Positions 1-64,000 of a stretch of 64,000 nucleotides of DNA are shown in pieces; position 1 is the stretch's first letter; every line of letters starts with the position of its first letter. Origin of the DNA: Actinomycetospora chiangmaiensis DSM 45062 (GTDB lineage Bacteria > Actinomycetota > Actinomycetes > Mycobacteriales > Pseudonocardiaceae); assembly GCF_000379625.1 (NCBI RefSeq), contig NZ_KB903223.1:1-64000 (forward strand), read 5' to 3'. The notes under the pieces were generated by a model. The model searched no databases, was not told the origin of the DNA, and saw only the letters and a list, made by a program, of their open reading frames with translations. Position numbers and translations under genes: made by a program.

Positions 1-1
1 C

Positions 2-832
2 CCCGAGTCCGAACAACACCCCGGCAGCCCCACCGCGTCGATGCCGCTCCCGGACCTCGACGACCACGACGACACCGGCCCCGACGACGACCTCCCCGGC
101 AACGGCGCTCCCGCCCACCGCGAACCCACCGACACCGGAGACGCCTTCGACGGGGACGGGGAGGCGGAGCCCGCCACCTTCGGGCCCGCGGCACCCGAGC
201 CGGACGACGACGACGTCCAGCCCGACGAGGTCGACGACGCCGCCGACCCGCCACCCGAGCCCGGCAGCGCTGACCCCGATCCGCCGCCGCCCCCGCCGTG
301 GACGCCACCGGACGCCGGGGCGATGACCCTGCCCGGCCGCGAACGGGTCACCCTCACCGTCACACTGGACTACGACACGCTGCGCCACCAACTCACCGAC
401 ACCAGCCAGACTCTGGCGCTGCTCGGGGACTCCACCTGGATCCGGCCCGAGACCGCCCGACGGTTGGCGTGCGACGCCGACGTCATCCCGATGGTCCTCG
501 GCTCCCACGGCGAGGTCCTCGACGTCGGCCGCAAGACCCGGGCCATCCCCACCGCCACCGCACGGGCTGTCATCCACCGCGACCGGCACTGCGCGTTCCC
601 CGGCTGCCGACGACGCGCCCACACCACCGAGATCCACCACATCGTCCACTGGGCCGACCACGGCGACACCACGCCCGACAACCTCGTGTGCCTGTGCCGC
701 TATCACCACGACCTGGTCCACCACGCCGGCTGGACCGTCGCGATGGTCGACCGCCAGCCCTGGTTCACCCCACCGCAGTGGCTCGACCACACCCGAACAC
801 CACGACACAACCGGCCGTGGCAGCTCGTCTGA
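2..832 (+). CDS. DUF222/HNH endonuclease family protein, 3' part
   Basis: The reading frame is open to the first base of the window, so the N-terminus and most of the DUF222 (13E12-repeat) domain lie upstream. The visible part begins with about 90 residues rich in Asp, Glu and Pro, probably a disordered linker. The end of a DUF222-like segment follows (RERVTLTVTLDYDTL). The C-terminus is an HNH nuclease module with CAFPGC, then HHIVHWADHG, then CRYHHDLVH, which supplies paired Cys and the His/Asn metal-site residues. The family occurs in many copies in actinobacteria and its physiological role is poorly defined. Nuclease fold assignment is firm; biological function is unknown. Confidence 0.85.
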   Translation, partial: PESEQHPGSPTASMPLPDLDDHDDTGPDDDLPGNGAPAHREPTDTGDAFDGDGEAEPATFGPAAPEPDDDDVQPDEVDDAADPPPEPGSADPDPPPPPPWTPPDAGAMTLPGRERVTLTVTLDYDTLRHQLTDTSQTLALLGDSTWIRPETARRLACDADVIPMVLGSHGEVLDVGRKTRAIPTATARAVIHRDRHCAFPGCRRRAHTTEIHHIVHWADHGDTTPDNLVCLCRYHHDLVHHAGWTVAMVDRQPWFTPPQWLDHTRTPRHNRPWQLV

Positions 833-835
833 CCG

Positions 836-1216
836 TCAGTTCGTCGGGTGCAGGTGATGGATGTCGAAGGGCTTGTTCGTGACGAACAGGAACGTGCAGT
901 CGGCGTCGTCCGTGGCGCCGTGCTCCATCGACCCACCCTCGGGGAACCACACGAAGCTGCCCGACCCGTAGGTGCCCTGGTGGGTCCGCAACGTCCCGGA
1001 GAGCACGTAGATCCCGTGCCCGCAGGGGTGCGTGTGCCACGGGTTCGTGAACCCTGCCCGGTACACCATCTTGACCAGCATCATGCCGGTCTCGGGGTCG
1101 TCGAGGAGCGGCACGTGCTCGAGGACGGCGTCGATCGCGGGGACCGGGAAGTCCTCCCAGGCGGCCGTGGTGGTGTCGGTGACGACGAGCTCGACGGGCT
1201 CGGGTGCGGCGGTCAT
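836..1216 (-). CDS. Small cupin-domain protein
   Basis: This encodes 126 aa from the ATG at 1216. An upstream in-frame start at 1327 would add a low-complexity leader that does not look coding. A single cupin barrel is visible, with the metal-site motif NPWHTHPCGHGIYVLSG and a later half near SFVWFPEGGSMEHGA. The HTH...G...E pattern suggests a metal-binding cupin of the kind found in small dioxygenases or isomerases, but the substrate cannot be read from sequence. It is divergent from the aldo/keto reductase at 1385, with about 170 bp between them. No strong ribosome-binding site is visible, so it may be leaderless. Confidence 0.75.
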   Translation of the reverse strand: MTAAPEPVELVVTDTTTAAWEDFPVPAIDAVLEHVPLLDDPETGMMLVKMVYRAGFTNPWHTHPCGHGIYVLSGTLRTHQGTYGSGSFVWFPEGGSMEHGATDDADCTFLFVTNKPFDIHHLHPTN

Positions 1217-1384
1217 GGGCGAGGAGCATTCGCCGGGGTCGTGACGAGGCGATGTCACCCGGAGGGCGGGCAGATCACGCCGCGCAGCGGGTTCGGCGGC
1301 GGCAGGCGGACGCCAAGTGCACGCCAAGTTCGGGCGCCGAGGCTCGCCGGCACACCGTGCACCGGCTCGACCCTGGAGTTCCCC

Positions 1385-2427
1385 ATGCGCTACACCACCT
1401 TCGGCCGCAGGACCGGGCTGCCGATCTCCCGAATTGCGCTCGGCACCGGGACCTTCGGCACCGGTGGGGACACGGCACCGAACCAGACGAGGCGCGGCGC
1501 ATCGTCGACCGGTTCGTCGAGGCGGGCGGCACGGTCATCGACACCGCGAACGTCTACCAGGGCGGACAGTCCGAGGAGCTGGTCGGGGACATCGTCAGGC
1601 CGATGCGGGACGACGTCGTGATCGCCACGAAGTTCGGGTTCGGCGCCGACCCGACCCGGCCGTCGTCGGGGAACGGGCGCGCGAGCCTGCGGTCGGCGGT
1701 CGAGGGCAGCCTCCGGCGGCTCGGCACGGACCGCCTCGACGTCCTCTGGGTCCACGGGCCGGACGCGTCGACCCCGGTCGACGAGGTGCTGCGCGGGCTC
1801 TCGGGTCTGGTCGACGCGGGCAAGGTCCTGCACATCGGCTTCTCCAACTTCCCGGCGTGGCGGGTGGCGCGGGCGTCGCTGCTGGCGGACGTCCGCGGGT
1901 GGCCGCCGGTCGCGGGGATCCAGACCGAGTACAGCCTCGTCGAGCGCGGAGCCGATCGGGAACTGCTCCCGATGGCCGAGGCGCTGGGCCTGGGCGTGGC
2001 GCTGTGGTCCCCGCTCGGGGGCGGGCTGCTGACGGGCAAGTACCGCCACGACGGCTTCGGGCGGGCCTCCGAACTCGGGATGCTCGTGCACTCCGAGTCC
2101 TCGGCCCGCACCACCGCGGTGCTCGACACCGTGATCCGGCTCGCGGGGGAACTCGACCGCACCCCGGCGCAGGTGGCGACGGCGTGGGTCCTGGGACGCT
2201 CCCGACGCCTCGCCACGCCCGCGTTCCCGATCGTCGGTCCGCGCTCCCTCACGCACCTCGAGGACTACCTGGCCGCGCTGACCCTGACGCTGACACCGGA
2301 ACAGGTCGACGAGCTCGACCGTCGCAGCGCACCCGAGCTGGGGACTCCGCACGACGGCAACCGGGCGTCGCTGGACGCGACCGGTCGCGGGGGCCGGTTC
2401 GACGGCCCGGTCGTCCCCGTCGCCTGA
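1385..2427 (+). pseudogene. Aldo/keto reductase, interrupted by a one-base frameshift
   Basis: The ATG at 1385, preceded by GGAG, opens an aldo/keto reductase (MRYTTFGRRTGLPIS, then ALGTGTFGT). The frame breaks near 1463-1465. The remainder continues in the frame one base away, from WGHGTEPDEARRI through DTANVYQGGQSEELVG to the end at 2427. Joined, the two parts give a near full-length NADPH-dependent (beta/alpha)8 barrel enzyme with the cofactor-side GFSNFPAWR motif. One base appears lost between GGC ACC GG and TGG GGA. The downstream part is otherwise intact, so this is either a very recent mutation or an assembly/sequencing error. The substrate is unknown. Confidence 0.8.
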
Positions 2428-2432
2428 TCCGC

Positions 2433-2960
2433 TCAGGCGACGACGGGCCACCCCGCGGCGTCGATCCGTGCGCGGGTCCGGGCGACCGCGCCGCGGGTCG
2501 CGTCCCGACGTCGGCCCTCTGTGTCGGTCCGACCGTCGCAGGCATCGATGGGCGCGGCCGCAGCGTCCGCGACGAGGGCGCACCACCAGAGCGTGTCCAC
2601 CGTGGGGGAGTCCTCCCGCTCGAACGCCTCGAGGTCCACCCCGACCTGCTCGGCCTCGACGTCGGCGGCCAGCTGGTGGGCGACCAGCCCGAGCACCCGC
2701 GCCGGATAGCTGCGTGCGCGGAGGAAACGGGCCGCGTCCAGGGGCGGGAACCCGGTGCGCGCCGCGGCGGGGGAGCGGCCGACGTCGAGCAGAACCGCGG
2801 CGTGGAGCAGCGACTCCCGGTCCACCCCCGGCAGGTCCGCCAGCCGGACCGCCTCCCGGGCCGCGGCCTGCGTGTGCCACCACCACTCCGGCCGCCGGTC
2901 CGCGAGCAGGGTCTCGGCGAGCGCCCGCGACGCGGCGAACGACGGCAGGTCCGAGGGCAC
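2433..2960 (-). CDS. HD-domain-like protein with altered HD motif
   Basis: This encodes 175 aa from the GTG at 2960. The longer frame back to 3047 looks non-coding in its first 29 residues. The layout follows small HD phosphohydrolase-like proteins: WWWHTQAAAREAV supplies the first His, then LLHAAVLLDVGRSP, then TGFPPLDAARFLR, then GLVAHQ. The usual LHDIG core reads LLDVG here, so the His of the HD pair is Leu while the Asp remains. Phosphohydrolase activity is therefore doubtful. It is convergent with the aldo/keto reductase and lies 5 bp after it. Family assignment is moderate; function is unknown. Confidence 0.6.
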   Translation of the reverse strand: MPSDLPSFAASRALAETLLADRRPEWWWHTQAAAREAVRLADLPGVDRESLLHAAVLLDVGRSPAAARTGFPPLDAARFLRARSYPARVLGLVAHQLAADVEAEQVGVDLEAFEREDSPTVDTLWWCALVADAAAAPIDACDGRTDTEGRRRDATRGAVARTRARIDAAGWPVVA

Positions 2961-3086
2961 GGACGGCGACGCTAGCCCCGCTCGACGATCACCGCGATGC
3001 CGACCGCCGACCACAGCCGACCCGATCACGTTCATCCACCGCAGCACGGTCGGGACGATCCGGCCGGGCCGGCAGGAGCGGGAGAC

Positions 3087-3866
3087 TCAGCGGCCGGTCC
3101 ACTCCGGGGCGCGCTTCTCGGCGAAGGCGCGCGGGCCCTCCTTCGCGTCCTCGCTGACGAAGATCCGCTTGCGCGTCTCGGCGTTGGCTGCCCAGGCCGC
3201 CTCGCCGAGTTCGTCGTGGTGGGCGGCGGCGATCATCAGCGCCTTGGACTCGCGGACGGCGAGCGGCGCGTTCCCGACGATGGTCGCGGCCATCGCCCGG
3301 GCCGCCTCCAGCGCGGTCCCGGACGGCGCGACGCGGTTGACGAGGCCGAGCTCGTAGGCGCGGGCGGCGGTGATCGGCGCGCCGGTCATCGCGATCTCGA
3401 GGGCGACCGCGCGCGGGATGCGCTGGGGGAGCCGCAGGAGGCCGCCCGCCGCGGCGACGAGGCCGCGGGTGACCTCGGGCAGTCCGAGCTGGGCGTTCTC
3501 GTCGACGATCGCGAGGTCGCAGGACAACATGAGCTCGCAGCCGCCGCCGAAGGCCAGGCCGTTGACCGCGGCGATCGTCGGGGTGGCGACCGCGTGCTGC
3601 GCGAACCCGCCGAACCCCCACTCGGGGTGGTCGGGGTCGGACAGCGTGTCGCCCTGGGCGACCGCCTTGAGATCGGCGCCGGCGCTGAACGCGCGCCCGG
3701 TACCGGTCACGATGATCGCGCGCACCGCCTCGTCGTCGTCCGCCGCCTGCAGGGCCCGGCCGAGCCCCGTCGCGACCACTGAGTTGATCGCGTTCAACGC
3801 CGTCGGACGGTCGAGGGTGATGACGGTGATGCCGTCGGCCGTCTCGACCCGCACCTCATCGGACAC
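3087..3866 (-). CDS. Enoyl-CoA hydratase/isomerase family protein
   Basis: This is 259 aa from the GTG at 3866, preceded by GGAAGGGA. It has the crotonase fold. The oxyanion-hole segments are AFSAGADLK and [16 protein letters not shown], and the Glu-bearing helix is [10 protein letters not shown]. The C-terminal [12 protein letters not shown] is typical of actinobacterial enoyl-CoA hydratases. It probably hydrates or isomerises an enoyl-CoA in fatty or aromatic acid catabolism. Its start overlaps the end of the LLM oxidoreductase gene by 11 bp, so the two are co-transcribed leftward and probably act on the same substrate line. Specificity cannot be told. Confidence 0.88.
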
Positions 3867-4968
3867 TGGTGGTTCCCTTCCCGAGGATCGCGGCCCGCGC
3901 CGCGGCGTCGTCGGCACCCTGCACCACGGCGGCCACCGACCGCAGCGTCTCGCGGTCCGCGTCGTCCTGCACCGCGATCGAGAACTCCACGTCCGTCACC
4001 ACCGGGGCGTACCGCTCGAGCAGCCGGCCGCCGATCTCGTCGTGCAGCCCGATCACCACGAACCGGTCCAGCGTCGCGTCGTCGATCATGCGCGGCAGGT
4101 CCTCCCACCGCTGGGCCTTCGACAGTTCCTTCGCCTCGCCGGCGAGGTCGGAGAGCCCGAGGTGGTCGAACGCGGCCCGGTAGCCCGGCGTCGAGGCGTA
4201 GAACGCGATCCGCGCGCGGGCGTCCTCCACCTTGCGCGCCAGTTCCTCGGGCGTCCGCGCCGAGGCGACCAGCGGCTTCATGCACACGCGGAACTCCTCG
4301 AGCGACCGCCCGGAGCGGGCCGCCCCGCGCCGGACCGCCGGCAGCATCACCTCGGCGATGTAGCTGGAAGTGCACACCGGATGCGGCCGCATCCCGTCGG
4401 CCACCTCGCCGGCCACGGCGCACATGTACGGGTTGACCGCGGCGAGGTGGATCGGGATGTCCGGGTGCTCGATCGGTCCGGCGTCGAACAGCGGCACCAT
4501 GAGATCGAGCCGGTAGTGCTCGCCGTCGAAGGCGAGTGGCGTCCCGTGCTGCCAGGTGTCCCACACCGCGCGGACGGCCTGGACGTACTCCCGCATCCAC
4601 GGCGCCGGGGCGTGCCACTCCATGCCGTACCGCCGCCGGATGTGCCCGCGCACCTGGGTGCCGAGCCCGAGGGTGAACCGCCCGCCCGAGAGCTTCTGCT
4701 GGGTCCACGCCTGCAGCGCCATCACCGTCGGGCTGCGGGGGAAGGCGATCGTGACGGCGGTGGTGGTCCGGAGCCGCTGCGTCGCCGCAGCAGCGAGCGC
4801 GAGGACGACGAACGGGTCGTCCTTCGTCTCCTCCACGGCGATGCCGCCGTAGCCGATGTCCTCGAGGAACCGGGCGGTGTCCGCGACGGCGTGCAGGTCC
4901 AGCGGGGTCTCCGGGGCCCGCAGCCCGGGGTCGACCTTGCCGAGCGGGAGCAGTGTCTCCAGGCGCAC
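3856..4968 (-). CDS. LLM-class (F420-type) oxidoreductase
   Basis: This is 370 aa from the GTG at 4968, with GGAAGA about 9 nt upstream. A longer start at 5022 would run through probable promoter sequence. Luciferase-like monooxygenase features are [10 protein letters not shown] near the N-terminus, [26 protein letters not shown] and the C-terminal [15 protein letters not shown]. Such proteins in actinobacteria usually bind F420 rather than FMN, so it is named as F420-type by family. It lies first in a two-gene leftward operon with the enoyl-CoA hydratase. Substrate unknown. Confidence 0.85.
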
Positions 4969-5020
4969 GCGGGGGAGTCTTCCCGTTCCCGACCACCGGT
5001 GCTGGGGCACCCTGGGTGCC

Positions 5021-5152
5021 ATGTCCGAGGATCAGGGCGGCGACCCCGTCTGCTGGGCCCACCTGCTGTGCCCCGCGTGCGGGGCCATGCCCGATCCCGA
5101 CGACCCGGCGTCGGGAACCTGCCCGCGCTGCGGCGAGGAGATCGAGCGATGA
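5021..5152 (+). CDS. Zinc-ribbon microprotein coupled to kynA
   Basis: This 43-aa ORF starts at ATG 5021 and ends in TGA that overlaps the kynA start (ATGA at 5149-5152). It contains two knuckles, CPACG and CPRCG, separated by an acidic loop. That is the plan of a rubredoxin-like zinc ribbon, and an extra Cys lies just before ([12 protein letters not shown]). The overlap implies translational coupling. It may be a regulatory or metal-carrying partner, or only a leader that sets kynA translation. No function is known to me. Confidence 0.6.
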
Positions 5153-5988
5153 CGCGGGACAACACGCGCGACCTCGAGCACGGGATCGTCCGGGACTTCA
5201 CCGAGAACCTGTCCTACGGGCGCTACCTGCACCTCGACGAGCTGCTCACCGCCCAGCACCCGCGCAGCGAGCACCACGACGAGATGCTGTTCGTGATCCA
5301 GCACCAGACCTCGGAGCTCTGGCTGAAGCTGGCGTTGCACGAGCTGTCGACGGCGTGCGACGACCTCGCCCACGACGACCTCCCGCTGGCGCTCAAGCGG
5401 CTCGCACGCGTGAAGCACGTGCAGCGCCAGCTCATCGAGCAGTGGTCGGTGCTCGCGACCCTGACGCCGAGCGAGTACGGCGAGTTCCGCGGGTTCCTGG
5501 GGACGTCGTCGGGGTTCCAGAGCTACCAGTACCGCGCCGTGGAGTTCGTGCTCGGCAACAAGAACGCCGCGATGCTCGAGCTCTTCGCCGACGACCCGAC
5601 GGCGCAGCAGGTGCTCACCGCGGCCCTGGAACGGCCGAGCCTCTACGACGAGTTCCTGCGCCTGCTCGCCCGGCGCGGCCACCCGGTCCCGCCGGAGCTG
5701 CTCGAGCGGGACCTCACGAAGGCGCACGTCGAGAACGCGGGCCTGGTCGACGTGTTCCGCACGATCTACGCCGACCCGGACCGGTACTGGGACCTCTACG
5801 AGACGTGCGAGGAGCTCGTCGACATCGAGGAGAACGTGCAGTTCTGGCGCTTCCGCCACCTCAAGACCGTCGAGCGCACCATCGGCTTCCGCACCGGGAC
5901 CGGGGGGTCGAGCGGCGCGGGGTTCCTGCGGCGCGCCCTCGAGCTCACGTTCTTCCCCGAGCTCTACGCGGTGCGGACGGCACTCTGA
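5149..5988 (+). CDS. kynA: Tryptophan 2,3-dioxygenase
   Basis: This is 279 aa, the expected length for bacterial TDO. The enzyme is a cytoplasmic heme dioxygenase that opens the indole ring of tryptophan to N-formylkynurenine, the first step of the kynurenine pathway. Diagnostic stretches are [12 protein letters not shown] near the N-terminus, [28 protein letters not shown], and the C-terminal [15 protein letters not shown], which carries the probable heme-ligand His, followed by [11 protein letters not shown]. kynB and kynU partners are not adjacent; the neighbours are the microprotein and an aldehyde dehydrogenase. Confidence 0.95.
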
Positions 5989-6137
5989 TCGTCCCGGGTA
6001 GCGGGCTCGTACGGCCCCGGCACGCGACCCCGTCCGAACGGAGGGTGGGGCGTCGGTCCGCGCCGTCTTCGGGGGCGACACTGTCGGTGGGTGCTGGCAG
6101 AGTCGCCTCCAACGTCGTCGCCGACCCGGAGGCCCCC

Positions 6138-7610
6138 GTGAGCGAGCTCGAGACACTGCGCATGTTGATCGGCGGGAAGCCCGTCGACGCGATCTCCGGG
6201 AAGACCTTCGAGTCGCAGAACCCGTACACGGGCCAGAGCTGGGCCGTGATCCCCGACGGCGACACCGACGACATCGACGCCGCCGTCGCGGCCGCCCGCT
6301 CCGCCTTCGAGGGCGAGTGGGGCTCGATGACGGCGTTCGGCCGCGCGGCGTGCCTGCGCAAGCTCGGCGACCTCATCACCGCCAACGCCGAGCGGCTCGC
6401 CCGGCTCGAGGTGAACGACTCCGGGAAGCTCTACCGGGAGATGCTCGGCCAGCTCAACGCGCTGGGCAGCTGGTACCACTACTACGCGGGCCTCGCGACG
6501 GCCATCGAGGGCGCGCAGCCGCCGTCGCCGAACCCGAACTACCTCGTCTACACCCGGCGGGAGCCGGTCGGCGTCGTCGCCTGCATCACGCCGTGGAACT
6601 CCCCGTTGCTGCTGATGAGCTGGAAGGTCGCACCGGCGCTGGCCGCAGGTTGCACCGTCGTCGTCAAGCCCAGCGAGCACGCGCCGGGCTCCACCCTCGG
6701 ATTCGCCGAACTGATCGAACAGGCCGGCATCCCGGCGGGCGTCGTCAACGTCGTCACGACGCTGCGCGGCGAGGTCGGCGGCCACCTGGCGGCGCACCCC
6801 GGGGTCGACAAGGTGGCGTTCACCGGGTCCACCGCCACCGGCATCAAGGTCGGCCACGCCGCGATGGACAACCTCAACCCGGTCACCCTGGAGCTGGGCG
6901 GCAAGTCGCCGCAGGTGGTGTTCGCCGACGCCGACCTGCAGGCCGCCGCCAACGGCCTCGTCGCCGGGGTGTTCGCCGCGACCGGCCAGACCTGCATGGC
7001 CGGGTCGCGCCTGGTGGTGCACGCCGACGTCCACGACGAGCTCGTCCGTCTCGTCGCCGAGCGCGCCGGGCAGATCAAGCTGGGTGACCCGTTCGGCGAG
7101 GACACCGAGATGGGTCCGGTCGCGAACAAGCCGCAGTACGAGAAGGTGCTCGGCTACCTGGAGACCGCGCGGAACGAGGGCGCCACGATCCAGTACGGCG
7201 GGTCGGCCGAGGAGGCGCTCGGCGGCTACTTCGTGAAGCCCACGGTGCTCACCGTCAAGCCGAGCGACACCGTCTTCCGCGAGGAGGTGTTCGGCCCGGT
7301 CCTCTCGGCGGTGACGTTCACCGACGAGGAGGAGGCGATCAAGCTCGCCAACGACACGCCCTACGGGCTCGCGGGTGCGGTGTGGACCAAGGACGTGCAC
7401 CGGGCGCACCGGGTCGCCGGCAAGATCCGGGCCGGGACGGTCTGGATCAACGCCTACCGCGCGGTCGCCCCGAGCGTGCCCTTCGGCGGCTACAAGATGT
7501 CCGGCCTCGGGCGCGAGAACGGCCACGCCGGCCTGGAGCCCTACCTCGAGACCAAGTCGGTGTGGGTGGAGCTCACGGGCGGCACGCGCGACCCGTTCAC
7601 CCTGGGCTGA
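6138..7610 (+). CDS. NAD(P)-dependent aldehyde dehydrogenase
   Basis: This is 490 aa from the GTG at 6138, with GGAGG 5-6 nt before it. All ALDH hallmarks are present: [22 protein letters not shown], the catalytic Glu in LELGGKSPQ, the nucleophile in GQTCMAGS, and EEVFGPVLS. It oxidises an aldehyde to the acid using NAD(P). The actinobacterial look and the downstream position to kynA might suggest a 2-aminomuconate semialdehyde type role, but the 150-bp gap and generic motifs do not prove this. The end overlaps the convergent hypothetical gene by 14 bp. Confidence 0.92.
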
Positions 7611-7986
7611 GTCCTGGGCCGATCTCGGGGCCGAACTCGGGGCTGATCTGCACCTGTGGCTCCCGCCCCGGGATGAGGACGGTCATCACGACGCCGAGCG
7701 TGGTGCCGTCGTCGTCCCGGGCCAGGTGGTCGACCACCCGGCTGCGCAGCACGAGGCGGCTCCCGTGGCGGACCCGCTCGGGCACGCCGTCGCCGGGGTA
7801 GGCCGGGTCGAACCCGACCCGCTGCAGTCCGGCGACCGTGTCCACCCCCTCCGCGAGGGCGCGCGCGGCCCCCAGCAGCGCGTCGTGATCGGCATCCCGG
7901 GGTAGCCCGACCGGGCCGATCCGCCGCATCACGTGCAGCCGCAGGGCACCCGCCACCACGAGGCGCCGCGCGGCGGGGTCGGTCAT
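7597..7986 (-). CDS. Hypothetical protein
   Basis: A 129-aa frame runs from the ATG at 7986. I do not recognise a family. The protein is globular-looking, with a hydrophobic C-terminal strand (LGVVMTVLIPG) and a Pro-rich tail. It is divergent from the aconitase gene with only 29 bp between starts, so the two would have to share or overlap promoters. Its 3' end overlaps the aldehyde dehydrogenase stop. The ribosome-binding site is poor. It could be a real small gene or a fortuitous antisense frame. Confidence 0.45.
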   Translation of the reverse strand: MTDPAARRLVVAGALRLHVMRRIGPVGLPRDADHDALLGAARALAEGVDTVAGLQRVGFDPAYPGDGVPERVRHGSRLVLRSRVVDHLARDDDGTTLGVVMTVLIPGREPQVQISPEFGPEIGPGLSPG

Positions 7987-8015
7987 GTCGGCAGTGTCGT
8001 CGAGAAGGAGCGGTC

Positions 8016-9962
8016 GTGCCGGAGAACCTGATCAGGCGGATCCTCGCCGACCACCTCCGGGAGGGGGAGCTGACGCCGGGCGCGGAGATCGTCCTCGACG
8101 TCGACCAGGTCCTCATCGAGGACGCCACGGGTTCGATGTGTGCGCTGCAGTTCGAGGAGCTCGGGGTCGACCGCGTCGCGGTGTCGCCGTCGGTCATGTA
8201 CGTCGACCACAACGTGCTGCAGATCGACGGCCGCAACATGGACGAGCACCGCTACCTGCGGACGTTCGCGGCCCGTTACGGCCTGCACTTCTCCCGGCCC
8301 GGCAACGGCATCTCCCACTACGTGCACCTGGAGCGCTTCGCCCGGCCCGGCGCGCTGCTGCTCGGGGCGGACTCGCACTCGACGATGTCGGGCGCGGTCG
8401 GGATGGTCGCGTTCGGCGCGGGCGGGCTCGACGTGGCCGTCGCGATGGCCGGGCACGGCGTCGCGACCGCCGCACCCGCCGTCGTGAACGTGGAGCTCCG
8501 CGGCGAGCTGCCGCCGTGGGTGGCGGCCAAGGACGTGATCCTCGAGCTGCTGCGACGGCACGGGGTGCGCGGCGGGCAGGGTCGGGCCTATGAGTTCACG
8601 GGCCCGGGTGCAGCGGCGCTGTCGGTGCTCGAGCGCGGCTCGATCTGCAACATGATCACCGAGCTCGGTGCGCTGGCCGCGGTGTTCCCCGCCGACGAGC
8701 AGGTGCGCTCGTGGCTGCGGGCGCAGGAGCGCGAGGCGGACTTCGCCGAGGTGGCCGCGGACGCCGACGCGGTCTACGACGAGCACGAGGTGATCGAGCT
8801 CGGCGACCTGGAGCCGCTGATCGCGTGCCCGTCGTCGCCGGGGTCGGTGGTCCCGGTGCGCGAGGTGGCGGGCACCGAGGTGGTGCAGGTGTGCGTCGGG
8901 TCGTCGGTGAACTCCTCCTACGAGGACCTCGCGATCGTCGGCGCGGTGCTGCGCGAGGAGATCGTGCACCCGGCGATCGAGATGACGGTGACGCCGGGCT
9001 CGCGCCAGATCCTCGACCGGGTCGCCCGCGGCGGGGTGTACGCGGAGCTGGTCGCGGCGGGCGCGCGGATGCTCGAGCCGGTCTGCGGCCCGTGCATCGG
9101 GGTGGGCCAGGCGCCGAGCGCGGGCAAGCCGTCGGTGCGCACGTTCAACCGCAACTTCCCCGGCCGCAGCGGCACCGCGGGCGACGAGGTCTACCTGTGC
9201 TCGCCGCCGACCGCCGCCGCGACCGCCCTGCACGGGGTCATCACCGACCCGCGCGAGCTGGGCGAGGTGCCGACGGTCGACCCGCCGTCGATGAACCCGC
9301 GGCGGGTCGACGACCAGATCCTCGCGCCCCTTCCCGACGACGAGGCGGCGCAGGTCGAGGTGGTCCGCGGGCCGAACATCGTGTCGCCGCCGGCCGGGGC
9401 CCAGGTGCCCGACCGGCTGGACGACCCGGTGCTCATCGTGGTCGGTGACGACGTCTCCACCGGGGACATGGCGCCCGACGGCATGGGCATGAGCGACTGG
9501 TCGAACATCCCGGAGTGCGCCCGCTCGATGTTCCTGCGCCAGGACCCGGAGTTCCACGACCGGGCCCTGCAGCGCGAGCACGGCGTGATCGTCGGCGGCC
9601 ACAACTACGGGCAGGGGTCGTCCCGCGAGCAGGCGGCCCAGGCCGCGCTGTACCTCGGGGCCCGCGCCGTGATCGCGGCGAGCTTCGCGCGCATCCACCG
9701 GGCGAACCTCATCGCGCAGGGGATCGTGCCGCTCGAGTTCGTCGACGCCGAGGACCACGGTCGGGCGGAGAACGACCAGATCTGGACCGTCGAGGGGCTG
9801 CGCGACGCCGTGGAGTCGGGCGCCGAGGAGGTGACCGCGACCGTCGACGGTGGGCGCGAGGTGCGGCTGCGGCTGCGGCTGGCGCCCCGCGAACGGGCGA
9901 CCCTCCTGGCCGGCGGCACGATCGCGCGGCTGCGGGGCGAGCGCAGCGACGGGAAGGGATGA
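8016..9962 (+). CDS. Aconitase-family hydratase (single-chain with swivel domain)
   Basis: This is 648 aa from the GTG at 8016, with AAGGAG 5 nt upstream. The catalytic part carries LLGADSHSTMSGAVG and the cluster motif PVCGPCIGVG (Cys357, Cys360). The C-terminal swivel domain carries HNYGQGSSREQAA. The length and domain order match the compact aconitate hydratase type that interconverts citrate and isocitrate. The SCTN motif that normally supplies the first Fe-S cysteine reads SSVN (Ser297), with the nearest Cys at 293. Activity or the substrate may therefore differ from classical aconitase. The last codons (GERSDGKG) are already part of the tandem repeat that follows. Confidence 0.85.
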   Translation: MPENLIRRILADHLREGELTPGAEIVLDVDQVLIEDATGSMCALQFEELGVDRVAVSPSVMYVDHNVLQIDGRNMDEHRYLRTFAARYGLHFSRPGNGISHYVHLERFARPGALLLGADSHSTMSGAVGMVAFGAGGLDVAVAMAGHGVATAAPAVVNVELRGELPPWVAAKDVILELLRRHGVRGGQGRAYEFTGPGAAALSVLERGSICNMITELGALAAVFPADEQVRSWLRAQEREADFAEVAADADAVYDEHEVIELGDLEPLIACPSSPGSVVPVREVAGTEVVQVCVGSSVNSSYEDLAIVGAVLREEIVHPAIEMTVTPGSRQILDRVARGGVYAELVAAGARMLEPVCGPCIGVGQAPSAGKPSVRTFNRNFPGRSGTAGDEVYLCSPPTAAATALHGVITDPRELGEVPTVDPPSMNPRRVDDQILAPLPDDEAAQVEVVRGPNIVSPPAGAQVPDRLDDPVLIVVGDDVSTGDMAPDGMGMSDWSNIPECARSMFLRQDPEFHDRALQREHGVIVGGHNYGQGSSREQAAQAALYLGARAVIAASFARIHRANLIAQGIVPLEFVDAEDHGRAENDQIWTVEGLRDAVESGAEEVTATVDGGREVRLRLRLAPRERATLLAGGTIARLRGERSDGKG

Positions 9963-10159
9963 CGGGCGAGCGGAGCGACGGGAAGGGATGACGGGCGAGC
10001 GCAGCGACGGGAAGGGATGACGGGCGAGCGCAGCGACGGGAAGGGATGACGGGCGAGCGGAGCGACGGGAAGGGATGACGGGCGAGCGCAGCGACGGGAA
10101 GGGATGACGGGCGAGCGCAGCGACGGGAAGGGATGACGGGCGAGCGGAGCGACGGGAAG
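9935..10159 (+). repeat. 29-bp tandem repeat array, 7 full copies plus 22 bp
   Basis: The unit gggcgagcgcagcgacggga + agggatgac repeats with an exact 29-bp period from 9935. Copies start at 9935, 9964, 9993, 10022, 10051, 10080, 10109 and 10138 (partial). The only variation is c or g at one position (gcgCag or gcgGag), in the order c g c c g c c g. That gives a second-order 87-bp periodicity. The first copy is inside the aconitase gene and the last ends 46 bp before the next gene start. Near identity indicates recent slippage or unequal exchange. Confidence 0.97.
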
Positions 10160-10192
10160 CCTCGGCGCGCGGAATCGTCGTCGCCGGCCTGA
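9959..10192 (+). other. Chain of overlapping decapeptide ORFs (MTGERSDGKG)
   Basis: Each repeat contains a GAAGGG ribosome-binding-like stretch immediately before ATGA. Because the period is 29, each ATG ACG GGC ... GGA TGA frame of 10 codons ends in a TGA that overlaps the next ATG. Six successive MTGERSDGKG peptides can be read from 9959 onward. The last copy (ATG 10133) runs on to MTGERSDGKPRRAESSSPA and stops at 10190-10192. The first ATG overlaps the aconitase stop codon. Translation is not demonstrated; the arrangement may be a by-product of the repeat. Confidence 0.4.
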
Positions 10193-10205
10193 GGTTGCAC
10201 CCGGT

Positions 10206-11000
10206 ATGACGAGCGTCGCAGAGGACCTGACCACCGACTGGCAGCGCTGGCACGACGAGCGCGAGGCCACGCTGCGCGAGCCGCACGGCTGGCTCTCGCT
10301 GACCGCGCTGGAGTGGCTGGACGACTCGGAACAGGTGATCACCGATCTCCCGGGCACGTGGCGGGCGCCGGGCGACGGCACCGTGCAGATCACGGCCTCG
10401 GCGGCGGACGGGGTCGTGGTCGACGGCGCGACCGTCGACGGCACGGCCACGGTGACCCCGGTCGACGGGGCGCCCGGGGTGCTGGTCGGCGTGGGGGAGC
10501 GGGTCGTCGAGCTGGCCCGGCGCACCGACTCCTACGCGCTGCGCGTGCGTGACCCGCAGGCGTCCACCCGGCACGCGTTCACCGGCGTCCCGAGCTTCCC
10601 GGTCGAGGAGCGCTGGGTGGTCACGGGGCGGTTCGAGGCCTACCCGGAGCCGCAGCGGATCACGGTCGGCGCGGTCGTCGACGGGCTGCAGCACTTCCCG
10701 ACCGCCGTCGGCACGGTCACCTTCACCCTCGAGGGCACCGAGCAGCGCCTGGTCGCGCTCGCCGGCAAGGGCGCGGGGCTCTCGCTGCACTTCCGCGACG
10801 CGACGAGCGGGGTGAGCACCTACGGCGGCGGCCGCATCCTGCGGACCGGCGACCCCGGCGCCGACGGCACGCTCGTCCTCGACTTCAACCGCACGGTCAA
10901 CCTGCCCTGCGCGCTCACCGCGTTCGCCACCTGCCCGCTGCCGCCGGCGGACAACGTCCTCGACGTCGCGGTCGAGGCGGGGGAGCAGAGCGACCGCTGA
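10206..11000 (+). CDS. DUF1684 family protein
   Basis: This is 264 aa from ATG 10206. It matches the DUF1684 plan: DWQRWHDEREATLREPHGWL at the start, a beta-rich middle with VTFTLEG, LHFRDATSGVSTYGGGR, then LDFNRTVNLPCALTAFATC and PLPPADNVLDVAVEAGE. The C-terminal block with conserved Pro-Cys-Ala and Cys-Pro-Leu-Pro-Pro is diagnostic. The family is common in actinobacteria and has no assigned biochemical role that I can state with confidence. It probably shares a transcript with the aconitase, but the repeat array lies between them. Confidence 0.85.
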   Translation: MTSVAEDLTTDWQRWHDEREATLREPHGWLSLTALEWLDDSEQVITDLPGTWRAPGDGTVQITASAADGVVVDGATVDGTATVTPVDGAPGVLVGVGERVVELARRTDSYALRVRDPQASTRHAFTGVPSFPVEERWVVTGRFEAYPEPQRITVGAVVDGLQHFPTAVGTVTFTLEGTEQRLVALAGKGAGLSLHFRDATSGVSTYGGGRILRTGDPGADGTLVLDFNRTVNLPCALTAFATCPLPPADNVLDVAVEAGEQSDR

Positions 11001-11109
11001 CCGACCGGGGCCGATCGGTTGCCCGACATTCGTGTTCCTCGTCGGGTATCGGCGCGTGAAGTGGGTATGAAGCTCCCGATCGTGATCCGACCGAGATCGA
11101 GGAGGAGCC

Positions 11110-11664
11110 ATGTCGCGCATGACGGGACGACGCATCGGCTACACCGCCGCCGCTGCCGCACTGTCGATCGGGGCCCTGACCGCCTGTTCCGGGGGCGGGT
11201 CCGCACCCGCTGCGACGCCGGGAGCGCCGACCCCCGGCCAGTCCGCCCCCGCCTCGTCGGGTGCCCCCGCGGCTCCGGCGCAGCCGGCCGCTCCGGTTCA
11301 GCCCGGGGCGTCGCCCGCACCGGGGCAGCCGGGCGCCGCGGGCGGTGCAGCCGGCGGGGCCTCGGGGGGTGCCGCGGGCGGCACCGGCGCCGGCACGAAC
11401 GGCCAGGGCGGAACCAGCGGCTCGGGTAGTGGCTCGGGTAGTGGCTCGGGTAGTGGCTCGGGGTCCGGGACCGGCTCGGGCAGCGGCTCGAACGGCTCCG
11501 GTGGGGCGCCGAGCCAGACGCCGTCCGGGGGCGTGCAGACCGGTGGCGGCAGCACGGCCGGGGTCGAGCACCCCGAGCTGTTCGGACTCGGCGGCGTGGC
11601 GCTGCTCGCGGCCGGCGGGGTCACGGTGGCCGCGACCCGTCGTCGTGCCCGGGACCGGGCCTGA
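11110..11664 (+). CDS. Gly/Ser/Pro-rich surface lipoprotein with C-terminal anchor
   Basis: This is 184 aa from ATG 11110 with GAGGAGG upstream. The N-terminus is a signal peptide ending in a lipobox (IGALTAC). The middle is about 110 residues of Pro/Ala, Gly/Ala and Gly/Ser low complexity. The C-terminus has a hydrophobic segment (LGGVALLAAGGVTVAA) and a basic tail TRRRARDRA, the layout of a cell-wall sorting signal without an LPXTG motif. The sortase gene follows directly, which suggests a substrate/enzyme pair. A protein with both a lipobox and a sorting-like tail is unusual. Confidence 0.75.
   Translation: MSRMTGRRIGYTAAAAALSIGALTACSGGGSAPAATPGAPTPGQSAPASSGAPAAPAQPAAPVQPGASPAPGQPGAAGGAAGGASGGAAGGTGAGTNGQGGTSGSGSGSGSGSGSGSGSGTGSGSGSNGSGGAPSQTPSGGVQTGGGSTAGVEHPELFGLGGVALLAAGGVTVAATRRRARDRA
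11419..11454 (+). repeat. 12-bp coding microsatellite (ggctcgggtagt x3)
   Basis: Three exact copies of ggctcgggtagt, followed by a partial fourth, encode the Gly-Ser run of the lipoprotein linker. In-frame copy changes would lengthen or shorten the surface stalk by four residues without breaking the frame. Confidence 0.95.
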
Positions 11665-11723
11665 CGACCGGACCGGACGGTGCCGACGCCGCGGCGTCGG
11701 CGCCGTCCACCCCCCGACGGCGG

Positions 11724-12353
11724 GTGGTGCTGCTCGTGGTGGCGGCGCTGCTCGCCGTCGTCGGGATCGGGGCCGTGATCGCGGGCGTGGCGCTGCAGCA
11801 GCACGCCCCGGTCGAGCAGGACGCGGGCGCGCTGCCGGCCCCGCCGCCCAGCTCCGTCACGGCCACGCCCACCACCCCGGCCGGGCCGCCACCGTCGCCG
11901 CCCGTGCGCATCGTCGTCGGGAAGATCGGGGTCGACTCGCGCGTGGCGTCGGTCGGCCTGAACCCCGACCGGACGATGGAGGTCCCCGCGAAGGGACCGC
12001 TGTACGACCTCGCGGCCTGGTACCGGTACTCGGTGACCCCCGGTCAGCAGGGACCGTCGGTGATCATCGGGCACATCGACTCGGCGGAGAACGGGCCGTC
12101 GGTGTTCTTCCGGCTCGGCGCGCTGGCTCCCGGGGACACGGTCGCGGTGACCCGGGAGGACGGGCGGACCGCGACGTTCGCGGTGTACGCCACCCGCGCG
12201 TTCCCGAAGGACGCCTTCCCCACGACCGAGGTCTACGCCGGCACCGCCGGGCCCGAACTGCGCCTCATCACCTGCAGCGGCTCCTTCGACGAGGCCGTGC
12301 GCAGCTACCGCGACAACACCGTCGTGTTCGCCCGCGAGATCTCGCTGCGGTGA
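11724..12353 (+). CDS. Class F-type sortase
   Basis: The frame gives 209 aa from GTG 11724, starting directly in the membrane segment (VLLVVAALLAVVGIGAVIAG). A natural N-terminus with basic residues (STPRRR) lies just upstream in frame, but the only possible initiator there is CTG 11661, overlapping the lipoprotein stop (CTGA). The true start is therefore uncertain. The catalytic domain shows VIIGHID (active-site His), LRLITCSGSF (Cys184) and a later Arg in AVRSYRDN. The ITCSGSFD and SYRDNTVVFA pattern fits actinobacterial class F/E sortases, which join surface proteins to peptidoglycan. The likely substrate is the preceding lipoprotein-like protein. Confidence 0.82.
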   Translation: MVLLVVAALLAVVGIGAVIAGVALQQHAPVEQDAGALPAPPPSSVTATPTTPAGPPPSPPVRIVVGKIGVDSRVASVGLNPDRTMEVPAKGPLYDLAAWYRYSVTPGQQGPSVIIGHIDSAENGPSVFFRLGALAPGDTVAVTREDGRTATFAVYATRAFPKDAFPTTEVYAGTAGPELRLITCSGSFDEAVRSYRDNTVVFAREISLR

Positions 12354-12360
12354 CCGGCGC

Positions 12361-13410
12361 TCAGCGCGTCGCGAGCAGGACCCCGACGGCGAGGAGCGCC
12401 AGGACGCCCAGGACGACCAGGATCGCGCCGGCCGTCCGGAGCCCCGAACCCCGCGAGGGGGTGTCGGGGGACGGGGTTGCGGTGTCGTCGGTCCGCCCGG
12501 ACGCGTCGTGCGGCTCGGCGTCGATGACCTCCGTGGTCGCCTCCGGCGCCGGGGCGGCGTAGCGCTCGGCGAGGTCGCCCAGGGTGTCGGCCAGCGCGGC
12601 GGCGTCCGGCCGATCGCGGGCGTCGAGCGCCATCGCGCGCAGCACCACGTCCTCGAACCCGACGGGGATCGACGGGGTCAGCTGACGTAGCGGGACCGGG
12701 GGCTGGCGCAGCCGCTGGGCGGCCACCTCGGCGGCGCCGACCCCGCGGAACGGGGGCTGACCGGTGAGCACCTCGTAGAGCGAGCATCCCAGCGAGTAGA
12801 CGTCGGAGCGGCCGTCGAGGCGCTCGCCGCGGACCTGCTCGGGCGACATGTAGGCGACGGTGCCGACCACCTTGCCGGTCTCGGTGAGCCCCGGGACGTT
12901 CTCGGTCTTCGCGATGCCGAAGTCCATCAGCTTGGGTGTGCCGTCGGGGAGGAGCATGACGTTCTCGGGGTTGACGTCGCGGTGGACGATCCCGTGCTCG
13001 TGGGCGTGGGCCAGCGCGGACGCGACGGCCGCGCCCACCCGTGCCGCCTCGACGAGTCCCGGCCGCTCCCCGTCCCGCACCGCGGCGCCCCAGGTGCGGC
13101 CGGTGATGAGCTCCATGACGACGTACACGCCGTGCGGGGACGTCCCGACGTCGTGCACGGCGACGACGTGCGGGTGGTTCAGCACGGCGGCCGCCCGGGC
13201 CTCGTCGCGCAGGCGCCGGGCGTCGGTGTCGTCGCCGCGCCGGTCCTCCGGCAGCAGCTTGACCGCGACGACGCGGCCGAGGTCACGGTCGTGGGCCCGG
13301 TGGACCTCCGCCATGCCGCCCCGCCCGACCAGCTCGACGAGCTCGTAGCGGTCACCGAGGACGACGGGGTCCGCCGCGCCGTCGTGTTCGGAGGTAAACG
13401 GCCGGGTCAC
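12361..13410 (-). CDS. PknB-like Ser/Thr protein kinase, altered catalytic loop
   Basis: This is 349 aa from GTG 13410. The Hanks kinase domain (about residues 21-285) has the Gly loop VGRGGMAEV, the ATP-binding Lys51 in VAVKLL, DFGIAK and the APE-like SPEQ. The catalytic loop is HRDVNPEN, so the usual Lys two residues after the catalytic Asp is Asn147. A Pro/Thr linker leads to one membrane segment (GAILVVLGVLALLAVGVLL) at the extreme C-terminus, with almost nothing outside and no PASTA repeats. The GTG overlaps the TGA of the upstream membrane-protein gene, indicating a two-gene operon. Confidence 0.88.
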   Translation of the reverse strand: MTRPFTSEHDGAADPVVLGDRYELVELVGRGGMAEVHRAHDRDLGRVVAVKLLPEDRRGDDTDARRLRDEARAAAVLNHPHVVAVHDVGTSPHGVYVVMELITGRTWGAAVRDGERPGLVEAARVGAAVASALAHAHEHGIVHRDVNPENVMLLPDGTPKLMDFGIAKTENVPGLTETGKVVGTVAYMSPEQVRGERLDGRSDVYSLGCSLYEVLTGQPPFRGVGAAEVAAQRLRQPPVPLRQLTPSIPVGFEDVVLRAMALDARDRPDAAALADTLGDLAERYAAPAPEATTEVIDAEPHDASGRTDDTATPSPDTPSRGSGLRTAGAILVVLGVLALLAVGVLLATR

Positions 13411-13976
13411 AGCCGTCGCGTCCGTTGGGCGTCACCGCCGCCGAGCAGCGCGTCGAACAGGTAGCGGTGGTCGACCATGGCCTGGCGGCGGTCCTCGAGG
13501 GACTGGTCGGTCTGCTCGTCGGCGACGGCGACGGAGTGGGCGGAGCGGAAGTGCTCCACGAGGTCGGGGTAGTCGACCGACACGAGCTTCTCGCGCTCCT
13601 CGAACCGCTCCGAGGGGTAGCCGCGGTCGCGCATCACCTGCTGGACCAGCAGGTCGGCGTCCCGCAGCCCGGTGGGCGGGTTCTCGACGAAGGTCGCCTG
13701 CGCGCTCTCCCACGCCCGGGCGTACCGGTCGCGCTCGTCGGCCCCGAGGTCGCGCAGCTCCAGCTCCTGGCGGCGCTTGAGCCGGGCGCGCAGTTCCTTC
13801 TCGCCGTCGCGCTTGCCGTACTCGGAGACCACCTTGTCGTACTCCTCGCCGAACCGGCTGCGCAGCTTCGCGGTGGTCGCCCGCGCCCGGTAGCGGGCGA
13901 CGACGAGCAGCACCACGCCGAGCACGATCACCACCACGGCGATGATGACGATCGTGAGCACGGTCCCGTCCACCAC
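13407..13976 (-). CDS. Membrane-anchored hypothetical protein
   Basis: This is 189 aa from GTG 13976, with GGGAG upstream. An N-terminal membrane segment (TVLTIVIIAVVVIVLGVVLLVVA) is followed by a basic, charged cytoplasmic helix-rich region. DADLLVQQVMRDRGYP, the middle of the domain, and YPDLVEHFRSAH recur in uncharacterised actinobacterial membrane proteins. It overlaps the kinase start by 4 bp, so it may be a partner or substrate of that kinase. No enzymatic motif is seen. Confidence 0.7.
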   Translation of the reverse strand: MVDGTVLTIVIIAVVVIVLGVVLLVVARYRARATTAKLRSRFGEEYDKVVSEYGKRDGEKELRARLKRRQELELRDLGADERDRYARAWESAQATFVENPPTGLRDADLLVQQVMRDRGYPSERFEEREKLVSVDYPDLVEHFRSAHSVAVADEQTDQSLEDRRQAMVDHRYLFDALLGGGDAQRTRRL

Positions 13977-14117
13977 AGACTCCCTCCACCGACCTCGCGG
14001 AATTCCTGTGCCCGGGTTCCGCGGAGGCGAACCCATGTGGGTGGTCCGGCGGTGTCGAGTACGGACGTCCGGCGGTGTCGGGGCGGACGATCGCCGATGC
14101 TCCCTGCGGTGGACGGG

Positions 14118-14597
14118 CTAACGTCCCGCGAGCGCCGTGAGGGCCGCCCCGTCGACGCGGTGGGTGGTCCAACCGTCCAGCGGTTCCGACGCGAGCGTCG
14201 CGTAGAAGTCCAGCGCCGGGGTGTTCCAGTCGAGCACCGCCCACTCCAGGCGCGCCCATCCCCGGTCGACGCAGGTGCGGGCGAGGTCGGCGAGCAGCGC
14301 CCGGGCCACCCCGTGGCGGCGGTGGTCGGGGGAGACGTACAGGTCCTCGAGGTGGACACCGTGCACCCCGGTCCACGTCGAGTAGGTGAGGAACCAGATC
14401 GCGGCGCCCGCGAGCCCGTCGCCCTGCACCGCGACGGTCGCGAACACGGCGGGGGCGTCCCCGAACAACGCGTCGTGCAGCTGGTCCCCGGTGAGCAGGC
14501 ACGACTCCGGTTCGCGCTCGTACGCCGCCAGCTCGTGGACGAAGCGGACGAGGGTGGGGACGTCGGCGGGTTCGGCTGGTCGGATCGTCACGGGCAC
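14118..14597 (-). CDS. GNAT-family N-acetyltransferase
   Basis: This is 159 aa from GTG 14597 (VPVTIRPAEPAD); an alternative GTG is at 14591. The GNAT core is clear: LEDLYVSPDHRRHGVARALL holds the acetyl-CoA pyrophosphate loop, and LEWAVLDWNTPALDFYATL is the C-terminal motif. The overall pattern resembles diamine/spermidine-type acetyltransferases, but the acceptor is unknown. It is divergent from the SDR gene with about 45 bp between starts. Confidence 0.85.
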   Translation of the reverse strand: MPVTIRPAEPADVPTLVRFVHELAAYEREPESCLLTGDQLHDALFGDAPAVFATVAVQGDGLAGAAIWFLTYSTWTGVHGVHLEDLYVSPDHRRHGVARALLADLARTCVDRGWARLEWAVLDWNTPALDFYATLASEPLDGWTTHRVDGAALTALAGR

Positions 14598-14642
14598 GCC
14601 ACGATCATCGCGTCGAGGCGGGCGGAGCGACGGGGAGGGCCC

Positions 14643-15365
14643 ATGACGGCACTGGTCACCGGCGGCGGGACGGGGATCGGGCGGGCGATCTCGCAGGCGC
14701 TCGCGCGTCTCGGCCACCCGGTCGCCGTGGTCTACAGCCGCTCGGCCGACGACGCGCAGGCGACCGTCGACGCCATCACGACGGCGGGTGGTGAGGCCCG
14801 GGCGTTCCGCGCCGACGTGACCGACGAGGCGTCCGTGCGCGCGACGGCCGCCGACGTCCGCGCGGCACTCGGGCCGGTCACGGTGCTGGTCAACAACGCG
14901 GGCGGTACCGAGCACATCCCGCTGACCGACCTCGACGCGGCGACCGATGAGATCTTCGAACGGCTCTTCCGCCTCAACACGCTGTCGGCGTGGCACTGCG
15001 TGACGGCGTGCGCGGAGGACCTGCGGGCCGCGGACGACGGGTGCGTGGTCAACGTCGGCAGCGCCTCGGTGGACTCCGGCCGCGGCTCCTCGGTGCCCTA
15101 CGTCGTCTCGAAGGCGGCCCTGTCCGGGCTCACGCGTGCCCTGGCCAACGCCCTCGCGCCCGTGCGGGTCAACGAGGTGTGGCCCGGCCTGGTCATCACG
15201 CGCTGGTGGGCCGGCAAGGAGGAGCAGGGCCGGAAGCTCGCCACCAGCGCGATCGTCGGCCGCGAGACCACCGTCGAGGACGTCGCGGCCGCCGTCGTCG
15301 GGTTCGTGACCTCCCGGGCGATCACCGGACAGACCCTCACCGTCGACGGCGGCGCCACCCTCTGA
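14643..15365 (+). CDS. Short-chain dehydrogenase/reductase
   Basis: This is 240 aa from ATG 14643. It has the Rossmann motif TGGGTGIG, NNAG, catalytic YVVSK with the Ser two turns earlier (GSASV), and the end ITGQTLTVDGG typical of classical SDRs such as FabG-like oxidoreductases. The substrate is not predictable. The region just upstream (gcggagcgacggggaggg then cccATGACGG) closely resembles one unit of the 29-bp array at 9935-10159, and it serves here as the ribosome-binding site. Confidence 0.88.
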   Translation: MTALVTGGGTGIGRAISQALARLGHPVAVVYSRSADDAQATVDAITTAGGEARAFRADVTDEASVRATAADVRAALGPVTVLVNNAGGTEHIPLTDLDAATDEIFERLFRLNTLSAWHCVTACAEDLRAADDGCVVNVGSASVDSGRGSSVPYVVSKAALSGLTRALANALAPVRVNEVWPGLVITRWWAGKEEQGRKLATSAIVGRETTVEDVAAAVVGFVTSRAITGQTLTVDGGATL

Positions 15366-15374
15366 CGGGCCGGG

Positions 15375-15521
15375 CTACGCGCGCGCCTTCCGCAGCTCGA
15401 ACCGGTCGACCGGGACCGTGCGCCCGTACGGCCCCACCACCGCCTGGTAGGTGACGGCGATCGACGTCTGCCCGCCTGCGGTCCCGGGGTCGACGTCGAA
15501 GGTCGCGAAGCCGGTGATGGT
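15375..15521 (-). pseudogene. Remnant of a metallophosphoesterase C-terminus
   Basis: Between the methyltransferase stop and a TAG at 15375-15377 lies an in-frame 48-codon stretch with no start. It reads ITGFATFDVDPGTAGGQTS, then IAVTYQAVVGPYGRTV, then PVDRFELRKARA. This resembles the C-terminal end of secreted purple-acid-phosphatase-like metallophosphoesterases of actinobacteria. The rest of such a gene is absent. I interpret it as the tail left by a deletion that fused the upstream operon to this site. Assignment is tentative. Confidence 0.4.
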
Positions 15522-15551
15522 GCGGGGCGAACGTGAACAACCGGTGCGGGC

Positions 15552-16271
15552 TCAGACGCCGGGTCGGCACACGCGGCAGCCCCGGTAGCCCGCCTCCCGG
15601 GCGGCGGCCGCGGAGCGGAACGGCACCCGGTGGGCGTCGGTGATCCGGCGGGCGTGGTGGCACGACGGCAGGCACGCGATCCCGGTCGTGTCGCTCCCGA
15701 TCAGCACCACCCCCGCCGTCGTGAAGGCGGCGAGGCGCCCGAGGTCCGCGCCCTCGGCGGCGAGCAGGCGAGCCTTCGCCGCCTCGCCGAGCATGTAGCG
15801 GCCGAGCGAGCCGTCGGCCTTCGTCACCCGGTGGCACGGCACGATCAGCGGCACCGGATTGCGGGCGAGGACGGTGCCGACCGCACGGACGGCCGCGGGC
15901 CGCCCGACCTCCCGCGCCACCCAGCCGTAGGGCCGGGTCTGCCCGGCGGGGATCGAGGCGGTCACGTCGAGCACGTCCCGCTCGAACGGCGAGCAGGCGC
16001 GCAGGTCGACCCGGGTGCGGGCGTCGATCGCCGGCACCGGGCCGTCGTCGGGGAGCAGCGGTCGGCCGAGCCGGCGCCGGTACTCGGCGCGGAAGCCGGT
16101 GTGGTCGGCGTCGTCGTCGACCGGGCGCACGTAGGTCACGCCCTCGGCGGACCGGGCGACGAGCACCTCGCCGAGCGGCCCCCTCGTCGTCGCGAAGGTG
16201 TCCACCACCCGCGGGGTCAGGTCTTTCCCGACGTCGGGTGGGTCGAGGCGGGCGAGCAGGGGGTCGCTCAT
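15552..16271 (-). CDS. O6-methylguanine methyltransferase fused to Ada-type zinc domain
   Basis: This is 239 aa from ATG 16271. The N-terminal two thirds is a methylated-DNA-cysteine methyltransferase with the active site IVPCHRV (Cys146) and the DNA-binding helix around RAVGTVLARNPVPL. The C-terminal 50 residues form an Ada N-domain-like zinc site: GIACLPSC (Cys200, Cys204) and GCRVC (Cys232, Cys235). In classical Ada the zinc domain comes first and an AraC domain follows it. Here the order is reversed and the AraC domain is missing. It probably repairs O6-alkylguanine, and the zinc domain may take methyl phosphotriesters. The start overlaps the ECF sigma factor stop (ATGA). Confidence 0.85.
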   Translation of the reverse strand: MSDPLLARLDPPDVGKDLTPRVVDTFATTRGPLGEVLVARSAEGVTYVRPVDDDADHTGFRAEYRRRLGRPLLPDDGPVPAIDARTRVDLRACSPFERDVLDVTASIPAGQTRPYGWVAREVGRPAAVRAVGTVLARNPVPLIVPCHRVTKADGSLGRYMLGEAAKARLLAAEGADLGRLAAFTTAGVVLIGSDTTGIACLPSCHHARRITDAHRVPFRSAAAAREAGYRGCRVCRPGV

Positions 16272-16828
16272 GGGGCGCTCCGATCGGGAGGGGCGAGCAG
16301 GGTGCGCAGGCGCGCGAGCCCGCGGGAGACGTGGGACCGGGCCGTGCCCTCGCCGACGCCGAGGGCCGCCGCGACGCCGGGGACGTCGAGGTCGGCGACG
16401 TGGCGCAGCACCACGGCGTCCCGCTGGACGGCGGGCAGCGCCGCGAGGGCGGCCGCGAGGGCCGGGTCGGCACGGGTCGCGACGTCGGCCGGACCCGGGT
16501 CGGGCGCGGCCCGCTCCGGGACCGGGACCCCGGACAGCGCCGGGCGCCGGGTCGCGGTCCGGATCGTGTTGCGGTGCTCGTTGAGCAGCACGGTGACGAG
16601 CCAGCCCCGGAGTTCGAGGGCCGCGATCCGTCCGGCGTCGTAGTCGCGCAACGCCCGGAACGCCCGGAGGAACGCCTCGGCGGCGAGGTCCTCCGCGGCG
16701 GGCCGGTCGCCGGTCAGCCGCAGCGCGGTGCCGAGGAGCAGACCCTGGTAGGTGCGCACGACGGCCGCGAACCCGTCGTCGAGGTCGTCGACGAGGGCGG
16801 CGCGCAGGTCGGTCGCGGTCCCGGTCAC
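16268..16828 (-). CDS. ECF RNA polymerase sigma factor
   Basis: This is 186 aa from GTG 16828. Region 2 spans about residues 20-85 (YQGLLLGTALRLTGDRPAAEDLAAEAFLRAF, cited by its ends) and region 4 about 125-175 (LAALPAVQRDAVVLRH, then GVGEGTARSHVSRGLARLR). It has no anti-sigma gene beside it. The 3' end overlaps the start of the methyltransferase-Ada fusion by 4 bp, implying that the sigma factor and the repair protein are made together. The response-regulator gene ends 19 bp upstream on the same strand. Confidence 0.88.
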   Translation of the reverse strand: MTGTATDLRAALVDDLDDGFAAVVRTYQGLLLGTALRLTGDRPAAEDLAAEAFLRAFRALRDYDAGRIAALELRGWLVTVLLNEHRNTIRTATRRPALSGVPVPERAAPDPGPADVATRADPALAAALAALPAVQRDAVVLRHVADLDVPGVAAALGVGEGTARSHVSRGLARLRTLLAPPDRSAP

Positions 16829-16846
16829 GACGGTGGGAACACCGCG

Positions 16847-17479
16847 TCAGGTCACGCCGTTGCGCCACGCCCACGCGACGAGCGCAGGGCGGCCGTCGAC
16901 GGCGAGCTTGGAGATGAGGTGGTTGACGTGCGTCTTCACCGTCGCCTCGCTGACGAACAGCTTCGACGCGACCTGCTGGTTGGACAGCCCCTGCGCGACC
17001 AGGCGCAGCGTGTCCACCTCGCGGGCGGTGAGCCCGTCGGGGATCACCGGGGCGGACGGCGGGGTGCCCGCGAGCGCGACCAGCCGCTGCTGCACGGCTG
17101 CGTCCAGGACGGAGCCGCCGGCGGCGACGGTGCGGATCGCGGCGCACAACGCCTCGCCGGTGGTGTCCTTCGTGAGGTACCCGGCGGCCCCGGCGCGCAT
17201 GGCGGGGAGCACGGCGTCGTCCTCGGCGTAGGTGGTCAGGATGAGCACCCGCACGTCGGGCGCCTGCGCGGCGACCTCGCCCGTCACCGCCGCGCCGTCG
17301 AGGCCCGGCATCCGCAGGTCGACCAGGGCGACGTCGGGCCGCTCCCGGACGACCGCGGTGACGGCCTCGGTCCCGTCCTTCGCGGTCGCGACCACCTCGA
17401 GGTCGTCCGCCGCACCGAGCAGCATCGACAGGCCGTCGCGGACCACCGCCTGGTCGTCGGCCAGCACGATCCGGATCAC
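16847..17479 (-). CDS. NarL/LuxR-family response regulator
   Basis: This is 210 aa from GTG 17479. The receiver domain has the acidic pair LADDQ, phospho-acceptor Asp54 (ALVDLRMPG), Thr in ILTTYAEDD and Lys in LTKDTTG. A LuxR helix-turn-helix follows (LTAREVDTLRLVAQGLSN, then VSEATVKTHVNHLISKL). It lies 4 bp after the sensor kinase gene, so the two form a standard two-component pair. Target genes are unknown; the adjacent sigma/repair operon is a possibility. Confidence 0.92.
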   Translation of the reverse strand: MIRIVLADDQAVVRDGLSMLLGAADDLEVVATAKDGTEAVTAVVRERPDVALVDLRMPGLDGAAVTGEVAAQAPDVRVLILTTYAEDDAVLPAMRAGAAGYLTKDTTGEALCAAIRTVAAGGSVLDAAVQQRLVALAGTPPSAPVIPDGLTAREVDTLRLVAQGLSNQQVASKLFVSEATVKTHVNHLISKLAVDGRPALVAWAWRNGVT

Positions 17480-17483
17480 GGGC

Positions 17484-18692
17484 TCACCCTGCCACCCGGT
17501 CCGGGAGCGGGACGCGCAGCGTCACCCGCCACCCGTCGTCGTCGGGACCGGCCGCGAGCGTCCCCCCGACGAGGGCCGCGCGTTCGCGCAGCCCGACCAG
17601 CCCGTTCCCGCCGCCGCCACCGATTCCCGACGCCGGGTGCGGGTGGGCGTTGGTCACGGCCAGGACGAGGTCGTCGGCGACCTCGACGGTGACGGCCGCC
17701 GGCGCCCCGGGTGCGTGGCGGGCGGCGTTGGTCAGGGCCTCGCGGGCCGTGGCGTACACCGCCTCGCGCAGGCGTTCCCCGACGGCGTCGAGGTCGCCGG
17801 TGACGGTGAGGGCGGCACCGTGGCCGTCGGCGAGCGAGCGCAGGTCCGCCGCGGTCGGGGCCGGCATCGCGCGCAGTGCGGCGACCGCCTGCTTGGCCTC
17901 GGCGAGCCCGGACCGGGCGAGGTCGGCGGCGGTGTCGACCGAGGTCAGCACGGCGTCGTCGGGCCCGAGCCGCTTCGCCAGCACCGCCCGGATCGCCTGC
18001 AGGTGCAGGGAGAGCCCGGAGAGGCTGTGGGCGAGGACGTCGTGCAGGTCGCGGGCGATGCGGGCGCGCTCCTGCGCGGCCGCGCCCACGAGCTCGGCCT
18101 CCCGCAGGGCGTCGCGCTCGGCGAGGAGGGCGACGACGCGGGCGTGCTCGCGGTGCAGCCGGGCCCGGTTCAGCGCCTGGGAGGCCAGGACCGGGACCAC
18201 CAGACCGAGGAACAGACCCCACCAGGACCCGACCGTGAGCGCGAACACGACCGACAGCGCCACGCCGAACACGGCGGCGAAGCCGTGGACGAGCCGGGCG
18301 TCGAGGACGATGCGCCCGATGAGCCCGGCGGCCACGAACACCGTCGCGTACGCCGCGCCGACCGGGACGAGCGCCGTGGCGACGAGGCCCACGACGGCGC
18401 ACAGCGAGAGCAGCGCCGTCCGCCACCGGTCGCCCTCGGCGGCCTCCGTGGTGATGCGGGGATCGCGGGCGGCGGCGACCGCACAGGCGGCGCACACGAG
18501 GACGAGCACGGCGGCGACGGTCGAGGCGGCCGTCAGCGGCCAGACGGTGCCGGCCACCAGTCCGAGCCACAGCAGGGGGCGGAGTCGCTCCCCGAGGCGG
18601 GCCCGGGCGTCGTCGTCGACGCGCGGCACGCCCGCGGTCGAGAACGCCGTGCGGGGCGGCGGCTCCCGACGGGCGGTGGTCGTGGCGGTCAC
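17484..18692 (-). CDS. DesK/NarX-type membrane sensor histidine kinase
   Basis: This is 402 aa from GTG 18692. The N-terminal half has about five hydrophobic segments between residues 40 and 180 and no recognisable extracellular sensor, as in DesK-like kinases. The dimerisation/phosphotransfer helix is RARIARDLHDVLAHSLSGL with the phosphorylated His, and the HATPase domain ends in GNGLVGLRERAALVGGTL. It signals to the response regulator encoded 4 bp downstream. The stimulus is unknown; membrane-state sensing is typical of the class. Confidence 0.9.
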   Translation of the reverse strand: MTATTTARREPPPRTAFSTAGVPRVDDDARARLGERLRPLLWLGLVAGTVWPLTAASTVAAVLVLVCAACAVAAARDPRITTEAAEGDRWRTALLSLCAVVGLVATALVPVGAAYATVFVAAGLIGRIVLDARLVHGFAAVFGVALSVVFALTVGSWWGLFLGLVVPVLASQALNRARLHREHARVVALLAERDALREAELVGAAAQERARIARDLHDVLAHSLSGLSLHLQAIRAVLAKRLGPDDAVLTSVDTAADLARSGLAEAKQAVAALRAMPAPTAADLRSLADGHGAALTVTGDLDAVGERLREAVYATAREALTNAARHAPGAPAAVTVEVADDLVLAVTNAHPHPASGIGGGGGNGLVGLRERAALVGGTLAAGPDDDGWRVTLRVPLPDRVAG

Positions 18693-18731
18693 GCCCCCGA
18701 GTCTGGACCCCGACGCCGTGCGGGACACCCG

Positions 18732-18762
18732 GTCTCCACCCGTCTCCACCCTGTCTCCACCC
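18732..18762 (+). promoter_or_regulatory. Three direct repeats of gtctccaccc
   Basis: gtctccacc(c) occurs three times at 18732, 18742 and 18753, with 10- and 11-bp spacing, in the region between the divergent kinase (start 18692) and MarR (start 18868) genes. One helical-turn spacing is what a multimeric DNA-binding protein would need. Candidates are the adjacent response regulator or MarR protein; this is inference. Confidence 0.4.
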
Positions 18763-18867
18763 GACGGCGGAGCTGCGGGGGCCGCGCGCGGGGCCGTCCG
18801 ACCCTGGCGCCCGGCCGGTCGTGGGGCCACGCTCGTCGGGGTCCGGGCGGACCTGGCGGGGGTGGCG

Positions 18868-19383
18868 GTGCAGACACTGACGGTTCACGTGTGGGACCTC
18901 GTCGTGGCGGCCGACCGCTACCGCCAGAGCGTGTCGGCGGTCGCCGGCCTGTCACCGGTCGAGGCGTCCGCGCTGGAGTTCCTCCTCCACAACGGGCCCC
19001 GCCCGCCCAGCCTCGTCGCCGCGCGCACCGGGCTCTCCCGCACCAGCACGACGGCGCTGGTGGACCGGCTCGCCGACGCCGGGTGGGTGGCCCGGCAGCC
19101 GCACCCGACCGACCGGCGCAGCGTCCTCGTCGCCCTCACCGACGGCGGCTTCGACGTGGTGCTCTGCCTCTACCTGCTGTTCGCCGAGGACATCGGGAAC
19201 GCGCTGGAGCGCGCCGACCCCCGCCTGCAGGACGACCCGACGCTGCGCGCCGCGGTCGGGGGGCTGCTCGGCGCGATCGCGGCGAGCCTGCGGCGCCGGG
19301 CGGGGGACCGGCTCGGCGTGGAGACGGCGCTGCGCGGGTTCCGGACGTCGCCGTCGGGACCGGACGCCGCGGGGCCGCCCTGA
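18868..19383 (+). CDS. MarR-family transcriptional regulator
   Basis: This is 171 aa from GTG 18868, chosen because the protein then aligns from residue 1 with its paralogue at 19552-20073. The winged helix is visible: PSLVAARTGLSRTSTTALVDR is the recognition region (cited by its ends), followed by the wing HPTDRRSVLVALTDGG. MarR proteins bind palindromes near their own genes and release on small ligands. The two MarR paralogues face each other across a 168-bp gap. Their shared C-terminal half (ADPRLQDDP, AALRRR-like) suggests an old duplication. Confidence 0.85.
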   Translation: MQTLTVHVWDLVVAADRYRQSVSAVAGLSPVEASALEFLLHNGPRPPSLVAARTGLSRTSTTALVDRLADAGWVARQPHPTDRRSVLVALTDGGFDVVLCLYLLFAEDIGNALERADPRLQDDPTLRAAVGGLLGAIAASLRRRAGDRLGVETALRGFRTSPSGPDAAGPP

Positions 19384-19551
19384 CCGGGGGTCCCGGCGAG
19401 AGGACGAGCACGGTCAGGACGGCCGGCGGCGGTCGCGGCGCGAACCCGGGGGGAGAGTCGACCACCTCGACCGTCCCCGACGGTAGGACCTCGGAGGCCG
19501 CCGCGGCGCCTGCCGTTCGGCCGCACGACGCGAAATCATCCGATGTCGCGG

Positions 19552-20073
19552 CTATCCGCCGGCGGGCTCGACGGGACCGGGCTCGCCGTCGTGCTCCCGG
19601 CTGCGGCGCAGCGACTCCTCGATCCCGCGTCGGTCCCCGCTGCGTTCGCGCAGGGCCGCCGCCATCCGGCCCAGCAGGTCGCCGACGACGCCGCGCAGGT
19701 CCGGGTCGTCCCGCAGCCGGGGATCGGCCTCCTCGAGGGCGCTGTCGATGTCGAGGGCGAACATCGTGTACATCTCCTCGATCGCGGCCCGGCCGAGGTC
19801 GGTGAGTTCGACGAGGACGCTGCGCCGGTCCGTCGGGTTGGGCAGGCGCAGCACCAGCCGGGCTCCGGTGAGGCGGTCGAGCAGGGCGGTGGTGCTCGCC
19901 GCCGTGAGCCCGACACGCGCGGCGATCAGCGACGGGGTCTGGGCACCGTTGTGGAGCAGGTGGCCGAGCACGGCCGACTCGCTGATGCCGATGTGCAGGC
20001 CGGCCGCCATGGTCTGGCGGTAGTGGTCCGCCGCCACGATGAGTTCGCGGACCTGCCGGGCGAGGCGTTCCAC
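19552..20073 (-). CDS. MarR-family transcriptional regulator (paralogue)
   Basis: This is 173 aa from GTG 20073, with GAGGAGG 8 nt upstream. The MarR fold shows PSLIAARVGLTAASTTALL and the wing NPTDRRSVLVELTDLG. It is a clear paralogue of the convergent protein at 18868. A DevR-box-like motif lies 53-69 bp upstream of the start (20126-20142), so it may belong to the dormancy regulon. The divergent gene encodes an Rv1733c-like membrane protein. Ligand unknown. Confidence 0.88.
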   Translation of the reverse strand: MERLARQVRELIVAADHYRQTMAAGLHIGISESAVLGHLLHNGAQTPSLIAARVGLTAASTTALLDRLTGARLVLRLPNPTDRRSVLVELTDLGRAAIEEMYTMFALDIDSALEEADPRLRDDPDLRGVVGDLLGRMAAALRERSGDRRGIEESLRRSREHDGEPGPVEPAGG

Positions 20074-20125
20074 GGGTCACCTCCTCGTGCGGGGAGCGCA
20101 TGATCGCCCCGCCCGCCGGACCGGG

Positions 20126-20142
20126 CCAGGGCCGGACGTCCC
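20126..20142 (-). promoter_or_regulatory. Candidate DevR box upstream of MarR gene
   Basis: The minus strand reads GGGACGTCCGGCCCTGG, 15 of 17 matches to the local consensus GGGACCTTCGGCCCTGG. It is 53 bp from the MarR start on the same strand. Confidence 0.5.
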
Positions 20143-20219
20143 GAAGCGGGCGGCGCGGCGCCGTGCGGATCTCCACGAATCCCCGCGGCGGCCACGGGGG
20201 CCGGGCGTCCCGTCGGAGC

Positions 20220-20236
20220 GCGACCCTGGGCCCTGC
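20220..20236 (+). promoter_or_regulatory. Candidate DevR box upstream of Rv1733c-like gene
   Basis: GCGACCCTGGGCCCTGC matches 13 of 17 positions of the local consensus and ends 57 bp before the ATG at 20294, the same spacing as at better sites. It is weak on sequence alone. Confidence 0.35.
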
Positions 20237-20293
20237 CGCCGCCCCCGGTCCTCACGCCAGGCTGGCGCCGGGACGGTGCGAGGGGAGACGGGG

Positions 20294-20905
20294 ATGAGGA
20301 CCTCGGGGCGGGGCAGGTGGCCCGACCGCGTCAGGACGGCGTTCCTGCCGCGCCGCAGCGCCCTGCGGCGCCGGTCGGATTGCGTCGAGACGGCGGCGCG
20401 CTGGATCGCCCTGGCCCTGCTCACCCTCGCGGTGCCGTTCGTCCTCGTCGCCGGGAGCTCCCGGAGCCAGGGCGTGCGCGACGACGCCGCGCACGCCCGC
20501 GCCGTCGCGCACCACGTCGTCGGCACCGTGACGGCCGTCCGGGAGCGAGCCTCCCGGTCCCCGGACGGTGCGTCGTCCGGGGCGCTCGACGTGACGGTGG
20601 CCTGGACCGAGCCGGACGGGTCGGTCCACGCGACCGGCGACGTCACCTCGGTCGGCACCGCGCCGGGCCGCCGCTGGCCGATGTGGGTCGACGGGGCGGG
20701 CCACCGCGTCCGGAACCCGGCCTCGGAGGCGGACGCCGTGGTGCAGGGGCTGGTCCTCGTCGCACTCCTGCTCGGCACCGCCGCGGCGGTCCTGTCCGGG
20801 CTCGTCGCCGTGCTGCGGTGGTGGCTCGACCGGAGGCGGCTGCGGCAGTGGGACGCCGACTGGCTGGCCTTCCACCGCGGCCGCGACCGGGGGGTGACGG
20901 GGTGA
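20294..20905 (+). CDS. Rv1733c-family membrane protein
   Basis: This is 203 aa from ATG 20294 with GGGGAG upstream. It has a basic N-terminus (RRSALRRRSD), membrane helix one (IALALLTLAVPFVLVAG), an extracellular loop of about 95 residues with VTVAWTEPDGSVHATGDV, helix two (VLVALLLGTAAAVLSGLVAVL), and a short basic tail. This two-helix plan is that of the Rv1733c family, whose M. tuberculosis founder is in the DosR regulon. The biochemical role is unknown. The gene is convergent with the Acg-type nitroreductase (11 bp between stops). Confidence 0.75.
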   Translation: MRTSGRGRWPDRVRTAFLPRRSALRRRSDCVETAARWIALALLTLAVPFVLVAGSSRSQGVRDDAAHARAVAHHVVGTVTAVRERASRSPDGASSGALDVTVAWTEPDGSVHATGDVTSVGTAPGRRWPMWVDGAGHRVRNPASEADAVVQGLVLVALLLGTAAAVLSGLVAVLRWWLDRRRLRQWDADWLAFHRGRDRGVTG

Positions 20906-20916
20906 CGCGGTGACGG

Positions 20917-21873
20917 TCAGGGCTCCTCGACGAGCACCTGCTCGAGCGGGCGCCGCGGGGTCGCGGGGATCGGTGCCGCGTGCGGCAGGGGGCGGCCGAC
21001 GCGCAGCGCGACGACCGGGAGCCGGTGGGCACCGAGGGCGAGCCGCTGGAGCCGCACCCGGACGCCCGCCACCTCGAGCGCGTGGGTGAACGGCGTGACG
21101 CCGAGCCGCAACGACTCCGCCTCGAGCAGGACCGCGCCCAGCGACTCGCCGGCCCGGACCACGGACACGGGGTCGTCGGCCTGGGCGGCGAGCAGGAACA
21201 CCTGCGCGGCGTCGTACTGGTCGAGGATCGCGTGCGCGGACGTCCGCAGGTCCCGGGGGTGCGGGGCCGGAGCGCCCGGGTTCCCGTCCCGGGCGCCCGC
21301 GAGCCGGTGCGTCCAGCGCTGCAGCTCGCCCGCGTACTCGTCGCGCGCGAGCTGCGCGCGGTCGGCGCGACGGGCGGCGTCCAGGACCGCGCGGCGCGCC
21401 GCCCCGATCATGAGGTGCAGCGTGCCGCCGAACGGCCGGGCGGCCTCGATGAGCAGCTCGACGTCGTCGGGGGCGACCTCCCGGCCCGAGAAGCGGCGCC
21501 GGTCGGTCCGGCGGGTCGGGATGGCGGCGGCCCAACGGCGCAGGCGCGGATCGACCGGACCGTCGGCGGCGGACACCGTCACCCGGGCCAGGGGATGGTC
21601 CTCGTCGCGGTCGGAGCCGTGGCGGACCCGGGCGCACCAGCCGGCGGCGGCGAGCGAGATGCGCAGCTGGGCCAGCGCCGCGCCGCAGCCCAGGAACAGT
21701 CCGAGGGACCGGCCGTCGGCGGCGGGCGGCCGACGGGCGTGGTCGGCCCGCAGGTCGAGGACCTCGCCGTGCAGCCGCCACCGCCAGGGCTGCGTGTTCT
21801 CCTCGGACGGGGCCAACACGGCGTCGCCCAGGGCCGTCCGCAGGGCGTCCCGCACGGCGGCGTCGGCGGTCAC
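20917..21873 (-). CDS. Acg-type nitroreductase family protein
   Basis: This is 318 aa from GTG 21873. It resembles the Acg (Rv2032/Rv3131) branch of the nitroreductase superfamily. Visible blocks are LAPSEENTQPWRWRL at the N-terminus, AALAQLRISLAAAGW, AIPTRRTDRRRFSGREV, and a C-terminal RAGESLGAVLLEAESLRLG. In mycobacteria these proteins are induced by DosR, and some bind but may not turn over FMN. Its GTG overlaps the pseudokinase TGA (GTGA), so the two are co-translated from a promoter bearing a DevR-like box at 23350. Confidence 0.85.
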   Translation of the reverse strand: MTADAAVRDALRTALGDAVLAPSEENTQPWRWRLHGEVLDLRADHARRPPAADGRSLGLFLGCGAALAQLRISLAAAGWCARVRHGSDRDEDHPLARVTVSAADGPVDPRLRRWAAAIPTRRTDRRRFSGREVAPDDVELLIEAARPFGGTLHLMIGAARRAVLDAARRADRAQLARDEYAGELQRWTHRLAGARDGNPGAPAPHPRDLRTSAHAILDQYDAAQVFLLAAQADDPVSVVRAGESLGAVLLEAESLRLGVTPFTHALEVAGVRVRLQRLALGAHRLPVVALRVGRPLPHAAPIPATPRRPLEQVLVEEP

Positions 21874-23288
21874 CGCGGGCCCTGGGTGGCCGAGCGGGTC
21901 GAAATGCGGGCCCGGGTCGACGGCCTCGTGCGGTGGCGGGAGGTGGGGGTGTGCCGGGTGGTCGGGGGCGCCTGGGTCGTCGACGTGACCGGAGGGTCCC
22001 CGCCGGTGGTCGCTCGCGCCGTCGTGGTGGGGGAGCCGGCGGGGGAGTCGACCGGTGGGTCGGTCGCCGGGTCCGGGTCCTTGTACGGCGTGACGGTCGG
22101 CGTGACGGTCCGTGCGGCGATGGGGTGCGGGGCGGAGCTCGCCCTCGGGTCCGGTGCGGAGCTCGCCCTCGGGTCCGGTGCGGTCCTCGTGGTCGCCGGC
22201 CGGGGCCGCACCGACGCGGGGGGCGTGGCCGGCGGCGACATGGCGCCGTGCTCCGGGGCCGGGATCCGCGACCCCACGACGAGGGCCGCTCGGGCCGGGC
22301 GCGGTGCGGCCGTCGTGGTGACCGGGCCCGGAGGGTCGGGCACGGCCACGACCGGGAGGATCGCCTCGACCGGCAGGGCGATCCCGGCCCCGTCGATCCC
22401 GGCCACGTCGATCCCGAGCGTGGCGATCCCGGCGGCGTCGTGGCCCGCGGCGAGGCGGGGTCCGGCGATCGCGAGGGACGCGGCGCATACGAACGAGATC
22501 ACCGCGGAGGCGAGGGCCGTCCGTCGGCGGGCGGGACGGTGGAACCCGTGATCGGGCGGCGGCGGTGCACCCAACCGCCGGACGACGGCGTCGAGGTCGG
22601 GGCGGGCCGCGGGATCGCGGGCCGTCATCGCGCGGAGCGTCCGGCGCAGGTCGGGGTCGTCCCGCGACGGCCCGATCGCGGCGGTGAGCGTGCGGCCGAG
22701 GGCGTAGACGTCCGCGGCCGGCTCGGGGGGCGCACCTCGGACCGTCTCGGGGGCGGCGAAGGGGGGCACGGTCACCGCGCCCGCCCACCGCGCCAGCCAC
22801 TCGCCGGTCCCGACCCCGCCGACCACCACTCCCGACGGGCCCCACGTCACCACCTGCGGGCCGAGGGCGCCGTGGGCGGTGCCCGCACGGTGCAGGGGTC
22901 GCAGCGCGACGGCCACCCGCGTGCCGATCTCCCGCACCGACTCGGCGGGCAGCGGACCGGCGCGGAGCTGGACGGTGAGCGTGTCGCCCTCCGGGCGCTG
23001 GGCGACGAGGTAGAGCGTGTCCTCGTCCCGGCCGCCGTCGAAGACCTCGCCCAGCCCCGGCCCGCGGCCGAGCCGGACGCTCGGGGGCAGGGGGAGCCGG
23101 TCGGGGTCCGGCGGCGCGCCCCGCCCGACCGCGAGCGTGAGCAGGACCGGGCGTCGCAGGACGCCGTCGCGCCCCTCGTGCACGCAGTGGGCGGCGCCCG
23201 TGGCGAGGAGGGCACCGACGGCGTAGCGACCGGCGAGCACGGTGCCGTGATCCTGTGGGCAGGCGAGGTGCACCCCGATGGTCGTCAC
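21870..23288 (-). CDS. Membrane pseudokinase with Pro/Thr-rich exterior
   Basis: This is 472 aa from GTG 23288. Residues about 15-265 follow a protein-kinase fold, but catalytic motifs are lost. The catalytic loop HRDxKxxN reads AHGALGPQ, DFG reads GGVGT, and the activation-end motif survives as FAAPETVRG followed by ADVYALGRTL. A membrane helix follows (TALASAVISFVCAASLAIAG). About 180 extracytoplasmic residues of Pro, Thr and Ala contain two copies of a 24-bp repeat (22132-22179, APDPRASS). It may be a scaffold or ligand-binding pseudokinase. It is coupled to the downstream Acg-type gene. Confidence 0.8.
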   Translation of the reverse strand: MTTIGVHLACPQDHGTVLAGRYAVGALLATGAAHCVHEGRDGVLRRPVLLTLAVGRGAPPDPDRLPLPPSVRLGRGPGLGEVFDGGRDEDTLYLVAQRPEGDTLTVQLRAGPLPAESVREIGTRVAVALRPLHRAGTAHGALGPQVVTWGPSGVVVGGVGTGEWLARWAGAVTVPPFAAPETVRGAPPEPAADVYALGRTLTAAIGPSRDDPDLRRTLRAMTARDPAARPDLDAVVRRLGAPPPPDHGFHRPARRRTALASAVISFVCAASLAIAGPRLAAGHDAAGIATLGIDVAGIDGAGIALPVEAILPVVAVPDPPGPVTTTAAPRPARAALVVGSRIPAPEHGAMSPPATPPASVRPRPATTRTAPDPRASSAPDPRASSAPHPIAARTVTPTVTPYKDPDPATDPPVDSPAGSPTTTARATTGGDPPVTSTTQAPPTTRHTPTSRHRTRPSTRARISTRSATQGPR

Positions 23289-23349
23289 GGTCGAGCGCTC
23301 CCTCCGGGCGTCCTGGACGGCCGAGTGTCGGCGGCTCCCATGCCGCTGA

Positions 23350-23366
23350 TCAGGGGCGAAGGACCG
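23350..23366 (-). promoter_or_regulatory. Candidate DevR box upstream of pseudokinase operon
   Basis: The minus strand reads CGGTCCTTCGCCCCTGA, 13 of 17 matches with the CCTTCG core intact. It lies 62 bp upstream of GTG 23288. A still weaker plus-strand match (23376-23392) faces the BON-like gene. Confidence 0.4.
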
Positions 23367-23510
23367 CAGACGGGCAGGACCGAGGGCCCCGGGACCGGCG
23401 GGGCCCGGGTCGAGGTACCCGACGGAACGGACCGGGCGGCCCTCGGCCGGGCGGACGCGGACGACGAGGGTGAACGGGGGAGAGGGAGGGACGACACGGA
23501 GGAGAGGGCG

Positions 23511-23810
23511 ATGGTCGACGGGGACGAGGGCCCACGGGGACGGTCGGACGCCGCCGTCGCCGTGGCGGTCGCGCGCCGGCTGGAGAACTACGTCGGGTGG
23601 CCGCGCTGGGCGGTGCACGTCGCCGGCGGCCGGGTCGTGCTCTGCGACGACGTCGACGACCCGGTGGAGCAGCACATCGCGACGCTGGTGGCCCGCGACG
23701 TCCCGGGGGTGGCGTCGGTGGACACCACCCGGCGGAGCCGGTGCCCCTGGCACGCTCCGGGCGCCGCCGTCCGGCCCCGGACCGTCGTCGTCCGCCCGGC
23801 CGACGCCTGA
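23511..23810 (+). CDS. BON-domain-like small protein
   Basis: This is 99 aa from ATG 23511 with GGAGAGGG upstream. The core AVARRLENYVGWPRWAV, HVAGGRVVLCDDVDD, QHIATLVARDVPGVASVDT follows the alpha-beta-beta plan of a BON domain. That domain is found in OsmY-like proteins and attached to CBS proteins in stress regulons. There is no signal peptide, so it is cytoplasmic here. It is divergent from the pseudokinase/nitroreductase operon and lies in the dormancy island. BON assignment is by pattern only. Confidence 0.6.
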   Translation: MVDGDEGPRGRSDAAVAVAVARRLENYVGWPRWAVHVAGGRVVLCDDVDDPVEQHIATLVARDVPGVASVDTTRRSRCPWHAPGAAVRPRTVVVRPADA

Positions 23811-23822
23811 CCGCTGCGGTAC

Positions 23823-23839
23823 GGGACCTCCGGCCCTTC
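23823..23839 (+). promoter_or_regulatory. Candidate DevR box without an obvious gene
   Basis: GGGACCTCCGGCCCTTC has 14 of 17 matches to the local consensus. It begins 13 bp after the BON-like gene. The nearest downstream start is about 510 bp away, far from the usual 40-110 bp. Confidence 0.4.
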
Positions 23840-24349
23840 CCCCGGTACCGCCGGGAGCGGCATCGTCGTGACCGGACCGGTTCGGGTCACGGTCGGCACG
23901 GGTGAAATGTGCCGTCCCCTCGCCCCGGTCCACCCGGAGCCCCGGGAACCCACGCGGAGCACGACCGCGCGAGGTCGACGCCGACGGGTCTGCCACTTCG
24001 GCCGGACGCGGCCGCGGCGGCCGAGACCCTCCGCCCGGCGTCCGGTGCACGCCTGGCACCCCGCCCGCTCCGGTCCGGGCCGGGCGCCGCCGGTACCGTC
24101 CCCGGTCCGCCGGCGTCCGGCTCCCCGACCCGGGGCGGTGCTTCGAGGATCGGACTACTCGCGACGGGGATGGTCGGGATCGGATACGCCGCGCGGTCCC
24201 TGCGCGCCGCGACCGGGGATCCCTAGCGTCGGGGATGCCGCACGCACCCCGATCGGCGGCCCCCCTTCCCCGATCACGGGAGCACGGATGTTCCTCGAGT
24301 GGCACGGCGCGGCCCGCGCCGTGTGCGGCCGACCGGCGGCGGTGCCCGC
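23840..24349. other. Intergenic region of about 510 bp, possible untranslated RNA
   Basis: No convincing protein frame is present; the frames here have no family-like segments. The stretch follows a DevR-like box. It contains a GGATAC stretch at 24181 and a TAGCGT stretch at 24226 that could be -10 elements for the gene at 24350. I see no clear intrinsic terminator. A regulatory RNA is possible but not shown. Confidence 0.3.
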
Positions 24350-24562
24350 GTGAGCTCCGACGACCCGCCGTTCCACGGCTTCGTGGCCAGTGACGACCCG
24401 ACGGTCCCGCACCTGTGCGAGCGCTGCTGGTTCCCGATCCGACCCGGCGAGTCCGCCCGCCGGACCCCGGTGCACGTCTCTGGCCCGACCTTCACCGCAC
24501 GGCTGGTGTGCTTCGTGCACACGGCGCCGTGCCTGCCGCAGGAGGCCGGCGAGGCGGCCTGA
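24350..24562 (+). CDS. Small CxxC protein of the dormancy island
   Basis: This is 70 aa from GTG 24350; an in-frame GTG at 24299 would add 17 residues. It has one knuckle HLCERCWFP and, about 30 residues later, LVCFVHTAPCLP, so four Cys could form a zinc or redox site. The arrangement matches the 76-aa protein at 42525-42755 in this island (CVIC then MACASTC). No known function. It ends 9 bp before the convergent SEDS-PBP fusion gene. Confidence 0.6.
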   Translation: MSSDDPPFHGFVASDDPTVPHLCERCWFPIRPGESARRTPVHVSGPTFTARLVCFVHTAPCLPQEAGEAA

Positions 24563-24571
24563 GGCCGGGGC

Positions 24572-27544
24572 TCATGATCCGCCGCCGAACGTCCGCAGGG
24601 TGTCCGCGACGGCGGCCGCGGTCCGCGAGGTCCCGACATCGGGTCGTTGTGCCCAGGCGGTGACGACGACGGACGGGGCGTCGGCGGGCGCGGCCGCGGT
24701 CATCCAGTCGTCGACCCCGCCGCCCGGCACCGAGGGGTCCTCCGCGGTCCCCGACTTGGCGGCGACCGGCACGCCGAGCCCGTCCAGGCCCCGCCCGGTC
24801 CCGCGGGTGACCATCGCGCGCATGCCGTCCCGGACCGGACCCAGGCGGTCGGCGAAGGGCAGCGCCACTGGCGGGGGGTGGGGCAGGGGTGTCGGCCCCA
24901 CGCTCATCCCGACGAACGGCGTCGCGAGCGCCCCGGTCGTGACGGCGGCGGTCCACCGCGCGTCCTGGAGCGGTGTCACCTGCACCGGGCCCTGCCCGAT
25001 GCCGAGGATGATCGTCGACCCCCGGTACCAGGTCCCGCCGGCGGCGGCGACGCTCTCCGGGGTCCCCAGGTAGCCGGCGCTCTCGCCGGGCAGGTCGATG
25101 CCCGTGGGGCTCCCGACGCCGAGCGCGTGCGCGGTCCCGATCATGGTCTCCGGCCCGAGGGCCACCGCGAGCTTGTAGAAGTACACGTCGTTGGACCAGG
25201 CGATCGCGTCGACCAGGTTCTGCGGCGGGAGCACCCGCCAGTTGTTGAAGACGTGCCCGGCGTCGACGTAGGACCCGCCGGTCTCGACCACCTCGTCGGC
25301 CGGGACGACCGGGTGGGTCACCGAGGCGGTCGCGTTGACGAGCTTGAAGGTCGACCCGGGCGGCACCGCGGACGCGATGGCGTGGTCCAGCAGGGGGCTC
25401 CCGGGCGCGTCCGCCGTCGCCTGCAGGGCGGCGATGTCGAGCGGCGGGCCGTAGAGGGCGTCGTCGTGGCTCGGCCAGCTCGCGAGGGCGAGGACCGCGC
25501 CGGAGCGCGGGTCGAGGGCCACCGCGGCGCCGACCGCGCCCCGGGGGCCGCCCTGCAGGGACGTGGCGACGTCGGCGACCAGACGCTGCTGCATCACGAG
25601 GTCGATGGTCAGGGTCAGGGTGGCCCCGGGGACGGCTGGCCGCGTGGACCCGGTCGCGACCGGCCGCCCCCCGGGGTCGACCCAGTAGCACTGCTCCCCG
25701 TCGACCCCGCGCAGGACGCCGTCGTAGGAGGCCTCGACCCCGGCCCGCCCCGTGACGGAGCGGGCGTCCAGATCGCCGGCGCGGGCGGTCTCGACCGGGG
25801 TCGCGGCGCCCACCCAGCCGAGCACGGGGGCGAGCACCGGGCCGGTCGGGTAGTTCCGGCGCGGCGCGGGGACGACCACGACGCCGGGGAGCGCGGCGCG
25901 CCCGATCGCCGTCCCGGTCGGACCGGGGACGACCCCGACGTCGAGATCGACCGTCGTCGCCGGAGCCGCCTCGAGCTGCCGGCGCAGCTCGGCGGGGGAG
26001 CGGCCGAGGAGACCGCGGAGCCGGTCCACGGCCTCCGGGGCCTCCATCAGCAGCGCCGGGGCCACGCGGACGTCGACGTCCCCCGCGTCGGCCGCGAGCA
26101 CGGCGCCGTGCCGGTCGACGACGGTGCCCCGGGGTGCCGGGACGGTCACGCACCGGGTCATCTGGTCGGTCCCGGCCACGACGAGGGCCGGCCGGTCCGC
26201 GGCGAGGGCGCCCGCGCCGTACCCCGCGACCCCGAGGAGCACGACGGTCACGGTGACGACGGCCGTCCGGACGAGGCGTGGGCGGGTGATCGCTGCCGGC
26301 GCCCAGAGCCGCCGGTGCGCGCCGTCCCGGCGGGCCCCGAGGACCAGGCCGAGCGCGGCGAGGTGTACGACCGTGGAGGTCCCGCCGGCCGACAGGATCG
26401 GGAAGGGCACCCCCGCGACCGGCAGCACCCCGAGGTTCCCGCCGAGCGAGACGACCAGCTCGACGCCGAGCAGCACGGCGAAGCCACCGCTCAGCAGGGT
26501 CCCCGCCGAGCTGCGGGGGGCGCGGGCGCCGAGGGCACACCGCCACACGATCACCAGCCCCGCCCCGAGGGCGAGCAGCCCGGCCACCAGGCCCCAGCCC
26601 GCCACCAGCGAGGCGGGGGCGAGGTCGGTGTCCCGCTCGGGGAGGTAGGTGGCGGCGAGGGCGTGGACCGGGTCGGCGTGGTCCCCGAACCAGCCGCCCC
26701 GGGCCATCGCGAGGCGGGCCTGGCGGACGGCCCAACCGGGACCCGCCGCGGACTGCGAGCCCGACAGGTAGGTCCCGAGGCGCTCGAGCTGGTAGTCGTG
26801 CATGAGGCCGAGGGCCAGGGGAGCGGCCACCACCGCGCCCGCCACGACGGGCAGCAGGTGGCGGGCCGGGACCCGCGCGAGCACGAGCACGGCCACGGCC
26901 GTGGCCGTCAGCAGGGCCGCGGTCGACAGGTCGGGCTGGACGGCCACGAGCACGATCGGGAGCCCGGCCAGGGGCACGGCCGCCGCGAACCGCCGCCAGG
27001 AACGGGCCCCGACGCCCAGCACCGCGGCGAGGACGAGGGGCACGGCGATCTTCGCGAGTTCGGACGGCTGGATCGTCAGGGCCCCGGCGCCGAGCCAGCG
27101 ACGGGCCCCGTTGACCTCCAGCCCGGCGACCAGCACGAGGAGGAGCAGGGCCACCGTCACGCCGTACGTCGCCCGGGCCAGCACCGTGGAGACCGGCCGC
27201 CGCCGGGCGGCGAGCGCGAGCATGACGGCGATCCCGACCCCGGCGGTGACGACCTTGTCCCGCGCCTGTGCCGGCTCGCCCGCGGCGACGAGGTTGAGCG
27301 CGCCGAGCGCGACGAGGACGACGGCGGCGGCGACCGCGACGAGGTCCGCGAGGACCTGCCCGCGCGGCTCGGGGCGGTCGTGGTCGCGTCGTGCCTCCCG
27401 TCGGCGCTCCTCGGCGCGGTCCGCCCGATCGGCCCGCCGGGCCGCGCGACCCGAGCGCCGCGTCGGCCGGCCGTCGTCCCCCCACGGCGGTCGGGGGTCG
27501 GGCAACGGTTCCTCCCAGTCGCCCGACCCGTCCCCGGTCAGCAC
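24572..27544 (-). CDS. SEDS (RodA/FtsW) glycosyltransferase fused to class B PBP
   Basis: This is 990 aa from GTG 27544. After a basic N-terminus, residues about 65-430 form a polytopic SEDS domain with RWLGAGALTIQPSELAKI, VQPDLSTAALL, YLPERDTDLAPAS and GVPFPILSAGGTS. A further membrane helix leads into a PBP dimerisation domain (APRGTVVDRHGAVLA). The transpeptidase domain has SxxK in PPGSTFKLV (Ser731), SND in AWSNDVYFY as in PBP2, and KSGT (Lys930). One chain thus carries both glycan polymerase and crosslinker, normally two proteins (RodA and PBP2). The start overlaps the preceding gene by 7 bp in an operon with the MreB-like gene. Confidence 0.9.
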   Translation of the reverse strand: MLTGDGSGDWEEPLPDPRPPWGDDGRPTRRSGRAARRADRADRAEERRREARRDHDRPEPRGQVLADLVAVAAAVVLVALGALNLVAAGEPAQARDKVVTAGVGIAVMLALAARRRPVSTVLARATYGVTVALLLLVLVAGLEVNGARRWLGAGALTIQPSELAKIAVPLVLAAVLGVGARSWRRFAAAVPLAGLPIVLVAVQPDLSTAALLTATAVAVLVLARVPARHLLPVVAGAVVAAPLALGLMHDYQLERLGTYLSGSQSAAGPGWAVRQARLAMARGGWFGDHADPVHALAATYLPERDTDLAPASLVAGWGLVAGLLALGAGLVIVWRCALGARAPRSSAGTLLSGGFAVLLGVELVVSLGGNLGVLPVAGVPFPILSAGGTSTVVHLAALGLVLGARRDGAHRRLWAPAAITRPRLVRTAVVTVTVVLLGVAGYGAGALAADRPALVVAGTDQMTRCVTVPAPRGTVVDRHGAVLAADAGDVDVRVAPALLMEAPEAVDRLRGLLGRSPAELRRQLEAAPATTVDLDVGVVPGPTGTAIGRAALPGVVVVPAPRRNYPTGPVLAPVLGWVGAATPVETARAGDLDARSVTGRAGVEASYDGVLRGVDGEQCYWVDPGGRPVATGSTRPAVPGATLTLTIDLVMQQRLVADVATSLQGGPRGAVGAAVALDPRSGAVLALASWPSHDDALYGPPLDIAALQATADAPGSPLLDHAIASAVPPGSTFKLVNATASVTHPVVPADEVVETGGSYVDAGHVFNNWRVLPPQNLVDAIAWSNDVYFYKLAVALGPETMIGTAHALGVGSPTGIDLPGESAGYLGTPESVAAAGGTWYRGSTIILGIGQGPVQVTPLQDARWTAAVTTGALATPFVGMSVGPTPLPHPPPVALPFADRLGPVRDGMRAMVTRGTGRGLDGLGVPVAAKSGTAEDPSVPGGGVDDWMTAAAPADAPSVVVTAWAQRPDVGTSRTAAAVADTLRTFGGGS

Positions 27545-28155
27545 GGCCCGCCGCCCACCGGTGTGGCCGCGGAGGCCGCCCGGTCCGCCCCGTCCGTCAC
27601 CGCGAGCAGGGCGATCGCGGGCGAGTCCGGCAGGGGCACCGTCGTGACCCCGTAGGTCCCGGACCCGGGAGGCGTCGTCGCCCCGGGCGACGTCGTGGTG
27701 AGCCCCCGGCAGCGGTCGACGACCACGACGGTCCACGGCGTGGCCGTCGGCGCCGTGCCGTCGCGCCGGTCCACCCCGACGGCGACCGTGCACGGCCGGG
27801 CGGGCTCGCAGGGCCCGGCGAGGACCCGGAGCCGGACACCCGACACGTCGCCCGCGGCGGCCGGCGCGGGACGCGGCACCGGCGGGAGCCCACCCGTCGT
27901 CGGGACGGCCGTCGGGGCGGCGCCCGCCGCCGCCAGCCGGGCGAGATCGGTGGCGATCCGTCCGCGGAGCAGACCGAGCTCGGCGCCCACCACGACGACG
28001 ACGGCCAGGAGGGCCACCAGCCAGGGCCAGGTCCGCCGCCAGCCCCGCCGCAACGAGGTCCGGACGCCGGGTCGGGTCGGGGGAGGGGGGAAGACGGGTG
28101 CCGCGAGGACGCGGTCCGGGGGGAGGGCCCGGTCGCGCGGCGGGAGGGTCGTCAC
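27538..28155 (-). CDS. Single-pass membrane protein between MreB-like and SEDS-PBP genes
   Basis: This is 205 aa from GTG 28155. A Pro/Arg-rich cytoplasmic N-terminus of about 45 residues precedes one membrane helix (WPWLVALLAVVVVVGAELGLL). About 140 extracytoplasmic residues follow, with four Cys (GPCEPARPCTV, VVVVDRCRG and a C-terminal GGGPC) that could form disulfides. It is coupled on both sides: GTGA overlap with the MreB-like gene and 7-bp overlap with the SEDS-PBP gene. It shows no MreC or MreD similarity I can see, but the position is where a linker of that kind would be. Confidence 0.75.
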   Translation of the reverse strand: MTTLPPRDRALPPDRVLAAPVFPPPPTRPGVRTSLRRGWRRTWPWLVALLAVVVVVGAELGLLRGRIATDLARLAAAGAAPTAVPTTGGLPPVPRPAPAAAGDVSGVRLRVLAGPCEPARPCTVAVGVDRRDGTAPTATPWTVVVVDRCRGLTTTSPGATTPPGSGTYGVTTVPLPDSPAIALLAVTDGADRAASAATPVGGGPC

Positions 28156-29150
28156 CGACCGGCTCCCACCGGGAACGCCGGGACGGCCCCGTGTCGCCGG
28201 GCCAGCAGCGCGAGTCCCTCGGCCACGCAGGTCGTCGGGCGCTCGGGGACCTTGACGGGGAGGCCGAGCGTCTCCTCGAGATCGTCCCGGAGCCGCGTGG
28301 TGAGGGAGCCGCCGCCGAGCAGGAGGACGCCCTCGGCGAGCAGGTCCGGCACCGCCGCGACCGGCAGGTCGTCCAGCCCGTCGGCGAGGGCGGCCACGAG
28401 CGCCCGGCGGGTGGGCGCGATCGCGCGGGCCACCTCCGCCGCGTCGACCCCCGCGATGCGGGGGCGCCCGGTCGCGAGGTCGCGGCCCTCGGCGACGAGC
28501 CCCTCACCGTCGGGCGACGACGCGCAGCACTTGAGGCGCTCGGCCACCTCCGTCGTGACGTGCAGGCCGTGGACCTCGCGGAGGTGGGACCGCACCGCCG
28601 CCGTCATCTCGTCGCCCCCGCGGGTGCACGACCGTCGCGCCAGGACCTCCCCCCGGCACAGGACGAGGAGTTCGGCGTGGCCCGCCCCGACGTCGGCGAC
28701 CGCCCGGACGCGGGCCTCCGCGACGTCCACCCCGGCCCCGGTCGCGCCGGCGAGACCGGCCGGCACGAGATCGACGCGGGCCAGGCCCGCCTCCCGGGCC
28801 GCCTCGAGCAGCGCGCGGCGTTCCAGCGGGGTCGCGCCCGCCGGCACGCCGATCGCGGCACGCGTCCGCCGGGCGGCGAACGGACCCGGGATCGCCCGGC
28901 GCACGAGCGCGGCGAGGTAGGTCCGCGCGAGGGCGAGGTCGGTGACCACCCCGCCCTGCACGGGGCGCCCGACCCGCACGCGGTCCGGGACGCGGCCGAC
29001 GAGCGCCGCGGCCTCGGTGCCGAGGAGGACCCCGGACCGGCGTTCCCCGAACCCGGCGAGCAGGACGCTGGGCTGGTCGTGGAGGACCCCGTCGCGGGGA
29101 TGGCAGACCACGGTGGTCGCCGTGCCCAGGTCGATGCCGATCTCCCCCAT
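28152..29150 (-). CDS. mreB: MreB-like actin-fold protein
   Basis: This is 332 aa from ATG 29150 with GAGGGGG 7 nt upstream. Actin-fold nucleotide motifs are present: phosphate 1 IGIDLGTATTVV, phosphate 2 VADVGAGHAELLVL, and adenosine LLLGGGSLTTRL followed by RPTTCVAEGLALL, the MreB-type end. It is slightly shorter than typical MreB and diverged in the middle, so MreB-like is safer than orthologue. MreB filaments direct lateral wall growth, yet many polar-growing actinobacteria lack a conventional system. It heads a three-gene unit with a membrane protein and a SEDS-PBP fusion, and a DevR-like box lies 87-103 bp upstream. Confidence 0.82.
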   Translation of the reverse strand: MGEIGIDLGTATTVVCHPRDGVLHDQPSVLLAGFGERRSGVLLGTEAAALVGRVPDRVRVGRPVQGGVVTDLALARTYLAALVRRAIPGPFAARRTRAAIGVPAGATPLERRALLEAAREAGLARVDLVPAGLAGATGAGVDVAEARVRAVADVGAGHAELLVLCRGEVLARRSCTRGGDEMTAAVRSHLREVHGLHVTTEVAERLKCCASSPDGEGLVAEGRDLATGRPRIAGVDAAEVARAIAPTRRALVAALADGLDDLPVAAVPDLLAEGVLLLGGGSLTTRLRDDLEETLGLPVKVPERPTTCVAEGLALLARRHGAVPAFPVGAGR

Positions 29151-29236
29151 CGAGTCCCCCTCGCGTGCCGCGCTCCTCGGGTACGGACGCTAGGCCGGGA
29201 GCTCGCTCGCAGGTCAGGGTCGTTGCTCCTCGCGGG

Positions 29237-29253
29237 GGCTGCCCGAAGGTCCC
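29237..29253 (-). promoter_or_regulatory. Candidate DevR box upstream of the mreB-like operon
   Basis: The minus strand begins GGGACCTTCGG, an exact 11-base match to the core of the local consensus, then diverges (12 of 17 overall). It lies 87 bp upstream of the MreB-like start, in the 112-bp gap after the preceding gene. Confidence 0.5.
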
Positions 29254-29262
29254 GGGGACGGC

Positions 29263-29817
29263 TCACCCGCGCGGGTCGGTGCCCCGACGTCCGCGTGGTG
29301 CCGGGCGTACGGCCCCGGTCCGGCGCCGCGGAGCGGGGCCGTCGACGACCCGGTAGCGGTCCGGTGCGTCCGGCCCGACCGCGGCCACGACGTCGGCCGG
29401 GGCGTGGACGAGCTCCACCCGCAGCCCGCGGACCAGGAGACGGACGCGGGTCGCGGCGATCGCGCGGGCGAGGACGGCGTCCCGGGGGATGCGGTCGAGG
29501 TCGAGGGCCACCGTGTGGCAGGCGGGGCGCGAGGCGGCGAGCGACACCACCCGGCGCAGATCGCCGGGCGTGGCGTCGGGCGCCACCCGCACCGTCAGCC
29601 GTCCGTCCTCCTGCGTCGCGGGCACCGGGTTCACCACGCCGCGCCGCGGCCGGACGACCGGCTCGTCCAGCCACCACCGGGGGACGACCCGGGAGGCGGC
29701 GAACGCGGTCACGGGCGGATCCCGGACGACCGCCTCCGTCGGGGTGCCGACGGTCCCGTCGTCCGTCCCGGTCCGGGCGCGGACCACGGACCGGCCGGGG
29801 ACGTCGCGCACCTGCAT
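29263..29817 (-). CDS. STAS-like hypothetical protein
   Basis: This is 184 aa from ATG 29817 with GAGGAGG upstream. The middle and C-terminal region alternates strand and helix: RLTVRVAPDATPGDLRRVV, then HTVALDLDRIPRDAV, then VRLLVRGLRVELVHAP. That resembles a STAS (anti-sigma antagonist-like) fold. The usual phosphorylatable Ser/Thr is not evident. The N-terminal 60 residues and the Arg-rich tail look disordered. It precedes the MreB-like operon by 112 bp on the same strand. Function unknown. Confidence 0.5.
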   Translation of the reverse strand: MQVRDVPGRSVVRARTGTDDGTVGTPTEAVVRDPPVTAFAASRVVPRWWLDEPVVRPRRGVVNPVPATQEDGRLTVRVAPDATPGDLRRVVSLAASRPACHTVALDLDRIPRDAVLARAIAATRVRLLVRGLRVELVHAPADVVAAVGPDAPDRYRVVDGPAPRRRTGAVRPAPRGRRGTDPRG

Positions 29818-29950
29818 GGGGCCTCCTCGTCGCGTCGACCCCGTGTACCGAACCCGGGCCCGGTCCCGCACGGCAGGGTCGCGGGACCCGACCCGCGGGG
29901 ACGGCCGACCGGGTCGAGGGTCCCGGTCGGCGGCGCCGTCGTGCGGTGCG

Positions 29951-29967
29951 GGGACGTTCCGCCCGCG
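29951..29967 (+). promoter_or_regulatory. Weak DevR-like box between divergent genes
   Basis: GGGACGTTCCGCCCGCG matches 13 of 17 consensus positions. It sits in the 277-bp gap between the STAS-like gene (start 29817) and the truncated nitroreductase-like gene (start 30095), further from both starts than the better sites. Confidence 0.25.
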
Positions 29968-30094
29968 GGTCCGCACCTCCCGCCGTCGGGCCGAACGGCA
30001 CGTCGCCGGATGCCGCACGCCCCTGGTCGGCGGGCGCCCGTCGTCGGGACCGTCCGTGGCGACCCCGCCGCCGACGCGGGAGTCGGGAGGCATC

Positions 30095-30868
30095 GTGGTG
30101 GTCGTACGCGTGACCCGCACCCGGCCCGAGCCCTGGAGTCCGGCCGAGCTGGCGGTCCTGCTCCAGGCGGTCGAGCCGCTGAGCGGGCCCACCCCGCCCG
30201 ACGGTTCGGTCGCCGTCCGGGACCGGGTCGTGGAGATCACCGCCCTGCACGACGACGAGTCGTCCCCGGCCCACGGCGCGCTGGTGGCAGCCGGTCGGTT
30301 GGCGGCCGGCCTGGAGATCGCCATGCGCAGCCTGGGCTGGGAGCCCCGGCGCGAGGTCGCCGACGACCCCGGCGTCACCCCGTTGATCACGGTCCGCGCC
30401 GCCCGGCGCCGCGCGGCGATCCCGCTGGCCCTCGCCCGGCACCGCATCGACCGTCGGCTGCGGGAGGGCACGGTGTACGGACGCGGCCGACCCGAGCTCG
30501 CCCAGGTCGTCGACGTCGCCCACGGGACGAGCACCACTCGCGCGTGGGCGGTGCTCGCGAACGGGCCCTCCCACGACGGCGCGCCCTCGTGGCGCACGCC
30601 CGGGACGCCGGTCCCCGAGGCGACCGACGTGGCGTTGCCCTGGCGGCGCGACCCCGTCCTCGCCGTCTGCACCCACGGCAACGAGGTCGCCGACCAGGTG
30701 ACGGGCGGCGTGGCCGCGCACCGGGCCGTGGTGACGGCGGCGCTGCGCGGCCTGCGCGCGGACGTCCACACCGATCCGCTCCGGACGGCCGCGGCACGCG
30801 CGGCCTGGGGCCGGCGGCTCGATGCCCGCGGCGGCCACGTCCAGGCGCTCGTGCACCTGCATCCCTGA
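30095..30868 (+). CDS. Shortened Acg/nitroreductase-like protein
   Basis: This is 257 aa from GTG 30095 with GGGAGG upstream. It follows the Acg-type protein at 20917 in order but is shorter. LVAAGRLAAGLEIAMRSLGWEP matches the second block (cited by its ends). VRAARRRAAIPLALARHRIDR matches the RRTDRR block. HGNEVADQVTGGVAAHRAVV matches the third. The N-terminal flavin-site segment NTQPW is missing. It may be a flavin-free or regulatory relative, as proposed for some Acg proteins. It is convergent with the UspA gene. Confidence 0.55.
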   Translation: MVVVRVTRTRPEPWSPAELAVLLQAVEPLSGPTPPDGSVAVRDRVVEITALHDDESSPAHGALVAAGRLAAGLEIAMRSLGWEPRREVADDPGVTPLITVRAARRRAAIPLALARHRIDRRLREGTVYGRGRPELAQVVDVAHGTSTTRAWAVLANGPSHDGAPSWRTPGTPVPEATDVALPWRRDPVLAVCTHGNEVADQVTGGVAAHRAVVTAALRGLRADVHTDPLRTAAARAAWGRRLDARGGHVQALVHLHP

Positions 30869-30879
30869 GCCGACGGGAG

Positions 30880-31734
30880 TCAGCGCCGCCGTCCCGGTCC
30901 GCCGGCTGCGGTGGTCGCCGGACGCGGCGCGGCGTCCGGCGGGGCGATCAGCACGGGACAGGTCGTCCGGGCCACGAGCCGGGTGCGGATCCCCGCGCGG
31001 TGGTGCCACCAGCCGTGCTCGCCGATCCCGACCACGGCGATCTCGGCGGTCTCGGCCTGTTCGGCCAGGACGAGGTCGGCCCGGCCGGACGCGACCACCA
31101 CCCGGGTGCGCGGGGCGTCCGGGCCGAGGTCCGGCGGGGCGAAGGGACGCGCGTCGCGGTCCCCGGCGCGCACGACCACCAGCGGCGCGCCCCGTGTCCG
31201 CGCCCGGGCGGCGGCCAGGCGCAGGGCGGTGCGGACCGCCGGGCTCCCGTCGTCCCCGACGACGACGGGCGCGTGCCCGCCCGCCCGCTCCCGGACCCGG
31301 GCGTCGACCCGGTCCGGCACGACGACCACGGGGACCGGGACACGGCCGCACAGGGCTCGCGCGACATCTCCCAACATCAGGTCGGCCACCGGCCCGAGCC
31401 CGCCGCCGCCCAGCACCAGCAGGCTCGTGCCCCGTGCCCGCGCCCGCAGCACGGGCACCACCGGCCCCTCCACGACGTCGCCGTCCACCGTGATGTCCGG
31501 GACCACCGCGTGGGCGGTGTGGACCAGCTGTTCGATGTCGCGCTCCGCCATCGTGCGCAGGCCGGGCGCGATCACGGCGGCCAGCTCGCCCAGCGCGCAC
31601 CCGTGGGGCACGTCGAGGGCGTGCACCAGGACCAGGCGGGTGCCCAGCTCGCGGGCCTCGGCCGCAGCCCAGCCGACGGCCGCCCGGCCGCGTGCTTCGG
31701 AGGCGACGCCCACTGTCACGGGCGCTCCGGTCAT
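30880..31734 (-). CDS. Universal stress protein, two USP domains
   Basis: This is 284 aa from ATG 31734 with GAGGAGG 8 nt upstream. Two tandem USP folds are present. The first runs from VTVGVASEARGRAAV to LLVLGGGGLGPVADLMLG. The second runs from APVVVGDDGSPAVRTAL to AVVGIGEHGWWHHRAG, ending VARTTCPVLIAP. The ATP-binding G-2x-G-9x-G pattern is partly kept. Tandem USPs such as Rv2623 are a hallmark of the DosR regulon and slow growth under hypoxia. A strong DevR-like box lies 81-97 bp upstream. Confidence 0.9.
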   Translation of the reverse strand: MTGAPVTVGVASEARGRAAVGWAAAEARELGTRLVLVHALDVPHGCALGELAAVIAPGLRTMAERDIEQLVHTAHAVVPDITVDGDVVEGPVVPVLRARARGTSLLVLGGGGLGPVADLMLGDVARALCGRVPVPVVVVPDRVDARVRERAGGHAPVVVGDDGSPAVRTALRLAAARARTRGAPLVVVRAGDRDARPFAPPDLGPDAPRTRVVVASGRADLVLAEQAETAEIAVVGIGEHGWWHHRAGIRTRLVARTTCPVLIAPPDAAPRPATTAAGGPGRRR

Positions 31735-31814
31735 GTCCTGCACCTCCTCGCGCGCTCGGGTCGAGTGCACTCCGACCCTGCCGTGACCGCACGGGTCGAT
31801 CGGAGCGCGCGACC

Positions 31815-31831
31815 GGGACCTCGGGCCCTGG
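31815..31831 (+). promoter_or_regulatory. Candidate DevR box (UspA side)
   Basis: GGGACCTCGGGCCCTGG matches 15 of 17 consensus positions and is nearly palindromic. It lies 81 bp from the leftward UspA start. Confidence 0.6.
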
Positions 31832-31957
31832 GGCACGAGACACCGCGAGGTCCCGACGACGGGTCGGGAGACGGTCGAGGCCCCCGACCCGATCGCGCGG
31901 CGTCTCGTGCCCGCCTCCGCCGAGCACGGCGAGCGGACCGTCGGCCCGGGTGCGGGC

Positions 31958-31974
31958 GGGACCAACGGCCCTGC
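31958..31974 (+). promoter_or_regulatory. Candidate DevR box (FAD oxidoreductase side)
   Basis: GGGACCAACGGCCCTGC matches 14 of 17 positions and ends 67 bp before ATG 32042. Confidence 0.5.
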
Positions 31975-32041
31975 TCGCCCCGGGCCGACGGGGCCACCGT
32001 GGCCGGCTCCCAGACGTGACGTCCAGACGGAGGCGGGGCCG

Positions 32042-33442
32042 ATGAGCACCATGGTGGGCAGGAACTTCGAAGCATTGCGGGCCGTGCTGACCGGACCCCT
32101 CGTCGAACCGTCGGACCTCGTGTACGACGAGCTCCGCGGTCTCTGGAACGGCGACGTCGACGGCCGGCCCGCCGCCATCGCCCGGTGCGCGACGCGCGAC
32201 GACGTCGCGGCGGCGATCGCCCACGCCCGCGCGGAGCGCCTCCCGATCGCCGTCCGGGGCGGCGGGCACGGCTACAGCGGACTGGCGACCGTCGACGGCG
32301 GACTGGTGATCGACCTCCGGGACCTGCGCAGCGTCATCGTCGACACCGAGGCCCGCACCGCCGCGGTCGGCGGGGGAGCGACGATGGCCGACCTCGACGC
32401 CGCCACGGCGACGTACGGGCTCGCCGTGCCGGGCGGGGTCATCAGCCACACCGGGGTCGGCGGGTTGACGCTCGGCGGCGGGATGGGCTGGCTGACCGCC
32501 GCCTTCGGGCTGGCGCTGGACAACGTCGTGGCCGCGGAGGTGGTCCTGGCCGACGGACGCGTGGTGGTCACGGACGCCACGACCGAGCCCGACCTGTTCT
32601 GGGCGATCCGCGGCGGCGGCGGCAACTTCGGCGTGGTCACCGAGTTCACCTTCGCGCTGCACCCGATCCCGCCCGAGCTGCAGCTGGGGCTGTTCTTCTG
32701 GGGCGTCGACGACGGCGAGGCGGCCCTGCGGCACTGCCGCGACGTCGTCGCCGGGCTCCCGGACGACGCCGGGGTGCTGATCGCCGCCGGACTGTGCGCC
32801 CCGCCGGCGCCCTTCGTCCCGGAGCGTCACCACCTCGCGCTCGGACACGCCCTGCTCGTCGTCGGGCTCGGGACCGCCGAGGAGCACGCGGCGACGGTGG
32901 CCCCGGTGCGGGAGGGGCCGCCGCCGCTGTGGGAGTTCGTGACGCCGATCCCGTACCCGGCCCTGCAGCAGATGCTCGACGACTCGGCGCCCTGGGGCAT
33001 CCGTGCCTACGAGAAGGCCGCCGACCTCCCGGAGCTCACCGACGGCGCCATCGAGGTGATCGCGGAGGCCGCCCGCAAGAAGTCCTCCCCGATGTCGTTC
33101 CTCCCGATCTTCCCGTTGCACGGGGCGTACTGCCGCCCCGAGCCCGGGTCGACGGCCTTCGGCGGCTCCCGCCGACCGCACCTCGTCTGCAACATCAACG
33201 CTGTCGCGCCGACGGCCGAACTGCTCGCGGCCGAGCGTGCGTGGGCCCGGCGGGTCTGGCACCAGCTCATGCGCTGGTCGGGCAACGCCGGCAGCTACCT
33301 CAACTTCCAGACCGAGATCGACGAGGAGCGGGTCCGGGCCGCCTACGGGGCGGACACCTACGAGCGGCTGGCCCGCATCAAGCGTCGGTACGACCCGGAC
33401 AACGTCTTCCGTCGCAACCACAACATCCGGCCGGCGCCCTGA
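32042..33442 (+). CDS. FAD-linked oxidoreductase (BBE/PCMH type)
   Basis: This is 466 aa from ATG 32042. The PCMH FAD-binding domain has RGGGHGYSGLATVDGG with the His that usually carries covalent FAD, and SHTGVGGLTLGGGMGWL. The Cys of bicovalent berberine-bridge enzymes is absent, so single attachment is expected. The BBE C-terminal motif RIKRRYDPDNVFRRNHNI is present. It probably oxidises a sugar, alcohol or phenolic compound with O2 or another acceptor. A DevR-like box upstream suggests induction in dormancy, which is odd for an O2-using enzyme. Confidence 0.9.
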   Translation: MSTMVGRNFEALRAVLTGPLVEPSDLVYDELRGLWNGDVDGRPAAIARCATRDDVAAAIAHARAERLPIAVRGGGHGYSGLATVDGGLVIDLRDLRSVIVDTEARTAAVGGGATMADLDAATATYGLAVPGGVISHTGVGGLTLGGGMGWLTAAFGLALDNVVAAEVVLADGRVVVTDATTEPDLFWAIRGGGGNFGVVTEFTFALHPIPPELQLGLFFWGVDDGEAALRHCRDVVAGLPDDAGVLIAAGLCAPPAPFVPERHHLALGHALLVVGLGTAEEHAATVAPVREGPPPLWEFVTPIPYPALQQMLDDSAPWGIRAYEKAADLPELTDGAIEVIAEAARKKSSPMSFLPIFPLHGAYCRPEPGSTAFGGSRRPHLVCNINAVAPTAELLAAERAWARRVWHQLMRWSGNAGSYLNFQTEIDEERVRAAYGADTYERLARIKRRYDPDNVFRRNHNIRPAP

Positions 33443-33467
33443 ACCCGGCCCGGTGACGCGGGCCCGC

Positions 33468-33896
33468 CTACCGGTGCCGACGGGGCACCGGGGTGGCGTG
33501 CCGTTGCAGGGCCGCCACCAGCGGCCGGGCGCGGACGTCCTTCGTGACCACCTCGAGGGCGCCGCAGCGCAGCGCGAGGTCGGCCTCCTCCCGGGTGATG
33601 GCCCCGGAGTGGATGACGACCCCGACCTCCGGGGCCTCGCGGTGCAGCACCGCCGCGAGGTCGATCCCACGACCGTCCGGGAGCCGGTTGTCCACCACGG
33701 CGAGGGCCGGTCGCTCGGCGAGCACCGCGCGGTAGCCGTCCAGGTACGTCGCCGCGCTCGCGACGACGTCGAAACCCGCCGTCTCCAACAGCATCGTCAG
33801 GTGCTCACGCACGCGGACGTGGTCCTCGACGAGCACGATGCGCGGGCGCGTCCGACGGGCGGGCGGGGAACCGATCGGCGACGCAGCGGTGGGCAC
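33468..33896 (-). CDS. Single-domain response regulator (REC only)
   Basis: This is 142 aa from GTG 33896. One receiver domain is present: VLVEDH acidic pair, phospho-acceptor Asp69 in AVVDNRLPDG, Ser in VIHSGA and Lys in VVTKDV. There is no output domain. It is a paralogue of the protein at 38285-38761 (shared REHL, DNRLPDGRG). Its promoter has two DevR-like boxes. It could act as a phosphate sink or a diguanylate-free signalling partner for the DevS-type kinases nearby. A start nearer the REC domain is possible. Confidence 0.85.
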   Translation of the reverse strand: MPTAASPIGSPPARRTRPRIVLVEDHVRVREHLTMLLETAGFDVVASAATYLDGYRAVLAERPALAVVDNRLPDGRGIDLAAVLHREAPEVGVVIHSGAITREEADLALRCGALEVVTKDVRARPLVAALQRHATPVPRRHR

Positions 33897-33932
33897 GCGG
33901 TGATCGTGCCGCTCCGGACCGTCACGACGGGC

Positions 33933-33949
33933 GGGACCTCCGGTCCCTG
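33933..33949 (+). promoter_or_regulatory. Palindromic DevR-type box
   Basis: GGGACCTCCGGTCCC is a perfect inverted repeat (GGGACC, 3-nt centre, GGTCCC) within the 17-nt match. It is 37 bp upstream of the REC start at 33896. Confidence 0.55.
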
Positions 33950-33951
33950 CG

Positions 33952-33968
33952 CACCCGCCGAAGGTCCC
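33952..33968 (-). promoter_or_regulatory. Second DevR-type box upstream of REC gene
   Basis: The minus strand begins GGGACCTTCGGCG, 13 of 17 matches. It lies 3 bp from the palindromic box, as in paired DosR sites. Confidence 0.55.
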
Positions 33969-33998
33969 GTGATGGGCCGCTCTCCCGACGTGTCGGGC

Positions 33999-35372
33999 CT
34001 ACCGGCCCCGACCCGCCATCTCGTCGGGGGCGGGCGCCGCCCACACGGTGCGGCGCAGCCCCCGCACCAGGTCGTCGAGCTCGTCGATCTGGTCGAGCAC
34101 CCGGGCCCGCACCGCACCGTCCGCGGCCGCCGCGGCCCCGGCGAGGGCCGACCCGACCCGCAGGAGACGCTGCAGTACCTGGGCGTTGAGGTCGGCCACG
34201 AGCGCCTCGCGGTCCTCGACCCGACGGAGCGCCTCGCGGTCGGCGCGGCTGCGGGCCAGGGCGAGGGTCGCGGACGCCTGCGCGGCGAGGCCCTCGACCA
34301 TCTCGACGTCCGCCTCCCCGAAGGCGGGGTGCTCGCGATCGCGCACCAGCACGAGGACGGCGCGCGTGCCGTCCCCGGCGACGCCGTCGGCGAGGCGCAT
34401 GGCGAGGGCGCTGCCGACCTGCGGGGCGACGGCGCGCAGCACGGTGCCGCGTTCGTCGTCCTCGCCGACCCTCGCCACGACGATCGGGCCGTCGCCGTCG
34501 AGGGCGGCCCGGGTCACCGTGCCGTCGTCCTCGAGGCTCCGGCCCTCGAGCGGCGCGAGGTCGCCCGTCGCGCAGGGGATGTCGATGCGGTCGGACTCGG
34601 CCGCGGTCTCGCTGGTCACCGCGGCGCCCTGCGCGTCGGCGAGGTGGAGGGCCTCCTCGAGCAGGTGCCGCAGACCGTCGGCGGTGTCGAGCGAACCGGC
34701 CAGCAGCCGGCGCCCGAGCTCGGCCGACGCGGTCTGCCACCGGGCCCGCCGTCGTGCGTCCTCCAGCAGGAGTGCGTTCTCCACCGCGACGCCCGCCGCG
34801 GCCGCGAGGGCGGTGACGAGTTCCTCGTCGTCCCGGCCGAACTCCGGGGCCTCCTCCTTGTCGGTGAGGTAGAGGACGCCGTAGACGGTGCCGCCCACCT
34901 GCAGGGGCGCCCCGAGGAACGAGTGCGGCGAGGCACCGTCGGGCGTGGGCCCGAGCGACGACGGGTGCTCGGCGAGGTCCCGCAGCCGCAGCGGCCGCGG
35001 GTCGTCGAACAGCGTCGCCAGGACGCCGTCACCGCGCAGCAGGTCCCCGGACGTGGCGACGTCCGTCGCGGGGACGCCGCTGCGCACGAACGTGACCACC
35101 CGACCGTCGCGGACGACGCCGAGGGCGGCGAAGCGCGCGCCCACCAGGGCCCGGGCGCTGTCCACGAGGCGCTGCACCAGCTCGTCGAGCTCGAGCCGCT
35201 CGGCCACGTACTGCGTCGCGGCGAGCAGGCTGCGCAACCGTCCCTGGACGGACTTGAGTTCGCCGGCCCGGGCGATGACCTGGTCGAGGAGGTCGTCGAG
35301 CTCCAGCCGGACCGCCCCCGGGAACACCAGACCGGACGACAGCCGTGGACTCCCCACGTGCTCGCTGGACAT
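33999..35372 (-). CDS. Degenerate DevS-like protein: two GAF domains, no kinase core
   Basis: This is 457 aa from ATG 35372 with GGGAGG upstream. GAF1 (about residues 60-195, ending VYGVLYLTDKEEAPEF) and GAF2 (about 215-375) match the DevS layout. The phosphotransfer helix follows, but it reads LVADLNAQVLQRLLRV, with Asn396 where the phosphorylated His should be. The protein ends about 60 residues later without an HATPase domain. The GAF1 loop that holds the heme His in DosS (HPPM) reads DGASPHSF. It cannot be an ordinary heme sensor kinase. It is divergent from the intact devS. Confidence 0.85.
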   Translation of the reverse strand: MSSEHVGSPRLSSGLVFPGAVRLELDDLLDQVIARAGELKSVQGRLRSLLAATQYVAERLELDELVQRLVDSARALVGARFAALGVVRDGRVVTFVRSGVPATDVATSGDLLRGDGVLATLFDDPRPLRLRDLAEHPSSLGPTPDGASPHSFLGAPLQVGGTVYGVLYLTDKEEAPEFGRDDEELVTALAAAAGVAVENALLLEDARRRARWQTASAELGRRLLAGSLDTADGLRHLLEEALHLADAQGAAVTSETAAESDRIDIPCATGDLAPLEGRSLEDDGTVTRAALDGDGPIVVARVGEDDERGTVLRAVAPQVGSALAMRLADGVAGDGTRAVLVLVRDREHPAFGEADVEMVEGLAAQASATLALARSRADREALRRVEDREALVADLNAQVLQRLLRVGSALAGAAAAADGAVRARVLDQIDELDDLVRGLRRTVWAAPAPDEMAGRGR

Positions 35373-35458
35373 CGGACGAACCTCCCGCTGCCATAGTGGT
35401 GGCCACGACGGACCTGTCAACCGGGCGGCCCCCGTGCTGCGGTACACGCCCGGATCGA

Positions 35459-35475
35459 GGGACCTTCGTCCCTGG
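35459..35475 (+). promoter_or_regulatory. Strong DevR box between the GAF protein and devS
   Basis: GGGACCTTCGTCCCTGG matches 16 of 17 consensus positions. It sits centrally in the divergent gap, 87 bp from the GAF gene start and 96 bp from the devS start, so it could control both and provide autoregulation. Confidence 0.65.
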
Positions 35476-35571
35476 TCCGGGGGCCCCGCCACCCCGAAGA
35501 TGGAGGACTTCGGGTGTCGTCGCACCTGTCTCGAACCGTTCCGTGGGGGGACCGTCATCATCGAAGGGACC

Positions 35572-37236
35572 GTGGAGCGCCCGGTGCACCCGCAGGGCGT
35601 CGCGCGACGGGCCGACGACCTGCTGCGGTCGGTGGTCGCGGTGGCCGACGGGCTCGACCTGGAGGAGACGCTCGTCCGCGTCGTGCGCGAGGCGATCGAG
35701 CTGGTCGACGCCCGCTACGGGGCCCTGGCGCTGCTCGACGACGCCGGGACCGCCCTGGCCCGGTTCGTCACCGCCGGGATCGACGAGACGACCAGGTCGG
35801 GCCTCGGGTCGCCGCCGCGCGGGCACGGCCTCCTCGGCGAGCTGATCCGTCACCCCGTGCCGCTGCGGCTGGACGACCTGCGCGACCACCCCGCGTCGGT
35901 CGGTGTGCCGGCCGGTCATCCGCCCATGCGCTCGTTCCTCGGGGTGCCGGTGCGCGTGCGGGAACGGGTGGTGGGCAACCTCTACCTCACCGACAAGCGG
36001 GGCGGTCCCTTCACCGTCGACGACGAGGACGCCACCGGCGCGCTCGCGGCCGTGGCCGGGGTCGCGGTGGAGAACGCCCGGCTGCACGACCGGACCCGGC
36101 GGCTGGCCGCCGAGGCGATGCGGCGCCAGCAGTGGGTCGAGGCCGCGGGGGAGATCACCACGCACCTGCTCGCGGGCGCCGACCCGGGCGAGGCGCTGGC
36201 CCTGGTGGCACAGCGGGCCGCCGAGCTGACCGGCGCCGCGGGCGCCCTGATCACGACGCCGCCCCAGGCGACCGCCGACCACGACACCCCACCGCCGGTC
36301 CGGGTCACGGTCTGCGTGGGCCTCGAGGACCGTCACCCGCCCGGGAGCCGTGTCGCGATCGCGGGCACGGTGCTCGACGCGGTCGCGCGGACGCGCGCAC
36401 CGCACGTCGTCGCGGACCTCCGGCTGCTCCCCGACGGCGAGGGTCTCGGTCCGGGCCTCGCGGTCCCGTTGCGCAGCGGGGAGGACCTGAGCGGTGTCCT
36501 CGTCGTGGCCGGGGTGGACGGCTGGTCGGGGACCGCGGACGACGACGGGCTCGCCGTCGTGGCGTCGTTCGCCGACCAGGCCGCGCTCGTGCTCCGGCTC
36601 GCGGAGTCCCAGCGGGCGCGGCGTCAGCTCGACGTCGTGACCGACCGGGAGCGGATCGCCGCCGATCTCCACGACCACGTGCTGCAGCGGCTGTTCGCCC
36701 TCGGCCTGGGCCTGCAGGCCGCGCACGCCCGGTTGCCCGCGTCGGACGGCGCACGGCGGGTGGACGAGGCGGTGGACCAGATCGACGGCATCATCCGTGA
36801 CATCCGCACGTCCATCTTCGACCTGCACACCGCGGGGGAGCACGACCTCGGGGTGCGGGTCCGGGGGGTCGTCGCCGAGATGACCGCGCAGTCGGGCATC
36901 GAGCCGGTGGTGCGGCTCTCCGGTGCGGTCGCCACGGTGCCGGAGGACCTCGCGGTCGCCGTCGAGGCCGTGGTCCGGGAGGCGGTCAGCAACGTGGTCC
37001 GCCACGCCGCCGCGTCGACGGTGACGGTCACCGTCGCCGCGGACTCGCAGCTGGTCGTCGACGTGAGCGACGACGGGGTCGGCATCCCCGACGCCGTCGC
37101 CCGCAGTGGTCTCGCCAACCTCGCGGCCCGGGCCCGCGCCGCCGGCGGTGACGCGCGGGTCGGACGCCGCACGGTCGGTCCCGGGACCCGCATGACGTGG
37201 TGGGTCCCGCTCGACCCCACACCCACCGAATCCTGA
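35572..37236 (+). CDS. devS: DevS/DosS-type GAF-GAF sensor histidine kinase
   Basis: This is 554 aa from GTG 35572, preceded by GAAGGGAC. GAF1 (about 30-170) contains ASVGVPAGHPPMRSFLGVP, whose His116 matches the proximal heme ligand region of DosS, and VGNLYLTDKRGGPF. GAF2 spans about 195-345. The kinase helix is ERIAADLHDHVLQRLFALGL with phospho-His367, followed by an HATPase domain (VVREAVSNVVRHA, DDGVGIPD, SGLANLAARA). It should sense O2, CO, NO or redox state through GAF heme and phosphorylate DevR, encoded 18 bp downstream. Confidence 0.92.
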   Translation: MERPVHPQGVARRADDLLRSVVAVADGLDLEETLVRVVREAIELVDARYGALALLDDAGTALARFVTAGIDETTRSGLGSPPRGHGLLGELIRHPVPLRLDDLRDHPASVGVPAGHPPMRSFLGVPVRVRERVVGNLYLTDKRGGPFTVDDEDATGALAAVAGVAVENARLHDRTRRLAAEAMRRQQWVEAAGEITTHLLAGADPGEALALVAQRAAELTGAAGALITTPPQATADHDTPPPVRVTVCVGLEDRHPPGSRVAIAGTVLDAVARTRAPHVVADLRLLPDGEGLGPGLAVPLRSGEDLSGVLVVAGVDGWSGTADDDGLAVVASFADQAALVLRLAESQRARRQLDVVTDRERIAADLHDHVLQRLFALGLGLQAAHARLPASDGARRVDEAVDQIDGIIRDIRTSIFDLHTAGEHDLGVRVRGVVAEMTAQSGIEPVVRLSGAVATVPEDLAVAVEAVVREAVSNVVRHAAASTVTVTVAADSQLVVDVSDDGVGIPDAVARSGLANLAARARAAGGDARVGRRTVGPGTRMTWWVPLDPTPTES

Positions 37237-37254
37237 GAGAAGAGGACGAGACCG

Positions 37255-37902
37255 ATGACGACGGTGTTCCTGGTCGACGACCACGAGGTGGTGCGGCGGG
37301 GGGTGGCCGACCTGCTGGGCGCCCACGAGGATCTCACCGTGATCGGCGACGCCGGCAGCGTCGCCGAGGCGCTCGCCCGCATCCCGGCGCTCGCCCCCGA
37401 CGTCGCCGTGCTGGACGTGCGCCTGCCCGACGGCAGCGGCGTGGAGCTCTGCCGCGAGCTGCGCTCGCGGATGCCGGCGCTGCGCTGCCTGATGCTCACC
37501 TCCTACACCGACGAGCAGGCCATGTTCGACGCCGTCCTCGCGGGCGCCGGCGGCTTCGTCATCAAGGACGTCCGCGGGAACGACATCGTCAACGCGGTGC
37601 GTGAGGTCGGCGCCGGGCGCTCCCTGCTCGACGGTCGCGCGGCGACCGCGCTGATGAGCCGGCTCCGGGACCGTTCGGAGGCGGTCGACCCGCTGGCGGA
37701 GCTGACCGAGAAGGAACGCGACGTCCTCGGCTACATCGGCGAGGGGCTCACCAACCGCGAGATCGGGCAGCGCATGTTCCTCGCCGAGAAGACGGTGAAG
37801 AACTACGTGTCGGCGCTGCTGGCGAAGCTCGGCATGCAGCGCCGGGTCCAGGCGGCCGTCCTCGCGAACCAGGTCAAGGGGCAGTCCGCCCCCCGGGGCT
37901 GA
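37255..37902 (+). CDS. devR: DevR/DosR-type response regulator
   Basis: This is 215 aa from ATG 37255 with GAGAAGAGGA upstream. It is very close to M. tuberculosis DosR. The receiver has [17 protein letters not shown], phospho-acceptor Asp54 in [25 protein letters not shown] and FVIKDVRG. The linker holds [16 protein letters not shown]. The LuxR-type DNA-binding domain has [20 protein letters not shown] and the helix [14 protein letters not shown]. The Lys/Asn residues that contact the DosR box (TVKN) are conserved. It is predicted to bind the GGGACC...GGCCC sites around this locus. Confidence 0.95.
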
Positions 37903-37918
37903 CCGGCGTCGGCGGGTC

Positions 37919-37935
37919 GGGACCTCCGGCGCCGG
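37919..37935 (+). promoter_or_regulatory. DevR-like motif in a convergent gap
   Basis: GGGACCTCCGGCGCCGG has 14 of 17 matches but lies between the stops of devR and the STAS gene. It is therefore not upstream of a gene start. It may be coincidence or part of a terminator-like GC stem. Confidence 0.25.
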
Positions 37936-37940
37936 GCGCA

Positions 37941-38249
37941 TCAGGCCGCGGCGACCCCCGCCGACGTCGACACGGTCGCGCGGACCCCGGCGACGTCGAG
38001 CCCGACGATGCTGACCATGCCGCGGCGCGGCGCCAACCGGTCCTGCGCCGCGGTCAGGGCGCGGAGCACCTGCTCGTCGACGCCGACGGCTTCCCGGGCG
38101 TCGACCCGCACGTGGCGGACCCCCGCACCCAGCAGGTCGTCGAGGTGTTCGCGGACCCGCGCGCCGACGTCGGCGGGCAGCGCGCCCCGCAGCAGGAGCA
38201 CACCCTCGCCGGCCTCGACCATCGATCCGATGAAGCCCGTGCCGTCCAT
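37941..38249 (-). CDS. STAS-domain protein
   Basis: This is 102 aa from ATG 38249 with GGGGAGG 6 nt upstream. The order VLLLRGALPADVGARVREHL, then VRHVRVDAREAVGVDEQVL, then MVSIVGLDVAGVRATVST fits a STAS domain of the anti-sigma-antagonist class. The position of the regulatory Ser (usually in D-x-S-G) reads AREAVGVDE, so classical phospho-switching is unlikely. It lies 36 bp after the single-domain receiver gene on the same strand, suggesting a two-gene unit. Confidence 0.65.
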   Translation of the reverse strand: MDGTGFIGSMVEAGEGVLLLRGALPADVGARVREHLDDLLGAGVRHVRVDAREAVGVDEQVLRALTAAQDRLAPRRGMVSIVGLDVAGVRATVSTSAGVAAA

Positions 38250-38284
38250 CGATGCCTCCCCTCGACCTCGTCGTGACATGAACG

Positions 38285-38761
38285 TCATCCTTCGGCCGCG
38301 CCGACCCCGTCGACAGGGTCGTTGGTCCCCATCTCCCGGGGACCCGCGAGGCGCCGGGAGCACGGTCGGCACACCCGCACCGCGGCGTCGAGCGCCTGCA
38401 GCAGCTCGCTGCCGCGCAGCGACTTCGGGACCACGGCCCGCACCCCTGCGGCGCGCGCCCGCTCGGTCTCCTCCGCGGTCACCACCCCGCAGTGGACGAT
38501 GAGGGCGGTCTCCGGGATCTCTCGCGCGAGCACCTCGCAGAGCTCCACCCCGCGCCCGTCCGGGAGGCGGTTGTCGATCACGGCGATCTCGGGTCGCGTC
38601 CGGCGGACCGCGTCGTAGCCGGACGCGACGCCGACGGCGGTCGCCACGACGTCGAGCCCGGCCGCGCCCACCAGGTCGAGCAGGTGCTCCCGCACCGCGG
38701 GGTGGTCCCCGACGATGACCACCCGCACCGGCCGCCCCGTCGCGGTCGTCTCCACGGGCAT
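38285..38761 (-). CDS. Single-domain response regulator with Cys-bearing tail
   Basis: This is 158 aa from ATG 38761 with AAGGAGG upstream. The receiver fold keeps phospho-acceptor Asp63 (AVIDNRLPDGRG) and Lys in VVPKSL. The first acidic pair is reduced (VGDH instead of EDH/DDH) and the switch Thr/Ser is Cys (IVHCGV). A short tail contains CRPCSRR. It is a paralogue of the REC protein at 33468. The weakened acidic pocket suggests reduced Mg binding. A 22-nt perfect palindrome lies 18-39 bp upstream. Confidence 0.82.
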   Translation of the reverse strand: MPVETTATGRPVRVVIVGDHPAVREHLLDLVGAAGLDVVATAVGVASGYDAVRRTRPEIAVIDNRLPDGRGVELCEVLAREIPETALIVHCGVVTAEETERARAAGVRAVVPKSLRGSELLQALDAAVRVCRPCSRRLAGPREMGTNDPVDGVGAAEG

Positions 38762-38778
38762 CGGGCCCTCCTTCCGCC

Positions 38779-38800
38779 CGTCCCGACGATCGTCGGGACG
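38779..38800. promoter_or_regulatory. 22-nt perfect palindrome before the REC gene
   Basis: CGTCCCGACGA is followed without spacer by its exact reverse complement. The half-sites are those of a DevR box but in inverted order (GTCCC...GGGAC). It lies 18 bp from the leftward REC start and 133 bp from the rightward USP start. Confidence 0.55.
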
Positions 38801-38877
38801 GCGACGGGGAACGAGGGCCGAGCGGCGGGCGATCGCGCGACCTTGGTCCCGACGACGGGTCCGGCTCGCCCCGGGTC

Positions 38878-38894
38878 GGGACCTCCGGCCCTGG
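38878..38894 (+). promoter_or_regulatory. Strong DevR box before USP gene
   Basis: GGGACCTCCGGCCCTGG matches 16 of 17 consensus positions and ends 38 bp before ATG 38933. Confidence 0.65.
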
Positions 38895-38932
38895 TGTGCG
38901 GCCCGGGCCGCCCGGAAGGGTCACCCGGCGTG

Positions 38933-39730
38933 ATGCAGGTCGTCGCCCTCCGTGGCCCGTCGGATCCCCACGCCCTCGACCGGGTCGGCCGCGTGCGGTC
39001 GGTGGGGGTCCGGGTGTACGCGCCGGCCCACCTCCCGCGGGAGGCGGTCCTGCGCTGGGCCGCCCGCCACGCGCACCACGCGGGCGCCGACCTGCAGGTC
39101 CTCGTCGACGAGCCCCCACAGCCCGACCGGTCGGTCCGGAGCACGCTGGGACTGCTCCTCGAGACCACCTGGGACCTCGGGACACGGGCGTTCGAGCTCC
39201 TCCCGCTGCCGTCGCTGCGCGGGCTGGCGGTGCGGCTGGCCGGCGCCGCCGCCGGGGTGCGTCTGCTGGTCGTGCCCGCGACGCTGCCGGACCTGGAGCA
39301 GGTGGTCGCCGCCGCCCCGGAGCCGGTCGTCGTCGTGCCGGACCGGCCGCTCGCCCGCGGGCACGCCCCCGTCGTCCTGGGCCTCGGTCCCGGCACCGGA
39401 CAGGCGGCGGTGTCCCTGGCGTTCGACGTCGCGGCGGACGCCGGCGCACCGCTGTGCGTCGTGCGGGCCGGGGACGACCGCGCGCACCAGGACTGCCGGG
39501 ACGACCTCGCCGCGTGGCGGCTGGTCCGACCCGAGGTGGCGGTCGACGTCGACGTCCTGGACGCCGATCCCGTGACCGCCCTGCGGGAGCGGGCGCGCGG
39601 AGCGGCGCTGCTCGTCGTCGGGCGCACGTCCCGGCGGCCGTGGCGCGGCTGGCTCACGCCCTCGCCCACGGTCGCGCTGCTGCGCGACCCGCCGTGTCCG
39701 GTCGCCGTCGTGCCGGACCGCTCCTGGTGA
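38933..39730 (+). CDS. Universal stress protein, two USP-like domains
   Basis: This is 265 aa from ATG 38933. The first domain is degenerate: VGVRVYAPAHLPREAVLRWA to VVVVPDRPLARG. The second is better kept: APVVLGLGPGTGQAAVSLAF to LLVVGRTSRRPWRGWLTPS and CPVAVVPDR. It is part of the dormancy island and lies directly behind a strong DevR-like box. The kinase gene 86 bp downstream has its own box. USP proteins of this kind bind ATP or act as growth brakes, but the activity of this one is not known. Confidence 0.82.
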   Translation: MQVVALRGPSDPHALDRVGRVRSVGVRVYAPAHLPREAVLRWAARHAHHAGADLQVLVDEPPQPDRSVRSTLGLLLETTWDLGTRAFELLPLPSLRGLAVRLAGAAAGVRLLVVPATLPDLEQVVAAAPEPVVVVPDRPLARGHAPVVLGLGPGTGQAAVSLAFDVAADAGAPLCVVRAGDDRAHQDCRDDLAAWRLVRPEVAVDVDVLDADPVTALRERARGAALLVVGRTSRRPWRGWLTPSPTVALLRDPPCPVAVVPDRSW

Positions 39731-39741
39731 GGTCGACCGGC

Positions 39742-39758
39742 CCAGGGCCGAAGGTCCC
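39742..39758 (-). promoter_or_regulatory. Exact-consensus DevR box before CHASE3 kinase gene
   Basis: The minus strand reads GGGACCTTCGGCCCTGG, the consensus used here. It ends 58 bp before GTG 39817. Confidence 0.65.
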
Positions 39759-39816
39759 GGATCGTGCCGCCCGGCCGTCCCTGTCGGCGGGGACCAGCGG
39801 CGACCACGGTGGACCG

Positions 39817-41250
39817 GTGACCCTCCGTACCACCGTCCGGGTGCTGGTCCTGATCCCTGTGACGCTGATCGTGCTGGTCGCGGCGGCCGGTGCGCTGGCC
39901 CGGATGACGGTCCGGGACGCCGTCGGGGACATGACCACCCGGGTCGAACCGGCGCGGTCCGCGGCGCAGGAACTGGGCACGGCGCTCGTCGACCAGGAGA
40001 CCGGCGCACGCGGGTTCGTCCTCACCGGCGACCCGCGGTTCCTGCAGCCCTACGACGACGGCACGGTGCGGGCCGCCGCGGCCGAGGCCCTGCTGGGCGG
40101 TCTGCTCGCCTCCGATCCCGCGGGGCGTGACGCGCTCACCCGGGTGGGCGACGCGGCGGCACGGTGGCGTGCGGAGGTGGCGGAGCCGCAGATCGCGGCC
40201 CGTCGCGCGGCCGCCGTCACCCCCGCCGTGACCGGGGCCGAGGCGCTCGTCGGCAAGGAGCTCTTCGACACCGTGCGGTCGACCGTGGCGACGCTGCAGG
40301 GACATCTCGCGACGCGGGAGACCGCGTCGATCGCCGTGGTCGCGGCCGCGCAGTCCCGCGCCGACCTGACCGCCGTCCTCGTCGCCGTGGTGGCCCTGCT
40401 CGTCGCCGCGGTCGCCCCCTGGGTCGTCCGGGCGCGCCTGACCCGGCCACTGGACCGGCTGGCCGACCAGACGCGCGCGGTGGCCGACGGGGCGGACCAC
40501 CTGCCCATCAAGGTGAGCGGCCCCTGGGAGATCGAGACGATCGCCGCGGACGTCGACACGATGCGGACCGCGATGCTCGGGCGCCGGGAGCGGGTGGTGT
40601 CGGCCGAGCTGGAGCTCGCGATGCGCGACGCCCGCGACCGGTTGGCCGCCGAGGTCCACGACAACACCGTGCAGCGGCTGTTCGCGCTCGGCCTCGCCCT
40701 CGACGCCGTCGCGGCCTCCGAGCCCCGGGTCCGGGAACGCCTCGACCCGCTGGTCGACGAGCTCGACGAGGCCATGCGGGAACTGCGGGCGCTCATCTTC
40801 GGGCTGGTCCGCACCTCGGTCACCGCGGCCACGCTGCGGGAGCAGGTCTTCGACCTGACCCGGGACAGCGCCCGGGCGCTCGGGTTCACCCCGACGCTCG
40901 AGGTGCGCGGCGACCTGGCCGGCGCGCTCGACGACGAGGCCGCGGTCGACCTGCTCACCGTGCTGCGCGAGTCGCTGTCGAACGTCGCCCGGCACGCGCG
41001 GGCGCGCACGGCGGCGGTGGCGCTGGTCGCCGACGACGAGCACGTGTCGCTGCGGGTGTCCGACGACGGCATCGGGATGGGCCTGCCCGCGACCGGGGAC
41101 GGGCGGCCCCGCGGCCAGGGCCTCCCGAGCATGGCCGACCGGGCGAAGCGCCGCGGCGGCCACGCCTCGGTGCACTCCGGCGAGGCGATCGGCACGGTGG
41201 TGGAGTGGGTCGTCCCGCGCCACGACCGGGATGCCGTCGTGCCTCCATGA
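39817..41250 (+). CDS. CHASE3-HAMP sensor histidine kinase
   Basis: This is 477 aa from GTG 39817. An N-terminal membrane helix (VLVLIPVTLIVLVAAAGALA) is followed by a CHASE3-like extracytoplasmic domain containing DQETGARGFVLTGDPRFLQP. A second helix (AVLVAVVALLVAAVAPWVV) leads to a HAMP segment. The HisKA_3 helix is RLAAEVHDNTVQRLFALGL. The HATPase domain ends in GQGLPSMADRAKRRGG. It is in the NarL/DevS kinase class with an extracellular rather than GAF sensor. No partner regulator is adjacent, so DevR or one of the REC proteins is a plausible target. Confidence 0.9.
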   Translation: MTLRTTVRVLVLIPVTLIVLVAAAGALARMTVRDAVGDMTTRVEPARSAAQELGTALVDQETGARGFVLTGDPRFLQPYDDGTVRAAAAEALLGGLLASDPAGRDALTRVGDAAARWRAEVAEPQIAARRAAAVTPAVTGAEALVGKELFDTVRSTVATLQGHLATRETASIAVVAAAQSRADLTAVLVAVVALLVAAVAPWVVRARLTRPLDRLADQTRAVADGADHLPIKVSGPWEIETIAADVDTMRTAMLGRRERVVSAELELAMRDARDRLAAEVHDNTVQRLFALGLALDAVAASEPRVRERLDPLVDELDEAMRELRALIFGLVRTSVTAATLREQVFDLTRDSARALGFTPTLEVRGDLAGALDDEAAVDLLTVLRESLSNVARHARARTAAVALVADDEHVSLRVSDDGIGMGLPATGDGRPRGQGLPSMADRAKRRGGHASVHSGEAIGTVVEWVVPRHDRDAVVPP

Positions 41251-41720
41251 CCGCCGTGCGCCGACCGCCGACCGCCGTGCACGGCGCCGGGGCGAGCCCG
41301 CCCGCCGACTCCGCGCCGAGCCGACGAACGGGCCGCCACCCACCGGACACGCCCCCGGCGGAGGACGGCCCGGCCGGCCGGGAGGACCCGACCGGGCCGT
41401 CCGGCCCCGGAGGACACCCCCCGGTGCGGCGAGCCGCCTGGCGACCGCGCCGCACGGAGGGAGCGGCGGGCCCTCGTGGGGGGTTCGGGGGCCCGCCGCG
41501 TCGAAGGACACCACCCGGTTCCCGTGTCCGGACAGGGCCGGCGGTCCCGAGGTGCCCGGGCCGGGTGGTCCGTGGTGGCAGGCGGCTCGGACCTGCCGTC
41601 GCGCCTCCGGCCACCGCGGCGGGGCCGACCGGTGCCCGGTCGGCCGGGCCCGGGGCGTTCGGCCCTGCCGCCCGGTGGTGTCGGTCGGCGACGGTCGTGC
41701 ACCCGTCGTCAGGAGGTCCC
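41251..41720. other. Intergenic region of 470 bp
   Basis: No frame here looks coding. The only structure noticed is a DevR-like motif near the right end (41652-41668) and the ribosome-binding site AGGAGG at 41711. A long 5' leader or an unrecognised RNA is possible. Confidence 0.4.
41652..41668 (+). promoter_or_regulatory. Candidate DevR box before third USP gene
   Basis: GGGGCGTTCGGCCCTGC matches 14 of 17 positions with the TTCGGCCCTG part exact. It ends 52 bp before ATG 41721. Confidence 0.45.
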
Positions 41721-42401
41721 ATGAGCACGTCGTCCGCGCCCCTCGTCGTCCTCGTCGACGACCGTCCGGCCACCCGCGGCGCCGCGGCGTGGGCGGCTCG
41801 CGAGGCCGCGCTGCGCCGGACGTCGGTCCGGCTCGTCACGTCGGACCCGGTCGTCCCGGAGCGGGAGCTGCGGGACATCGCTCGCGGGGGTCCGACCCTC
41901 GTCGTCGGGTGCGGGCCGTCGGACGTCCCGGAGCTCGGGCCGCTCCTGGCGGCCGCGGCGGGTCCCGTCGTCGTCGTGCCGTCCACCTGCGATCCACGCC
42001 GGCACGGCGGCGAGGTGGTGGTCGCCGTCGACCCGGCCGGCGACGACGACGTGCGGCGGCGCACGCTGGCCGTCGGGGCCGCGACGGCCTCCCGGTGGGG
42101 GCGCCCGCTCCTGGTCGCGGTGGTCGGCCCGGCGGCGCACCCGGACGCCGCGACGGCGCGGCGGGCGTTCGACGCCTGCGCGACCGAGGCCGGACCGCAC
42201 GTCGCCGTGCACGAGGTGTTCGGGCACGGCGACCCGACCGTCGCGCTCGTCGCGCTGGTGGGCCCGTGCACCGGGCTGCTCGTGCTCGGCGGGCTCGGTC
42301 GGACCGGTCGCGCGGTCGTCGAGCGCGCCCGGTGCCCGGTGGCCGTCGTCCCGCCGAGCGCCCGGGTGACCGCACCCGAGGGTGTCCGCCGATCCGGGTG
42401 A
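41721..42401 (+). CDS. Universal stress protein-like, diverged
   Basis: This is 226 aa from ATG 41721 with AGGAGG 4 nt upstream. The N-terminal USP half is shortened (LVVLVDDRPATRGAAAWAAR to AGPVVVVPSTC). The C-terminal half is complete (EVVVAVDPAGDDDVRRRTLA to LLVLGGLGRTGRAVVERARC, then PVAVVPP). The ATP-loop glycines are partly kept in the second half. It is the third USP of the island and has its own DevR-like box. It precedes the small CxxC protein gene by 123 bp. Confidence 0.8.
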   Translation: MSTSSAPLVVLVDDRPATRGAAAWAAREAALRRTSVRLVTSDPVVPERELRDIARGGPTLVVGCGPSDVPELGPLLAAAAGPVVVVPSTCDPRRHGGEVVVAVDPAGDDDVRRRTLAVGAATASRWGRPLLVAVVGPAAHPDAATARRAFDACATEAGPHVAVHEVFGHGDPTVALVALVGPCTGLLVLGGLGRTGRAVVERARCPVAVVPPSARVTAPEGVRRSG

Positions 42402-42421
42402 CCGGGCGGTGACGCTGCGGA

Positions 42422-42438
42422 CGGGGGCCGAAGGTCCC
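42422..42438 (-). promoter_or_regulatory. Candidate DevR box before small CxxC protein gene
   Basis: The minus strand reads GGGACCTTCGGCCCCCG, 15 of 17 matches. It ends 86 bp before ATG 42525. Confidence 0.6.
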
Positions 42439-42524
42439 GGGCCGGACGGGCCCTGTGTCGGTGGGCACCGCGGCCACCCGGCGATTCGATGGCGACGCCT
42501 CGTCCTCGAGCCCCGTGGAGCGCC

Positions 42525-42755
42525 ATGTCGTCCCCGATGTCGTCCCCGACGTCGTCGTACCGCCCCATCCCCCCGACCTGGGTCGGGCTCGAGCCCGCCC
42601 AGGCCGACGGTCGTGCCTGCGTGATCTGCGGCCACAGCTACGTCGTCGGCTACGAGTACCCGCCCGTCCCGGTCGGACGGGCGCACGCCACCGGCGCCAC
42701 GGTGATGGCCTGCGCGTCCACGTGCACTCCCGCCGCCCGGGCCCGGGTCGCGTAG
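42525..42755 (+). CDS. Small CxxC protein of the dormancy island (paralogue)
   Basis: This is 76 aa from ATG 42525 with GTGGAG 5 nt upstream; an in-frame ATG at 42489 would add 12 residues. The Cys pattern is ACVICGHSY, then about 30 residues, then MACASTCTP. It parallels the 70-aa protein at 24350 (LCERC...VCFVHTAPC). The four Cys could bind zinc or act in redox sensing. A DevR-like box lies upstream. No known function. Confidence 0.6.
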   Translation: MSSPMSSPTSSYRPIPPTWVGLEPAQADGRACVICGHSYVVGYEYPPVPVGRAHATGATVMACASTCTPAARARVA

Positions 42756-42771
42756 CGCGCACGGGCCGGGG

Positions 42772-43791
42772 TCACCGTGCGAGTGTGCGGTGCGGGCTCT
42801 CGCCGAAGCGTCGCAGGTACGCCGCGGTGAAACGGTCGACCCGGACGAATCCCCAGCGGACCGCGACGGCCGCCACCGTCACCGACCCGGCGGCGGCCGC
42901 GCCGAGGTCCCGCCGGGCGCCCTCCAGACGGGCGATCCATCGCTCGCGGACGCTGCTCGTCCCGCGTCGCCGGAGGGCGACCTCGAGCTCGTGCGGGTCG
43001 GCCCCGACGGCGTCGGCCGCCGCGCACGGGTCGACCGGCACGGCGGCGTGGGCGCGCAGGTGGTCGACGGCCCCGCGCAGCACCGGCGCCGCGATCCGGC
43101 CCCGGACGACCCGCACCTCGGGCTCCTGCGCCGCCGCGAGCGCCGTGTTGGGGAAGGTGCGCAGGGCGGCGCGTCCGAGGGTGGCGACGGCGCCCGCGAC
43201 GGCGAGCGCGTTGGTCGCCACCTCCCGGTTCCCGAGGACCTCGTCGCACACGTGCGCGACGAGCCGGCTCCAGCGCCGACCGACCGTGGGGTCCACCGGC
43301 TCCAGCCCGGTGAAGCGCAGGCTGTCCGGGGCGGTGCCACACACCGCCGCGTGCCGTGCGGTCTCCGACAGCCCGAGGACGACGGTCTCGATCTCGACCG
43401 CCGCGTCACCCGCCGCCATGACGCCGAGCGAGCGTCCCGACGGCGGGACCAGCACCACGTCGCCCGGGGCGCCGAGGACCGCGTCGAACCCGGCGTCGCT
43501 CCCGCGGAAGCCCAGGTGACCGGTCCGGATCCGGTTGATGATGAGCCGGTCGTCCACGGGGGCGAGGTCGAACCGCAGGGTCGCGCTCGAGACGATGCGG
43601 TTCACGGCGACGCCGCCCGACCGCACGCCGGCGGCGCTGCGCGAGCGGTGGCTGAACCGGAAGCGGCCCTGCCCGCCCGCCAGCCGCATCCGCTGGTCGA
43701 CGTAGACCGCGCGGATGAAGTCCTCGGCCACTGCGGCGTCGGTGGTGTCGAAGCCCGTGACGGTCGGGTCCGTCCCGTCGAGGCCGGTCAC
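42772..43791 (-). CDS. AraC-family regulator coupled to a histidine-kinase-like protein
   Basis: This is 339 aa from GTG 43791. The N-terminal ligand-type domain (about 1-200) resembles the AraC_binding_2 class. The C-terminal 100 residues carry the double helix-turn-helix, with VAVRWGFVRVDRFTAAYLRR and FGESPHRTL at the end. The start overlaps the TGA of the kinase-like gene upstream (GTGA), which is an unusual partner for an AraC protein. It is more diverged than the two AraC proteins at 44571 and 46697. Effector unknown. Confidence 0.85.
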   Translation of the reverse strand: MTGLDGTDPTVTGFDTTDAAVAEDFIRAVYVDQRMRLAGGQGRFRFSHRSRSAAGVRSGGVAVNRIVSSATLRFDLAPVDDRLIINRIRTGHLGFRGSDAGFDAVLGAPGDVVLVPPSGRSLGVMAAGDAAVEIETVVLGLSETARHAAVCGTAPDSLRFTGLEPVDPTVGRRWSRLVAHVCDEVLGNREVATNALAVAGAVATLGRAALRTFPNTALAAAQEPEVRVVRGRIAAPVLRGAVDHLRAHAAVPVDPCAAADAVGADPHELEVALRRRGTSSVRERWIARLEGARRDLGAAAAGSVTVAAVAVRWGFVRVDRFTAAYLRRFGESPHRTLAR

Positions 43792-44441
43792 GACGTCGCA
43801 CCGTCCGGGGCGAGCGGGACGGTCCAGCGCACGATCGTGCCGGTCGGCGAGGCCCGCAGCACGTCGAAGGTGCCCCCCAACACCCGCGCCCGGGCCGCCA
43901 TCGTGCTGAGTCCCAGTCCGGCGGGGGGCACCTCGGGGAGACCGTCGCCGTCGTCGTGCACCTCGAGGCGGAGCTCGTCGCCGACCTCGATCGTCACCCG
44001 CAGCGCGCGGGCGCGGGCGTGCCGTGCGGCGTTGCCGACCGCCTCGAGCACCACGGCGCGCAGGTGTCGGGCGGTCGAGGCGTCGAGGCGGGTGAGGTCG
44101 CCGTGGACGTCGAAGGAGCTGGCCAGACGGTGCGGGTCCGCCGCACGCACGGTCACGGCCCGGAGATGGGTGCCCAGGTCGATCCCGTCGTCGCGGTCCG
44201 CCAGCCGGTCCAGGACGGCGGCACGGGTGTCCCGCAGGATGTCGTCGACGTCGTCGATGAGCTGCATCGCGCGGCGTCGGGCGTCCCCGCGCAGGTCCGA
44301 GGCGAGGCCGGCGAGGCCGTAGCCCACGAGCGAGATCCGGGGCACCACGACGTCGTGGAGGTCGGCGATCGCCTGCCAGCCGGTCAGGGACGGGCCGGAC
44401 GGCTGCGCTGGGTCCCTCCGGCGCTCCGCTGGGTCGTCCAC
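43788..44441 (-). CDS. Sensorless histidine kinase-like protein
   Basis: This is 217 aa from GTG 44441 with GGGAGG upstream. It consists only of a HisKA_3-type helix (WQAIADLHDVVVPRISLVGY, with the His) and an HATPase domain (VVLEAVGNAARHARA, then HDDGDGLPE, then LGLSTMAARARVLGG). There is no membrane or GAF domain. It may depend on another protein for signal input, for example the kinase-dead GAF protein encoded at 33999. It is translationally coupled to the downstream AraC gene. Confidence 0.82.
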   Translation of the reverse strand: MDDPAERRRDPAQPSGPSLTGWQAIADLHDVVVPRISLVGYGLAGLASDLRGDARRRAMQLIDDVDDILRDTRAAVLDRLADRDDGIDLGTHLRAVTVRAADPHRLASSFDVHGDLTRLDASTARHLRAVVLEAVGNAARHARARALRVTIEVGDELRLEVHDDGDGLPEVPPAGLGLSTMAARARVLGGTFDVLRASPTGTIVRWTVPLAPDGATS

Positions 44442-44570
44442 GCGGCCCTCCCGTCTCGCGCACCGGGCCTCATGGTGGCCAGCTGCGCGCCGGGCCGACA
44501 CCCGCCGTCACGGGCGCGGGGCGTCGGACGTGCGTCTGGTGGCCGGGCCGTGCGCTGGATGGACCCGTGC

Positions 44571-45584
44571 TCAGCGGGGGAGGACCGCGCTGGGCGACGT
44601 CCCGTAGGTCCGTCGGTGGGCGGCGGAGAACCGTCCGCTGTGGGTGAACCCCCAGCGAGCGGCGATGCGGCCGACGGTGTCGCCGCCCGTCGGGTCGGCC
44701 GCCTGCAGGTCGAGGTGGGCGCGGTGCAGGCGGACCCGGCGCAGGTGGTCGAGGGGTGTCTCGTCCCGGTGGCGGCGGAAGGCGATCTGCAGGGCCCGGG
44801 GGCCGACTCGCGCCGCCGCCGCGATGTCACCGAGGGTGATGGGTTCGGCGGCGTGCTCGTCGATGTACGCGACGGCCCGCCGCACGGTCACCGGAGCGGT
44901 GACACCGGCCGTCGGCGCCCCCGGGTCGGACACGGCGTCGAGGGCGCTGTTCGGGAACACCGCGACCGCCGCGGCCGCCAACGCGTGCACCGCCTGGATC
45001 CGGACGAGGGGCTCGGCGAGCAGGTCGTCGTCGGCGAGGACCTCGTGGACCACCTGCTGCAGCGTCGCGGTCCAGTACCGCGCGAGGGCGGGCGAGATCG
45101 CGTGCGGCGCGTGGAACCGCACGGACTCCGGGGCGATGCCCGCGACGGCGGCCGCCGCCTCGGCGACGACCGCGAGGTCCAGCCGCACCACCCGCAACGA
45201 GACGTCCTCGGTCCCGACGGTGTGCGACGTGCCCGGCCGGACACACAGCGGGACGGAGCCCTCGACGGCGACGTCGTGCCGACCGTCCTCGAGGCGGTAG
45301 CGACCGCGGACGGGGTGGACGATCCACACGCCGCCGCCGGTCCCCGGGATGCGGGTCAGGTGCGAGGACCCGGCGTAGATGCGATCGATCCCCAGGGCAC
45401 CCACGGACAACGACGTGATGTCGAGGACGTACCGGCGCGACGGCCCGGTCAGGTCGAACGTCACGTCCGGGTAGTCCCGGGCGAGGTGCGTCCTGGCCCG
45501 ACCGACGTCGGTGGTCGTGAAGAACTCGCGGCGGACGGCCGCGGGCGCCGGAGGTCGCTGATCGTCCATCTCCGGTCGCTCCAT
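44571..45584 (-). CDS. AraC-family transcriptional regulator
   Basis: This is 337 aa from ATG 45584; an alternative ATG is at 45569. The N-terminal cupin-type domain has TGPSRRYVLDITSLSVG and HPVRGRYRLEDGRHDV. The C-terminal AraC double helix-turn-helix has ITLGDIAAAARVGPRALQI, AFRRHRDETPLDHLRRVRL and RWGFTHSGRFSAAHRRTYG. It is a close paralogue, of equal length, of the protein at 46697. The DevR-like regulator gene at 45967 is divergent from it. Target and ligand unknown. Confidence 0.88.
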   Translation of the reverse strand: MERPEMDDQRPPAPAAVRREFFTTTDVGRARTHLARDYPDVTFDLTGPSRRYVLDITSLSVGALGIDRIYAGSSHLTRIPGTGGGVWIVHPVRGRYRLEDGRHDVAVEGSVPLCVRPGTSHTVGTEDVSLRVVRLDLAVVAEAAAAVAGIAPESVRFHAPHAISPALARYWTATLQQVVHEVLADDDLLAEPLVRIQAVHALAAAAVAVFPNSALDAVSDPGAPTAGVTAPVTVRRAVAYIDEHAAEPITLGDIAAAARVGPRALQIAFRRHRDETPLDHLRRVRLHRAHLDLQAADPTGGDTVGRIAARWGFTHSGRFSAAHRRTYGTSPSAVLPR

Positions 45585-45966
45585 CCCGCCCCCCGGGTCC
45601 CCGACGGCGAACGACTCGCCCGGTCGGCCGATCTGGGCCGGGTCCTCCTCGACGTCGAGGAGCGGGCGGGTCCGTCCGAAGGGGTGATTCTGGGATCCGC
45701 GATGCGCGCGGGGCAACGATCCACAGCGCCTCGTTCGCAGGATGAACAGTGGATGCGCTTCACGACCCCGTTGATCGGGCGTGCGCAATGCGGCGGACCA
45801 TCGCGGGTCATCCGGCGCACCGCCGGTCCGGCAGGCGAACCCCCCGTCCCGAAAGGACTCCGGCAGGAATCGGTTGCGCCCGTCGGACGGATCGGCGACC
45901 GGATCGCCGGGTCCAGACTGACTGACGCCACGGGCCGCTCGGCCCCGGCGACGGGAGGGTCGGGAG
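45585..45966. other. Divergent intergenic region of 382 bp
   Basis: No coding frame was seen. It is less GC-rich than its surroundings. CGGATCG occurs twice 12 bp apart (45888 and 45900), and GTCCCGAAAGGAC occurs at 45846, a loose inverted motif. These could be sites for the AraC protein or the divergent regulator. No good DevR box is present. Confidence 0.35.
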
Positions 45967-46623
45967 GTGACGTGCGTGGTCCGCGTGTTCCTGGTCGACG
46001 ACCACGAGGTGGCCCGTCGGGGGGTCAGACACCTGCTGGAACGCGAGGAGGACCTCGAGGTCGTCGGCGAGGCGGACGATCTCGCGGCCGCCCGGGCCCG
46101 TCTCCCGGCCCTGCGCCCGGAGGTGGTGGTCGTCGACGTCCGCCTGCCCGACGGGAACGGGATCGACCTGTGCGCCGAGGTCCGGGACCTCGACCGGCCG
46201 CCGGCGACGGTGGTGCTCACCGGCTTCGAACACGAGGCGGACGTGCTCGACGCGGTCCTCGCCGGCGCCTCGGCGTTCCTGGGCAAGACCGTTCGCGGCC
46301 ACCGCATCGTCGAGGCCGTCCGCGAGGCGGCCGCCGGACGCTCGGTGCTCGACGAGCGGGCCGCGACGATCGTGATGGACCGGCTGCGCAACGACGCGGC
46401 CAACCCGGACCCGATGGCCTCGCTGACCGAGCGGGAACGCAGCGTCCTCGCGCTCGTGGGGGAGGGGCTCACCAACCGCGAGATCGGGACGCGGCTCCAC
46501 CTCACCGAGAAGACGATCAAGAACTACGTCTCGGATCTGCTCGCGAAGCTCGGGACGCCGAGCCGGGTCCGGCTCGCGATCCTCGCCGCGGACCGCAGGA
46601 TGCGCACGGGGTCCGCAGCCTGA
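45967..46623 (+). CDS. Second DevR-like response regulator
   Basis: This is 218 aa from GTG 45967. It parallels DevR throughout: [20 protein letters not shown], phospho-acceptor Asp57 in VVVDVRLPDGNGIDLC, TVVLTGFEHEADVLD (Gly-Phe in place of Ser-Tyr) and FLGKTVRG. The DNA-binding domain has [20 protein letters not shown] and YVSDLLAKLGTPSR. The DNA-contact motif TIKN differs from TVKN only at one residue, so it may recognise similar sites. It is flanked by AraC paralogues and has no adjacent GAF kinase. Confidence 0.9.
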   Translation: MTCVVRVFLVDDHEVARRGVRHLLEREEDLEVVGEADDLAAARARLPALRPEVVVVDVRLPDGNGIDLCAEVRDLDRPPATVVLTGFEHEADVLDAVLAGASAFLGKTVRGHRIVEAVREAAAGRSVLDERAATIVMDRLRNDAANPDPMASLTERERSVLALVGEGLTNREIGTRLHLTEKTIKNYVSDLLAKLGTPSRVRLAILAADRRMRTGSAA

Positions 46624-46696
46624 CCGGGCCGTGATGGGGAGTCCTGCCCACCGACGGTCGAGGGCGGTCGGACGACGCGGTCGGAGGGTGCGGCCG

Positions 46697-47710
46697 TCAT
46701 GCGCGCAGGGTGTGGGCGGGCGAGACCCCGTAGGCGCGGCGGTAGGCGGTGGCGAACCGCCCGCTGTGCGCGAAGCCCCAGCGCGCCGCGACCTCGGCGA
46801 CGGTGGCACCGGCGGTGGGGTCCGCCTGCTGCAGATCCCGGTGGGCCCGACGGAGCCGGACCTCGCGCAGGTGGTCCGACGGCGTCTGGTCACGGTGGCG
46901 GCGGAAGGCGACCTGGAGGGCCCGCGGGCTCACGCCGGCCGCGTCCGCGATCTCCCGGATCGACAGGGCCCGGTCGGCGTGCGCCTCGATGTGGCCGATG
47001 GCGCGCCGCACCGAGGCCGGGGCGGTCCAGCCCGGGGACCGCCGTGCCGGGTCGGTGACCGCGTCGAGGGCGGAGTTCGGGAAGACCGCCAGCGCCGCCA
47101 GGGAGAGACCGTGGACGACCTGGGCCCGCAGCAACGGTTGGTCGCGGGCCCCGTCGAGGGCGCGGACGGTGGCCACGGCCGCGCGGAGGCTGGCGGCCCA
47201 GTGGCGGGCGTGCGCCGGGGAGACGGGACGTGACCGGTGGAAGACCAGCCGCTCGGGGGCGATCCCGGTGGCGTCGGCGGCGACCCGTCCGAGCGTCGTC
47301 CCGCCGAGCCGGACCACCCGCTCGGCGAGATCGGTGGTGCGCATGCGATGCACGCGGTCGGGGGCGAGGAGATAGGCGTCGCCGGGTCCGAGCCGGGCCT
47401 CGTCGCGGCCGTCGTCGGCCGCGAGCGAGCCGCCGCGCAGCAGGATGATCACCAGCCCGTCGTCGGGCAGGGTGAGCCGGTTGAGGTTCTCGGAGCCGTA
47501 GTAGAGCCGGTCGAGGCCCACCGGCCCGAGTTCGCCCGGCACGCCGTCGAGGTCGACCGAGGAGGAGTCGACCACGAACCGTCGGCTCGGCCCGAGCAGT
47601 CGGGCGCTCAGGTCGCCGTAGGCGCGGGCCAGGATCGTCCGTGCCTGGTCGAAGTCGATCGTGGTGGACGACGTCCGTCGGACGCCGTGCCTCACCGGTC
47701 GGACCGTCAT
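46697..47710 (-). CDS. AraC-family transcriptional regulator (paralogue)
   Basis: This is 337 aa from ATG 47710; the frame also has a GTG at 47743 without a ribosome-binding site. The length equals the paralogue at 44571. Blocks are LLGPSRRFVVDSSSVDLDG in the sensing domain and LSIREIADAAGVSPRALQV, AFRRHRDQTPSDHLREVRL, RWGFAHSGRFATAYRRAYG in the DNA-binding domain. The shared AVFPNSALDAVTDP segment shows recent duplication. The effector is unknown. Confidence 0.88.
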   Translation of the reverse strand: MTVRPVRHGVRRTSSTTIDFDQARTILARAYGDLSARLLGPSRRFVVDSSSVDLDGVPGELGPVGLDRLYYGSENLNRLTLPDDGLVIILLRGGSLAADDGRDEARLGPGDAYLLAPDRVHRMRTTDLAERVVRLGGTTLGRVAADATGIAPERLVFHRSRPVSPAHARHWAASLRAAVATVRALDGARDQPLLRAQVVHGLSLAALAVFPNSALDAVTDPARRSPGWTAPASVRRAIGHIEAHADRALSIREIADAAGVSPRALQVAFRRHRDQTPSDHLREVRLRRAHRDLQQADPTAGATVAEVAARWGFAHSGRFATAYRRAYGVSPAHTLRA

Positions 47711-48496
47711 CCCGTCGGCCTGCGTCACCGCCCCCCCGATCACGTCGCGGCCGCTGTGGTCTCCGGGTCCGCGCCCCTCCTGGCCGTCCGGAGACCGTGG
47801 CAGTCCCGATCGACCCGGAACAACGACCTCGTGGAGCGGTCACGGCTCGCCGGGGCTGTCCTGCCGGGCCGATCTTCGCGCTGCGTCCGGCGCGGTTCGT
47901 CCCTCGGCCCACACCATGCGGCGGGAGGACCTCCGGACCCGCACCACGGCTGACCCCGAGGCGGCGCCGCTGCACCCGGCCTCCGGCGACCATCATCCCG
48001 GCAGTCGATCCGCACCCGGACGGTCGCTCCCGCCGCCCCGGGCGGACCGCGGTCGCGTGCCCTGTTCGTGCGCGTCGGATGACGACGATCCGTTCCCCGA
48101 AGTACCTGTCGCCCGGCGGTGTCGTGGCCTCGTCGAACGTCCTTCCGGCCCGGTGTGGCGCGGGTCGCCCGGCGGACCGCCCGACCGCTCGCGGCGCCCG
48201 CCCGGCGTGACCGACGCGCGGCGGCCCACACCGACCTGAGAGCCGTGCTCGCAGGTGGCCCAGCGGCCTGCGCGATCACGCCCGCGTGGGCCCGCTCGTC
48301 GCGTCGCGGGCGCGCCCCGGCCCGACCGTCGCCGTCCGGGACTCAGCCCCGCCGTCGCCGTCGCGCGCCCTGCCTAGCGTCGCGGCCCGGACGACGACCG
48401 CCCGGTCGGAGCGCGTGGAACCGCTCCCGCCCCACCGCGGTCGCCGTCGCCCGGGGTCGGCATCGACCTCGGTCCGCGATGACGAGAGGTCCTCCC
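47711..48496. other. Intergenic region of 786 bp before the Rpf-like gene
   Basis: I see no coding frame with family-like content and no DevR box. Rpf genes in actinobacteria often have long leaders, some with c-di-AMP riboswitches. I could not recognise that motif here. TAGCGT near 48374 is a possible -10 element. Confidence 0.35.
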
Positions 48497-48850
48497 ATGC
48501 CCCGCACGCCCCTGTCCGTCCGCACGCGCCTGCGTGGCGCCACCGCCACCGTGCTCGGCGGCGCCGCCCTGTCCGCCGCCGTCGCCCTCGGCGCCGCCCC
48601 CGCCGCCCAGGCCGCCCCGTCCGTGAACTGGGACGCCGTCGCCCAGTGCGAGTCGTCCGGCAACTGGGCCGCCGACACCGGGAACGGCTTCTTCGGCGGA
48701 CTGCAGTTCACCTCCTCCACCTGGCAGGCCTTCGGCGGGAGCGGGAACCCGCAGGACGCGTCGCGGGAACAGCAGATCGCGGTCGCCGACCGGGTCCTCG
48801 CGGGCCAGGGCATCGGCGCCTGGCCGGTCTGCGGCGCGCGCGGCCTCTGA
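48497..48850 (+). CDS. Resuscitation-promoting factor-like transglycosylase
   Basis: This is 117 aa from ATG 48497. A signal peptide ends near residue 40 (AAPAAQA/AP). The mature protein is a single Rpf domain: [20 protein letters not shown] with catalytic Glu52, then [18 protein letters not shown] and [18 protein letters not shown]. Two Cys (51 and near 113) form the expected disulfide. There is no LysM or G5 domain, so it is a minimal secreted Rpf that cleaves peptidoglycan glycan strands and can help cells leave dormancy. Its position beside the DevR island fits that role. Confidence 0.92.
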
Positions 48851-48919
48851 GTCCCGACGGCGGGTCCAACGGCCCGCCGACCGGGGACCGGCGCCCCGCC
48901 CGCCGGGCGTGGTCGCGGT

Positions 48920-48933
48920 GGTGACATGTCACC
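48920..48933. promoter_or_regulatory. 14-nt palindrome GGTGACATGTCACC
   Basis: It is a perfect palindrome, extended outward by GTCGCG on the left and CGCGAC on the right with a 3-nt offset. It ends 33 bp before the ATG at 48967 and looks like an operator. The binding protein is unknown. Confidence 0.45.
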
Positions 48934-48966
48934 GCGACGACCACGGCGACCTCGGAGGTGCCCGCG

Positions 48967-49587
48967 ATGGACGGGGAGCGACACACCAGCACGGTGCCGG
49001 AGGGCCTCCCGGTCCTCGCGGCGGGCCGCCATCGCAGCCCGGACCGCGGCTCCTGCGTGATGGAGTACGTCTCGGTGCTCGCGGGGATGCCGTGGGGCGA
49101 TCGGCCGCGCTGCACCGACCGCACGCTCGCGGAGCTCGCCTGGCGGGTCAACGACGACGTGCGCGCCGACGCGCGTCCGGCGCTGGCCGAGCTGGCGCCC
49201 CGCCTGGTCGGGGCGGTCGGCCGCCGCTCGGCGGCCGACGTCGTCGTCGCCGCGGTCGCCGAGGTCGCCCTCGAGCTCGCTCCGGGCGACCGGGTCGCGG
49301 CGCGGGTGCGGCGTCGGGCGCGGGCACGCCTCGCCCGTCGTCCGCGGTGGCCGTGGCTGCGGGCGGTCGCCCGGGCGGTCGGTGGGACCGGGCTGGACGA
49401 CGCGTACCTCCGGGTGATGTTCGCGGTCCACGGACTCGGGCGGCCGGAACGCGACGCGGCCCGGCTCCGGGCGCTGCACGCGGCCACGGAGGCCGTCCGC
49501 CGCCACGTGGGCGCCCGGGAGGCCCCGCGACCGGGCCCGGTGGCGACGCGCCCGTGCCCCGTGCCGGGTGGCGTCGGCGGCCGGTGA
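48967..49587 (+). CDS. Conserved hypothetical protein
   Basis: This is 206 aa from ATG 48967 with GGAGG upstream. The N-terminal block GRHRSPDRGSCVMEYVSVLAG, cited by its ends, followed by RPRCTDRTLAELAWRVND is a recurrent pattern in actinobacterial hypothetical proteins. The rest is Ala/Arg-rich helices. I know no function. A strong palindrome lies upstream. The gene is convergent with the debranching-enzyme-like gene (4 bp between stops). Confidence 0.7.
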   Translation: MDGERHTSTVPEGLPVLAAGRHRSPDRGSCVMEYVSVLAGMPWGDRPRCTDRTLAELAWRVNDDVRADARPALAELAPRLVGAVGRRSAADVVVAAVAEVALELAPGDRVAARVRRRARARLARRPRWPWLRAVARAVGGTGLDDAYLRVMFAVHGLGRPERDAARLRALHAATEAVRRHVGAREAPRPGPVATRPCPVPGGVGGR

Positions 49588-49591
49588 GGGA

Positions 49592-51664
49592 TCAGTCGAC
49601 CGGGACGACCCGGAGGCCGTCGTCGAGGAGCCCCGCGACCGACCAGCCACCGGCCTCGACGGCGAGGTCGACGCGGTGGTCCCCGATCCGCACGCCCCGG
49701 ACGGCGAACGGGAGGTGCTCGGCGGGCAGCACGGGGCCGCAGCGCACGGCACCCGCCGGCACGTCCGGGTCGAGCCGCAGCAGCGCACGGACCAGCGCCA
49801 CCGGCGCCGCGGCCGCCCACGCCTGCGGCCGGCACGAGGTCGGGTGGGGGACCGGGACACCGAACTCCGACCGGTCGAACCCGCAGAACAGCTCGGGGAG
49901 CCCGTGGTCGAGGACCGTGGCGGCATCGAGGAGCGCCCGGGCCAGCCGACGGCCCTCGGCGACGAAGCCGTACCGGACCAGACCGGCTACGCACAGCGCC
50001 GTGTCGTGGGGCCAGACCGAGCCGTTGTGGCAGCTCGTCGGGTCGTAGCCGCCCATCGTGCTCGCCAGGGTCCGGATGCCCCAGCCGGAGAACATCGCGG
50101 GGGAGAGCAGGTGGTCGGCGACGGCGCGCGCGTGCTCCTCGTCGACGACCCCGGTCCACAGGGCGTGGCCCATGGTCGAGGCCATGGCGTCGACCGGCCG
50201 CTTCGTGCCGTCGAGGGCGAGCGCGAAGCAGCCCCGCCGGGGTAACCAGAACCGCTCGTTGAACCGCCGGCGCAGGGCGCGGGCCCGCTCGCGCTGGTCG
50301 CGGGCGACCCCCGTCTCGCCGAGGGCGTCGGCCAGCGTCGCGCGGGCGCGGTGCGCCGCGTAGCCGTACGCCTGCACCTCGGCGAGGGCGATCGGCGGCT
50401 CGGCGGGCCGGCCGTCCGCGAAGCACACGGCGCCGTCGGAGTCCCTCCAGCCCCCGTGGCGTCCTCCCTCGGGGGACGCGGCCCGGTGCTCCACGAGCCC
50501 GTCCCCGTCGGGGTCGCCGTCGTCCCCGGTCCACGCGAGGGCCCGGTCGGCGTGCGGGACGAGCGCCTCGATCTCGGTCGTCATCCCCGTCCACCGCGCG
50601 AGCTCGCCGAGGACGACGACGAAGAGCGCCGTGGCGTCCGCGGTGCCGTAGTCCGTGTCGCCGGCCACGGGGGCGACGGGGCCGGAGGACGCGAAGCGGA
50701 TCCCGTGCGGGATGCGCCCGGGCTGCTCCTCGGTGCCGGGGTCGGTGCGGCGGCCCTGGTGGTCGGCCAGGGTGCGCAGCGTGCCGAGGGCCACCTCCGG
50801 GTCGACGGGCAGGAGCATGTGCGCCGTCAGCAGCGCGTCGCGGCCGACGAGCGTCATTGACCAGGGGACACCGGCGGCGAGGAGGGTCCGCCCCGGGTGG
50901 GCGGGGTCGACGATGCGCAACGCGGCGAGGTCCGCCATGCCGCGGGCGAGCGCACTCGCGAGGTCGCGGTCCGCCGTCTCGATCCGGGGCGTGGCGACGG
51001 TCGACCGCACGGGCCGGGCCGGGCGCCGGGCCGGCGCGCCCGACGGCCGGGTCGCGAGGAGCCGACGGTCGCCGACGACGACGTGCACGGTGACGGCCGC
51101 GTCCCACCGCCCGCGGGCGGGGACCTCCGCGTGCCACTCGAGCACACCGGGACGCGCCAGGGCACCGCCGTGCCCCCACACCTCCACCCGGTGCTCGTGC
51201 CCGTGCCGGTGGCCGCGGACGAGCAGGTGGCCCGGGCCGTCGACCGCCGTGGCCTCCTCCGCGGGACGGTCGTGCCCGGCCTTCACCGCGGACCGGTCCG
51301 CGAGGTCGACCCCCACGGCCAGGGTGACCGTGCAGCGCCGGGCGTGCGCGGTCCCGTTGCGCAGCGAGAACTCCTCGTGCATCCCCTCGTCGACCCGGCG
51401 CCGACGCACGAGCAGCAGCGCGGGCCCGCCCACGCCGTCGGGTGGTACGCGCAGGAGCACCGTTCCCGACGCCGGGTCCTCGGTCCCGGCGTGCACCGGG
51501 TCGCCCGCGCGCCCGTCGACCCGCAGCGTCCAGCGGCTGACGACGCGGAGACCGCGGACGAACAACCCGTGCGGACGGTCGGTGAGCAGGTCGCCCGACG
51601 CGTCGCCGACGCAGAACGTCGTCCCGTCGGCGAGGGTCAGACCGCCGCGGTCGAGGGCGGGCAC
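49592..51664 (-). CDS. Glycogen debranching enzyme-like (amylo-alpha-1,6-glucosidase family)
   Basis: This is 690 aa from GTG 51664. The N-terminal 200 residues form a beta-rich GDE_N_bis-type domain (TTFCVGDASGDLLTDRPHGL, then LFVRGLRVVSRWTLRVDG). The C-terminal (alpha/alpha)6 glucosidase-type domain has GVPWSMTLVGRDALLTAHML, GTADATALFVVVLGELARW and MGGYDPTSCHNGSVWPHDTA. Such proteins act on alpha-glucans or glucosylglycerate-like compounds, and the exact substrate is uncertain. The N-terminal domain alone is often annotated in actinobacterial amylo-alpha-1,6-glucosidases. Confidence 0.85.
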   Translation of the reverse strand: MPALDRGGLTLADGTTFCVGDASGDLLTDRPHGLFVRGLRVVSRWTLRVDGRAGDPVHAGTEDPASGTVLLRVPPDGVGGPALLLVRRRRVDEGMHEEFSLRNGTAHARRCTVTLAVGVDLADRSAVKAGHDRPAEEATAVDGPGHLLVRGHRHGHEHRVEVWGHGGALARPGVLEWHAEVPARGRWDAAVTVHVVVGDRRLLATRPSGAPARRPARPVRSTVATPRIETADRDLASALARGMADLAALRIVDPAHPGRTLLAAGVPWSMTLVGRDALLTAHMLLPVDPEVALGTLRTLADHQGRRTDPGTEEQPGRIPHGIRFASSGPVAPVAGDTDYGTADATALFVVVLGELARWTGMTTEIEALVPHADRALAWTGDDGDPDGDGLVEHRAASPEGGRHGGWRDSDGAVCFADGRPAEPPIALAEVQAYGYAAHRARATLADALGETGVARDQRERARALRRRFNERFWLPRRGCFALALDGTKRPVDAMASTMGHALWTGVVDEEHARAVADHLLSPAMFSGWGIRTLASTMGGYDPTSCHNGSVWPHDTALCVAGLVRYGFVAEGRRLARALLDAATVLDHGLPELFCGFDRSEFGVPVPHPTSCRPQAWAAAAPVALVRALLRLDPDVPAGAVRCGPVLPAEHLPFAVRGVRIGDHRVDLAVEAGGWSVAGLLDDGLRVVPVD

Positions 51665-51910
51665 CGCGACCTCCCGACCGTCGTGGCGGGGGCACCGGCG
51701 CGGACGGCGTCGATCCCGGCCGGCACCGCGAGGTCACGTTCGATCATGCGCGGCAGTCCACCGCCGGCGCGCCGCGAGGACCACGGTCCGACGGCCCCGC
51801 CGTGACCGCCGGAGGGCCCGTGGTCTCCACCCTCCCTCCACCCGGGGGTCGACGCCCCGGGGACGCCGCCCGACGACGCTGGTCCCCACCACGGACGGAA
51901 GGGGCGGGAC

Positions 51911-52408
51911 ATGAACGGGGCGTTCTCGGCGGTCATCGGGGTCGCGGTGCTGGGCTGGGTGATCTGGAACCAGGTGCGGGTCCGGGAGTTCACGCCGCGG
52001 CGGGTGCGCATCGCGGGCGTCCTCGGGATCGTCGGCGTGGTCGAGATCGCGCAGGCCACCGGGGTGGCGCAGGTGTCCACCCTCGGGTGGGCGCTCCTGG
52101 CGACCGGCCTCGTCGTCGGGGCGGTGCTCGGCGTGCTGCGGGCGGCGACGGTCAACCTGTGGGTCGCCGACGGCAGGGTCCTCACCCAGGGCCACTGGGT
52201 CACCGCCGCGCTGTGGCTGCTCGGCATCGGCGTGCACGTGGGACTGGACGCCCTGGCCGGCGTGGTCGCGCCGTCGGCGGCGACCCTGAACTCCTCGAGC
52301 ATCCTGCTGTTCATCGCGGTCGGCCTCGGGACCCAGGGGCTCGTGACCATGCAGCGGGCGCGCGCCCTGCCCGGCGCGCCGGCGATGACCCTCGAGCGGG
52401 TCCGCTGA
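51911..52408 (+). CDS. Multi-pass membrane protein
   Basis: This is 165 aa from ATG 51911 with GGAAGGGG upstream. Four or five hydrophobic segments are visible (AVIGVAVLGWVIWNQ, VLGIVGVVEIAQATG, LLATGLVVGAVLGVL, WVTAALWLLGIGVHVGL, ILLFIAVGLGTQGL). The basic REFTPRRVR loop and the overall plan resemble DUF1453/CcdC-like proteins. There is no catalytic motif. Function unknown. Confidence 0.7.
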   Translation: MNGAFSAVIGVAVLGWVIWNQVRVREFTPRRVRIAGVLGIVGVVEIAQATGVAQVSTLGWALLATGLVVGAVLGVLRAATVNLWVADGRVLTQGHWVTAALWLLGIGVHVGLDALAGVVAPSAATLNSSSILLFIAVGLGTQGLVTMQRARALPGAPAMTLERVR

Positions 52409-52437
52409 GCACGACGGTGCCGCTCCTGAGGGTGGAC

Positions 52438-52995
52438 TCAGCCGCAGAGGGAGCGGACGGCCCGCTCGAGACCGCGGCGGTGCAGCGTGTCGAGCGAGCG
52501 CGCGGCCGCGACCCGGACCGCCGCGGAGGTCACCGCGCCCCGGCAGGCCGGACCGGTGCGCACGGGCTGTGCGGCGGCCAGGGCGTCGATGAGGCGTGGG
52601 GTCACGGCGTCGAGGGTGGTGCGGACGCCGGCCAGGTCGGGGGAGGTGCGGGGCGCGGTCGCCGGGCGGTCGGTCCAGGCCTCGAGCAGGCCGTACTGCA
52701 CGACCTTGCTCGCCGCGATCTGGTCGCCCATCACCGCGGTCACCACCGCCGGGTCCAGCCGGCGGGCGGCGCCGGCCGCGGTCGCGGCGTCGAGGACGAC
52801 CTGCTCCCGCGGCGGGTCCTCGACGGCGCCCTTCGAGAGGTACTTCGAGGCGGCGACGGCGTCGGCGGTCGCGAGCCGGTCGGCGACCACCGCGACGACG
52901 GGCGCCCAGGCGTCCGCCGCGGCGTCCGGTCCCGTCGTGGCGCCGCACCCGGCGCAGCAGGCCAGGAGGGCGAGGAGGACCACCCGACGGATCAC
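52438..52995 (-). CDS. Secreted chorismate mutase (AroQ gamma class)
   Basis: This is 185 aa from GTG 52995. A signal peptide (RRVVLLALLACCAGCGA) with a possible lipobox Cys precedes the mature domain. The domain follows the exported *MtCM type: ADRLATADAVAASKYLSKG, then REQVVLDAATAAG, then VTAVMGDQIAASKVVQYGL and TSPDLAGVRTTLDAVTPRL. These all-helical dimers convert chorismate to prephenate outside the cytoplasm; the reason is unknown. The operator for the divergent alcohol dehydrogenase lies 54-71 bp from its start. Confidence 0.85.
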   Translation of the reverse strand: MIRRVVLLALLACCAGCGATTGPDAAADAWAPVVAVVADRLATADAVAASKYLSKGAVEDPPREQVVLDAATAAGAARRLDPAVVTAVMGDQIAASKVVQYGLLEAWTDRPATAPRTSPDLAGVRTTLDAVTPRLIDALAAAQPVRTGPACRGAVTSAAVRVAAARSLDTLHRRGLERAVRSLCG

Positions 52996-53048
52996 GGAAC
53001 AGCAGGGTAGGTGGCCGCCCGGACTCCCGACCACGGCGGGCTCCAACC

Positions 53049-53066
53049 TGAACTAAGCTCGGTTCA
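53049..53066. promoter_or_regulatory. TetR-type operator, TGAACT-N6-GGTTCA
   Basis: The inverted repeat TGAACTAAGCTCGGTTCA (18 nt) lies 20 bp before the alcohol dehydrogenase GTG. The same half-sites recur at 56264 and 56342. Confidence 0.6.
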
Positions 53067-53086
53067 ACTCTCGACGAGGAGGTCGC

Positions 53087-54109
53087 GTGCTCGCGTATCG
53101 GATGACCGCCCCCGGATCGGCCGAGCTGGTCGACGTGCCGCCGGCCGAGCCCGGCCCCGGACAGGTGCGCCTCGAGGTTCTCGCCGCGGGTGTCTGCCAC
53201 TCCGACCTCGCCGTCCTCCACGGCGGGGCCGCCGCACGGTGGACCCTGCCGTTCACGCTCGGCCACGAGGTCTGCGGACGGGTCGCGGCCCTCGGGGAGG
53301 GCGTCGGGGACCTGGCGGTGGGGGAGCAGGTCGTCGTGCACGCCCCGTTCGGGTGCGGGCACTGCCCGCGGTGCGCCATGGGCCGGACCAACGACTGCGA
53401 CGAGCGGGCGACGCTGCCCGCCGCGGGCCTGGGGCTCGGCATCGACGGCGGCATGGCCGAGGCGATGGTCGTCGACCGGGTCCGGCTCGTGTCCGCCGAG
53501 GGCCTGGACCCGGTGGTGGCGGCGACGCTGACCGACGCGGGCCTGACGTCGTACCACGCCGTGCACGGCAGCCGGGAGGCGCTCGCCGGACCGGACCCGC
53601 TCGCCGTCGTGATCGGCGTGGGCGGCCTCGGGCACCTCGCGATCGGTCTGCTGCGCGCGCTCGGGACGACGGTCGTCGCGGTCGACACCCGGGAGGAGGC
53701 GCTCGGCCTGGCCCGGGAGTGCGGGGCCGACGCCGCCGTGCTCCCGGCCGACGCGTCGGGAACGGTCCCGTCGCGTGGGGCCGACGTCGTGTTCGACTTC
53801 GCGGGCGCGCAGAGCAGCCTCGACCTGGCGGTCTCCCTGCTGCGGACGGCGGGGGAGCTCGTCGTCGTCGGGAGCGGCGGCGGCGCCGTGACCGTGTCGA
53901 AGCCGGGGGTGCTGCCCTCGGGGGCGGTGGTGCGCGTCCCGTTCTGGGGCTCCCGGCCGGAGCTCACGGCGGTCGTCGGAGCGGCCCGGGGCGGCGCCCT
54001 CACGCCCCGGACCACGACCTTCGCCCTCACCGACGCGGACCGCGCGTTCGCGCAGCTCCGCGAGGGGCGGCTGCTCGGACGCGCGGTCCTGGTCCCGGCA
54101 GGGATCTAG
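53087..54109 (+). CDS. Zinc-dependent alcohol dehydrogenase
   Basis: This is 340 aa from GTG 53087 with GAGGAGG upstream. MDR family: catalytic zinc ligands in GVCHSDL and LGHEVCG, structural zinc in CGHCPRCAMGRTNDC, and NAD(P) motif IGVGGLGHLA followed by Asp (VAVDTREE), suggesting NAD. It oxidises a primary or allylic alcohol, possibly the entry step of the downstream catabolic operon. The TAG stop shares bases with the TAG of the convergent SDR (CTAG at 54106-54109). Confidence 0.92.
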   Translation: MLAYRMTAPGSAELVDVPPAEPGPGQVRLEVLAAGVCHSDLAVLHGGAAARWTLPFTLGHEVCGRVAALGEGVGDLAVGEQVVVHAPFGCGHCPRCAMGRTNDCDERATLPAAGLGLGIDGGMAEAMVVDRVRLVSAEGLDPVVAATLTDAGLTSYHAVHGSREALAGPDPLAVVIGVGGLGHLAIGLLRALGTTVVAVDTREEALGLARECGADAAVLPADASGTVPSRGADVVFDFAGAQSSLDLAVSLLRTAGELVVVGSGGGAVTVSKPGVLPSGAVVRVPFWGSRPELTAVVGAARGGALTPRTTTFALTDADRAFAQLREGRLLGRAVLVPAGI

Positions 54110-54851
54110 CGGGCGGCCCAGCCGCCGTCGACGTAGAGCTCCGAGCCGGTGGTGTACGCGGAGTCGTCGCTCGCGAGGAACGCGACGGCGGCCGCCACCT
54201 CCTCCGGGTGACCGAGCCGGCCCATCGGGGTGTTGTCGAGCATCGCCCGGTGCCGGTCGGTGCCCTCGAACCGCTCCAGGAGGGGCGCGGTGCCGATGAA
54301 GGCGAGCACCACGGCGTTGACCCGCACCCCGCGCTGGGCCCAGTACAGCGCGGCGTTCATCGTCATCGCCCGCACGGCCCCCTTGGCGGCCGCGTAGGAG
54401 AAGCTGTTCGCGAGCCCGCCGGTCGTCCCGAGGATCGAGGCGACGTTGACGATCGCGCCGCCGCCGCTGTCCTCGATGAGCGGGCCGACGTGCGCCATGC
54501 CGAGCCAGGTGCCGAGCTGGTCGACCGCCACGACCTGGTCCCAGCGTTCGCGGGTCTCGGTCTCGACGGTGCCGAGACTCCCGATGCCGGCGTTGTTGAC
54601 GAGCCCGTGCGCACCGCCCCACCGGTCGCGCACGCGTCGACCGTGCGGGACCAGCCGTCGGCGTCGGCGACGTCCAGGACGGCGACGAGCGTGTCGCCGT
54701 CGAGGGCGTCCGCGAGGTCCTTCAGGGCCCCCTCGTCGACGTCGGTGAGCGCCACCGAGGCGCCCTCCTCGACGAGCCGTCGGGCGATCGCCGTCCCGAG
54801 ACCTCCGGTGGCGCCGGTCAGCACGACCCGGCGCCCCTCGAGTCCGCGCAT
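54106..54851 (-). pseudogene. SDR oxidoreductase, interrupted by a one-base frameshift
   Basis: From ATG 54851 the frame reads MRGLEGRRVVLTGATGGLG, with the Rossmann Gly motif, to DADGWSRTVDA. It then breaks. From 54633 another frame continues with VRDRWGGAHGLVNNAGIGS, catalytic SYAAAKGAV, and ends TTGSELYVDGGWAAR. One base appears missing at 54633/54634 (GAC GC then GTG CGC GAC). All SDR motifs are otherwise intact, so the lesion is recent or an artefact. It lies 5 bp after the transporter gene on the same strand and would belong to its operon. Confidence 0.85.
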
Positions 54852-54856
54852 CGGGG

Positions 54857-56197
54857 TCAGCGCTCCGCGGGCACGGGGGGTGTCCCGGCGTCCTCGGCGT
54901 GGAAGCCGTTGGCGAGCCGCTCCCCGGCGCTCTCCCGGATGGTGAGCAGCATCAGGAGCCCGACGGCCGCGGCGAGGACGGCGTAGAAGGCCGGGGCGAG
55001 GGTGACGCCGGTGGCCGCGACGAGCGCGGCCGCCACGAGGGAGGCGGTCCCGGTCCCGACGATGCCGCCGATGTTGAAGCCGAGGGACACCCCCGAGTAG
55101 CGCACCCGCGTCGGGAACAGCTCGGCGTACATCGTGTAGACGACGCCCTGCTGGATGGCGAAGGGCACGTTGAGGACGAGGGCGGCCACGATCGCGAGCA
55201 GGAGCGACCCCTGCTGCATGAGCCAGAAGCAGGGCACGGACAGGACGACGAAGCCGAGCATGCCGGTGGCGGCCACCCGCTTGCGGCCGAAGCGGTCGGA
55301 GAGGGCGCCGGCCCACGGGATGACTCCGATCGGCAGGACGATGATCAGCACCGTCAGCCACAGGCTGCTGGACAGCGGGTACTTGAGCACCCCCGAGAGG
55401 TGCACCACGAGGTAGACCGAGGCGAGGGCACCGGTCGTCAGCGTGGAGTACGCCAGGCCGATGAGCCGCAGCAGGCTCCCCTTGTGCTCACGGACGACCT
55501 CCGTGACCGGCGCCTTCGGCGGGGCCGCCTCCTCGACCATCTGCAGGAACAGCGGCGAGTCCTCCACCTTGAGCCGGTAGATCACGGCGGCCACGAGCAG
55601 CGGCGCGGCGAGGAGGAACGGGATGCGCCAGCCCCAGCTGGCCATCTGCTGGGCGGTCGTCAGGGCGCTCACGGTGCCCACGACGGCGGCGGCGCCGGCG
55701 AGGCCGATCGCGACGCCGATCGAGGTCGCGGACCCGAACAGGCCCCGTCGCTTCGACGGGGAGGACTCGGTGGACAGCGAGACGGCGCCGCCGACCTCCC
55801 CGCCCGCCGAGAGTCCCTGCAGCAGGCGCAGGACGGTCAGCAGGACGGGCGCCGCGACGCCGATGGAGGCGTAGGTCGGGAGGAGTCCGGTCAGCGCCGT
55901 CGCGACGCCCATGAGCGCGACCGTCGCGAGGAGCACCGTGCGGCGGCCCTTCCGGTCACCGAGGCGACCGAAGATCAGGCCGCCCACCGGCCGGATCACG
56001 TACGCCCCGGCGATCACGCCGAGGGTCGACAGCAGGGCGACGAAGCCCTGGGTGGCCGGGAAGAAGAGCTTCGCGAGGACCACCGCGAGGGACCCGTAGA
56101 TCGCGAAGTCGTAGTACTCGATGGCGGTGCCGACGGCCGCGGCCGTGCTGGCCCGGCGGGCGACCACCTCCCGGTCGGTCCGGGTGTTCGTCGTCAT
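54857..56197 (-). CDS. MHS-type MFS transporter
   Basis: This is 446 aa from ATG 56197 with GAAGGAG upstream. There are twelve predicted membrane helices. The signature VGTAIEYYDFAIYGSLA and GRLGDRKGRRTVLL in loop 2-3, and DRFGRKRVAATGML in loop 8-9, place it in the metabolite:H+ symporter family (ShiA/ProP-like). It probably imports an organic acid that the flanking catabolic genes degrade. It is divergent from the crotonase operon, with TGAACT/AGTTCA repeats in between. Confidence 0.9.
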   Translation of the reverse strand: MTTNTRTDREVVARRASTAAAVGTAIEYYDFAIYGSLAVVLAKLFFPATQGFVALLSTLGVIAGAYVIRPVGGLIFGRLGDRKGRRTVLLATVALMGVATALTGLLPTYASIGVAAPVLLTVLRLLQGLSAGGEVGGAVSLSTESSPSKRRGLFGSATSIGVAIGLAGAAAVVGTVSALTTAQQMASWGWRIPFLLAAPLLVAAVIYRLKVEDSPLFLQMVEEAAPPKAPVTEVVREHKGSLLRLIGLAYSTLTTGALASVYLVVHLSGVLKYPLSSSLWLTVLIIVLPIGVIPWAGALSDRFGRKRVAATGMLGFVVLSVPCFWLMQQGSLLLAIVAALVLNVPFAIQQGVVYTMYAELFPTRVRYSGVSLGFNIGGIVGTGTASLVAAALVAATGVTLAPAFYAVLAAAVGLLMLLTIRESAGERLANGFHAEDAGTPPVPAER

Positions 56198-56263
56198 GTG
56201 GCGCTCCTTCGCGCTCCGGCGCCGGGGACCCGTCGTCCTCCGACGGGACGTGACGGTAGACAC

Positions 56264-56281
56264 TGAACTGACATCAGTTCA
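56264..56281. promoter_or_regulatory. TetR-type operator, TGAACTGA-CA-TCAGTTCA
   Basis: Perfect 8-nt arms surround a 2-nt centre. It lies 67 bp upstream of the MFS start and about 90 bp upstream of the crotonase start. A looser copy (CGAACTGGGTTCGGCTCA) is at 56314. Confidence 0.65.
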
Positions 56282-56341
56282 AGTCCCGATTCCGCCGCCG
56301 CCAGGGTTGACATCGAACTGGGTTCGGCTCAAGCTTCGACC

Positions 56342-56354
56342 TGAACTCAGTTCA
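56342..56354. promoter_or_regulatory. Second half-site pair TGAACT-C-AGTTCA
   Basis: This is a 13-nt perfect palindrome with the same arms but a 1-nt centre, ending 14 bp before ATG 56369 and adjacent to the GGGAGG ribosome-binding site. Binding here would block the crotonase operon directly. Confidence 0.5.
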
Positions 56355-56368
56355 ACTTGGGAGGCCTG

Positions 56369-57157
56369 ATGGCAGTCGAGGACGACATCCAGTTCGAGCG
56401 CGACGGGCACATCGCCCGCGTCTGGTTCAACCGGCCGCACAAGCGCAACTGCATCACGGTGCCGATGCTGCACCGGCTCGACGAGATCATCACCGAGATC
56501 GAGTCCGACGACGAGATCCGGGCCGTGGTGGTCCGCGGCCGCGGCAACACCTTCTCCTCGGGCTTCGACCTGGACAGCCTGCAGTCGGACTTCATCGGCT
56601 CGAGCACCGCGATGGACGTCGCCGTCGTCTCGGCGAAGGTGTGCGACCGCTTCTACAACATGTCCAAGCCGTCCGTCGCGGTCCTCGAGGGCTACGTGAC
56701 CGCGGGTGGCTTCGAGGTCATGATCTCGTGCGACTTCGCCATCGCGGACGATGCCGCCCTCATCGGCGACTTCCACATCCGCCGGGCCCTGTTCGGCGGC
56801 GCCGGCCCGATCTACCGGCTGCCCCGCATGATCGGCATCCGCAAGACCAAGGAGCTCATGCTCACCGGCAAGCTCCTCACCGGCCAGGAGGCCGCAGCGT
56901 TCGACCTCGTCAACGCCAGCGCGCCGGCCGACCAGCTGGACGCGACGGTCGAGGAGTTCGTCTCCCACCTGACGGACAAGAGCCCGTTCCAGATGAAGCT
57001 CACGAAGATGGCCGTCGACCGCGGTCTGGACGCCGACATCGCGTCGCTGATGGTCCTCGAGCACCTCGCGGTCGGGGTCACGCTGAACTCCGACGACGCC
57101 GCCGAGGGCGTGTCCGCCTTCCTGGAGAAGCGCGACCCGAAGTGGACCGGCCGCTGA
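56369..57157 (+). CDS. Enoyl-CoA hydratase/isomerase-family protein
   Basis: This is 262 aa from ATG 56369 with GGGAGG upstream. Crotonase fold: oxyanion-hole segments TFSSGFDLDSL and EGYVTAGGFEVMISCDFA. The helix that usually carries the first catalytic Glu reads IGDFHIRRALFGGAG, so His136 is at that place. Chemistry may differ from simple hydration, for example isomerisation or C-C cleavage. The C-terminus ends FLEKRDPKWTGR, like the homologue at 3087. It is the first gene of the long rightward operon. Confidence 0.85.
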   Translation: MAVEDDIQFERDGHIARVWFNRPHKRNCITVPMLHRLDEIITEIESDDEIRAVVVRGRGNTFSSGFDLDSLQSDFIGSSTAMDVAVVSAKVCDRFYNMSKPSVAVLEGYVTAGGFEVMISCDFAIADDAALIGDFHIRRALFGGAGPIYRLPRMIGIRKTKELMLTGKLLTGQEAAAFDLVNASAPADQLDATVEEFVSHLTDKSPFQMKLTKMAVDRGLDADIASLMVLEHLAVGVTLNSDDAAEGVSAFLEKRDPKWTGR

Positions 57158-57241
57158 GCCGGTCGTGATCGACGCCGACGGCCCGCCCGGGCCGTCGGCG
57201 GGTCCGCCCGGGCCGACGACGATCCGGTGGGAAGGAACCCG

Positions 57242-58258
57242 ATGACGCAGGAGACGGTGCCGGCGCGCACCGACGATGCGGACCCCGCCCTCGCGGACCG
57301 CGTCCGGACGGCGCTGGGCGCCCCGGACGCCGGGCCGTTGACCGTCCTCGAGGGCGGCCGGTCCGGGCTGACGTACGTCCTGCACGACGGCGGGTCGGGC
57401 CACGTGGTGAAGGCCGTCCCCCCGGGGCGGCCGGCGAGGGGCCGCCACGACGTGCTCCGCCAGTCGCACGTGCTCTCCGCGCTCGCCGGGTACGGCCTGC
57501 CGGTCCCGGCCGTGACGGCCCGGGAGGAGGACGTCCCCGCCTGGTTCGCGATGGAGCTGGCGGCGGGGGAGGCCGTCGAGCCCGTGCTCGACGTCGCGGC
57601 CGGCCTGGCGCCCGACCTGGCGCGCGAGCGCATGACGCGGGCGGCCCGGGTCCTCGGCGCGCTGCACGCCGTGCCGCTCGACCGTCTCGCGGACGGGGTC
57701 CGGACGGCGGGTGGCGCCCTGCCCGACCCCGCGACGCCGGGCGACGAGCTCCTCCGCTGGGAGGAGACGATGCACGCGGTCCCGGTCGAACTCCGGCCGG
57801 GCTCGGACGAACTCCTCGCCGCTCTGTACGCGACGGTCCCGGAGCCCGTGGCGCCCGTGCTGGTCCACGGCGACTTCCGCCTCGGCAACCTGCTGTGCGC
57901 CGGGGTCCAGCCCACCGCCCTCGTGGACTGGGAGATCTGGGGTATCGGGGACCCGCGGGTGGACCTGGGCTGGTTCGGGGTGTTCACGGACGGCACGCTC
58001 TTCCCCGGCGTCGGCGGGGTCGTCCCGGGCCTGCCGTCCGAGGACGAGCTGGGCGAGCTCTACCGCGCGGCGGGCGGGACGGTGCCGCAGACGGCGTGGT
58101 TCCGCGCGCTGGCCCGCACGAAGATGGCCGCGATCATGGGGCACAACCTGCGTCGCCATCGCGAGGGCCGCCACCACGACCCGGTGCAGGAGCAGCTCCC
58201 GCCGACCATCGCGGCCCTCATCGACTCCGCGCGGGGTCTGCTGGAGGGGGCGTCATGA
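57242..58258 (+). CDS. APH-fold phosphotransferase-like protein (ACAD10-like)
   Basis: This is 338 aa from ATG 57242 with GGAAGGAA upstream. It has the aminoglycoside/choline kinase fold: VLVHGDFRLGNLL (catalytic Asp) and ALVDWEIWGIGDPRVDLGW (metal site). In actinobacteria and animals such proteins accompany acyl-CoA dehydrogenases (ACAD10/11) and are thought to phosphorylate hydroxy-acyl substrates before dehydration. That fits this operon. The stop overlaps the next start (ATGA). Confidence 0.85.
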   Translation: MTQETVPARTDDADPALADRVRTALGAPDAGPLTVLEGGRSGLTYVLHDGGSGHVVKAVPPGRPARGRHDVLRQSHVLSALAGYGLPVPAVTAREEDVPAWFAMELAAGEAVEPVLDVAAGLAPDLARERMTRAARVLGALHAVPLDRLADGVRTAGGALPDPATPGDELLRWEETMHAVPVELRPGSDELLAALYATVPEPVAPVLVHGDFRLGNLLCAGVQPTALVDWEIWGIGDPRVDLGWFGVFTDGTLFPGVGGVVPGLPSEDELGELYRAAGGTVPQTAWFRALARTKMAAIMGHNLRRHREGRHHDPVQEQLPPTIAALIDSARGLLEGAS

Positions 58259-59022
58259 CCGTCCCGTCACCCGCCGAGCTGTTCGACCTCACCGGCCGCA
58301 CCGCCGTCGTCACCGGCGCCTCGTCGGGCCTCGGGGCCCGCTTCGCCGCCGTGCTCGCGGCGGCCGGCGCCACGGTGTGGACCACCGCCCGCCGCAAGGA
58401 CCGGCTGCACGAGCTCGCCGCCGACCAGCCGTTGTTCCGACCCGTCGCCGCCGACCTCTCGACCGACGACGGGCGGCGCACGGTGATCGACACCGTCCGG
58501 GCGGGCTCGGGCACCATCGACCTGCTGATCAACAACGCCGGGGTGGACAGCGGCGCGAAGCCCGCCGACGAGACCTCGGAGCGCTTCGCCGAGGTCCTCG
58601 GCACCAACCTCGTGGGCCCGTTCCACCTCGCCCGGATGGCCGCCGAGGCCGCGGGGGAGCAGGGCCTGGCCGTGGTCAACGTCAGCTCGATCCTCGGGCT
58701 GGTGTCGGCCGCGCCGCTGGGCGGGGCGAGCTACGCCGCGTCCAAGGCCGGGCTGCTCGGGCTGACCCGCGAGCTGGCCGGCCACTGGGGCCGCCGCGGG
58801 GTCCGGGTCAACGCCCTGGCCCCCGGCTGGTTCCGCACCGAGATGAACGACGAGCTGTTCGCCGACGAGCGCTCGGTGCGCTGGATCGGCCGCAACACGA
58901 TGCTCGGCCGCGCCGGGGAGCCCGCGGAGCTCGACACCGCGCTGCTCTTCCTGTGCTCGCCGGCCAGCAGCTACCTCACCGGACAGATCCTCACCGTCGA
59001 CGGAGGGTGGACGGCACGATGA
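58255..59022 (+). CDS. Short-chain dehydrogenase/reductase
   Basis: This is 255 aa from ATG 58255. Motifs are VVTGASSGLG, LLINNAGVD, SYAASKAGL and the C-terminal YLTGQILTVDGGWTAR. It probably oxidises a hydroxyacyl or alcohol intermediate with NAD(P). It overlaps its neighbours at both ends by ATGA, so it is tightly coupled to the APH-like and acyl-CoA dehydrogenase genes. Confidence 0.88.
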   Translation: MTVPSPAELFDLTGRTAVVTGASSGLGARFAAVLAAAGATVWTTARRKDRLHELAADQPLFRPVAADLSTDDGRRTVIDTVRAGSGTIDLLINNAGVDSGAKPADETSERFAEVLGTNLVGPFHLARMAAEAAGEQGLAVVNVSSILGLVSAAPLGGASYAASKAGLLGLTRELAGHWGRRGVRVNALAPGWFRTEMNDELFADERSVRWIGRNTMLGRAGEPAELDTALLFLCSPASSYLTGQILTVDGGWTAR

Positions 59023-60248
59023 CCACCGTCAGCGAGACCGAGCTCGACGAGTTCACCGAGCGGGCCCGGGAGTGGCTCGCGGAGACCGTGCCTCCGCGCG
59101 GGGACGACGACCGCCGCTCGGTGGCGGTCTTCCACGACCTCCCGTTCGACGAGGAGCGCGCTCTCCTCGATCGCATCCGCGGCTGGCTCCGGACGAGGTT
59201 CGACGCCGGGTACGGCGCCCTCTCCTGGCCCGTGGAGCACCACGGCGCCGGGCTGTCCGGGCTGCACGAGGAGGCGTTCGCCGAGGTCGAGCGCGAGTTC
59301 TCGACGCCGGGTCAGCACGAGCTGACCTCGGTGTCGACGGCCCTCGTCGCGCCCACCGTGCAGCTGTTCGGCACCCCGGCGCAGACCGAGGCGCTGGTCC
59401 GCCCGCTCCTGCGCGGCGACCTCACCGCCTGCCAGCTGTTCTCCGAGCCCGCGGCGGGCTCCGACCTCGCGGGCCTCGCCACGAAGGCCGTCCGCGACGG
59501 CGACGACTGGGTCGTCACCGGGCAGAAGGTCTGGAGCTCGGGGGCGCAGTTCGCCGACTGGGGCGAGCTGATCTGCCGGACCGACCCCGACGTGCCCAAG
59601 CACCAGGGCCTGACCGCCTTCCTGCTGCGCATGGACACCCCTGGCGTCGACGTCCGGCCGCTGCGCCAGATGTCGGGCGGGACCTCGTTCTGCGAGGTGT
59701 TCCTCGACGAGGTCCGCATCCCCGACGCCTGGCGCCTGGGCGAGGTCGGCGGCGGCTGGGGCGTCACGCTCGCGACCCTGGGCTTCGAGCGCGGCCACTC
59801 GGGCGCCAACGCCGACCTCGGCGGCGGCTTCGACCAGCTCGTCGAGGACGCCCGGCGCCTCGGGCGGACCGGCGATCCCGAGGTCCGCCGCCTCCTCGCC
59901 GCCGTGTACGCCGCGGAGCGGGTCGCGGCAGCCTCCGCGCAGCGCGACCGCGAGGCCCGCCTGGCCGGCGAGGAGAACGGCGCGATCGGGTCGCTGCGCA
60001 AGCTCGCGTGGACCGAGCGCCTCTCGCTCGTCTCCCGGGCCGCCGCCGCCGTCCTCGGGACCCGGCTGATCGCCGACGCCGGGGACGGCAGCTTCCGCTG
60101 GACCGAGCACGTCCTCGGCGCCCCGGGCTACCGGATCGCCGGCGGGTCGGACGAGGTCCAGCGCACGATCATCGCGGAGCGCCTGCTGGGCCTGCCGCCG
60201 GAACCTCGCGCCGACCGCGGGGTGGCCTGGAAGGACATCCCTCGATGA
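59019..60248 (+). CDS. Acyl-CoA dehydrogenase
   Basis: This is 409 aa from ATG 59019. The ACAD fold is shown by CQLFSEPAAGSDLAGLATKA (flavin/acyl-CoA site), VVTGQKVWSSGAQFADWG and the C-terminal IAGGSDEVQRTIIAERLLG. It introduces an alpha-beta double bond into an acyl-CoA, passing electrons to ETF. Together with the ACADs at 62618 and 63922 it may form one of the heteromeric pairs typical of actinobacterial steroid or branched-chain degradation. Confidence 0.9.
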   Translation: MTTVSETELDEFTERAREWLAETVPPRGDDDRRSVAVFHDLPFDEERALLDRIRGWLRTRFDAGYGALSWPVEHHGAGLSGLHEEAFAEVEREFSTPGQHELTSVSTALVAPTVQLFGTPAQTEALVRPLLRGDLTACQLFSEPAAGSDLAGLATKAVRDGDDWVVTGQKVWSSGAQFADWGELICRTDPDVPKHQGLTAFLLRMDTPGVDVRPLRQMSGGTSFCEVFLDEVRIPDAWRLGEVGGGWGVTLATLGFERGHSGANADLGGGFDQLVEDARRLGRTGDPEVRRLLAAVYAAERVAAASAQRDREARLAGEENGAIGSLRKLAWTERLSLVSRAAAAVLGTRLIADAGDGSFRWTEHVLGAPGYRIAGGSDEVQRTIIAERLLGLPPEPRADRGVAWKDIPR

Positions 60249-61054
60249 CGGACACGGTGAGTACCCCGGTGGCCGACGCCGTCGCGGCGGCCCGCCCGGA
60301 CCCGCAGCCCCTCGGCGGTCGGACCGCGCTGATCACGGGCGGGTCCCGTGGCCTGGGGCGCGAGATCGCGATCGCGTTCGCGGCGGCGGGCGCGGACGTC
60401 GCGATCGCCTCGCGCAAGAAGGAGGCCTGCGTCGAGCTGGCCGGAGAGCTCACGGCGGCCACGGGCCGTCGGGTCACCGCCCACGGCGTCCACGTCGGGC
60501 ACTGGGACGAGGTCGACGCCCTGCTCGACGAGGTCGAGGCGGAGCTGGGGCCGGTCGACGTCCTGGTGAACAACGCCGGCATCGCCCCGACCTACCCGTC
60601 GCTGGACAAGGTCTCCGAGGAACTCTTCGACAAGGTCTTCGCGGTCAACGTCAAGGGCCCGTTCCGGCTCACGGCGCTGGCGGGGGCGCGGATGGTGCAG
60701 CGCGGTGGTGGTGTGGTCCTCAACATCTCGTCGATGGGCTCGGGGCGGCCCACGGCGGGCGACCTGCCCTACACCGCGGCGAAGTCGGCGCTCAACACGC
60801 TGACCGCCGGGTTCGCGCAGGAGTACGGCCCGGCGGTGCGGGTCAACACGATCCTCGCCGGCCCCTTCGCCACCGACATCAGCCGGTCGTGGGACCCGGA
60901 CGCGGTGGCACGGATGGCGCAGGACTGGCCGCTGCAGCGCGTGGGGGAGCCCGGCGAGATCGTCGGCGCGGCCCTGCACCTCTGCGGGCCCGGCGCGAGC
61001 TACACCACCGGCGCGCTCCTGGCGGTCGACGGCGGACGGCTGGCCGCGCCGTGA
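60245..61054 (+). CDS. Short-chain dehydrogenase/reductase (FabG/gluconate-5-DH-like)
   Basis: This is 269 aa from ATG 60245. Motifs are LITGGSRGLG, LVNNAGIAPT, LPYTAAKSAL and the end YTTGALLAVDGGRL. The N-terminal RPDPQPLGGRTALITGG extension is short and charged. It probably dehydrogenates a 3-hydroxyacyl-CoA in the pathway. It is coupled to the DUF35 gene by a GTGA overlap. Confidence 0.88.
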   Translation: MTDTVSTPVADAVAAARPDPQPLGGRTALITGGSRGLGREIAIAFAAAGADVAIASRKKEACVELAGELTAATGRRVTAHGVHVGHWDEVDALLDEVEAELGPVDVLVNNAGIAPTYPSLDKVSEELFDKVFAVNVKGPFRLTALAGARMVQRGGGVVLNISSMGSGRPTAGDLPYTAAKSALNTLTAGFAQEYGPAVRVNTILAGPFATDISRSWDPDAVARMAQDWPLQRVGEPGEIVGAALHLCGPGASYTTGALLAVDGGRLAAP

Positions 61055-61467
61055 CCGCGCCCAGGTTCGTCGACCCGTCCCTGCTCAGCGACACCGAGGA
61101 GGGGCCCGCCCTGCTCGGCAGCCGGTGCACCGACTGCGGCGCCCACACCTTCCCGCGCCAGGGCGGCTGCCCGCGGTGCACCGGAGCGGGGATGGCGGAC
61201 GTCGTCCTCTCCCGGACCGGGACGCTCTGGTCCTTCACCACCCAGGGATTCCGGCCGAAGCCGCCCTACACCGGCACCGAGGCCCACGAGCCCTACGCCG
61301 TCGGCTACGTCGAGCTGCCCGGACAGCTGCTCGTCGAGACCCGGCTCGTCGAGGCCGACCCGGACCGCCTGGAGATCGGGATGCCCGTCGAGCTCGCCCT
61401 GGTGCCCTTCCGGGACGACCCGGACGGCCCCGTGCACACGTTCGCGTTCGTGAGGAGGACGCCATGA
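61051..61467 (+). CDS. DUF35 OB-fold protein (thiolase/lyase partner)
   Basis: This is 138 aa from GTG 61051. It has an N-terminal rubredoxin-like zinc knuckle, SRCTDCGAHTFPRQGGCPRCTG (two CxxC, cited by its ends), followed by an OB fold with TLWSFTTQGFRPKPPY and PYAVGYVELPGQLLVETRL. DUF35 proteins bind thiolase-like enzymes and are needed for steroid side-chain aldolases and thiolases. The thiolase-like gene follows with an ATGA overlap, which supports such a complex. Confidence 0.9.
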   Translation: MTAPRFVDPSLLSDTEEGPALLGSRCTDCGAHTFPRQGGCPRCTGAGMADVVLSRTGTLWSFTTQGFRPKPPYTGTEAHEPYAVGYVELPGQLLVETRLVEADPDRLEIGMPVELALVPFRDDPDGPVHTFAFVRRTP

Positions 61468-62621
61468 GCGGCGTCGCGATCGTCGGGATCGGCATGCACC
61501 GGTTCGGGCGCACCGAGGGGGTGTCCGGACGCGCCCAGGCCGTCCACGCCGCCCGCCGGGCGCTCGACGACGCCGGGCTGCGGTTCTCCGACATGCAGTT
61601 CGGCTTCGGGGGCTCCCACTCCGCCGGGGACGCGGACACGCTCGTCTCCGAACTCGGGCTCACCGGGTTGCCGTTCATCAACGTCGCGAACGGGTGCGCG
61701 ACCGGCGGCTCGGCCCTCATCGCCGCGGACGCCGCGATCCGCTCCGGGACGCACGACCTCGGGATCGTCATCGGGTTCGACAAGCACCCGCGCGGCGCCT
61801 TCGACACGGATCCGGCCGACCACGGGATCGGGTCCTGGTACGGCGAGACCGGGATGATGGTGACGACCCAGTTCTTCGGGATGAAGATCCAGCGCTACCT
61901 GCACGACCACGGGATCAAGCCCGACGTGCTCGCCGAGGTCGCCGCCAAGGCCTTCCGCAACGGCGCCCGGAACCCGATGGCCTGGCGGCGGAAGGAGATG
62001 GCCGCCGCGGAGATCGCCGCCGCGCCGATGATCTCCCACCCGCTGACGCAGTACATGTACTGCTCGCCGGCCGAGGGCGCCGTCGCGCTGGTGCTCTGCC
62101 GTGCCGAGGACGCCCACCACTACACCGACCGGCCCGTGTTCCTGGCGGCCGCGACGTTCCGCAGCCGCCGCTACGGGTCGTTCGAGGTCTTCTCGCCGTG
62201 GCTCGCCCTCGACCGCGCCGAGTCGCCGACCGTCGAGGCCGCCGCGGCGGCGTTCGCGGCGGCCGGGCTCGCGCCGTCGGAGGTCGACGTCGCCCAGATC
62301 CAGGACACCGAGTCCGGCGCCGAGCTCATGCACATGGCCGAGACCGGGCTGTGTGCCCACGGCGAGCAGGAGGAGCTGATCCTCTCCGGCGCCACCGCGA
62401 TCGAGGGCCGGCTGCCGGTCAACACCGACGGCGGGTGCCTGGCCAACGGCGAGCCGATCGGCGCCTCGGGTCTGCGCCAGGTCCACGAGAACGTGCTCCA
62501 GCTGCGCGGCGACGCCGGCGAGCACCAGATCCCGGGTGACCCGCAGGTCGGGTTCACCCACGTCTACGGCGCGCCGGGCATCTCCGCCTGCACCGTGCTG
62601 ACCCGCGAGGAGCGGTCATGA
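61464..62621 (+). CDS. Thiolase-family protein (SCP2-type)
   Basis: This is 385 aa from ATG 61464. The thiolase fold has the nucleophile region NVANGCATGGSALIAAD (Cys78), IGFDKHPRG, and the C-terminal LPVNTDGGCLANGEPIGASG and HVYGAPGISACTVLTREE. This layout matches lipid-transfer-protein-type thiolases that work with a DUF35 partner in thiolytic or retro-aldol cleavage. It probably performs the final C-C cleavage of the acyl-CoA made by this operon. Confidence 0.88.
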   Translation: MSGVAIVGIGMHRFGRTEGVSGRAQAVHAARRALDDAGLRFSDMQFGFGGSHSAGDADTLVSELGLTGLPFINVANGCATGGSALIAADAAIRSGTHDLGIVIGFDKHPRGAFDTDPADHGIGSWYGETGMMVTTQFFGMKIQRYLHDHGIKPDVLAEVAAKAFRNGARNPMAWRRKEMAAAEIAAAPMISHPLTQYMYCSPAEGAVALVLCRAEDAHHYTDRPVFLAAATFRSRRYGSFEVFSPWLALDRAESPTVEAAAAAFAAAGLAPSEVDVAQIQDTESGAELMHMAETGLCAHGEQEELILSGATAIEGRLPVNTDGGCLANGEPIGASGLRQVHENVLQLRGDAGEHQIPGDPQVGFTHVYGAPGISACTVLTREERS

Positions 62622-63925
62622 GTTGGGGATTCGAGTCCGAGCCCGAGGTGGCCGCGGAACTGGAGTGGGTCGAGGCGTTCGTCCGCGACGAGATCGAGCC
62701 CGTCGACCTCGTCGTCGAGCACGCGTGGAACCCGCGCGACCCGGTGCGCAACGCGCTCATCAGGCCGCTGCAGGAGAAGGTCAAGGAGCGTCGGCTCTGG
62801 GCGTGCCACCTCGGCCCGGAGCTGGGCGGGGAGGGGTACGGCCAGCTGCGCCTCGCGCTGCTCAACGAGAAGCTCGGCCGCACCCATTCCGGCCCCGTCG
62901 TGTTCGGCTGCCAGGCGCCCGACTCCGGCAACGCCGAGATCCTCGCCCACTACGGCACCGACTTCCTGAAGAAGACCTACCTGGAGCCGCTGATCGCGGG
63001 CGACATCGTCTCCAGCTTCTCCATGACCGAGCCGCACGGCGGCTCCGACCCGACCGGGTTCCGCACCACCGCCGTCCTCGACGGCGACGAGTGGGTGATC
63101 AACGGCGAGAAGTGGTTCTCCAGCCACGCGCTGTTCGCGGAGTTCCTCATCGTCATGGCCGTCACCGAACCGGACGCTGAGCCGCACCGGTCGATGTCGA
63201 TGTTCGTCGTCCCGGCGGACACCCCCGGGATCCAGCGGGTGCGGGACACCTCGGTCTGGGGGCACGACGAGCCGGTCGGCACCCACCAGTACCTGCGCTA
63301 CCACGACGTCCGCATCCCGGCCGAGAACATCCTGGGGGAGCGTGGCGAGGGCTTCGCCGTCGCCCAGACCCGCCTCGGCGGCGGCCGCATCCACCACGCC
63401 ATGCGCACGGTCGGGCTCGTGACCGCGGCCTTCGAGATGATGAAGCGGCGGGCGGTGTCGCGGACCAGCAGGGGGCGTCGGCTCGCCGAGCAGCAGCTCG
63501 TCCAGGCGATGATCGCCGACACCTGGATCGAGCTCACGCAGTTCCGCCTGCTCGTGCTGCAGACGGCGTGGAAGATCGACCGCTACCAGGACTACCGCAA
63601 GGTCCGCGCCGACATCGCCGCGGTGAAGGCGGCCATGCCGAAGGTGCTCGCCGACGCCGCCGGGCGCGCCATCCAGATCCACGGCTCGCTCGGCATCTCG
63701 AAGGAGTTGCCGTTCGGCAAGTGGGTCCTCGAGTCGTACCACATGGGTCTCGCCGACGGCGCCACCGAGATCCACAAGGTCAACCTCGCCCAGGCCCTGC
63801 TGCGCGGGACCGAGCCCGACGACGGGCTCTTCCCGCCCTACATCCTGCCCACCCGCCGCGCGGAGTCCCGGGAGCGCTACGCCGAGGTGCTGGCCGCCGC
63901 GGCCGACGACGGGGAGACCCCGTGA
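62618..63925 (+). CDS. Acyl-CoA dehydrogenase (FadE-like)
   Basis: This is 435 aa from ATG 62618. Motifs are SSFSMTEPHGGSDPTGFRT, WVINGEKWFSSHALFAEF and the C-terminal RAIQIHGSLGISKELPFG, ending in ADGATEIHKVNLAQALL. It is a longer ACAD of the type common in actinobacterial catabolic clusters. It overlaps the thiolase-family gene by ATGA and the next ACAD by GTGA, indicating a heteromeric partner downstream. Confidence 0.92.
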   Translation: MSWGFESEPEVAAELEWVEAFVRDEIEPVDLVVEHAWNPRDPVRNALIRPLQEKVKERRLWACHLGPELGGEGYGQLRLALLNEKLGRTHSGPVVFGCQAPDSGNAEILAHYGTDFLKKTYLEPLIAGDIVSSFSMTEPHGGSDPTGFRTTAVLDGDEWVINGEKWFSSHALFAEFLIVMAVTEPDAEPHRSMSMFVVPADTPGIQRVRDTSVWGHDEPVGTHQYLRYHDVRIPAENILGERGEGFAVAQTRLGGGRIHHAMRTVGLVTAAFEMMKRRAVSRTSRGRRLAEQQLVQAMIADTWIELTQFRLLVLQTAWKIDRYQDYRKVRADIAAVKAAMPKVLADAAGRAIQIHGSLGISKELPFGKWVLESYHMGLADGATEIHKVNLAQALLRGTEPDDGLFPPYILPTRRAESRERYAEVLAAAADDGETP

Positions 63926-64000
63926 GCCTGCGCCTCACCCCCGACGCCGACGCCGAGGACCTGCGCGCGGTCGTCCGGGACTTCCTCGAGCGGCGCACCG
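63922..64000 (+). CDS. Acyl-CoA dehydrogenase, 5' end only
   Basis: GTG 63922 overlaps the preceding TGA (GTGA). The 26 codons in the window read VSLRLTPDADAEDLRAVVRD and then FLERRT. That resembles the N-terminal helix of acyl-CoA dehydrogenases. The gene runs out of the window. Assignment rests on this helix and on the operon context. Confidence 0.65.
   Translation, partial: MSLRLTPDADAEDLRAVVRDFLERRT

Follow-up and report, generated by a model that had tools for sequence, protein, structure and literature searches.

The window analysed here, a 64,000-nt stretch of the Actinomycetospora chiangmaiensis DSM 45062 genome, carries three overlapping genes on the minus strand. The first encodes an actin-fold, MreB-like product of 332 aa (28152..29150; PF06723 match), the second, mid (27538..28155), a single-pass membrane protein of 205 aa with a predicted extracytoplasmic Ig-like domain, and the third (24572..27544) a 990-aa fusion of RodA and PBP2, that is, of a SEDS protein and a class B PBP (PF01098, PF03717, PF00905). 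Coordinates, domain matches and overlaps of 4 nt and 7 nt confirm the gene set proposed in an earlier sequence-only reading of this DNA. An MreB/RodA/PBP2-type wall-synthesis cassette, as claimed there, is thus present, and a search of the organism's own genome (97.6% complete) for MreC (PF04085) found none.

The MreB-like protein scores 215 bits against PF06723 (MreB_Mbl; cut-off 27), which places it in the Pfam family, and lies below the NCBIfam cut-offs for the MreB/Mrl subfamilies (180 vs 365.75 bits for TIGR00904; 207 vs 293 bits for PRK13927). By these measures it is a divergent MreB. In the ...EEP... motif, the second Glu of solved MreB corresponds to A131 here; canonical MreBs have Glu at this position, and all 13 of those examined from the order retain it. 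The second phosphate motif reads GAG, not GGG. We take the Glu of this motif to be catalytic, and its loss may therefore mean that filament dynamics are lost. Loss of the Glu, together with loss of the mid N-terminus, is seen in most of the genus, and a second genus shows both the Glu and the GAG change in its cassette MreBs. In the MreB of G379 (g5) the Glu is kept, but the phosphate motif is GAG. One further MreB (G573) matches as two segments that lie in different frames, and these were kept separate.

The fusion matches PF01098, PF03717 and PF00905, each above its cut-off, and falls below the NCBIfam cut-offs for rodA and pbp2. Its SEDS (RodA) part (PF01098) occupies 26330..27322, minus strand, whilst the PBP dimerisation domain and transpeptidase, with SxxK, SND and KSG motifs, lie at 24605..26143, minus strand. 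In alignment with solved RodA, Asp307 matches the Asp of the HTD motif. When 57 cassette fusions were aligned, counting rows with a letter at the position, the SEDS Asp was kept in 56 of 56, the SxxK Ser and Lys in 55 of 55 and the KSG Lys in 54 of 54. Domains and catalytic residues therefore agree with the fused RodA/PBP2-like polymerase and cross-linker that had been proposed, and both activities are predicted to reside in one protein. An extra Cys pair, C465/C619, of which C465 falls just ahead of the 24605..26143 stretch, is likewise invariant (55/55 cassette fusions with a letter). Cysteines occupy like places in the one Rhodococcus plasmid fusion that was translated, and the pair therefore marks the fusion type and not the cassette alone.

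No Pfam family matches the mid protein of the window at E 0.001. The sequence-only reading had described a single-pass membrane protein with an extracytoplasmic Cys-rich domain, and this description stands, 'Cys-rich' amounting to four invariant cysteines (C116, C122, C149, C205); disulfides may form between conserved cysteines of this kind. The N-terminus is probably cytoplasmic by the positive-inside rule. Longer mid proteins consist of a pseudokinase-derived cytoplasmic domain, a transmembrane segment and an Ig-like ectodomain, and the protein of the window is a short form without the pseudokinase-derived domain. In the longer proteins of relatives a Pfam kinase family scores above its cut-off. 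The mid of G543 carries HGR and DWA in place of HRD and DFG, and its kinase-derived domain is by these residues a pseudokinase. An MreC identity for mid was considered and found no support, there being no Pfam match to it and no MreC among the fold matches listed. Elsewhere, MreC and RodZ hold the coupling or activating place in the elongasome. Judged by position alone, mid may take a similar place here.

The three genes form a conserved unit that recurs through many actinobacteria. The fusion adjoins mid in 56 of 58 further mid-positive genomes, the remaining two stopping at a contig edge. MreB lies within the stretch read around mid in 51 of these 58 and in the other seven is found on another contig (5) or about 7–9 kb away (2). 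Far from always occurring apart, the homologues thus co-occur and are linked, and besides the cassette members every gene family is present in at most 10 of the 58 loci. Of 60 genomes surveyed in the family, 11 have both MreB and mid and the other 49 have neither. MreB was found in all 59 cassette genomes and MreC (PF04085) in 4. Among literature titles and the beginnings of abstracts (most subscription journals and preprints being outside the scope), we found none naming an MreB-mid-fusion unit, and within the same scope nothing that treats MreB, Pseudonocardiaceae and peptidoglycan jointly.

Within the genus the cassette is present in 8 of 18 genomes, two of the ten genomes without it being <85% complete. 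Such patchiness would be expected of a relic, a wall-synthesis unit that spread horizontally, is now under relaxed selection and is on its way to being lost, its MreB already giving up the ATPase site and its mid the pseudokinase-derived domain. The same holds for the finding that most of the genus has lost the Glu and the mid N-terminus, and for two Rhodococcus plasmids on which the stretches read contain the fusion but no mreB. However, enzyme residues and gene order are conserved throughout the genus cassettes, the reading frames of all eight are intact as far as their contigs reach, and the recurrence of the same Glu and GAG changes in a second genus also speaks against decay. We therefore regard a relic as improbable.

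The sequence-only reading also placed a DevR-like box ahead of mreB. The site (29240..29253, minus strand) exists, reads GGGACCTTCGGGCA and lies 89 bp before the mreB start. The Mycobacterium tuberculosis 20-mer consensus matched the window at no more than 14 of 20 positions, and we therefore used a softer hand-made matrix, followed by one trained on 14 further boxes from promoters in the window; these were hand-picked from the top list of the softer matrix, and one of them scored 1.0 when left out. On this scale the box scores 5.4, which puts it 108th among all 63,987 positions and 51st among the 8,231 that are intergenic. The proposed box thus stands in part: its first half, the 11-mer GGGACCTTCGG (29243-29253, minus strand), is perfect and conserved, whereas its second half is poor and the whole 14-mer weak. 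The 11-mer occurs five times in the window against 0.09 expected from shuffles, with four of the five in the island described below. A second DevR-like site (29217..29230, minus strand; score 7.1) lies 23 bp closer to mreB and overlaps a block that is related to ATCGACCCTG in most relatives. Closer still, a TANNNT hexamer, TAGCGT (29187..29192, minus strand), is kept in most relatives and may be a -10 element.

The region from 20 to 49 kb of the window is a DevR-type island with devS, devR, Usp genes and a nitroreductase. A DevS-type GAF histidine kinase (35572..37236, plus strand) is the presumed sensor and a DevR-type response regulator (37255..37902, plus strand) the presumed controller. 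Seven of the eight cassettes in the genus have the 11-mer 102-118 bp upstream of mreB, in one case with a single change, and most of these lie outside the devRS island. Across genomes, 5 of 59 have devR no more than 20 kb from the cassette, against 0.75 expected (p 9e-4, ignoring the relatedness of genomes). Boxes scoring at least 11.9 occur in 10/102 cassette promoters vs 23/604 others (p 0.013) and, once seven devR-type loci are excluded from both sets, in 6/89 vs 9/516 (p 0.014), relatedness again being ignored in both tests. This enrichment depends on the threshold, with p values of 0.10, 0.046, 0.013 and 0.32 at scores of 10, 11, 11.9 and 13 against all others, and of 0.049, 0.007, 0.014 and 0.10 without the devR-type loci; restricted to intergenic sequence, p is 0.016 to 0.04. 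Many cassettes lack a box. Strong boxes also precede the gene directly upstream of mreB, in G339, G334 and G335 a Usp gene (the others being G700 and G665), and devR proximity and boxes recur in further genera and families. The promoter element, the proximity and the enrichment support, at the level of sequence, a DevR link exceeding mere adjacency. A coupling of Glu loss to DevR linkage beyond g1 and g5 was rejected: the Glu is retained alongside strong boxes in G700, G665 and G441 (f16) and in G834 and G1043 (f41), and the Glu-less G653, G559, G591, G677, G703 (f16) and G518 (f2) contradict it too.

The proposal of a DevR-controlled dormancy cassette survives only in part. The conserved promoter element, devR proximity elsewhere and the modest box enrichment favour it, but the majority of the 58 other cassettes have neither a devR neighbour nor a strong box. 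Moreover, of the seven other cassettes in the genus, five have different surroundings, of a housekeeping type; a putative murB (gene names assigned by eye) adjoins four of these on one side, and one of the five (G008) is known from a 4-kb contig only. The unit as such is therefore no dormancy device, and dormancy is not its general role. The same observations fit a sporulation or vegetative wall module, comparable to the Streptomyces mre/spore-wall complex, that lies near or has moved into a devRS island in a few species with no DevR control. Streptomyces is reported to use MreB in sporulation only, and in polar-growing actinobacteria growth is described as proceeding without it (PMC3296230). 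However, the 11-mer is conserved before mreB outside the island too, and devR and boxes recur near cassettes of other genera and families. OsdR, the Streptomyces DevR, itself is reported to influence sporulation (PMC5069765), and the two readings may therefore merge. As stated, without DevR control, we consider this module rather unlikely.

Taken together, we lean towards an MreC-less elongasome variant that is under DevR control in some lineages. The three products may form a physical complex in which the RodA::PBP2 fusion would polymerise lipid II and cross-link the strands as one polypeptide, the MreB-like protein would be a membrane-associated scaffold positioning it, and mid would fill the coupling or activating place of MreC or RodZ. 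In the genus the operon would be transcribed from a DevR-type promoter, possibly bound by DevR, and the machine would therefore be made under hypoxia or NO, or in dormant or differentiating cells. Its output may be a lateral or spore wall, reinforced or remodelled in regions outside the reach of the polar growth machinery. We are doubtful of a stronger form, a dormancy elongasome in which at least two lineages (the genus and a sub-clade of genus g5) would combine DevR/OsdR-type control with parallel loss of the MreB Glu, yielding a nucleotide-locked static scaffold with which non-growing cells rebuild or thicken the wall off the poles. A recurrent MreB unit in which a pseudokinase-derived receptor replaces MreC, and in which polymerase and cross-linker are one protein, would offer a compact system for studying MreB function without MreC. 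It would also allow one to ask whether DevR-controlled dormancy turns wall synthesis on instead of off.

The devRS, Usp, nitroreductase and GAF neighbours resemble the mycobacterial DevR/DosR regulon and that of Streptomyces OsdR, and the boxes resemble the OsdR motif AGGGCCGATCGGCCCT given in PMC5069765, the main text of which does not mention mreB or rodA. Natural SEDS-PBP fusions, whose existence has been noted (PMC10449877), likewise place both activities in a single ORF, and Rhodococcus plasmids carry such fusions too; the cassette fusion differs in being tied to MreB and mid. The Streptomyces spore wall synthesising complex (SSSC) is also an mre-type system of an actinobacterium and includes a Ser/Thr kinase, with phosphorylation of MreC and PBP2 reported (PMC4416010). 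Unlike the SSSC, which contains MreC, the cassette is found in a genome where we detected none, and its kinase-derived partner is degenerate and membrane-linked. With the canonical Rod complex (MreBCD-RodZ-RodA-PBP2) the cassette shares an MreB homologue and the joint encoding of RodA and PBP2 activities. In contrast to that complex, MreC was not found in 55 of 59 cassette genomes, the MreB is far below the NCBIfam mreB cut-off, RodA and PBP2 are a single polypeptide, and a pseudokinase-derived/Ig-like protein stands as membrane partner.

Three mutually overlapping genes occupy 24572-29150 on the reverse strand of the window, and all three products named in the sequence-only reading are present: an MreB-like protein (28152-29150, reverse strand), a single-pass membrane protein of 205 aa, here termed mid (27538-28155, reverse strand), and a RodA::PBP2 fusion of 990 aa (24572-27544, reverse strand). 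The MreB is a divergent one, as it passed Pfam MreB_Mbl (215 bits) yet falls far under the NCBIfam mreB cut-off. Elsewhere, this genome holds no other MreB at E 1e-30 or better, its weaker Pfam MreB matches, in open frames of 646-738 aa, probably being Hsp70-type proteins; it has five SEDS matches. Judged by alignment, the fusion retains the SEDS aspartate corresponding to the HTD motif of solved RodA, together with SxxK, SND and KSG in its PBP part. An extracytoplasmic Cys pair also lies in the PBP part (C465, near window position 26150, and C619, near 25688) and is invariant in 55/55 fusions having a letter there. Together with the four Cys of mid, this pair suggests disulfide chemistry at the predicted complex.

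MreB, mid and the SEDS::PBP fusion form a unit. The gene-neighbourhood survey that had been called for found SEDS::PBP near mid in 56/58 loci, the remaining two stopping at a contig edge, and MreB near mid in 51/58. In the other seven, MreB was on a separate contig (G272, G372, G370, G518 and G543, all genome handles) or about 9 kb (G329) and 7 kb (G573) away. These loci cover 58 of 63 distinct other mid-positive genomes, all except G465, G517, G600, G680 and G688 from the order sample. A simple gene caller, applied to stretches of up to about 20 kb, found no further gene family that recurred at over 10 of these 58 loci. Within the genus the operon is headed by mreB; outside it, mreB is mostly convergent with mid-SEDS::PBP and gene order is variable. 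MreB of the window type occurs in 8/18 genus genomes and mid in those same eight, neither being found in the other ten (G004 is 83% and G014 59% complete). Likewise, 11 of 60 family genomes have both and 49 neither, where weak MreB matches in G002 (E 8.7e-4) and G029 (E 1.5e-4) were left out and absence of mid was read from the matches listed in the 390-genome mid profile search. That profile matched 39/390 family genomes, 22/397 of the order sample, 6/394 of the class sample and 1/296 of the phylum sample, this genome being counted in each. A close SEDS::PBP fusion is also present on two large Rhodococcus plasmids (stretches L158, 5357-8574, and L159, 5392-8217), preceded in L158 by a short mid-like ectodomain match; no mreB match was seen within the stretches read.

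A second matrix, trained on the window's own promoter boxes, placed the cassette in an island of DevR-like boxes spanning 20-49 kb; with the first, hand-made matrix 14/24 best sites were intergenic, against 13% of the window. The DevR-like box proposed ahead of mreB (29240-29253, reverse strand) has its first 11 nt, GGGACCTTCGG, in common with boxes at 39745 and 42425, and this 11-mer is present in five copies in the window versus 0.09 in shuffles; the second half of the box is a poor match. The 11-mer stands 102-118 bp ahead of the mreB start in 7/8 genus cassettes, inside or outside the island, counting G008, where the first G is altered; in G015 CTTCGG alone is left. A partly conserved second block lies about 22 bp downstream, an arrangement whose spacing resembles that of tandem DevR boxes. 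In G008, G009 and G012 a second half-site, GTCCC, is present but displaced by 2 bp, which counts against a textbook DevR box. DevR control of the cassette in this genus appears likely, albeit unproven. At its end the island holds an Rpf-type transglycosylase gene (PF06737; 48497-48850); after it, a pair of DevR-like boxes at 22-bp spacing (48862-48897) stands upstream of the next gene.

Across all cassette genomes, this one included, a DevR relative at E 1e-45 occurs in 56/59. Three of the 59 (this genome, G010 and G700) have it no more than 10 kb from the cassette, against 0.42 expected (p 0.009); at up to 20 kb G339 and G441 join them, making five against 0.75 expected (p 9e-4). Both p values treat positions as independent and ignore kinship of genomes and contig ends. 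Outside this count, a truncated devR-like ORF and Usp adjoin mreB in G351, and a GAF/DevS-type gene is present in G334, G335 and G339 along with Usp, CBS, DUF1918 and Rv2632c-like genes, the latter four named from G339's Pfam matches and sequence likeness. Boxes scoring at least 11.9 were found in 10/102 cassette promoters (8 loci) versus 23/604 others (p 0.013), and in 6/89 versus 9/516 with seven devR-type loci removed from both sides (p 0.014); enrichment was not significant at score 13 in either contrast, nor at score 10 against all others. These strong boxes precede mreB or mid in G366, G351, G441, G334, G335, G378, G834 and G1043. In two f16-family genomes an uncharacterised gene (L143, 9391-10125; L144, 4844-5557) separates mreB from a strong DevR-type box, which in L143 also serves a divergent devR by position. 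Most other cassettes have no strong box, so the dormancy-induced elongasome first proposed is narrowed to likely DevR control in the genus, and dormancy is not the cassette's general role. The same scarcity would suit a sporulation or vegetative wall module that merely neighbours the devRS island, DevR being uninvolved, which the 11-mer kept at genus promoters outside the island fits less readily; we consider this rival rather unlikely.

The EEP-motif Glu of MreB has a role in hydrolysis. In this genome and its six closest genus members it is replaced by Ala and the second phosphate motif, GGG, by GAG, whereas G015 retains both. Glu loss (to Ala or Gly) with GAG recurs in 7/7 of one sub-clade of genus g5 (G329, G334, G335, G339, G351, G366 and G378), six of which have devR/devS, Usp or strong-box links; in G329 the strong site is solely ahead of a gene adjoining mid. 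Thirteen other readable g5 MreBs keep the Glu, G379 among them having GAG, and G364 of g5 has a gap at the position. In families f16 and f41 Glu loss and DevR link do not go together, and G518 has lost the Glu with no DevR link seen. Loss of the Glu would leave a hydrolysis-dead MreB. The boldest reading, a DevR-controlled dormancy elongasome with a Glu-less, static MreB scaffold in at least two lineages, strikes us as doubtful.

From sequence comparison, mid probably descends from a pseudokinase. A degenerate protein-kinase-like gene (21870-23288; Pkinase 18.7 bits, under cut-off) adjoins the nitroreductase gene in the cassette's island. MreB is found in 59/59 cassette genomes and MreC in 4/59, three of these four carrying a second, canonical-scoring MreB. 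MreB is annotated in all genomes of a Geodermatophilaceae study (PMC9686282), and MreB in such bacteria is therefore already known as annotation. The safest claim is that the cassette represents a putative elongasome variant that lacks MreC and has a partner of pseudokinase origin.
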